Positions 1 through 26,193 of a DNA stretch of 26,193 bases are shown here, piece by piece. The translations under genes and the position numbers were made by a program. How positions within the stretch are numbered: the first letter of the stretch is position 1; the number at the start of each line of letters is the position of its first letter. The stretch is from positions 1-26,193 of the IMG/VR virus record IMGVR_UViG_3300028735_000031; one strand, written 5' to 3'. The DNA comes from a virus. Under the pieces are notes generated by a model that made no database searches, was not told the origin of the DNA, and worked only from the letters and a program-made list of their open reading frames with translations.

Positions 1-1
1 C

Positions 2-730
2 ACCGGCAAGCATGCGGACAGGTTCTTCGTCCCGGCCAGGCTGGAGGATAATCCCTATGTGGATCAGGAAGCCTACCGGGCATCCCTCGCCATGCTGGAT
101 CCCGTCACGAGGAAGCAGCGCGAAGAGGGGGACTGGGATGTCACGCGCGAGGGCGCCGTGTTTCGCCGGGAATGGTTCTCGAGGTTTCTGGATCAGGCGC
201 CGACCGGAAACCGCCGGCGCGTGCGGTTCTGGGATCTTGCCGCCACGCAGCCCCGTCCCGGTCAGGATCCCGATTACACGGCGGGGACGCTGCTATCCAT
301 TGACGATGGGACGAACGAGGTGGCGGTAGAGGATGTGCGGCGGGGACGGTACGGTCCATCGGCTGTTCAGAACATTATTCTTCGAACGGCGGAAGCGGAC
401 GGACGCCGCGTAGCGGTGAGGATAGAGCAGGAGCCTGGCGCAAGCTCGAAGGTGTTCATAGCGGAGATTGCCCGTCGCCTGATCGGCTACGACGTGCAGC
501 CCGTATTGGCTACCGGACCGAAGGCTCTCCGGTGGGCGCCGTTCGCGACGCACTGCCAGAAGGGGCTGGTAGCGGTCGTGAACGCGCCGTGGATCGTTGA
601 GTGGCTGGATGAGATTCTGACCGTGCCTGACGGGAGGCACGACGATCAGGTCGATAGCGCCGCGGGCGCCTTCAACTGCCTCATCAGCGAGTATCGTCCC
701 CGTCCGTCTGTCGGATTCCTGGAGGTGTAG
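2..730 (+). CDS. Terminase large subunit, C-terminal part (5'-truncated by window edge)
   Basis: This is the C-terminal part of the phage DNA packaging motor. The frame is open to the left edge of the window, so the GTG at 59 is an internal valine and not a start. The opening residues (FFVPARLEDNPYVD, then a GDWD motif) are typical of the linker between the ATPase and nuclease domains. The RNase H-like nuclease follows: FWDLA with its acidic residue at base 233, an IEQEPGASSK segment, and a GRHDDQVD motif near 635-658 carrying the last metal-binding acids. The ATPase domain with its Walker motifs lies outside the window. The protein cuts the DNA concatemer and drives it through the portal encoded two genes downstream. 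The family call is secure; the subfamily is not determined. Confidence 0.93.
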   Translation, partial: TGKHADRFFVPARLEDNPYVDQEAYRASLAMLDPVTRKQREEGDWDVTREGAVFRREWFSRFLDQAPTGNRRRVRFWDLAATQPRPGQDPDYTAGTLLSIDDGTNEVAVEDVRRGRYGPSAVQNIILRTAEADGRRVAVRIEQEPGASSKVFIAEIARRLIGYDVQPVLATGPKALRWAPFATHCQKGLVAVVNAPWIVEWLDEILTVPDGRHDDQVDSAAGAFNCLISEYRPRPSVGFLEV

Positions 731-731
731 A

Positions 732-1274
732 GTGATTCTGAAATCGTTCGTGATCGGCCCGCCCGGGCAGGAGGTGGACCTTCTTCCGATGGTCGTGAAG
801 CAGGCCGCCATGTTTCAGCGCAGCGTGGGGAGTGCGGATTACGATGACGCCATCAGCGAAGCCGTGCTGCACACGATTCGCGGACTTCATCGCTACGATC
901 CATCCAAAGGAACGCGCTTCTCCACGTTCGCATTCCCCTGCATTCGCGGAGCCGCACTGGATCTCGCGAGGCGGGAAACGAGGTACGCATCGAAGCACGA
1001 GTTGCGGCAATCCATCGAAGACCTCGATCTGCACAGCTATGAGGACGAAAACCGGGATACGAGGATTCTGACAGAACGCGTGATGGCGGTCATAGATCGC
1101 TGCCTGGCGCCGAAGCTGGCGGCGGTGCTGCGCCTCACCTACCTGAGTGGATGGAGCGACCGCGAGATCGCCCGCGAGCTCGGAATTCGCGTGTCCAGCG
1201 TCGAAAAGGTGCGATCCGCGGCTCTGCAGGAAGTACGCCGTCTGCTTCAGGATTCCGACCTCGGGAGAATATAG
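732..1274 (+). CDS. Sigma-70 family RNA polymerase sigma factor-like protein
   Basis: A 180-residue protein with the two core parts of a small sigma factor. Residues about 36-88 resemble region 2: a DDAISEAVLHTIRGLHRYDP stretch followed by FSTFAFPCIRGAALDLARRE, the pattern that binds the polymerase clamp and melts the -10 element. Residues about 124-175 resemble region 4: a helix-turn-helix with LSGWSDREIARELGI and VEKVRSAALQEVRRLL, which would contact a -35 element. The start is GTG at 732, one base after the terminase stop, with GGAGGT at 721-726. It sits between terminase and portal, an unusual place for a regulator. By inference it could direct host polymerase to phage late promoters. It might instead be a sigma-like protein with another role; no target promoter is demonstrated. 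Confidence 0.82.
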   Translation: MILKSFVIGPPGQEVDLLPMVVKQAAMFQRSVGSADYDDAISEAVLHTIRGLHRYDPSKGTRFSTFAFPCIRGAALDLARRETRYASKHELRQSIEDLDLHSYEDENRDTRILTERVMAVIDRCLAPKLAAVLRLTYLSGWSDREIARELGIRVSSVEKVRSAALQEVRRLLQDSDLGRI

Positions 1275-1277
1275 GTC

Positions 1278-2558
1278 ATGGCATGGTATGATCGATGGCT
1301 GATGCGCTTCCGCCGCAAACAGGGCGGCCAACGATCCGGAGCTTTCGCGATGTGGGCGGGCTCCCCGTTCCGCAACCTCGGATTCAGCGAGAGCGTGAGC
1401 GAGGGCTACTACGCCTCGGTCTGGGCGCATCGCTGCATTATGAGGATCGCGGAATCCATCTCCAGCGTCCCGTGGAAGGTGCAGACGGATGCCGATGGCG
1501 ACGGCACGTTCGTTGACGAAGCCGGCCATCCTATTCAGAGGTTGATCGACCGTCCCAATCCCAATTCAGACCGGCGCGAGTTCCTCACCCAACTCGTCCA
1601 GAACCTGTATCTCGATGGCAACGCTTTCGTGGAGATCGTGCAGGATCGCGGCGTCCCTATGCACCTCTACCATATGCGCCCCGATTGGGTGCGGGTCGTG
1701 CCCGATCCCGTGCTGCATGTGGCGGGCTATGAGTTTCGACCTCCCGGCCGCAATCCGATTCCGTTCTCGCCGGAGGAAGTGCTGCATTTTCGTTTCGTGG
1801 ATCCTCTGGATCCCTACCGTGGCTGCTCCCCACTACGGGCTGCCATTCGCACGCTCGAAAGCGAGAACGCCATCGTGGCGTGGAACAAGAACGTGCTCGA
1901 TAACAGCGCCGTCCCCGGCGGCGTGCTCAAAGTGCCCTCCAGCTCCCTGTTGAAGGAGGACCGCGATCGTCTTCGCGAGGAGCTGATTCACGAATTCTCA
2001 GGCGGCAACCGCTACCGTCCGATGGTGCTCTGGGGAGATATGGAGTACGAACGGGCGGCGCTCAGTCACCACGACCTCGACTTCCTGGAGCAGCGCCGGA
2101 TCAACAAGTACGAGATCTGCGCCATTTTCGGCGTCCCTCCACAGCTCATCGGAGCGAACGAAGATCCGACTTACTCGAACTTCGAAATCGCGCGTCTGTC
2201 GTTCTGGGAGGACGTGATTATTCCTTTGCTGGACTGGATTCAGAATCGCTTGAACAACGCCATCGTTCCCCGGTACGGGGATCCGAACTCCATTCGCATC
2301 GTCTATGACATTTCCGATATCCCGGCGATGCGCTCCAGCTACGAACAGAAGGTGAAGACGGCCGAGGTGCTGTGGCGCATGGGCTGGCCGATCAACGAGA
2401 TCAACAGAAAGCTCAACCTCGGCCTTGCGCTCGTGCCTTGGGGCGAGACGGCATGGTTCCCCGTGAACCTGTATCCCGTCTCCGGGGCGGCGCCGCAAGA
2501 AACTCCCCCGAAGGCGGCTCCGCCTCCAAGCGATTCCGAGGAGGAGGATGTGTTGTGA
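1278..2558 (+). CDS. Phage portal protein (HK97 family)
   Basis: A 426-residue portal protein that forms the ring at one vertex of the head through which DNA enters and leaves and to which the tail joins. Recognisable family blocks, in order, are WAHRCIMRIAESISSVPWKV, a LIDRPNP stretch with LVQNLYLDGNAFVE, GCSPLRAAIRTL, a DNSAVPGGVL segment, and RRINKYEICAIFGVPPQLIG. The C-terminus is a short Pro- and acid-rich tail ending SEEEDVL. Length is normal for the family. The ATG at 1278 has GGGAG at 1263-1267 and lies 4 bases after the sigma-like gene. The stop overlaps the start of the amidase gene, implying coupled translation. Confidence 0.95.
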   Translation: MAWYDRWLMRFRRKQGGQRSGAFAMWAGSPFRNLGFSESVSEGYYASVWAHRCIMRIAESISSVPWKVQTDADGDGTFVDEAGHPIQRLIDRPNPNSDRREFLTQLVQNLYLDGNAFVEIVQDRGVPMHLYHMRPDWVRVVPDPVLHVAGYEFRPPGRNPIPFSPEEVLHFRFVDPLDPYRGCSPLRAAIRTLESENAIVAWNKNVLDNSAVPGGVLKVPSSSLLKEDRDRLREELIHEFSGGNRYRPMVLWGDMEYERAALSHHDLDFLEQRRINKYEICAIFGVPPQLIGANEDPTYSNFEIARLSFWEDVIIPLLDWIQNRLNNAIVPRYGDPNSIRIVYDISDIPAMRSSYEQKVKTAEVLWRMGWPINEINRKLNLGLALVPWGETAWFPVNLYPVSGAAPQETPPKAAPPPSDSEEEDVL

Positions 2559-3058
2559 AACTGGAAATCGTTCAGAAGCCGAGTCCGAACTACCGTGCTG
2601 TCAGGCGGGCTAACATCACGCATATCGTTCTGCACATCATGGATGGCACGCTGGCGGGGACCGATGCATGGTTTGCTTCCCCGGTCTCACAGGTCAGCGC
2701 TCACTACGGCATCGGACGGGAGGGACAGGTGCATCAGTATGTGGCAGAGGAATGCGAAGCCTGGCACTGCGGGCGCATTCTGAATCCCAGCGTGACGCTG
2801 CGCCGGGACGCCAACGGAGTCGTGCTGAATCCGAATTCCTACACGATCGGAATTGAGCTGGAGGGAAGGGCGGACAGCGATGTCACGATTCACCAGTACT
2901 ATGTGCTGGCTCTGATGCTGAAGGATCTTTCGAGGCGTCACGGCATCCCCCTTGTTCGCGAAAACGTCTGGCTGCACAGGGAGGTCTACGCGGCGAAATC
3001 ATGTCCTGGCAGATTGGATCGGGATCTCGCGCTGTCCTTGGCCGCACACTCCCTCTAG
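2555..3058 (+). CDS. N-acetylmuramoyl-L-alanine amidase (Amidase_2/PGRP fold)
   Basis: A 167-residue zinc amidase of the T7 lysozyme/PGRP type, which cleaves the bond between muramic acid and the peptide stem of peptidoglycan. The expected ligands are visible: His27 in IVLHIMDG, His141 in WLHREVY and Cys150 in KSCPG. Tyr51 in SAHYGI and Lys148 match the catalytic Tyr and Lys of T7 lysozyme. No signal peptide, wall-binding domain or membrane segment is seen. The frame is open upstream, but I place the start at GTG 2555, which overlaps the portal stop (GTGA) and has a GAGGAGG sequence just before it. Its 3' end overlaps the possible start of the next gene. It could be the endolysin or a virion enzyme that opens the wall during infection; its place among head genes makes both possible. 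Confidence 0.9.
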   Translation: MKLEIVQKPSPNYRAVRRANITHIVLHIMDGTLAGTDAWFASPVSQVSAHYGIGREGQVHQYVAEECEAWHCGRILNPSVTLRRDANGVVLNPNSYTIGIELEGRADSDVTIHQYYVLALMLKDLSRRHGIPLVRENVWLHREVYAAKSCPGRLDRDLALSLAAHSL

Positions 3059-4947
3059 ACGCCCCTATCGTTGTGAGGCGCGCGGAACGGGCGCTCCAGA
3101 TCTGGATTCACAGCGTTCACGAAGGCATCGAAGATTGGTGTCCCGTGCCAGAGGCCACGACCATGGCGCGGGAGATCGAAGTGCTGAACTGGAAGCGAAT
3201 GGAAATGGCGCGGCGACGTCTGGAGGCGCGTTGGATTCCGCGCATAGCGGAGGCCGTGCAGCGCGGGGCGGAAACGGCGGCTCGTCTGGCTCGAAGGGAT
3301 CTGACCTCCCTTCCCCAGGAGGCGGCGCGCGTTCTTGGCGAGGGGCTGAAGAAGGAGGTCTGGCGTCTGTATGAGGATGTCAACGACGCATTCTACCGGG
3401 ATTTTCAGCTGTTAGAGATCGATGACGGCCTCGCCAAAGCCGCGGATCCTATTGTGAATCCGCTTCAAGTGGAAAAGATCTACGAAAGGATCGAGCGACA
3501 ACTGGCCGAGAAGATCAAAGGCATCGATAGTGCCACGGCGGCTCAAATTCGCTCCGTGTTGACGAGTCACTATGCTAACGGGGATTTGGATGTTGAGAAC
3601 ATCATACGATCCCTGCGGGATAGCTACGCTTTCTCGCGCGCCCGCGGGGAGCGCATCGCCAGGACGGAAATCGTCTACATGGGCAACGCGAGCACGCATT
3701 ACAGCATCGAAATGAATGCGCGAACGGAGGTGATAACGAAATCCTGGTCCGCCGTGGGAGACGAACGAACGCGTCCGACTCATTCCACCGCCGACGGTAC
3801 GCAGCGCGATCTGCCGTTCAACAAGCCCTTCGAGGTAGGGGGCAGCCGCCTCATGTTTCCCGGGGATTCCTCACTCGGAGCCCCGGGACGCGAAACCATT
3901 CAGTGCCGCTGCACGGTGCTGTACGGCCGCCCGCGGCGTCGGGAGCCCGAGCCGCCTCCTCCGAAGCCCGAGCCACCTCCTCCGAAGCCAGCACCGTCTT
4001 CGCCAAAGCCCAAGCCCAAGCCGTCTCCGAAACCTGTCAGAACTCCAGCTCCAGCTCCAACTCCAGCGCCGGCGACCGGGGATCCGTTCGAGGAACGCCT
4101 CTGGGAGAGGGATCCCCAAGCCCACTATCAGGCTGTGAAGGAGCACGGCAAACGCATAGTGGATGAGATGATGAAACATCTATCCTACTACGCGGAACGG
4201 GAGGACTTTCTCGAACGCTATAATGAACTTGCCGACGAGATCAAGAAGGCGACTCAAGCTCGTAACATGGATCGAGCGAATGATTTGCAGCGCCGCATGA
4301 GGATGCTCCTTGAGTCTAACATCAAGTGGTGTGATCGCGTTCGAAGCGCTTTCGAACAAGTCCTCTCGCGCACCGTTCCCGCCGGGGGCAGGGAGCACAG
4401 GTTTGTTCCGACCTTCGATCCCAAGATGAAGAAGAACGACATCAGTCATGCGGAGAGCATGCTGAATTTCCTCTCGTCCGTTCTGCGCACAGACGAAAAG
4501 TCTCCTATGAAGATTAGCATCCATCTGTTGCCGAGCAACAGTCGCGCCTACGCTAAGCCTTGGGAGAATTCCGTTTTCGTTTCGCCAACCTCCGTACAAT
4601 ACATCTGGGACAACGTGTTGGCGCACGAGATCGGCCACGTGCTGGAAGGCAACCTGGAGCACATCGGAGTCGCGATCCGTCACCATTACGCCCTCCGCAC
4701 GAAGGGGGAGACGGCAAGACAGCTCGTCGGAGGGCGCTATCGTCCGAATGAAGTCACGAAGGTCGACCAGTTCGCCCTCGAGTATGCGGGCAAGTACTAC
4801 GGCCCGAATTCCAAATACACGGAAGTTTTCTCGACGACGATCGAAGCGTTGTTCAGCTCCGATCGTTTCCATCAGATAATGACCAAAGATCGGGAAACGT
4901 TTGAAGTGGTGCTCGGAGCACTAGCGTATGGCAGGAAATTTCCGTAA
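3001..4947 (+). CDS. MuF-type minor head protein fused to a C-terminal HExxH metallopeptidase-like domain
   Basis: A 648-residue multidomain protein. Residues about 150-308 are a MuF (SPP1 gp7-type) domain: IARTEIVY near 220, W-x-D-E-R-T-R-P-x-H, LMFPGD, and a closing CRC near 302. Residues about 313-360 are a Pro/Lys/Ala-rich linker. The rest is a separate domain with HEIGH at 542-546 in VLAHEIGHVLEG and a TEVFSTTIEALF segment with Glu608 as a plausible third zinc ligand, the pattern of a gluzincin-type zinc protease. MuF proteins sit in the head and can travel with the DNA, and MuF fusions to toxin domains are a known polymorphic toxin class. The start is uncertain: ATG 3001 overlaps the amidase by 58 bases and lacks a well-spaced SD; GTG 3073 or ATG 3163 (AGAGG at 3150-3154) are alternatives. 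MuF call firm, protease likely, toxin role inferred. Confidence 0.88.
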   Translation: MSWQIGSGSRAVLGRTLPLDAPIVVRRAERALQIWIHSVHEGIEDWCPVPEATTMAREIEVLNWKRMEMARRRLEARWIPRIAEAVQRGAETAARLARRDLTSLPQEAARVLGEGLKKEVWRLYEDVNDAFYRDFQLLEIDDGLAKAADPIVNPLQVEKIYERIERQLAEKIKGIDSATAAQIRSVLTSHYANGDLDVENIIRSLRDSYAFSRARGERIARTEIVYMGNASTHYSIEMNARTEVITKSWSAVGDERTRPTHSTADGTQRDLPFNKPFEVGGSRLMFPGDSSLGAPGRETIQCRCTVLYGRPRRREPEPPPPKPEPPPPKPAPSSPKPKPKPSPKPVRTPAPAPTPAPATGDPFEERLWERDPQAHYQAVKEHGKRIVDEMMKHLSYYAEREDFLERYNELADEIKKATQARNMDRANDLQRRMRMLLESNIKWCDRVRSAFEQVLSRTVPAGGREHRFVPTFDPKMKKNDISHAESMLNFLSSVLRTDEKSPMKISIHLLPSNSRAYAKPWENSVFVSPTSVQYIWDNVLAHEIGHVLEGNLEHIGVAIRHHYALRTKGETARQLVGGRYRPNEVTKVDQFALEYAGKYYGPNSKYTEVFSTTIEALFSSDRFHQIMTKDRETFEVVLGALAYGRKFP

Positions 4948-5224
4948 TCTTCCACAGTCCGCCAGGGCCGCCTTTCGCAGCCCATCGGGAACGGTATGCT
5001 GGCTGGATGAATCAGATATCTGGTTCACAACGCCGCCGAATGAAGAACTGGAAAAGCTCGTCCGTTTCTTCGCGCGGATCCATCAGAGGTACGGCCAGCG
5101 CTTCCAGGGACGGGACTACGATCCAGATCCTCTCTTCACTTACGCCAAATTCGTCTGCGACATGATGGACGGAACAGATCTCTGGGTGGACGAACAGCCC
5201 TTCGTCGGAGACGTCATATACTGA
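4928..5224 (+). CDS. Small orphan protein, candidate immunity partner of the MuF-metallopeptidase protein
   Basis: A 98-residue protein that I do not recognise. The start ATG at 4928 overlaps the last 20 bases of the MuF fusion gene, and a GGAG sequence at 4915-4918 is well placed. The sequence is soluble and rich in aromatic and acidic residues (WLDESDIWF, RDYDPDPLF, LWVDEQPF), with no membrane segment or signal peptide. Polymorphic toxins are usually followed directly by a small gene for a specific immunity protein, so its size, position and overlap fit that role. This is inference from context only. It could equally be a head accessory protein, since it sits just before the prohead protease. 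Confidence 0.7.
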   Translation: MAGNFRNLPQSARAAFRSPSGTVCWLDESDIWFTTPPNEELEKLVRFFARIHQRYGQRFQGRDYDPDPLFTYAKFVCDMMDGTDLWVDEQPFVGDVIY

Positions 5225-5248
5225 ACCGACGTCCGATAATTATCCAGG

Positions 5249-6244
5249 ATGGAAATCATTCACAAGACAGTCGATCCGGTATCGGCGAAACTTCAGGTTC
5301 TCCAGGAAGACGATGGCGCGGGATACCTCGAAGGCTACGCATCGACGTTCGGAAACGTGGATGAGCAGAATGAGACCGTCTCCAAGGGAGCTTTCGCAAA
5401 GACCCTTCGGGAACGGTTGAAGAAGCGCGCGATCAAACTGGTAGACAGTCACGCGGTCAACAATGGCTCCAAGGCCATCATCGGAGTGGTCGAGGAAGCG
5501 CGGGAGGACGATGCGGGTCTGTGGATCAAGGCTCGTTTCAGTTCTGCTCCATCCGCCCAGGAAGTTCGAACGAAGGTACGCGAAGGCATCCTGGACAGCC
5601 TTTCGATCGGCTATCAGGTGATCAAAGACGATGTGAAGGACGGCGTGCGAGTGTTGAAGGAGCTGCGCCTGTTCGAGGTTAGCGTCGTTGCGTGGCCGGC
5701 TAACACGCAGGCGCTGATTTCGGCGGTGAAGCGCGTCGTTCCTGTCACCACCTTCGCGTTGGCTCCTCTGGATGCTCCGTGGAACGGCAACCGCGCCCGG
5801 CAATCCCTCCAGCGTTGGATCGGCGGGGATCCGACGGAGTGGGGGCAGGAGGAATGGCAGCGTTACAGTCGGGGATTTCTGTGGTACGATTCGGAGAACG
5901 CGGATCGTCTCGGAAGTTACTATTTCCCCATCGCAGCGGTGATCAACGGGGAGCCGATGTATGTGTTTCGCGGCGTCGTGGCCGCTTTGGCGGCGCTTCG
6001 GGGCGCCCGTGGAGCGGGATCCGGTCCGTGGGAGTCCGATGCCGATGCCATTGAGCGTCAGATCCGTCGTCTGTACGATCGATTCGAACAGCCCTTCCCT
6101 GAGAAGGACGCCGATATCGACTACGAGGATACGGTGCCGATTCCGATGCCACTTCCGAAACAGGAAGCCGGCGATTGGCAAGCCGCATCGATTGCACTTG
6201 CCCTGGAAGCCCGCACACGGCGGATCAGGACAGAAATCAGATAG
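5249..6244 (+). CDS. HK97-family prohead maturation protease with C-terminal extension
   Basis: A 331-residue protein whose first 170 or so residues match the HK97 prohead protease fold (peptidase S78/U35). The opening GYLEGYASTFGNVD, catalytic His68 in LVDSH, catalytic Ser119 in LDSLSIGY and the FEVSVVAWPAN block are all present. The enzyme is packed in the immature head, cuts the N-terminal delta domain from the capsid protein and is then lost. The last 150 or so residues form a second domain (WNGNRARQSLQRWIGG, then YSRGFLWYD, YYFPIAAVINGEP and a FRGVVAALAALRGARG helix). I have the impression that similar segments accompany other phage head proteases, probably as a scaffold or targeting part. 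The ATG at 5249 follows the orphan gene by 24 bases; only a weak AGG precedes it. Confidence 0.93.
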   Translation: MEIIHKTVDPVSAKLQVLQEDDGAGYLEGYASTFGNVDEQNETVSKGAFAKTLRERLKKRAIKLVDSHAVNNGSKAIIGVVEEAREDDAGLWIKARFSSAPSAQEVRTKVREGILDSLSIGYQVIKDDVKDGVRVLKELRLFEVSVVAWPANTQALISAVKRVVPVTTFALAPLDAPWNGNRARQSLQRWIGGDPTEWGQEEWQRYSRGFLWYDSENADRLGSYYFPIAAVINGEPMYVFRGVVAALAALRGARGAGSGPWESDADAIERQIRRLYDRFEQPFPEKDADIDYEDTVPIPMPLPKQEAGDWQAASIALALEARTRRIRTEIR

Positions 6245-6286
6245 ACGTCACTCCGCAGGAGCCGACGAAAACGAAGGGAGAATAAT

Positions 6287-7528
6287 ATGAACGATGATCT
6301 GAAAATCCTGCACGAGGCGTTCAACGATTTCAAACGCGTGAACGACGAGCTTCTGCAGGAGGTGAAACAGTACGGCCAGGCATCCGGCGACCTGAAGGAG
6401 CGCGTGGAGCGGCTCCAGAAGGAAATGGATGAGCGCGAAGAGCGCATCCGCGCCAAGCTGGCCGAACAGGAGAAAGCCGAAGCCCGTCAGAAGGCTTTGG
6501 AAGAGCGAATTGAGGATTTGCGGGGCTTGATCCTCCGCAAGAGTGGGGCATCGGAGGTGAAAGAGGAGGTGCAGCTCGCGAAGAAAGCCTTCTTCAAGGC
6601 GCTGCGCTCCGGTTACGATGCCCGAGCCATCATGCACGCGGACCTTCTCACGCCCGATGAGAAGAAAGCCCTCATGGTGAGCAACGATGCCGCGGGCGGC
6701 TATCTGGCGCCTCCGGAATACGTTCGCGAGATGCTGACCGACATGGTCGAATTCTCCAACCTCCGGTCGGTCGCGAGCGTGCGTCCCACGACCGCCAGCT
6801 CCGTGCAGATCCCGAAGCGCACTCGAAGCGCTGCGGCGGTCTGGGTGGCGGAGACGGCGACTCGTTCGGAAACGCAGAATCCCGCCTTCGGGCTGGAGGA
6901 GATCAAGGCGCACGAGATGAGCGCCCTTGCCAAAGTCTCCCGAGCCGAGATGGAGGACGCTGCGTTTGACCTGGAATCTTTCCTTCGTCAGGAATTCGCG
7001 GAACAGTTCGGCGTGACCGAAGGGGCTGCCTTCGTTTCCGGTAACGGTGTGAACAAGCCGGAGGGCATTCTGAACCATCCGGATGTCGGCATCGTGAACA
7101 GCGGCAACGCATCCGCGATTACTGCGGACGGCCTCATCGCTCTGTACTACGAGCTCAAAGAGGCCTACCTCAACAACGCGACGTGGATCATGAGCCGCGC
7201 CACGCTCAAAGCGGTGCGTCAGCTCAAAGACACGACGAATAACTATCTGTGGGCGCCCGGGATCAAGGTCGACGGGATGCCGGCGACCCTGCTCGACCGG
7301 CCCTACCTGACCTGCCCCGATATGCCGGCGGTGGCGGCCAACGCCTTCCCGGTCGTCTTCGGCGACTTCCGCCGCGGCTACCTCATCGTTGACCGTCTGA
7401 TTCTCGATGTGATGGTCGATCCCTACAGCTCGAAGAATCAGGGCATGGTGGAGTTTTCGGCCCGCCGCCGCGTTGGCGGGCAGGTGGTCATCGCCGATGC
7501 CTTGAAGAAGCTGAAGATCGCCAGCTAA
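6287..7528 (+). CDS. Major capsid protein (HK97 gp5 fold)
   Basis: The main shell protein, 413 residues. The first 90 or so residues are strongly charged and predicted coiled coil (ELLQEVKQYGQ through EERIEDLRGLI). This matches the scaffolding delta domain removed by the upstream protease. The HK97 fold follows: NDAAGGYLAPPEYVREML, the PTTASSVQIP strand, VWVAETA, ALAKVSRAEMEDAAFDLESFL and AFVSGNGVNKPEGIL. The cut is probably near residues 100-130, but the exact site cannot be read from sequence. The SD AAGGGAG at 6274-6280 is well spaced from ATG 6287. Length and layout are standard. Whether the mature subunits crosslink is not shown. Confidence 0.96.
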   Translation: MNDDLKILHEAFNDFKRVNDELLQEVKQYGQASGDLKERVERLQKEMDEREERIRAKLAEQEKAEARQKALEERIEDLRGLILRKSGASEVKEEVQLAKKAFFKALRSGYDARAIMHADLLTPDEKKALMVSNDAAGGYLAPPEYVREMLTDMVEFSNLRSVASVRPTTASSVQIPKRTRSAAAVWVAETATRSETQNPAFGLEEIKAHEMSALAKVSRAEMEDAAFDLESFLRQEFAEQFGVTEGAAFVSGNGVNKPEGILNHPDVGIVNSGNASAITADGLIALYYELKEAYLNNATWIMSRATLKAVRQLKDTTNNYLWAPGIKVDGMPATLLDRPYLTCPDMPAVAANAFPVVFGDFRRGYLIVDRLILDVMVDPYSSKNQGMVEFSARRRVGGQVVIADALKKLKIAS

Positions 7529-7549
7529 GAAACGAAAGGAGACCAAGAG

Positions 7550-7951
7550 ATGCACGACATCGCGAACAATGTCAAATTTTCCGCCGCCAAAGGCTCCGGC
7601 GCGGTCACGGCGTCTGGTCAGGGTTCCGTGGTGGATGCGTCGGGATTCAAGTCTGTCGCTTTCGGAATTCTGGTCGGAACGGTCACGACGGCCGATTCGA
7701 GCAACTACTTCACCTTCACGGTGCAGGAGGGCGACCTGTCCGATGGCAGCGACATGGCGAATATCCCGGCGGACCGCATCATTGGGTCCGCGGTGCTGAA
7801 CGCTTCGGGGCAGGCCAACGGCTGCCTGAAGATCGGCGCCATCCCCGCCAAACGGTATGTGCGTCTGGCGTGGACCGAGACCGGCGCGGCGAGCGCGGAG
7901 TTCGGAGCGGTGGCCGCTCTCGGCAATCCCAATCACGCTCCCGCAGTCTAA
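7550..7951 (+). CDS. Putative head decoration or accessory structural protein
   Basis: A 133-residue protein following the capsid gene by 21 bases, with a strong SD (AAAGGAG at 7535-7541). It is rich in Ala, Gly, Ser, Thr and Val with almost no charge clusters (SVVDASGFKSVAFGILVGT, RYVRLAWTETGAASAEFGAV), consistent with a compact all-beta fold. Small proteins of this kind directly after the capsid gene are often found in HK97-type phages and are usually taken to be capsid-surface decoration proteins. I do not see a specific named family. The gene ends just before the strong hairpin at 7962-7998, so it and the capsid gene probably share a transcript end or stabilising structure. Confidence 0.75.
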   Translation: MHDIANNVKFSAAKGSGAVTASGQGSVVDASGFKSVAFGILVGTVTTADSSNYFTFTVQEGDLSDGSDMANIPADRIIGSAVLNASGQANGCLKIGAIPAKRYVRLAWTETGAASAEFGAVAALGNPNHAPAV

Positions 7952-7961
7952 CCTGCCGGTA

Positions 7962-7998
7962 GGAGCGGGCTCGTGACCTCCTCCCGCGAGCCCGCTCC
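7962..7998 (+). terminator. Strong intergenic hairpin after capsid/decoration genes
   Basis: GGAGCGGGCTCG at 7962-7973 is perfectly complementary to CGAGCCCGCTCC at 7987-7998, giving a 12-bp GC-rich stem with a 13-base loop. Only two T residues follow, so it is not a textbook intrinsic terminator. It may be a partial terminator, or a 3'-end stabiliser that lets capsid and decoration messages accumulate. The next gene has its own SD (GGAGG) just after it. Confidence 0.6.
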
Positions 7999-8014
7999 TT
8001 GATCCGGAGGGATC

Positions 8015-8626
8015 ATGATTCACGTCGAAACAGTCTCCCCTCCTCCCACTTATCCCGTCACATTGGCGGAAGTGAAGGCTCATCTTCGAATCGCCGGCAC
8101 GGGGGAGGACGGCGTGTTGGAGCAGTACCTTAGCACCGCCGTGGATGTCTCACAGAGCTGTACGGGCAGACGGTGGATCCAGCAAACCTTGCGGCAGATT
8201 CAGACGGCCCCGTACGATGCGCAACAACTGGATCTCGTTCGTGCTCCTGTGATGGAAGTGATATCCATCGAAGGAATGAACCGGGGCGGGGATTGGATAA
8301 CGCTTCAAAACTCATTCACGATCATCGGACAGCGCCTTCTGATTCATTCCCCTCTCCCCGCCTACGACGCCATTCGCATCTCGTACAAAGCGGGCTACTT
8401 CGCGCTATCCGAAACGCCGACAGAGTCAGAACTGCAACAAGCTCGTGCAGCCGTGCCGCCTCCCGTTCGGGCAGCTCTTCTTCAGCTCGTGGGGCATCTG
8501 TACGAGAACCGCGAGGGGCAATCCTACGAGCCACGCTACGCATCGCGCGCCGCTGCGTACGGATCCTCCTCCCTGCCGCCTGTCATTCTGGATCTGTTGC
8601 GCCCGTTCGTATTGTGGGGGACGTGA
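8015..8626 (+). CDS. Head-tail connector protein (gp6-like, phiE125 gp8 type)
   Basis: A 203-residue protein of the helical connector family that docks under the portal and opens the neck. The family pattern is clear: PVTLAEVKAHLRI at the start, a helix with LEQYLSTAVDVSQSCTGRRW, a beta segment with LDLVRAPVMEVISIEG, IRISYKAGY, and a C-terminal helix PPPVRAALLQLVGHLYENREG. This is the first gene after the hairpin at 7962-7998, with a good GGAGG before ATG 8015. Its stop overlaps the next start (TGATG at 8624-8628). Confidence 0.92.
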   Translation: MIHVETVSPPPTYPVTLAEVKAHLRIAGTGEDGVLEQYLSTAVDVSQSCTGRRWIQQTLRQIQTAPYDAQQLDLVRAPVMEVISIEGMNRGGDWITLQNSFTIIGQRLLIHSPLPAYDAIRISYKAGYFALSETPTESELQQARAAVPPPVRAALLQLVGHLYENREGQSYEPRYASRAAAYGSSSLPPVILDLLRPFVLWGT

Positions 8627-8964
8627 TGCGCAGCGGAGAACTGCGTCACAGAGTGGCATTCTACCAGCGCCAACAGACGCCCGACGATGGCGGAGGCGTA
8701 GCGACCTCTTACGTGCTGCACAAAGAGGTCTGGGCGTCGCTGACTCCCCTCTCCAGCTCCCGCATCGCCTTCATGCGTCAGTCCGGCCTTCAGGCTACGC
8801 ACCGCCTCGTGATGCGGTACGATCCATCCATCACAAGCGAGATGGTAGCGGAGTTCGAAGGCAGGCGCTTTCGCATCGAGGGAATGCAGAACACGGACGA
8901 GCGAGATGTGGAACTGGTCCTCACGCTGTTCGAGCTCGGACGGGATACGACGGAGAATCTGTGA
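8626..8964 (+). CDS. Head-tail adaptor / joining protein
   Basis: A 112-residue protein of the phage head-tail joining family (SPP1 gp16 type), which forms the ring between connector and tail. Typical features are the opening MRSGELRHRVAFYQRQ, then DDGGGVATSYV, VWASLTPLSS, ATHRLVMRYDPSIT and FRIEGMQNTDERDVELVL. The frame is open well upstream, but ATG 8626 is chosen because it overlaps the connector stop and gives the usual family length and start. It is translationally coupled at both ends: its stop overlaps the gp10-like start at 8964. Confidence 0.9.
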   Translation: MRSGELRHRVAFYQRQQTPDDGGGVATSYVLHKEVWASLTPLSSSRIAFMRQSGLQATHRLVMRYDPSITSEMVAEFEGRRFRIEGMQNTDERDVELVLTLFELGRDTTENL

Positions 8965-9524
8965 TGGCGCGCCAGAACGTCAAACTCAAACTGGAGGGCT
9001 TCGACAAGCTACAAGAGAAGTTCACTCGTCTGGAAGACGATGTGGCGGAACGCGCGCAGGATATCGTTCAGGATATCTCATTTCAGATCGTCAACGACGC
9101 CAAAGTGGCGGCTCCAGCGGATATGGGCATTCTGCGCAATTCCATCCGCCCGTATTTCTACAGCGGCAGAACCGGGATCGTTGGGGAGATTTCAACGAAC
9201 TGCGGTTACGGAGCGTTTGTGGAATTCGGCACTGGTCCTCTGGGACGCAGCACGTATAAAGGACAACTGCCGGAAGGTTACGTTCACGGATCGGGAGGCA
9301 AGATGCCTCCGATCGAGGTCATTCGGGATTGGTGCCGCCGTCACAAGATTCCGGAATCCGCGGCGTTCGTCATCGCGCGAAAGATTGGACGAAACGGTTT
9401 GAAGGCCCGCCCCTATTTCGTTCCCGCTTGGGAGAAGGCCTTGAAAGATTTCGAGAATGAAATCCGCGAACTGGAAGCGATCGTAGAGAAAGTTTCTACG
9501 AAGGGGAGGAGGGGGAGGAAGTAA
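8964..9524 (+). CDS. HK97 gp10-like head-tail/tail assembly protein
   Basis: A 186-residue protein of the HK97 gp10 family, which takes part in joining or completing the tail at the head-tail interface. Family signs are KLKLEGFDKLQEKFTRLEDDV at the start, VNDAKVAAPADMGILRNSI, YGAFVEFGTGP, and the C-terminal ARPYFVPAWEKALKDFENEI. An insertion of about 40 residues between FGTGP and ARPYF carries a Cys, several His and Arg (VIRDWCRRHKIPESAAF), a helical element seen in some relatives. The frame is open upstream; ATG 8964 overlaps the adaptor stop. The basic end (KGRRGRK) overlaps the next start. Confidence 0.9.
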   Translation: MARQNVKLKLEGFDKLQEKFTRLEDDVAERAQDIVQDISFQIVNDAKVAAPADMGILRNSIRPYFYSGRTGIVGEISTNCGYGAFVEFGTGPLGRSTYKGQLPEGYVHGSGGKMPPIEVIRDWCRRHKIPESAAFVIARKIGRNGLKARPYFVPAWEKALKDFENEIRELEAIVEKVSTKGRRGRK

Positions 9525-9928
9525 TGTCGATCTGGGCGGTCCAGAAGGCGGTGTACGGGCGGCTCAGCTCGGATTCCACGCTGGCGGGAATGGTTCATGG
9601 AATCTACGATATGCAGGTGCCGGATTCCGTTACGCCGAGGTTTCCCTACATCGTGATCGGGGAAAAGAACGAATTGCCGGAGAACAGGCACGACAGGCTG
9701 GGACGCCGAATCTCGTTCTCTATTCATGTCTTCTCCCGCTACCGCGGAACGAAAGAGGCGGCCGAAATTGCGGCTCGCGTGACGGAATTGCTCGAAGGCG
9801 TGAGTCTGCCCGTGGATTCCCCTTGGCATTTCATCACCTGTTTCCTCTCCCAGTCCATCGTGATGGAAGAAGATGTGAACCAGATTCACATTGTGCAGCG
9901 TTTTCAGGCTCACCTCGAGACGACATGA
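9524..9928 (+). CDS. Tail completion/terminator protein (DUF3168 type)
   Basis: A 134-residue protein with the DUF3168 pattern: AVYGRLSSDSTLAGMV at the start, YDMQVPDSVTPRFPYIVIGE, RISFSIHVFSRYRGTKEAAEIAARV, and a closing beta segment with VNQIHIVQRFQAHLE. Members cap the tail tube at the end that joins the head. The start ATG 9524 overlaps the stop of the gp10-like gene (TAATG), and the stop overlaps the glycosyltransferase start (ATGA at 9925-9928). Position in the head-tail interface set is exactly as expected. Confidence 0.9.
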   Translation: MSIWAVQKAVYGRLSSDSTLAGMVHGIYDMQVPDSVTPRFPYIVIGEKNELPENRHDRLGRRISFSIHVFSRYRGTKEAAEIAARVTELLEGVSLPVDSPWHFITCFLSQSIVMEEDVNQIHIVQRFQAHLETT

Positions 9929-11469
9929 AAGTTCCCATAGAGAAACTCTGGCATGGCATCCCGATCTGGGAGTGCCCTTACTGCCGAATCGATTTCAACG
10001 TGGAATCCGAGGCGCTCAATCACATTCACCGCTACCATCGAGTCGACGAGCCCGAGGTGGCTGCCATCATGGTCACCAATCGCCCGGACATGGCGCGCCA
10101 GGCGGCCTTTCAGTTCGCGGCGCAGAGCTGGAGCCGCAAGAAGCTGGTCGTGGTCTCCTCCTCTCCCCGCAAAGCCTTCGACTACGGGGATCTTGAACTG
10201 GAGTTCGTGACGGCGCCGAAGAAGGCGACCATCGGCGCCATGCGTAATCTGGCTCTTTCCGTCGTTCGGAGCCAGTACGCTACTCACTGGGACGACGATG
10301 AGGTGTACCACGCTCGCAGAATAGAGTCATACGTCGACGCCGTCGCCCGATCCAAAGTGAGGCTCGCAGGCGTTCATCGTCACTTGTATAGCGACGGCGA
10401 GCGCGTGCTGCGGTACGATACCAGGACATCCTACCTCACCGGAGCCACGCTGTTCTACGAGAGCGATCTGGCGCGCGTCATTCGCTTCCCCGATGTGATG
10501 ATTGGGGAGGAGGAGGTCTTCGCGCAGCAGTGCGCCAAGGACGGGATTCCAATCGGAGGCTTGCCGGAGGACCTCCAGGTAGCGCTCGTGCACGGCCGCA
10601 ATACGAGTCCGAAGAATCTGGATAACGAGGCGTTTCATCCGACGGATTTTCGCTTTCCGCTTCCTCCTCGTTCCGTCGTGATCGGAATCACGACATGGGA
10701 AGACGACGATGTAGGGCTGGAGAACATTGATCACGCAGCACGGGAATGCCTTCGCTGGCGTAGGCTCGGGATCGATGCCGTGCTGGTCGTGGCAGACAGC
10801 GGGAGCGGGGACAACTATCGGGATCGCGCGCGGTCGCGCCTGGCATCCTCCGGCTGCCCTTACAGTTTCATCGTGAATCCCCGCCTTCGCGGAGTCAGCG
10901 TGACGCGAAACCAGATTCTGGACGAAGCCGCTAGTCTGAACGCGGAGTTCATTGTCTTCATCGACGGAGATATCACCGTCGTTCCGTGGTCTACCATGTC
11001 GCTCGTCTGGGAGCTGGCGTGGATGCCGGATGCGGCTTGCCTCGGATTGTGGAGCGGCGGCTGCCGAAGCGACGGCCCGCCCGGAACGTGGCCCGGCTCA
11101 TCCCGTCTGGTGCTCAGCGATAGCCGGGATATCGCATGGACGCAGTACGGAGCCTTCCGAATGGAAGCCTTTCGCGATTTGCGTTTCGAAACGGAAGGCC
11201 CGTTTCAGGAGCCGGGATATGGCTTGGAGGATGTCGATATCGCCTGGGAGTTCGAACGGCGCGGCTGGCGTATTCGCCATCTGACCGGGCTGTCTTACCT
11301 GCATCGAAGCCGAAGCTCCAGCGTCCGGCGCCTGCTCTCTATCGGCGTAGACGCCGCCGACGCCTGGAAAGACCGCTTTGATTTTCTCGCCGCCAAGTGG
11401 CGCGGCTTGGAGCCGTACGAATCCCGCCTTCGCGATCTTCCAAAGTGGAGTCCCGGCAAGCGAGAATAA
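9925..11469 (+). CDS. Two-domain GT-A (GT2-like) glycosyltransferase with N-terminal C2H2-type motif
   Basis: A 514-residue protein. Residues 17-38 form a zinc-finger-like motif (Cys17, Cys20, His33, His38). A first glycosyltransferase-like unit starts near residue 46 (VAAIMVTNRPDMARQ) with MRNLAL and a WDDDE motif (Asp123-125) as the likely DxD metal/nucleotide-sugar site. A second unit starts near residue 252 (VVIGITTWE) with VTRNQILDEA, FIDGD (Asp347, Asp349) as its DxD, and GYGLEDVDIAWEFERRGW near 431-448, the usual C-terminal block of GT2 enzymes. No membrane segment is seen, so it should act in the cytoplasm. It lies between tail completion and tail tube genes, with its start overlapping the former, so a virion protein is a natural acceptor. 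Donor and acceptor are unknown; modification of the host surface is another possibility. Confidence 0.88.
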   Translation: MKVPIEKLWHGIPIWECPYCRIDFNVESEALNHIHRYHRVDEPEVAAIMVTNRPDMARQAAFQFAAQSWSRKKLVVVSSSPRKAFDYGDLELEFVTAPKKATIGAMRNLALSVVRSQYATHWDDDEVYHARRIESYVDAVARSKVRLAGVHRHLYSDGERVLRYDTRTSYLTGATLFYESDLARVIRFPDVMIGEEEVFAQQCAKDGIPIGGLPEDLQVALVHGRNTSPKNLDNEAFHPTDFRFPLPPRSVVIGITTWEDDDVGLENIDHAARECLRWRRLGIDAVLVVADSGSGDNYRDRARSRLASSGCPYSFIVNPRLRGVSVTRNQILDEAASLNAEFIVFIDGDITVVPWSTMSLVWELAWMPDAACLGLWSGGCRSDGPPGTWPGSSRLVLSDSRDIAWTQYGAFRMEAFRDLRFETEGPFQEPGYGLEDVDIAWEFERRGWRIRHLTGLSYLHRSRSSSVRRLLSIGVDAADAWKDRFDFLAAKWRGLEPYESRLRDLPKWSPGKRE

Positions 11470-11488
11470 TCCAGGGATAGTGAATTTC

Positions 11489-11501
11489 GCGCCAGTGGCG
11501 C
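11489..11501 (+). promoter_or_regulatory. Small hairpin before the tail tube gene
   Basis: GCGCC (11489-11493) and GGCGC (11497-11501) can form a short stem with a 3-base loop. It lies in the 51-base gap between the glycosyltransferase stop and the tail tube start, just upstream of the SD GGAG at 11509-11512. It may mark a processing site or limit read-through translation. Short stems like this also occur by chance in GC-rich DNA. Confidence 0.3.
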
Positions 11502-11520
11502 CACGACAGGAGATTCCTAG

Positions 11521-11955
11521 ATGTCGAATGCCATTTCCGCCAAGGGGACGCTGCTCAAGGTCAGCGACGGAGCGAGCCCCCCGGTCTATAACACGATCGC
11601 TGAGATCCGCAGTCTCAGCGGACCGACGTTCCAAGCCGATGTGCTGGATGCGACTGTGCACAATACGCCGAGTGCGTGGCGGCAGTTCATTTCCGGCCTT
11701 CTGGACGGCGGCGAGATCTCGATGGATATCAATTTCATCCCGACCGACGCCACGCATGAAGCCGCGTCCACGGGGCTGCTGTATCTCTTCCAGAACCGCG
11801 TCCAGCGCAACTTCCAACTCGTATTCCCCGATACGGGCAACACGACCTGGACGATTCCCGGCATCGTGACCGGATTCGAAATGAGTGCGGACCCGGCGGA
11901 CATTCTGAGCGCGAGTGTCACGATCAAGGTGAACGGCGCCCCGACGTTCTCCTAA
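11521..11955 (+). CDS. Major tail tube protein
   Basis: A 144-residue protein matching the siphovirus tail tube subunit family. It opens with SAKGTLLKVSDG and IAEIRSLSGPTFQADVLDAT, followed by SGLLDGGEISMDINFIP and the family-typical end with WTIPGIVTGFEMSADPADILSASVTIKVNG. Many copies stack as rings to form the hollow tail. SD GGAG at 11509-11512 and ATG 11521 are well spaced, so unlike its neighbours it starts independently, as expected for a highly expressed subunit. A strong hairpin follows at 11968-11992. Confidence 0.92.
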   Translation: MSNAISAKGTLLKVSDGASPPVYNTIAEIRSLSGPTFQADVLDATVHNTPSAWRQFISGLLDGGEISMDINFIPTDATHEAASTGLLYLFQNRVQRNFQLVFPDTGNTTWTIPGIVTGFEMSADPADILSASVTIKVNGAPTFS

Positions 11956-11967
11956 TTCAGAGGCTTG

Positions 11968-11992
11968 GGAGGCCCGAGGTAGTCGGGCCTCC
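11968..11992 (+). terminator. Strong hairpin after the tail tube gene
   Basis: GGAGGCCCGA at 11968-11977 pairs perfectly with TCGGGCCTCC at 11983-11992, a 10-bp GC-rich stem with a 5-base loop. No T-tract follows, so it is either a partial terminator or a stabiliser of the 3' end of tube mRNA. It separates the abundant tube protein from the low-copy chaperones and tape measure, a logical place to reduce expression. Confidence 0.6.
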
Positions 11993-12019
11993 TCCAAACG
12001 AGAGTGAGGAGTTCATGCC

Positions 12020-12358
12020 GTGCATGACCATGTGTTGTTCCCCGAAGTGCCCGTGGAGCTGGATCGCACGCGGCACTTCAGAATCGATTTCAACGCCCTG
12101 ATCCAGATTCAGCAGTCGTTGGACGGCCAGCTCCCCGCCGATGGGCAGATAATGCGCCTTCCGATGTCGAAGGTACGGGATGTGTTCGCGGCAGCGTTGC
12201 GTCACGAGGATCCGAATCTGACACCTGCCGACGTGGGCAGGTGGATCCATATCGGAAATATGAAGGACGCCCTCGCAGCGTTTGAGCGCGCGTGGAAACT
12301 GGCGATGGGGGAGGGGGAATTCCCCGCCCGCCCTCTTCTGCGCGCCATGCTTCAATAG
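12020..12358 (+). CDS. Tail assembly chaperone, upstream frame (G-like)
   Basis: A 112-residue protein with a composition and pattern typical of tail assembly chaperones: PEVPVELDRTRHFRIDFNALIQIQQSL, then VRDVFAAALRHEDPNLTPADVGRWI and a final helix DALAAFERAWKLAMGEGE. Such proteins coat the tape measure protein during tail assembly and are absent from the finished virion. GTG 12020 is chosen because GAGGAG at 12006-12011 is correctly spaced; the ATG at 12015 is out of frame. The 3' end overlaps the next frame by 67 bases, the classic layout for a programmed frameshift product. Confidence 0.85.
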   Translation: MHDHVLFPEVPVELDRTRHFRIDFNALIQIQQSLDGQLPADGQIMRLPMSKVRDVFAAALRHEDPNLTPADVGRWIHIGNMKDALAAFERAWKLAMGEGEFPARPLLRAMLQ

Positions 12359-12669
12359 ATTGGCTGCATCTATGGGCGGTGGCGCGCTACGATCTACGGC
12401 TAACGGATGGGGAGTTCCTCCGTCTCACTCCCGCCCAGTTTCGCGCCCTCTTCGAACGCCGTCTGGTCGATCTGGAGGAACAGGATTCCCACGCAGCCCT
12501 CGTCTGTACGCTGCTCGCGAACATTCATCGTGGCAAGAACAAGCGCCCGTTCAAGATCGAGGATTTCATGCCGCAACGGCGGGGCAATCGGACCGTTCGC
12601 CGGGAGCAGACCTGGCAGGAGCAGTTGGAGATGGTGAAGAAGTGGCACGTTCTGTTCGGAGGTAAGTGA
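12292..12669 (+). CDS. Tail assembly chaperone, downstream frame (T-like), probably made as a frameshift fusion
   Basis: The open frame lies -1 relative to the upstream chaperone, overlaps it by 67 bases, and ends at the tape measure start. The conserved-looking part begins near 12355 (SIDWLHLWAVARYDLRLTDGEFLRLTPAQFRALFERR), resembling the T part of G/GT chaperones; a short basic C-terminus follows. The frame has no ATG until far downstream; the only possible starts are GTG 12292 and GTG 12379, both without a clear SD. That argues for production as a fusion by -1 frameshifting in the overlap. G-runs at 12307-12317 and the palindrome GGGGAATTCCCC at 12314-12325 are the only distinctive elements, and neither gives a standard X-XXY-YYZ slip site. 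Confidence 0.75.
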   Translation: METGDGGGGIPRPPSSARHASIDWLHLWAVARYDLRLTDGEFLRLTPAQFRALFERRLVDLEEQDSHAALVCTLLANIHRGKNKRPFKIEDFMPQRRGNRTVRREQTWQEQLEMVKKWHVLFGGK

Positions 12670-15600
12670 TGGCGGTCAAGGTCGGCGACTTGTACGCGCG
12701 CCTCGGGATGGATGTCTCTGAATTCCAGGAAGGGCTTCAGAAAGCAGGCCAAAGCCTGCAAGACGTCGCCGACAAGATGATCAAGGTCGGCGCCTCAATG
12801 ACCGCAGCCATCACTGCGCCCCTGACAGGAATCGCAGCCGCCAGCCTAAGTCAGTTCTCTTCTTTTGAAGCCTCCATGAACAAAGTGGAGGCGCTGCTTC
12901 GAGATTTCAGCAACAATAGCCCGGAATATTTGAAGAACTTCAAGGGTGAGATGGACGACCTGTCCAAGCTGACGATCAAGCTCGGACAGGACACCCAATA
13001 CTCCTCCCAGCAGGTCGCGGACGCCATGACGAAACTGGCGTCCTCCGGCTTCAGCGCCGTGCAGATCATGCAGGGTCTGCCGGGCGTGTTGAGCCTGGCC
13101 GCGTCCGGTCAATTGGAGCTTGCTAGCGCAGCGGAAATCGCTGCGGCCATCATGGGAGGATTCGGGCTCCAGGCATCGGAGATCGGCCGCGTCGCGGATA
13201 TCCTGGCGAAATCCGCGTCGTCCTCCGCAACGACGGTGGAAGAGCTCGGATTCGCTTTCAAATATGTCGGCCCGGTCGCGAAGGCGGCTGGGCTGACCCT
13301 GAACGAAACCGCGGCGGCTCTGCAAGTGCTGGCAAACGCGGGCATTCGCGGGGAGAAGGCGGGCACGGCGATTCGGAACATGATCTCCGACCTGCTCAAT
13401 CCGAGCAAAGAAGCCGCGGAGCTAATGCAGCGTCTGGGGGTCCATGTCACAGACGTCAGCGGGAAGATGCTTCCGCTTGCGGACATCATCGATCAATTCA
13501 AGAAGGCGCAGATCGGAGTGGCGGATGCGTTCACGATCTGGGGGCAGCGCGCCAGCGACGTGCTGCCGTTGCTTGCAGCAGGCGGCGACAAGATCCGCAA
13601 TCTGACGAAGGAGCTCCAGAACGCAGAGGGCGCCGCCAAACAGATGTCCGATACGATGCGTCGCGGCCTCGGAGGAGCTCAAGAAGAGTTCTTCGGATCG
13701 CTTGAAACGCTCGGCATCGCCATCGGCAAGGTGCTGGCGCCCGCCCTGGAACAGCTCTACAGGACCGGCATCCAGGTGCTGAATTGGGTGACCGACATGG
13801 TCGCGGCTTTCGGGAAGCTCCCCCAGCCCGTGCAGACTACTGTCATGGCCATTGCTGGTCTGGCAGCCGCCGTCGGCCCGTTGCTTCTTGCGCTCGGCGG
13901 GCTGGTGAAGGCGCTTCCCCTCATTAGCGAGGGATTCGCCCTCGTTACGGCTGCCAAAGGGGCCCTCGTTAGCGGATTCACCTCTCTATCCGGCATCATA
14001 GAGAATGTCGTATTTGCATTGCGCAACAATATGGTCAGCGCGCTGAGCGGAGCCGAGCTCGCCATCGTGCGCGTGGGACAGGCGGCCATTCTGGCGGGCG
14101 GGGCGTTCGTTGGGTGGCAGCTTGGCTCCTGGCTGCGGGACAATATCCCTGCCGTCCGCGAATTCGGGAATGCCTTGGGATCCGCAATAGACAGAGTGAC
14201 GGGACTTGGCACCGCCATCTCCTACATCACCGGCGCCCAAGGAAACCTAAAACGATCGAATGAGGATCTCGCGTTCAGCGTTCAGAAACTGGAAGCCGCC
14301 CTCCGAGCCAAAGGAGTCGCCGTCAGCCAGGGCAGCATGAGCCTGGAGGAGTACGCCGGCAAGCTGCGCGAGATGATTGCCACGGTCAGCACGGCGCCCC
14401 AAGCCGTACAGAGCGCAGGACAAGCTATCGCAGAGCTGAAGCGCGTGACCGATTCCGTAGCTTCCATCAGCTCCAAGATCTCCATCGGACTGGACGCCGC
14501 TGGGATGCAGAAGGCGCGAGCGGAGCTGGAGGCCTACCGCGACCGGATTATCGAGATTCAGAAGCAGGTGGAGGAGGCCGCCAAAGCGGGGAAGATCAGC
14601 CGCGGTGATCAGGTGCAGATCGAGAAACAGCTCGCGGACGCCATGAGCCAGGTGAAGGCCCAACTGGCCCTCGTGGGCGGGGAGGCTCAGACTACCTCTC
14701 ACAGCCTTGGAGCCCTTGCCAAGAACTCGGACGAGGCCAAGGAAGCCGCCCGGCGGATGAAGGAGGCTCACCACGAGGCGGCGCAATCGCTCAAGCGCCT
14801 GCGTGATATTCTGGACGATCTTCCAAAGGATTATGCTTCCTTCAAGCATATGGAGGAGCAAGGCTTCAACGCTTCCGCTGCGATCCGGCAACTCCAGGAA
14901 TACATCCGCGATCTGTCCTATGCGTATTCGCAGAGTCTCAATCCCGCCCTCGCGCAGCACATCACGACGGCGGATCTGGCGATCCAGAAACTTCGCGAAC
15001 TGCAACGCGCATCACAAGCGGAGGATATGGAGCGCGGATGGCAGCGCCTAAGCGAGTACGCCCAGAAAGCCGCTTCCGATCTGAGGAACCTCTCCGCTCC
15101 CCCAGAACTTATCAGCAGCCTGACCGTATTGGGGGATCGCGCGAAGGAGACCTACGGCCAGATCGATGATGCCTACAAGGCTCTCGGCATCACGTCCCAA
15201 TACGTGCTGGCCAATCAAGCGACCAAGACGAAAGAAGCCTTCGACGTCATCACGAAAGCATACGAGGATGGCAAGGCCACTCTGCTTGAGTACAAGCAAG
15301 CCTACCTCGCCATGCTGGAATCCCAGATCGCCGTCAAGGTGAACGCCGGCGAGGACGTGAGCACGATGGTCGCCAACGCCAAGGCGGTGAAGGACGAGAT
15401 CGAGCAGATGGTCTCGGTGGCGAACATCGGGAAGAAACAGATGGACGATTTGAACGTGCTGGGGCGGCAGATCAGTACCATCCTCAGCGATATGGGAAGA
15501 GGGTTGGCCGACGCCATCCTCTCAGGGCGCAATCTGGGCGAAGTGATAACGAACGTGTTCGACCAGATTCTTCGCGCCGTGCTTCGTTTCGTACTCGAAG

Positions 15601-16853
15601 GGATGATTAACGGGATCATTAAATGGTTCAAAGAGGCCGATAATCAGGCGTTGTTATTCGGCGGCAACGTGCTCGGAATCTTCGGAAAGATCGGGGACGC
15701 CATCAAAGGGCTGTTCGGGGGAGGCGGAGGAGCCGCCGCGCCATCCGTTCCGACTCCTGGGACCGGAGGCGGTGGCGGGGGCGGCGGGACGAGTGGGGCT
15801 GGCGGAGGAGTGGCCGGGGCCGGAGGATTCATGGCGTGGACGAACCTGTTCACAGGGATCGCGGACGCCATCTTCGGAGGCCTCCAGTATTTCCAGGGCC
15901 GTCGCATCGAGAAGGACGTGGGCCGGATCGAGGTCACCACGCGCGAGATTTTCAGCCAGCTCTTGGCTATTCAGGATACCCTGAACAAGTGGCTTCCAGG
16001 GATCGATCCAGCCGGAAACTATCAGCTCGATACCATCCGCACCATGACGGGAATGATTCACGACGAGCTCGTCACGATCAAAGAGCAGTGTTACGATATT
16101 CATCCCATCCTCCAAACGCTCCAGGAAATCAATACACGGCTCGGATCCCAGGCGGCTCAGTCCAAGACGGCTCTGCCGTCCGAGACCAAGATGGCCATGT
16201 TTGGAGACTCACTGACCCGCGTCTCGGAAACGGCGCTTCAAGCCTCTGATGGGCTGGAAGATGTCGGCAAGGCGGCTCGGGAAGCCTCCGAAACGAGCAC
16301 GGCAGCCGCAGCTACGACGGCAAAAGCTTCCACGTCCCTAGCAGACGCCATGAACAGGACGGCGACGATGCATAGCGAGACGTTGACGAATGTGGCGCGT
16401 TCTGCGGATTCGCTGTCCCGTTCCGCAGGATCCGCCAGCACGACGCTGCAATACGCTTCGGAAGCCGGGGAGGCCGCGACGGATTCCCTCTATGATCTGG
16501 AGGACGCGGCGAGCAGCGCCTCCGCTTCCACTGTGGATTACGCACGCACTCAAGGGGGCGTAGCCTCGCTGACTTTGAAAACGATCGATACGCTGAATGA
16601 AGGGATTTCGAAAGTGGCGGAGACGATGAAACAAGCTGGAATCCGTCTGTTGGACGATTCGTCCCAGTTCCTCAACTCGCCGAGCTACAAACAGACGCCA
16701 GCTCCCGCCCCGGCTTTCTCCAGCCCAGGCGGGATCACATGGACTCCGATCGATAAGAATTTCACGATCAACGTCAACGCGGAAACTTCCGATGGCAAAC
16801 GCATAGCGAATACAATTGTGACCACGCTGCGAATGCACGGCGTGGATCTCTGA
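12669..16853 (+). CDS. Tail tape measure protein
   Basis: A 1394-residue protein that sets tail length and passes out ahead of the DNA at infection. Residues about 1-30 are a typical opening (VKVGDLYARLGMDVSEFQEGL). The PhageMin_Tail-type domain follows near 50-340, including TQYSSQQVADAMTKLASSGF, ETAAALQVLANAGIRGEKAGTAIRNMI and DIIDQFKKA. Hydrophobic segments near residues 375-490 could insert in a membrane. Long helical stretches follow, then a Gly-rich linker (bases about 15717-15830) and an Ala/Ser/Thr-rich helical end. The track could start at GTG 12666, but ATG 12669 is better spaced from GGAGGT (12658-12663) and overlaps the chaperone stop (TGATG). No lytic enzyme motif is visible. Confidence 0.94.
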   Translation: MAVKVGDLYARLGMDVSEFQEGLQKAGQSLQDVADKMIKVGASMTAAITAPLTGIAAASLSQFSSFEASMNKVEALLRDFSNNSPEYLKNFKGEMDDLSKLTIKLGQDTQYSSQQVADAMTKLASSGFSAVQIMQGLPGVLSLAASGQLELASAAEIAAAIMGGFGLQASEIGRVADILAKSASSSATTVEELGFAFKYVGPVAKAAGLTLNETAAALQVLANAGIRGEKAGTAIRNMISDLLNPSKEAAELMQRLGVHVTDVSGKMLPLADIIDQFKKAQIGVADAFTIWGQRASDVLPLLAAGGDKIRNLTKELQNAEGAAKQMSDTMRRGLGGAQEEFFGSLETLGIAIGKVLAPALEQLYRTGIQVLNWVTDMVAAFGKLPQPVQTTVMAIAGLAAAVGPLLLALGGLVKALPLISEGFALVTAAKGALVSGFTSLSGIIENVVFALRNNMVSALSGAELAIVRVGQAAILAGGAFVGWQLGSWLRDNIPAVREFGNALGSAIDRVTGLGTAISYITGAQGNLKRSNEDLAFSVQKLEAALRAKGVAVSQGSMSLEEYAGKLREMIATVSTAPQAVQSAGQAIAELKRVTDSVASISSKISIGLDAAGMQKARAELEAYRDRIIEIQKQVEEAAKAGKISRGDQVQIEKQLADAMSQVKAQLALVGGEAQTTSHSLGALAKNSDEAKEAARRMKEAHHEAAQSLKRLRDILDDLPKDYASFKHMEEQGFNASAAIRQLQEYIRDLSYAYSQSLNPALAQHITTADLAIQKLRELQRASQAEDMERGWQRLSEYAQKAASDLRNLSAPPELISSLTVLGDRAKETYGQIDDAYKALGITSQYVLANQATKTKEAFDVITKAYEDGKATLLEYKQAYLAMLESQIAVKVNAGEDVSTMVANAKAVKDEIEQMVSVANIGKKQMDDLNVLGRQISTILSDMGRGLADAILSGRNLGEVITNVFDQILRAVLRFVLEGMINGIIKWFKEADNQALLFGGNVLGIFGKIGDAIKGLFGGGGGAAAPSVPTPGTGGGGGGGGTSGAGGGVAGAGGFMAWTNLFTGIADAIFGGLQYFQGRRIEKDVGRIEVTTREIFSQLLAIQDTLNKWLPGIDPAGNYQLDTIRTMTGMIHDELVTIKEQCYDIHPILQTLQEINTRLGSQAAQSKTALPSETKMAMFGDSLTRVSETALQASDGLEDVGKAAREASETSTAAAATTAKASTSLADAMNRTATMHSETLTNVARSADSLSRSAGSASTTLQYASEAGEAATDSLYDLEDAASSASASTVDYARTQGGVASLTLKTIDTLNEGISKVAETMKQAGIRLLDDSSQFLNSPSYKQTPAPAPAFSSPGGITWTPIDKNFTINVNAETSDGKRIANTIVTTLRMHGVDL

Positions 16854-16871
16854 TGATGATAAGGAGGCAAG

Positions 16872-17282
16872 ATGCCGACAGGACTGTATGACAAGGGCCG
16901 CGAGGCTTTCGCCAAGGGCCTGATCAACTGGGAGAGTGATGACATCCGGGTCGTGCTGGTAGATTCGGCGGATTACACCGTCGATCTGGCCACGCACGAT
17001 TTTCTGGACGACATTCCGGTAGCCGGGAGAGTAGCCGTATCCAGCGCCAGCCTGGCGAACAAGACGGCCACGAACGGAGTCTGCGACGCGGACGACCATA
17101 CCATCCCGTCCGTGAGCGGGGATCAATTTGAGGCCATCGTGCTCTACAAGCACACCGGAACGGACTCCACGTCCAGGTTGATCGCATATATTGACAACTA
17201 CGCGGGTCTTCCGACCACGCCGAACGGGAGCAACATCACGATTCAGTGGCCGAACGATAGCAACCGCATCTTCAAGCTCTGA
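16872..17282 (+). CDS. Small conserved phage tail-region protein
   Basis: A 136-residue protein of a type common in siphoviruses, with the pattern LYDKGREAFAKGLINWESDDIRVVLVDSADYTVDLATHDFL, then GDQFEAIVLYKHTGTDSTSRLIAYID and a final PNGSNITIQW segment before IFKL. It is probably a small beta-rich structural protein of the tail tip, but I know no assigned function. A strong AAGGAGG precedes ATG 16872, so it is likely well expressed. It starts 18 bases after the tape measure stop, where minor tail proteins are expected. Confidence 0.82.
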   Translation: MPTGLYDKGREAFAKGLINWESDDIRVVLVDSADYTVDLATHDFLDDIPVAGRVAVSSASLANKTATNGVCDADDHTIPSVSGDQFEAIVLYKHTGTDSTSRLIAYIDNYAGLPTTPNGSNITIQWPNDSNRIFKL

Positions 17283-17296
17283 CCTAGGAGGCTGCC

Positions 17297-19936
17297 ATGG
17301 CCACGCTCGTCTGTTACCAGAGCGGGAACCTCACGTCCGCCATCTGGCGGTCTTGCGCGAGCGTCGGAGAGGTGGACAGCCTCTCCGATACGCAGGCGGC
17401 TGGCACGTCTTATACGTCCTCGCCCAACTTCGCGCCGGGAGCGGTCACCGCTTCTGGAATCGTTCTGCGCATATCGAATCGCGCCGGAATAACTGGCACC
17501 CTGGACGTGAGCCTGTATAACGCCACCGACTCGGTCGAGGTAGCCGTCGTCAGCGTCAGTTACGACGATCTGAGAAGCTCGGGATGGCACTATTTCGTCT
17601 TCTCTAGTCCCGTCACACTCGTCGCCGGGAAGAACTACAATGTGCGGATCCGAGCGAGCGGCAACAATCAGGTCTACTTCTCGCGCTCAGCTACGGCGAA
17701 CGATTGGTGCAAGGCTCTCGTCCTGAACGACAGCGTGAGTCCGGCCAGCAATGACAAGCTGCACATCGCCAGGATCCTGACCGGGAGCTCCGTCACCACT
17801 CCGACGGTGACGATGGATAACACTGATTCCGCCCTCGTCCTCGGCCCCTCCGTGAGCGGAAACTGGCCGCAGTCGCCGCCGTTCTCTATCACGATCGCAG
17901 GCGGCTGCGAACTGGCCTACGGAACCGCAGCCAACACCAATTACATTCTGAAGCTCAACGGTTCCCTCTTGGTCGGCTGCGAGGGCGTATTCCGAATGGG
18001 CAGCCCGAGCAATCCCATTCCGGCATCCTCAACGGCTATCCTGGAATTCCAAGTGTCGTCGGCTAATCAGACCGGATTGTTCAATTGGAGCGGGACGGTT
18101 ACCATCTATGGATCCAATCCCACGCTGACCCGGATCACCAATCTGACTGCGAACGCGGCCTCCGGCCAGCCCGTGATCACGGTGGCGGACGCCACGGGCT
18201 GGGCATCCGGCGACCCAATTATGCTCAGTCCCTCCAGGCCGACCGTCACGGATTGGCAGGAGTTCACCGTCTCCTCCGTCTCCGGCAACGACGTCACGCT
18301 TTCAGCCAACCTGACCGTGGCCCGGGACGGGACGGGGATCCCAGAGGTGGGCGGAGCCTTCGCCCTCAACCTCCGCAGCTTCAACGTAATCCTGCGCAGC
18401 CAGTCCAGTTCAAATCAATGGGTCTGGAACAATCGGTGGAGCTGGCAGACAGGCATCCGAATCAACTATGTCTACGACATACGCTACGCTAGCCTGTTCT
18501 ACCTCGGCTCCAATGCGACCAACACGAACGGCGGCGGGATCGGCGGCCAGGATGTGTTTGATACCGGGATGAAGCGCGTCCGCGATTCGATCTTCCGGTC
18601 CTGCCTCGTGATACACGGAATCCGCTTCTCCGGCTCCACGGCCACCTACGAGGGATTTGAGGTGGATGGGAACATCTACTATCAATGCGGCTCAGGCTCG
18701 GCGGCTCTCATTGGCATCGACACCTGGAACGGCGCCCCGCCCGATTGGAAGGGCGTTATCCGCAATTGCGTGTTCGCGAGATGCACCAATAATGATTCTG
18801 TCTCTCTCCTAGCCCTCACGAGTTTCGACGGGACAGTCGAGAACTGCACTCTGATCGGCAGCAATCACAGGCTGTTATACTTGTTTGCTCCGAGCGATGT
18901 TTCCGCCTACGCGAACACGTTTTCAGCAACGAATCTGCGCCGTTTCTTCTGCGGCGGTTCCAGCGGATTCCTATTCTCCAACTGGGGAGTACGGTATCGC
19001 TGGCAGCGCCTGGTAGTAGATGGGATCGTGGCCGTTCGGTGCAACTCCACTAACGAGGTGTTGATCGGAGAATCCCATGGCTTGTTCGTACTACGCAATC
19101 CAGCCATCTACGGGGCCACGAACGCTATTGCGCTCTCAGCGACGAATTCCAATGAACGCTACTGTTCAGACCTACAAGTGATCGGGGGCCGGATTGCCGG
19201 AGAGTCTGCTTCCTATCCGGTGACGAATATACTGAACACCACGGACGTCACCTCCCTGGACTACGCCGAGTTCGTCGATGTCGATTTCAAGGCCGGAAAC
19301 GGCGTTTCCAATATCCTGAACTCGTCGTCGAACATCAGCTTCTTCAACCGCATCAACTTCGAGAATTGCAAGCTGCCCTCCGGTCTGATGCCTCTCACGG
19401 CTCCGGCCACCTATACGGCGTTCGGACGCGAGCCGGGAGGCACCCAGAATCAGCCCAGGCTGACCATCAGCCGCTACGACCAGCAAGCGAATGACTGGAG
19501 GTGGTATGTTCCGTTTCGCGGCGGAGGCCAACTCGACTTCACCACGTTCCGTACATCTGCTCCGAGCGAGCGCATCTTTCCCAGGCGGGACTTCGCGGGG
19601 GCCTACCCCAGGCTAAGGAGCACGACGAAGCTCTGCACGGTCGCCCAAGGCCAGATTGCCACCGTCAAAGTCTGGGTTAGGAAGAGCGCAGCCGGAGATG
19701 GGGAGGCCTACAACGGCCAGCAGCCGTCCCTCGTGATCCGCCACAATACGGCATTCGGGGCTTCCTACCGCGACGACGTGGTGCTGGCTACCGCCACAGG
19801 GGGAGCCGGAACTTGGGAGAAGCTGGAGGCCTCCCTCCCTGCCGCAGCCTGGGATACTGTGATCGAAGTCTGGGTGGAGTGCGACGGGACGGCGGGATGG
19901 CTGCATGTGGACGACTGGGATGTGGCTGTGGCATAG
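17297..19936 (+). CDS. Large tail fibre/tip protein with G8-like region, beta-helix and beta-sandwich ends
   Basis: An 879-residue beta-rich protein. Residues about 30-160 look like a beta-sandwich (GTLDVSLYNATDSVEVAVVSVSYDDL, LVAGKNYNVRIRASG). Residues about 185-345 resemble the G8 domain of CEMIP/PKHD1-type proteins: LKLNGSLLVGCEGVFRMG, TVTIYG, then VITVADATGWASGDPIMLSPSRP, VSGNDVTLSANLTVARDG. Residues about 360-690 have the short repeating, Asn-rich strands of a right-handed parallel beta-helix (SIFRSCLVIHGIRFSGS, VIRNCVFARCTNND, TVENCTLIGSNHRLLYL). The last 150 residues look like another carbohydrate-binding-type sandwich (TVKVWVRKSAAGDG, ending WLHVDDWDVAVA). Such folds bind or cut polysaccharides. 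No catalytic residues are identified. A good AGGAGG precedes ATG 17297. Confidence 0.8.
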   Translation: MATLVCYQSGNLTSAIWRSCASVGEVDSLSDTQAAGTSYTSSPNFAPGAVTASGIVLRISNRAGITGTLDVSLYNATDSVEVAVVSVSYDDLRSSGWHYFVFSSPVTLVAGKNYNVRIRASGNNQVYFSRSATANDWCKALVLNDSVSPASNDKLHIARILTGSSVTTPTVTMDNTDSALVLGPSVSGNWPQSPPFSITIAGGCELAYGTAANTNYILKLNGSLLVGCEGVFRMGSPSNPIPASSTAILEFQVSSANQTGLFNWSGTVTIYGSNPTLTRITNLTANAASGQPVITVADATGWASGDPIMLSPSRPTVTDWQEFTVSSVSGNDVTLSANLTVARDGTGIPEVGGAFALNLRSFNVILRSQSSSNQWVWNNRWSWQTGIRINYVYDIRYASLFYLGSNATNTNGGGIGGQDVFDTGMKRVRDSIFRSCLVIHGIRFSGSTATYEGFEVDGNIYYQCGSGSAALIGIDTWNGAPPDWKGVIRNCVFARCTNNDSVSLLALTSFDGTVENCTLIGSNHRLLYLFAPSDVSAYANTFSATNLRRFFCGGSSGFLFSNWGVRYRWQRLVVDGIVAVRCNSTNEVLIGESHGLFVLRNPAIYGATNAIALSATNSNERYCSDLQVIGGRIAGESASYPVTNILNTTDVTSLDYAEFVDVDFKAGNGVSNILNSSSNISFFNRINFENCKLPSGLMPLTAPATYTAFGREPGGTQNQPRLTISRYDQQANDWRWYVPFRGGGQLDFTTFRTSAPSERIFPRRDFAGAYPRLRSTTKLCTVAQGQIATVKVWVRKSAAGDGEAYNGQQPSLVIRHNTAFGASYRDDVVLATATGGAGTWEKLEASLPAAAWDTVIEVWVECDGTAGWLHVDDWDVAVA

Positions 19937-19945
19937 GAGATCGAT

Positions 19946-22462
19946 GTGGACGGCGGACGTCTGAACGGTAGCTGGTCGCAGTGGATCGAGAGGCTCGTCC
20001 TCAACGCTCCCCGGGCTCGCCGGGAGGGAGCCCTCGTCCAGTATCTGGCAGCCAGCACCGGATCCATCCCCATCGTCGGCTCTACCGGAATTCCGAGTGG
20101 AGAGGCCTTCGGCGTCGGAACGGTCATCGGCCCGCTATACATCTCCGGCTCCGCGGGAATCTACGAAGGCGGGATGGGGACGGGATGGCTGACCTTCGAT
20201 CAGATCGTCTCCGGCTCCGCCGGGATCCCGTCCGGTGAGACGTTTGGCGTCGGCTCGATGTCCGGCCCCATTGTGGGATCTACCGGAATCCCGAGTGGAG
20301 AAGCATTCGGAACGGGCACGATTCTGCCTTCGGTTCTGATCGGCTCCGCCGGAATCCCGAGCGAGGAAGCCTTCGGAACGGACGCCATCATCGGGTTCAT
20401 CGGCGGTCCGCTAATCGGATCCACCGGGATCCCGTCAGGGGAGACGTTCGGCGTCGGGGTCATCGCCGGCCCCGTGACCGGATTCACAGGCATTGCGAGC
20501 TCGGAGGCGTTCGGATCCGGCGGGGCCATCGCCGTCAGGATCTCCGGCTCCGCGGGGATTCCGAGTGCTGAGCTGTTCGGGTCAGGAGGCCGCCTGGGAT
20601 ACTCCATCCGGGGCGTTCAGGGCATTGAGAGCGGGGAATTCGTCGGACGCAATGGGGCGGTGCTCGCGCTCAGCACGACGAACAGCAACTATAACCTCTA
20701 CCTGAGCGGACGCGATAGGACTCCGTACCTCCGAGTCGGAAGCCTCAACATTGACTGTCAGATCAATTTCAACGCTGCGGCAAGGTTTGAACTGTATGCA
20801 GCGGACGGCGCCTATACGCCTGCGGTCGGGGAGCGTGTGCTGATACAGTACTATGACGATGGGACGTGGCGCAGAATCTTTGCAGGCACGATCGAAACGG
20901 TGGAATACTACCGGGTCCCGCATTCTACTCACCAGTTCGCCTCGGTGAGCGCCACGGACTACGGGCGCGCTCTTTCCCGGCGTCTCGTGAACATGAAATT
21001 TCCAGCAGCCAATTTCGGATCGCTCAATTCCATCCTCTCCTGGATCGAACAACGCTTTCTTCTTCAAGAAGGCCTGACCTGGAAACAGTATCCCGATCCA
21101 GGAGTGCAGATCGGTGACCTGGAGTTCTCCTACGCCCCGCTCAACGAGGTTCTGACGAAGCTGGCCGAAATTTGCAACCTCCAATGGATGGTAGATTTCG
21201 ACGGCAACCTGCATGTAGCAGATTTCCCCTCGATGGTACAATTGGCTCCCATTGAGCTGACAGAAGACACGACCGGGCCGAACAGCCAGACCTGGCGGGA
21301 TCTCGTCGTGAGGCGATCGCGCGGCCTCTACCGCAACGTGCAGTTCGTCAAATCCACATTCACCGTGACGAGCCGCGTAGTCACGGAGACCTATGTCGTG
21401 CCGATCAACGAGTTCGCCGTGGAGCCAGTTCTGATCGAGCGCTTCTTCGACGGCTATTTTCTGAAAGACAGGCGCTATTTCGGAAACGTGCTGAAGGTCA
21501 ACCGCATCTGGGAGAACGGAGTAGAGGTGCCTTTCCGCGACCCGTACCGCGGCATCAATCCTCCGAATCCGAAATGGGAGCTCATCTGGGAGAACGATAT
21601 TCAGCTCTATCAGGCCTATCCCCGGTACGAGCCGCTTCCGAACGGATCCACCCTAACGATTGAATTCGTGGTACGGAACGACGCTCCTCCGGCGGTAGAG
21701 GAGCGCGACAGCTCGGAGATCTCCTACAGAAGCTCCATAGAAGGCGGATCTGGGATTTATGAAGCCTATGAGGAAGTGTTCGATGTGGAGGATCCCGCCA
21801 GCGTTCAGGCCATCGCCCAAGCATTACTCGAACGGTTCGGGAAACTGGGCTTGGAGGTCGAATTCGAAACGCTCCGCTTCGGACTGTTTCCCGGCCAGCG
21901 CCTCCCCGCCAATCTGCCGTCCTACGGAGTAGAGGAGGATCTGACGATCGAATCTACCTCCATGCGGGAGCTCAGTCCCCGCGTGCTCTCCACGCAGGTG
22001 AAGGCGTCCAATATCATCCAGCAGCGGGATGCACTAGCCGCATTTCAGAGGCTGGTAAGGAAGCTTCGCCGCGCTCCGCAGCGAACGTATAACGAGATCG
22101 TATTTGTGCTGGCGGAAACGATTCCCGGCATCACCAATCCCGGGCTGACGACCGGGACGAACATGACCAGTCCCTATCCGTTGCGGTCGAAGATGACTCT
22201 GGTAGAGGTCAGCGCCATTTTCAAACAGCCTCCGCAAGGAGCGGACATCTTGATCAACATCCGCGCCGATGGGCAGAGCATTTTCCCATCGGGCGTTTAT
22301 CTGCGTTATCCCGCGGGCGAGACCGGCACGGTGAGCCAGACCTCGTTTCGAGACGCCCCGCTAACGCTGAATGCCGGAACGGTTCTCACGATCGATGTCG
22401 TTCAGATCGGCACAACTTTCCCCGGCATGGATGGGACGGTCGTTGTTCGGGGGGCGGTATGA
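19946..22462 (+). CDS. Tail hub-like protein with repetitive N-terminus
   Basis: An 838-residue protein starting at GTG 19946 (AGGAGA at 19935-19940; the ATG at 19944 is out of frame). Residues about 40-230 are tandem GSxGIPSGEAFGxG repeats. From residue 230 comes a hub-type region: LYLSGRDRTPYLRVGSLNID, RFELYAADGAYTPAVGERVLI, WRRIFAGTIETVEYY, VSATDYGRALSRRLV and LTKLAEICNLQWMVDFDGNL. This order (property strand, tilted grid of strands, then the cysteine/tyrosine region for docking) fits a distal tail or baseplate hub protein. The last 150 residues look like a beta sandwich (FVLAETIPGITNPG, VSAIFKQPPQGADILINIRADG). The stop overlaps the next start (ATGA). The repeats may be surface-exposed spacers; no enzyme motif is seen. 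Confidence 0.8.
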   Translation: MDGGRLNGSWSQWIERLVLNAPRARREGALVQYLAASTGSIPIVGSTGIPSGEAFGVGTVIGPLYISGSAGIYEGGMGTGWLTFDQIVSGSAGIPSGETFGVGSMSGPIVGSTGIPSGEAFGTGTILPSVLIGSAGIPSEEAFGTDAIIGFIGGPLIGSTGIPSGETFGVGVIAGPVTGFTGIASSEAFGSGGAIAVRISGSAGIPSAELFGSGGRLGYSIRGVQGIESGEFVGRNGAVLALSTTNSNYNLYLSGRDRTPYLRVGSLNIDCQINFNAAARFELYAADGAYTPAVGERVLIQYYDDGTWRRIFAGTIETVEYYRVPHSTHQFASVSATDYGRALSRRLVNMKFPAANFGSLNSILSWIEQRFLLQEGLTWKQYPDPGVQIGDLEFSYAPLNEVLTKLAEICNLQWMVDFDGNLHVADFPSMVQLAPIELTEDTTGPNSQTWRDLVVRRSRGLYRNVQFVKSTFTVTSRVVTETYVVPINEFAVEPVLIERFFDGYFLKDRRYFGNVLKVNRIWENGVEVPFRDPYRGINPPNPKWELIWENDIQLYQAYPRYEPLPNGSTLTIEFVVRNDAPPAVEERDSSEISYRSSIEGGSGIYEAYEEVFDVEDPASVQAIAQALLERFGKLGLEVEFETLRFGLFPGQRLPANLPSYGVEEDLTIESTSMRELSPRVLSTQVKASNIIQQRDALAAFQRLVRKLRRAPQRTYNEIVFVLAETIPGITNPGLTTGTNMTSPYPLRSKMTLVEVSAIFKQPPQGADILINIRADGQSIFPSGVYLRYPAGETGTVSQTSFRDAPLTLNAGTVLTIDVVQIGTTFPGMDGTVVVRGAV
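20078..20650 (+). repeat. In-frame tandem repeat region within the hub-like gene
   Basis: Nine imperfect units start near 20078, 20147, 20213, 20276, 20342, 20417, 20480, 20546 and 20612, spaced 63-75 bases apart in multiples of three. Each encodes G-S-x-G-I-P-S-G-E-A-F-G-x-G or a variant. The second unit is the most degenerate (GIYEGGMGTG), and the last ends in GIESGEFVGRNG. Units share DNA words such as ACCGGAATCCCGAG and GAAGCCTTCGG, suggesting spread by slippage or unequal crossing over. Spacing in whole codons keeps the reading frame. Confidence 0.85.
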
Positions 22463-23733
22463 TCACCTTCATGTCCAATTTCGCCGTGCCGAAGTTCAAG
22501 CTCTACTGGGGCTACGGGGCGAACAACGGCGATCTGAGGGGAGGATCGACGGGCCTGCCTGTGGATACTCAGCCCAATCCGCTCCCCTACGACCAGCGTA
22601 ACTATCGCCAGCACTTCCTGAAGTGGATGAATACGGCGTTCGGGCGCCTCCGCATGGAGTGGCCGTTCCCGAGTTCGGTTTCGCGATGCATCATCAGTTT
22701 CTACGCTCGCGCGTCGCAGGACGTGTTCTACCCGGCTGATTTCATAGCCGATTCCGACTTCTTCGCCCTCCGCGACGGCTGGTCGTCCAACGCGCGCCGC
22801 GTCTTGGCGCTCAAGTTTCAGCGCCACCCGACGATTCAGACGAAGGCGGCTCTCCAGGTGAGATGGGGCAGCTCGACGCAACAGAGTTCCAGCCAGGGGA
22901 CGACGGCGGCGGAGACCGCAAACGATTTCGTCACGGCTCGTGAGTGGATGCACATAGAGATTCTCTACGAGGGAGGATACTTCGAAATCTGGGTGAACGG
23001 TCAGAAGGAGCTCCAGGGCAGCGTTCCGCACAGCGACATAGGAGCCGCAGGGCCTCAGTGGGAGTCTTGGTTCTGGCCGGATTGCAGGTGGGCCGATATG
23101 GTCGTTCAGACCGGGCAGGATGCGGCTTTGCTGGGGCGCCATCGGATCACGCATCGTTTCCTGAACGGTGATGTAGTCACGTCATGGAACGCGACGACGT
23201 CCAATGTTCTGAGTGGAAATCCGAACAGCGCCTATTGGCACTGGCTCCAGCTTAGCGAGCGGGACGGCTGGCCGCAGTTCCCCAGTCAGTACTGCGATGC
23301 TTCCAGCTACGTGATCCCGCCGGATGTGGAGACGGATGACTATGAGGCCTATTCTGTGGAGTCTGGCAATCCCGTCGGGAGCGTCCACGCCGTCTGTCTG
23401 AACGCTTACGCGATCCCGTTGTCAAGCTCCTCCCCGGGCTCGCTTCAGTTGCTTCTCCGACGCTCCCAGGACGGCCAGACGTATCTGAGCCCCGATCTCG
23501 TCGTGCCCCCTTACGTCGCGGGGCAGACGGGAAGGCAGCGCGTGCAGGTTCTCCAATGGATTCTTCCGCAAGACCCCTCCACTGGGCAGTCGTGGCGCGA
23601 GTACGAGCTGAACGGGGGCGTCTGGCAGCCGGGTCTGCGTCGGGGATCAGGCTGCTACGTGACGCATTTGAGTCTCGAGAGGCTGCATGCATCAGTCGGA
23701 GTGGGAGCCGGAGCAAGGTATACTGTGAGGTAG
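22459..23733 (+). CDS. Tail tip protein with concanavalin A-like lectin/jelly-roll fold (putative)
   Basis: A 424-residue protein whose start overlaps the stop of the hub-like gene (ATGA at 22459-22462). The first half looks like a jelly-roll: paired strands such as RCIISFYARASQDV, RVLALKFQRHPTIQT, and the WMHIEILYEGGYFEIWVNGQKELQG segment typical of LamG/ConA-like domains. The second half has a pattern common to phage minor tail proteins (ITHRFLNGDVVTSWNA, YWHWLQLSERDGW, ILPQDPSTGQSWREYELNGG). It is probably exposed at the tail tip and may bind glycans. No catalytic residues are apparent, so an enzyme role is not supported. Confidence 0.75.
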   Translation: MITFMSNFAVPKFKLYWGYGANNGDLRGGSTGLPVDTQPNPLPYDQRNYRQHFLKWMNTAFGRLRMEWPFPSSVSRCIISFYARASQDVFYPADFIADSDFFALRDGWSSNARRVLALKFQRHPTIQTKAALQVRWGSSTQQSSSQGTTAAETANDFVTAREWMHIEILYEGGYFEIWVNGQKELQGSVPHSDIGAAGPQWESWFWPDCRWADMVVQTGQDAALLGRHRITHRFLNGDVVTSWNATTSNVLSGNPNSAYWHWLQLSERDGWPQFPSQYCDASSYVIPPDVETDDYEAYSVESGNPVGSVHAVCLNAYAIPLSSSSPGSLQLLLRRSQDGQTYLSPDLVVPPYVAGQTGRQRVQVLQWILPQDPSTGQSWREYELNGGVWQPGLRRGSGCYVTHLSLERLHASVGVGAGARYTVR

Positions 23734-23737
23734 GGAC

Positions 23738-24043
23738 ATGGACCATCAAACCATTTTGAGCCTTGCGAGCCTATCAATTAGCGCCATCCTAGCCTATGTC
23801 TACGTGCAGATTCGGCTCAACCTCGCGGAGACCATTGTTCGAATTCTGAACGGGCGGTATCTCCGCACCGATGTCTCCGAGCTCAAATTTCGCCGCGTGG
23901 AAGAGTTGCTGATCGATCTGCGCTCCCACATAGACTCCGAGCTCGAGAAGATCAACAGCAGGCTGGACGATGAGCGTCAGGATTGGCGCAATCACATGCA
24001 GGCTCACGACCGTGAAAACCGCCCTGATAAGCGGCCTCGCTAG
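23738..24043 (+). CDS. Small membrane-anchored coiled-coil protein
   Basis: A 101-residue protein with one N-terminal hydrophobic segment (residues about 6-24, LSLASLSISAILAYVYVQI) followed by charged heptad-like sequence (ELKFRRVEELLIDLRSHIDSELEKINSRLDDER) and a basic end. One N-terminal helix plus a coiled coil suggests an inner membrane protein with a cytoplasmic or periplasmic helix. It is the last gene of the tail module, 5 bases after the lectin-like gene. With the amidase in mind, a lysis-related role (holin-like or spanin-like) is possible, but no specific family is recognised. Confidence 0.72.
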   Translation: MDHQTILSLASLSISAILAYVYVQIRLNLAETIVRILNGRYLRTDVSELKFRRVEELLIDLRSHIDSELEKINSRLDDERQDWRNHMQAHDRENRPDKRPR

Positions 24044-24090
24044 CCGTCCCCGCGACCCTACCATTGACCCCTCAGGATCGATTGAAATTT

Positions 24091-24116
24091 GCCCCGATAC
24101 CGTCGAAAGGCGGGGC
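24091..24116 (+). terminator. Hairpin after the tail module
   Basis: GCCCCG at 24091-24096 pairs with CGGGGC at 24111-24116, with further CC/GG pairing possible inside the loop (24100-24101 with 24109-24110). Only GTTT follows, so termination would be weak. It lies 48 bases after the last structural gene and could end the long late transcript. Confidence 0.4.
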
Positions 24117-24160
24117 GTTTAAGGCGACTCCCTGATACGGCATCGGGTGAAGACCCCGAG

Positions 24161-24190
24161 TTGCTAGGGTGAATTATAAGATTGTCTAAT
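24161..24190 (+). promoter_or_regulatory. Candidate sigma70-type promoter before the helicase gene
   Basis: TTGCTA at 24161-24166 (4 of 6 matches to TTGACA) and TCTAAT at 24185-24190 (5 of 6 to TATAAT) are separated by 18 bases. This is one of the most AT-rich spots in the window. Transcription would start near 24197, exactly where the first long RNA stem begins. It lies in the only sizeable gene gap. Such matches can arise by chance. Confidence 0.4.
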
Positions 24191-24193
24191 AGA

Positions 24194-24328
24194 TTTCCGA
24201 GACCACAAAAGGGCGGACCGCCGTATCCGACGGTCCGCTGAGCTGTTCGCAGGAGTGCATCAGGGGCGCCTGATGGGTCTCGGGAAGGAGAAGTCCCTTT
24301 CGGAGGGAAAGCGACTATGGGCGCCCCT
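24194..24328 (+). ncRNA. Candidate structured leader RNA upstream of the helicase gene
   Basis: Several complementary segments fall in order. P1: 24194-24204 with 24276-24286 (11 pairs, one G-U; core CCGAGACC/GGTCTCGG). P2: GCGGACCG 24213-24220 with CGGTCCGC 24231-24238. P3: CATCAGG 24258-24264 with CCTGATG 24269-24275, directly abutting P1. Together these make a three-way junction. P4: CCCTTTC 24295-24301 with GGGAAAG 24305-24311, extended by AGT/ACT, holds part of the SD GGAGGG (24302-24307). AGGGGCGCC 24262-24270 can instead pair with GGCGCCCCT 24320-24328, which would destroy P3 and enclose the ATG at 24317. I do not recognise a known RNA family. Individual stems could be chance; the combination is notable. 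Confidence 0.4.
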
Positions 24329-25825
24329 AATGGGAGTATACGACAGATCGTACACTGTTTCAGTGCGCCGATGGAAATTTTCGCCACGCTGCACAATCGA
24401 ACGACGGTTCTTCGGCCCGCCGATGTTCGCCTGAAACGCGAGTTCTCCTACCTCGTGCCCGGCTCATGGTTCTCGCGGGCCTACCGGGAAGGACGGTGGG
24501 ACGGGCGGCGCTGCCTGATGAAGGGCGGTCGCGTTCCTACGGGATTGTTCCTTGCTCTTCGCAAGCGCCTGGAGGAGCGCGGATGGGTGTTCAGAATCGA
24601 CGACCGCCGCCAGGCCCCCCGGTTTCACGACATCGATGCCATCGCCGCCAGCCTTCCACAGGCGCGTCCTTACCAGATCGAACTCGTTAGAGCGATGGCG
24701 GATGCAGCCGGAACCGGCGGCCTCGTGTTGGCGGCGACGGGGACGGGGAAGACGTTCCTCGCGGGGATGTTTCTTCGTGCTCTCCGCGAAACCGCTCTCT
24801 TTCTGGTTGACGAACTGACGCTTCTGGAGCAGACCCGGCGCGAACTGGCGGCGGTGACGGGGGAGAAGATCGGGAAGGTAGGCGAGGGCGTGTTTGATCC
24901 CCGTCGCATCACGACGGCTACCGTTCAGACCATCAGTCAGAGCGACCGCCCGGGAATGCAGTCCTGGCTGGATTCGGTCGGCGTCGTGATTATAGATGAA
25001 GTGCATCTGGCGCTGAACGACCGCACACGGCGCGCCATTGCGCGCATTCATCCGTTGTGCGTCTACGGAATGACTGCTACGCTTCAAGTGGATCAGGATC
25101 CTGTTCTGTTCGAAGCCGCTTCCATGTGCGGTCCAGTGATCGGAACGTATGAGTATGAACGCGCGTTGGAATCCGGTCACCTTTGCGCTGGCGTATTGGC
25201 TGCGGCGGATTACGAACGGGATATCAATGGCAAGGCGGATTCGTGGGCGGAGCAGTACGAGAAATTCATAGTTCGAAGCCGAACTCGTAACGATTTCATC
25301 GAGGCCATCGCGCGTCTTGCCGTGGCGGATGGACGACGGATCTGCATCCTCGTTTCCAGGATTCGTCACCTGAAAATTCTGCAACGGCGCCTGGCGGATC
25401 TGCCGTGCGAGACGGTGTACGGGGAGGTGGACAGCCGTCAGCGGGACGCGGCGCGCCTTCGAATGGATGGGGGCGCTACGCGAATTATCCTGGCGAACCG
25501 CGTCTTTGAGAAGGGCGTGAACATTCGCTCGCTGGATACGATCATCGATGCCACAATGGGACGCAACGCCAACGCGGTCCGTCAGCGTTTCGGCCGCGGC
25601 GTTCGCATCCTGCAAGGGAAACACGAGCTCGTCTATGTGGATATCGGGGATGTCCGCCAGCATGAATCCAACCGCTTCGCTTCGACAACGGAAGCCCGTC
25701 GCAGCTCCCTCCTCAGAATGAACGTTCCGATAATCGCCTCCGTGCGATTCAGACAGGGGCAAGCCGCGGATGCGGCGCGCCGCTTCTGGGATAGTATACG
25801 ATCCCACATCCGTCGTTCCTCCTGA
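24317..25825 (+). CDS. UvsW-like SF2 DNA/RNA helicase
   Basis: A 502-residue superfamily 2 helicase. An N-terminal part (about residues 19-115) resembles the UvsW-type opening (FSYLVPGSWFSRAYREGRWDGR, GGRVPTGLF). The motor follows: Walker A AATGTGKT at 139-146, DEVH at 227-230 (DExH motif II), GMTATL as motif III, and QRFGRGVR as motif VI. T4 UvsW unwinds R-loops and branched DNA and helps switch replication mode, so a role in replication or recombination is likely. ATG 24317 has GGAGGG at good spacing, though that SD lies in a potential hairpin; ATG 24371 is in frame and begins the conserved-looking sequence but lacks an SD. It is the first non-structural gene after the tail module. The stop lies inside a hairpin that also covers the next SD. 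Confidence 0.9.
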   Translation: MGAPNGSIRQIVHCFSAPMEIFATLHNRTTVLRPADVRLKREFSYLVPGSWFSRAYREGRWDGRRCLMKGGRVPTGLFLALRKRLEERGWVFRIDDRRQAPRFHDIDAIAASLPQARPYQIELVRAMADAAGTGGLVLAATGTGKTFLAGMFLRALRETALFLVDELTLLEQTRRELAAVTGEKIGKVGEGVFDPRRITTATVQTISQSDRPGMQSWLDSVGVVIIDEVHLALNDRTRRAIARIHPLCVYGMTATLQVDQDPVLFEAASMCGPVIGTYEYERALESGHLCAGVLAAADYERDINGKADSWAEQYEKFIVRSRTRNDFIEAIARLAVADGRRICILVSRIRHLKILQRRLADLPCETVYGEVDSRQRDAARLRMDGGATRIILANRVFEKGVNIRSLDTIIDATMGRNANAVRQRFGRGVRILQGKHELVYVDIGDVRQHESNRFASTTEARRSSLLRMNVPIIASVRFRQGQAADAARRFWDSIRSHIRRSS

Positions 25826-25845
25826 TGCGACTATGAATCAGGAGG
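25818..25845 (+). promoter_or_regulatory. Hairpin joining the helicase stop codon and the next gene's SD
   Basis: CCTCCTGAT at 25818-25826 is perfectly complementary to ATCAGGAGG at 25837-25845, a 9-bp stem with a 10-base loop. The helicase stop TGA (25823-25825) lies in the left arm; the AGGAGG SD of the next gene lies in the right arm, 5 bases before its ATG at 25851. A ribosome finishing the helicase would melt the stem and free the SD, so this is a likely translational-coupling switch. Confidence 0.7.
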
Positions 25846-25850
25846 TGACC

Positions 25851-26186
25851 ATGCCTTTCTGGTCCATGTTTTCCGATCCTTTGCGGCGAGCGTTGAAGCT
25901 CATCCCGGGACTAGCCGTCCGACTCCGTCCTTACGTTCCGAGGGCCGTCGATATTCTGGTCTCGGCTACGCCAACGAAGATCGACGACATGGTATGGCAG
26001 GCGTTCCTGGCGAAGTATCCCACGCTGGCCAGCCACCGCAGCGAGCTCTCCCCGGCGGAGAAGGAGGCCGCGGTTCGAATCCTACTCGCGCTGATGGCGA
26101 AGCGGGAGTTGGATGTGCGGGACGACGCGGCTCTGCGAGCCGCCATCGAGCTCGTTTCCCCCGAAAAGACCCCGCCCTCCAAATAG
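25851..26186 (+). CDS. Small protein of unknown function
   Basis: A 111-residue protein that I do not recognise. ATG 25851 is preferred over upstream in-frame ATGs (25833 and others) because AGGAGGTGA at 25840-25848 precedes it. The N-terminal part is basic and amphipathic (PLRRALKLIPGLAVRLRPYVPRAVDILV); the C-terminal part is helical and charged (SPAEKEAAVRILLALMAKRELDVRDDAALRAAIELV). No clear membrane span, zinc site or catalytic motif is visible. It depends on the helicase through the coupling hairpin, so a shared function with the helicase is plausible but unproven. Confidence 0.72.
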   Translation: MPFWSMFSDPLRRALKLIPGLAVRLRPYVPRAVDILVSATPTKIDDMVWQAFLAKYPTLASHRSELSPAEKEAAVRILLALMAKRELDVRDDAALRAAIELVSPEKTPPSK

Positions 26187-26193
26187 CCCCTTC

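What the first reader, a model, noticed from the sequence alone, without database searches (positions are those of the whole stretch)
3001..4947. MuF head protein carrying a metallopeptidase-like C-terminus: candidate phage-borne polymorphic toxin
Seen: a full MuF domain, a 50-residue Pro/Lys-rich linker, then a distinct 290-residue domain with HEIGH (542-546) and a downstream TEVFS Glu608. Known: MuF polymorphic toxins are phage head proteins fused to variable toxin domains, and zinc peptidase domains occur among bacterial polymorphic toxins. Inference: the C-terminal domain is packaged with the head and delivered into the next host cell, or used against competitors. The metallopeptidase type of tip is the less described variant.
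Basis: partly seen in the sequence, partly recalled or inferred. Interest (0 to 1): 0.75.

Follow-up and report, generated by a model that had tools for sequence, protein, structure and literature searches.

The report
Phage head protease with tail-plug partner
This phage gene encodes a minor head protein carrying a zinc-protease domain, a predicted but untested class of phage toxin, and the small gene after it ends in an isoleucine/valine-tyrosine or -phenylalanine tip that recurs beside relatives of this protease in very different phages, which suggests a built-in safety plug that can be tested directly.

Summary
ORF 3001-4947 has a MuF domain, a Pro/Lys linker and a C-terminal domain with HEIGH 542-546 and Glu608. 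AlphaFold2 folds residues 361-648 confidently. A helical lead-in is followed by a zincin core; the best solved matches are M34-type metalloproteases, at borderline Z. In 33 aligned relatives His542, Glu543, His546, Arg566 and Glu608 are invariant.

MuF plus metallopeptidase is not new: Jamet 2017 found it in 20% of 191 predicted MuF toxins.

Two results go further. First, the domain moves as a cassette: a ~96%-identical C-terminus plus its downstream gene sits on MuF N-termini only 21% identical. Second, the overlapping 98-aa gene 4928-5224 belongs to a class of small partners that mostly end in aliphatic-aromatic (VIY, IIF, AIY): 19 of 25 partner clusters, 14 of 16 in loci fetched after I noticed it, against ~9.5% background and 1 of 30 MuF genes lacking this zincin.

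Best reading: a head-borne zincin effector, held inactive in the producing cell by a partner whose C-terminal tip occupies its active site. Delivery, toxicity and inhibition are inferred. A zincin-partner fusion model was inconclusive about the tip.

The parts
3001..4947 (+). MuF minor head protein with C-terminal zincin (648 aa)
3544..3918 (+). MuF domain, residues 182-306 (PF04233)
   Evidence: PHROG head morphogenesis families
3934..4083 (+). Pro/Lys-rich linker, residues about 312-361, variable length against L002
4081..4395 (+). Helical lead-in of the C-terminal region, residues about 361-465
   Evidence: AlphaFold2 model
4396..4944 (+). Zincin core, residues about 466-648
4624..4638 (+). 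HEIGH, residues 542-546: HExxH zinc ligands and general base, invariant in the family
4822..4824 (+). Glu608, predicted third zinc ligand, invariant in the family
4928..5224 (+). 98-aa partner gene overlapping the MuF gene by 20 bp; candidate immunity or inhibitor protein; no Pfam, PHROG, NCBIfam or PADLOC family
   Evidence: dN/dS 0.11
5207..5221 (+). C-terminal tip GDVIY of the partner; aliphatic-aromatic end shared by most partners of this zincin family
1278..2558 (+). Portal protein gene (context)
   Evidence: PF04860
5249..6244 (+). HK97-type prohead protease gene (context)
   Evidence: PF04586, TIGR01543
6287..7528 (+). HK97-type major capsid protein gene (context)
   Evidence: PF05065

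Best explanation
The gene pair 3001-4947 / 4928-5224 is an effector-immunity cassette built into the head module of a siphovirus-like phage. The MuF part places the protein in the virion, and the C-terminal zincin is an active zinc endopeptidase of a phage-specific family. It enters the next cell with the DNA and cuts a host or rival-element protein. In the producing cell the enzyme is held off by the small partner made from the overlapping gene, whose C-terminal aliphatic-aromatic tip lies in or beside the active-site groove. Shown here: the architecture, the zincin fold and conserved catalytic residues, cassette exchange between carriers, a linked small partner, and its recurrent C-terminal tip. 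Inferred: packaging, ejection, proteolysis, toxicity, and that the partner is an inhibitor acting through its tip.
For: Model of residues 361-648: pLDDT 87.6, pTM 0.85. The best PDB alignments in the second look are all M34-type metalloprotease catalytic domains (Z up to 8.3, 168 residues). Foldseek against viral models finds other phage proteins, including a head-morphogenesis protein (E 7.5e-5). HExxH, Arg566 and Glu608 are invariant in 33 aligned sequences. Purifying selection: dN/dS 0.18 (domain) and 0.11 (partner). Cassette exchange: L009 against Lactococcus phage 62503, MuF N-terminus 21% identical, C-terminus about 96% identical, partners nearly identical; L053 has portal, MuF and zincin in one protein. 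Partner tip: 19/25 clusters end Y/F against 9.5% background, P 4e-15; 14/16 clusters in loci fetched after the pattern was noticed, P 5e-13; 9/15 groups sharing no detectable body homology, P 2e-6. Control: 1/30 Lactobacillales MuF genes without this zincin, against 6/7 with it, P 2e-5. Codons and stops at the tip differ between phages, so it is conserved at protein level. Precedent: the immunity protein IapK blocks the active site of the MuF toxin Apk2 (PMC12226406); two small adjacent ORFs neutralise the MuF toxin Bxa (PMC11699363).
Against: No data on the virion, toxicity or cleavage. The zincin-partner fusion model left the partner and its tip at low confidence, so docking is neither supported nor excluded. 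Some family members do not fit: L006 (..VVPE), L070 (..DTIT), L082 (..KVH), L020 (a 47-aa ORF 125 bp downstream ending ..AIV), L058 (no partner found), and the non-MuF copies on phage-like plasmids L021-L024. Planktothrix-type phages carry the domain outside MuF, in three tandem copies with one partner. MPTase domains in phage polyvalent proteins have been proposed to self-process instead (PMC5512222). PDB Foldseek gave no significant hit, and Z near 8 is borderline by the tool's own note.
Confidence: 0.5

Rival explanations
1. The zincin is a maturation or self-processing peptidase: it cleaves its own linker or neighbouring head proteins during assembly or ejection, and the partner is an assembly factor or substrate whose tip is recognised or trimmed by it.
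For: Polyvalent-protein MPTases are proposed to act by autoproteolysis, and P1 DdrB is cleaved before encapsidation (PMC5512222). The gene lies in the head operon, and the linker is a natural cleavage site. An aromatic C-terminal tip could also be a substrate mimic.
Against: The phage has its own HK97-type prohead protease. The cassette is exchanged between unrelated MuF carriers, which is unexpected for an assembly function. Most MuF proteins searched in Lactobacillales lack it.
Confidence: 0.25
2. The injected zincin is a counter-defence or takeover enzyme rather than a toxin: it cleaves a host defence or regulatory protein early in infection, and the partner only prevents premature activity.
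For: Jamet et al. suggest that mildly toxic MuF peptidases may steer lysis or lysogeny, or resist host defences (PMC5576092). The domain also occurs in large phages next to internal head proteins (Xanthomonas phage Rb1).
Against: Nothing in the sequence names a substrate. Exchangeable effector-partner cassettes fit toxin-immunity at least as well.
Confidence: 0.35
3. The partner's acidic, hydrophobic-aromatic tip is a docking peptide for a host protein (compare the C-terminal tip of bacterial SSB) and has no contact with the zincin.
For: Tips such as ..DEDIVY..DDFIFY and ..DEPKDAIY look like SSB-type interaction tips; this comparison is from memory and untested.
Against: The tip tracks this zincin family and not MuF genes in general (1/30); many members lack the acidic stretch (..KLIF..TYYF).
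Confidence: 0.12

Closest known systems
MuF polymorphic toxins (Jamet et al. 2017, PMC5576092; Zhang et al. 2012, PMC3482391)
   Same: MuF head domain with a C-terminal enzymatic extension next to the portal gene, followed by a small ORF; metallopeptidase tips were counted there (20% of 191).
   Different: Those toxins were mostly in Firmicutes temperate phages with partners only inferred; here the partner class and its shared C-terminal tip are described. Host and lifestyle of this phage are unknown.
Apk2 MuF toxins with IapK immunity (PMC12226406) and Bxa with two immunity proteins (PMC11699363)
   Same: MuF carrier, variable C-terminal effector, adjacent small immunity genes; IapK blocks the active site.
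   Different: The effectors are a (p)ppApp synthetase and an ADP-ribosyltransferase, not a zincin; no shared immunity tail is described in the passages read.
Zincin-like MPTases of phage polyvalent proteins (Iyer et al. 2017, PMC5512222)
   Same: Phage-delivered HExxH...E zincins with anthrax lethal factor as the nearest solved relative in their profile search, as in our fold comparison.
   Different: Those are many-domain proteins, often seen as self-processing; here a single zincin caps a minor head protein and has a dedicated partner.
M34 metalloproteases (anthrax lethal factor catalytic domain, Certhrax)
   Same: Highest structural alignments (Z 7.4-8.3).
   Different: About 10% identity, borderline Z, different delivery; no membership is claimed.

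Membership tests
MuF polymorphic toxin | N-terminal MuF domain above the curated cut-off | tested here: met
   PF04233 43.3 bits against cut-off 29.6
MuF polymorphic toxin | Gene in the head/packaging module close to portal and terminase | tested here: met
   terminase, portal, MuF, prohead protease, capsid in order
MuF polymorphic toxin | C-terminal domain exchanged between different carriers | tested here: met
   Shown for the family, not for this phage: L009 against L003, portal-MuF fusion L053
MuF polymorphic toxin | Small downstream ORF encoding an immunity protein | tested here: inconclusive
   Small overlapping ORF present and conserved; immunity not testable here
MuF polymorphic toxin | Toxic activity of the C-terminal domain | not testable with these tools
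   Needs expression in a laboratory strain
MuF polymorphic toxin | Temperate phage | tested here: inconclusive
   The 26-kb record is a fragment covering head, tail and a helicase; no integrase was recognised among the genes examined
Zincin metallopeptidase superfamily | HExxH on one helix plus a zinc-binding Glu on a later helix | tested here: met
   Sequence, invariance and model helices; the zinc geometry itself could not be measured because coordinates are not released
M34 (lethal factor-type) peptidases | Significant structural or sequence match | tested here: inconclusive
   Z 8.3 over 168 residues, but borderline; Foldseek E not significant; no sequence match
Polyvalent-protein MPTases | Membership in one of the 12 published clades | not tested
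   The published alignments are not held here; Xanthomonas phage Rb1 carries the same domain next to a chromatin-remodeling ATPase gene

The most novel reading that the evidence does not exclude
Phage-carried zincins of this family share one inhibition mechanism across Bacillota, Bacteroidota and cyanobacterial phages: small partner proteins of unrelated bodies carry a common C-terminal aliphatic-aromatic tip that plugs the protease active site. Immunity is therefore encoded in the last few residues, and such toxins can be found by their plug.
Probability: 0.35. Interest if true: 0.72.

Novelty: new variant of a known kind. Interest (0 to 1): 0.52.

Why it matters
Metallopeptidase MuF toxins were predicted in 2017, but their immunity proteins were identified only by position and size. 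A shared C-terminal tip gives a concrete, single-residue-testable hypothesis for how such enzymes are kept silent in the producing cell. It also gives a search handle for unannotated toxin-immunity pairs, and a candidate natural peptide inhibitor of a lethal-factor-like protease fold.

Tried and rejected
Single-protein scans of viral contigs found only the sister phage L002. Alignment A2 and, for genomes, A3 were too divergent for the pattern search. PDB sequence search gave nothing; Foldseek on PDB had no hit under 0.001. Pfam, NCBIfam and PADLOC have no model for the C-terminal domain or the partner. A zincin-partner fusion model, made by reading through the in-frame stops of L009, was too uncertain at the tip. 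Profile comparison of window, Planktothrix-type, Bacteroidetes-type and Firmicutes-type partner bodies gave no significant homology, so my early impression that window and Planktothrix partners are homologous is not supported. Rejected: a nucleotide-level origin of the tip, since codons, stops and following sequence differ; a generic property of genes after MuF. The host could not be determined. Most of a genome sample lacks the family (5 of 395 Lactobacillales).

Full report
OBSERVATION. ORF 3001-4947 encodes 648 residues. The window is a virus record, a fragment of a siphovirus-like phage: terminase, a sigma-factor-like gene, portal, an amidase, MuF, a 98-aa ORF, prohead protease, capsid, connectors, tape measure and tail genes, a helicase.

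FOLD AND ACTIVE SITE. AlphaFold2 on residues 361-648 with 32 relatives gives pLDDT 87.6 and pTM 0.85: a helical lead-in, then a mixed sheet, a helix with HExxH and a later helix with Glu608. In the second-look alignment the top rows are the catalytic domain of anthrax lethal factor (Z 8.3, 168 residues) and Certhrax (Z 7.4). The tool's note calls Z near 8 borderline and plain Foldseek gave no significant PDB match, so I claim the zincin superfamily, not the M34 family. Structural matches among viral models include other uncharacterised phage proteins and a head-morphogenesis protein.

THE FAMILY. Relatives were found in Lactococcus phages 62503 and 50902, Streptococcus pyogenes prophages, Bacillus, Flavobacterium, Planktothrix and Xanthomonas phages, phage-like plasmids, prophages of Enterococcus, Lactobacillus and Streptococcus, and many IMG/VR contigs. 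Over 33 sequences the invariant residues (window numbering, converted from the alignment) are His542, Glu543, His546, Arg566, Glu584, Asp589, Tyr595, Gly597, Glu608 and Asp630; Glu549, Thr567, Tyr580, Thr586, Lys587, Lys598 and Tyr600 are nearly so. Pfam, NCBIfam and PADLOC do not model the domain; four PHROGs touch it without a function beyond 'minor head protein'.

CASSETTE EXCHANGE. Viral contig L009 and Lactococcus phage 62503 have MuF N-termini 21% identical, but the whole C-terminal region is about 96% identical and the partner genes are nearly identical. In L053 the same domain caps a portal-MuF fusion. This is the polymorphic-toxin signature, shown for the family rather than for this phage itself.

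THE PARTNER. The gene 4928-5224 overlaps the MuF gene by 20 bp and ends ..VGDVIY. Small genes stand in the same place after nearly all relatives, often with a 4-bp overlap. After seeing similar tips in the first loci I fetched more and tested the pattern. Of 25 clusters (under 50% identity) 19 end in Tyr or Phe, background 9.2-9.5%. In the 16 clusters that came in after the pattern was noticed, 14 do. Grouping with the last five residues removed leaves 15 groups without detectable body homology, 9 of them ending in Tyr or Phe (P 2e-6). Profile comparisons of the main body types show no homology. Position -2 is Ile or Val in 14 of 25 clusters. Codons, stop codons and following DNA differ. In 30 Lactobacillales MuF genes without this zincin the next small ORF ends in Tyr or Phe once, and that gene has a different HExxH domain. 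The control ORFs were picked mechanically, so single assignments may be wrong. Exceptions are L006, L070, L082, L020, L058 and the plasmid copies.

MECHANISM. Established MuF toxins (Apk2, Bxa) have adjacent immunity proteins, and IapK occludes the Apk2 active site (PMC12226406, PMC11699363). By analogy the partner here is most likely the inhibitor, and the recurring tip the part that meets the protease. This is inference: the only structural test available, a single-chain fusion of the L009 zincin and its partner, left the partner's tip below pLDDT 50. Alternatives are self-processing in the head, counter-defence cleavage, or a tip that docks to a host protein.

KNOWN VERSUS NEW. MuF-metallopeptidase fusions were counted by Jamet et al. 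(20% of 191 predicted MuF toxins), and zincins are the commonest domain of phage polyvalent proteins. The window protein is therefore another member of a predicted class. The element I did not find described in the papers searched is the partner class with its shared C-terminal tip. Searches covered open-licence papers only, so prior description elsewhere is possible.

VERDICT. A real MuF-zincin effector gene with a linked partner: new variant of a known kind. The toxin label is plausible but untested; the partner tip is the most valuable lead.

Noticed in passing
window 2372-3058: An N-acetylmuramoyl-L-alanine amidase/endolysin-like gene sits between portal and MuF (PHROG endolysin families up to E 6e-18); the sister phage L002 keeps it in the same place. 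An odd location for a lysis gene; possibly a virion-associated muralytic enzyme.
   Followed up: no
window 732-1274: A sigma-factor-like gene (PHROG sigma factor E 3e-17) between the large terminase and the portal gene.
   Followed up: no
L013 4992-9133 and L004 3281-5803: Planktothrix-type phages carry the zincin domain outside MuF; in L013 three tandem copies surround a single partner gene ending ..EIVY, and the annotated L004 shows two of them before its partner ending ..DIVY.
   Followed up: partly
L053 1292-4408: Portal, MuF and zincin fused in one 1037-aa protein, followed by a 77-aa partner ending ..GTNY.
   Followed up: partly
L083-L128 (MuF control loci): Ten of 30 small ORFs downstream of MuF genes without this zincin end in Asp; unexplained and untested for significance.
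   Followed up: no
window 24317-25825: A DNA helicase-like gene (PHROG E 2e-49) follows the tail genes on the same strand.
   Followed up: no
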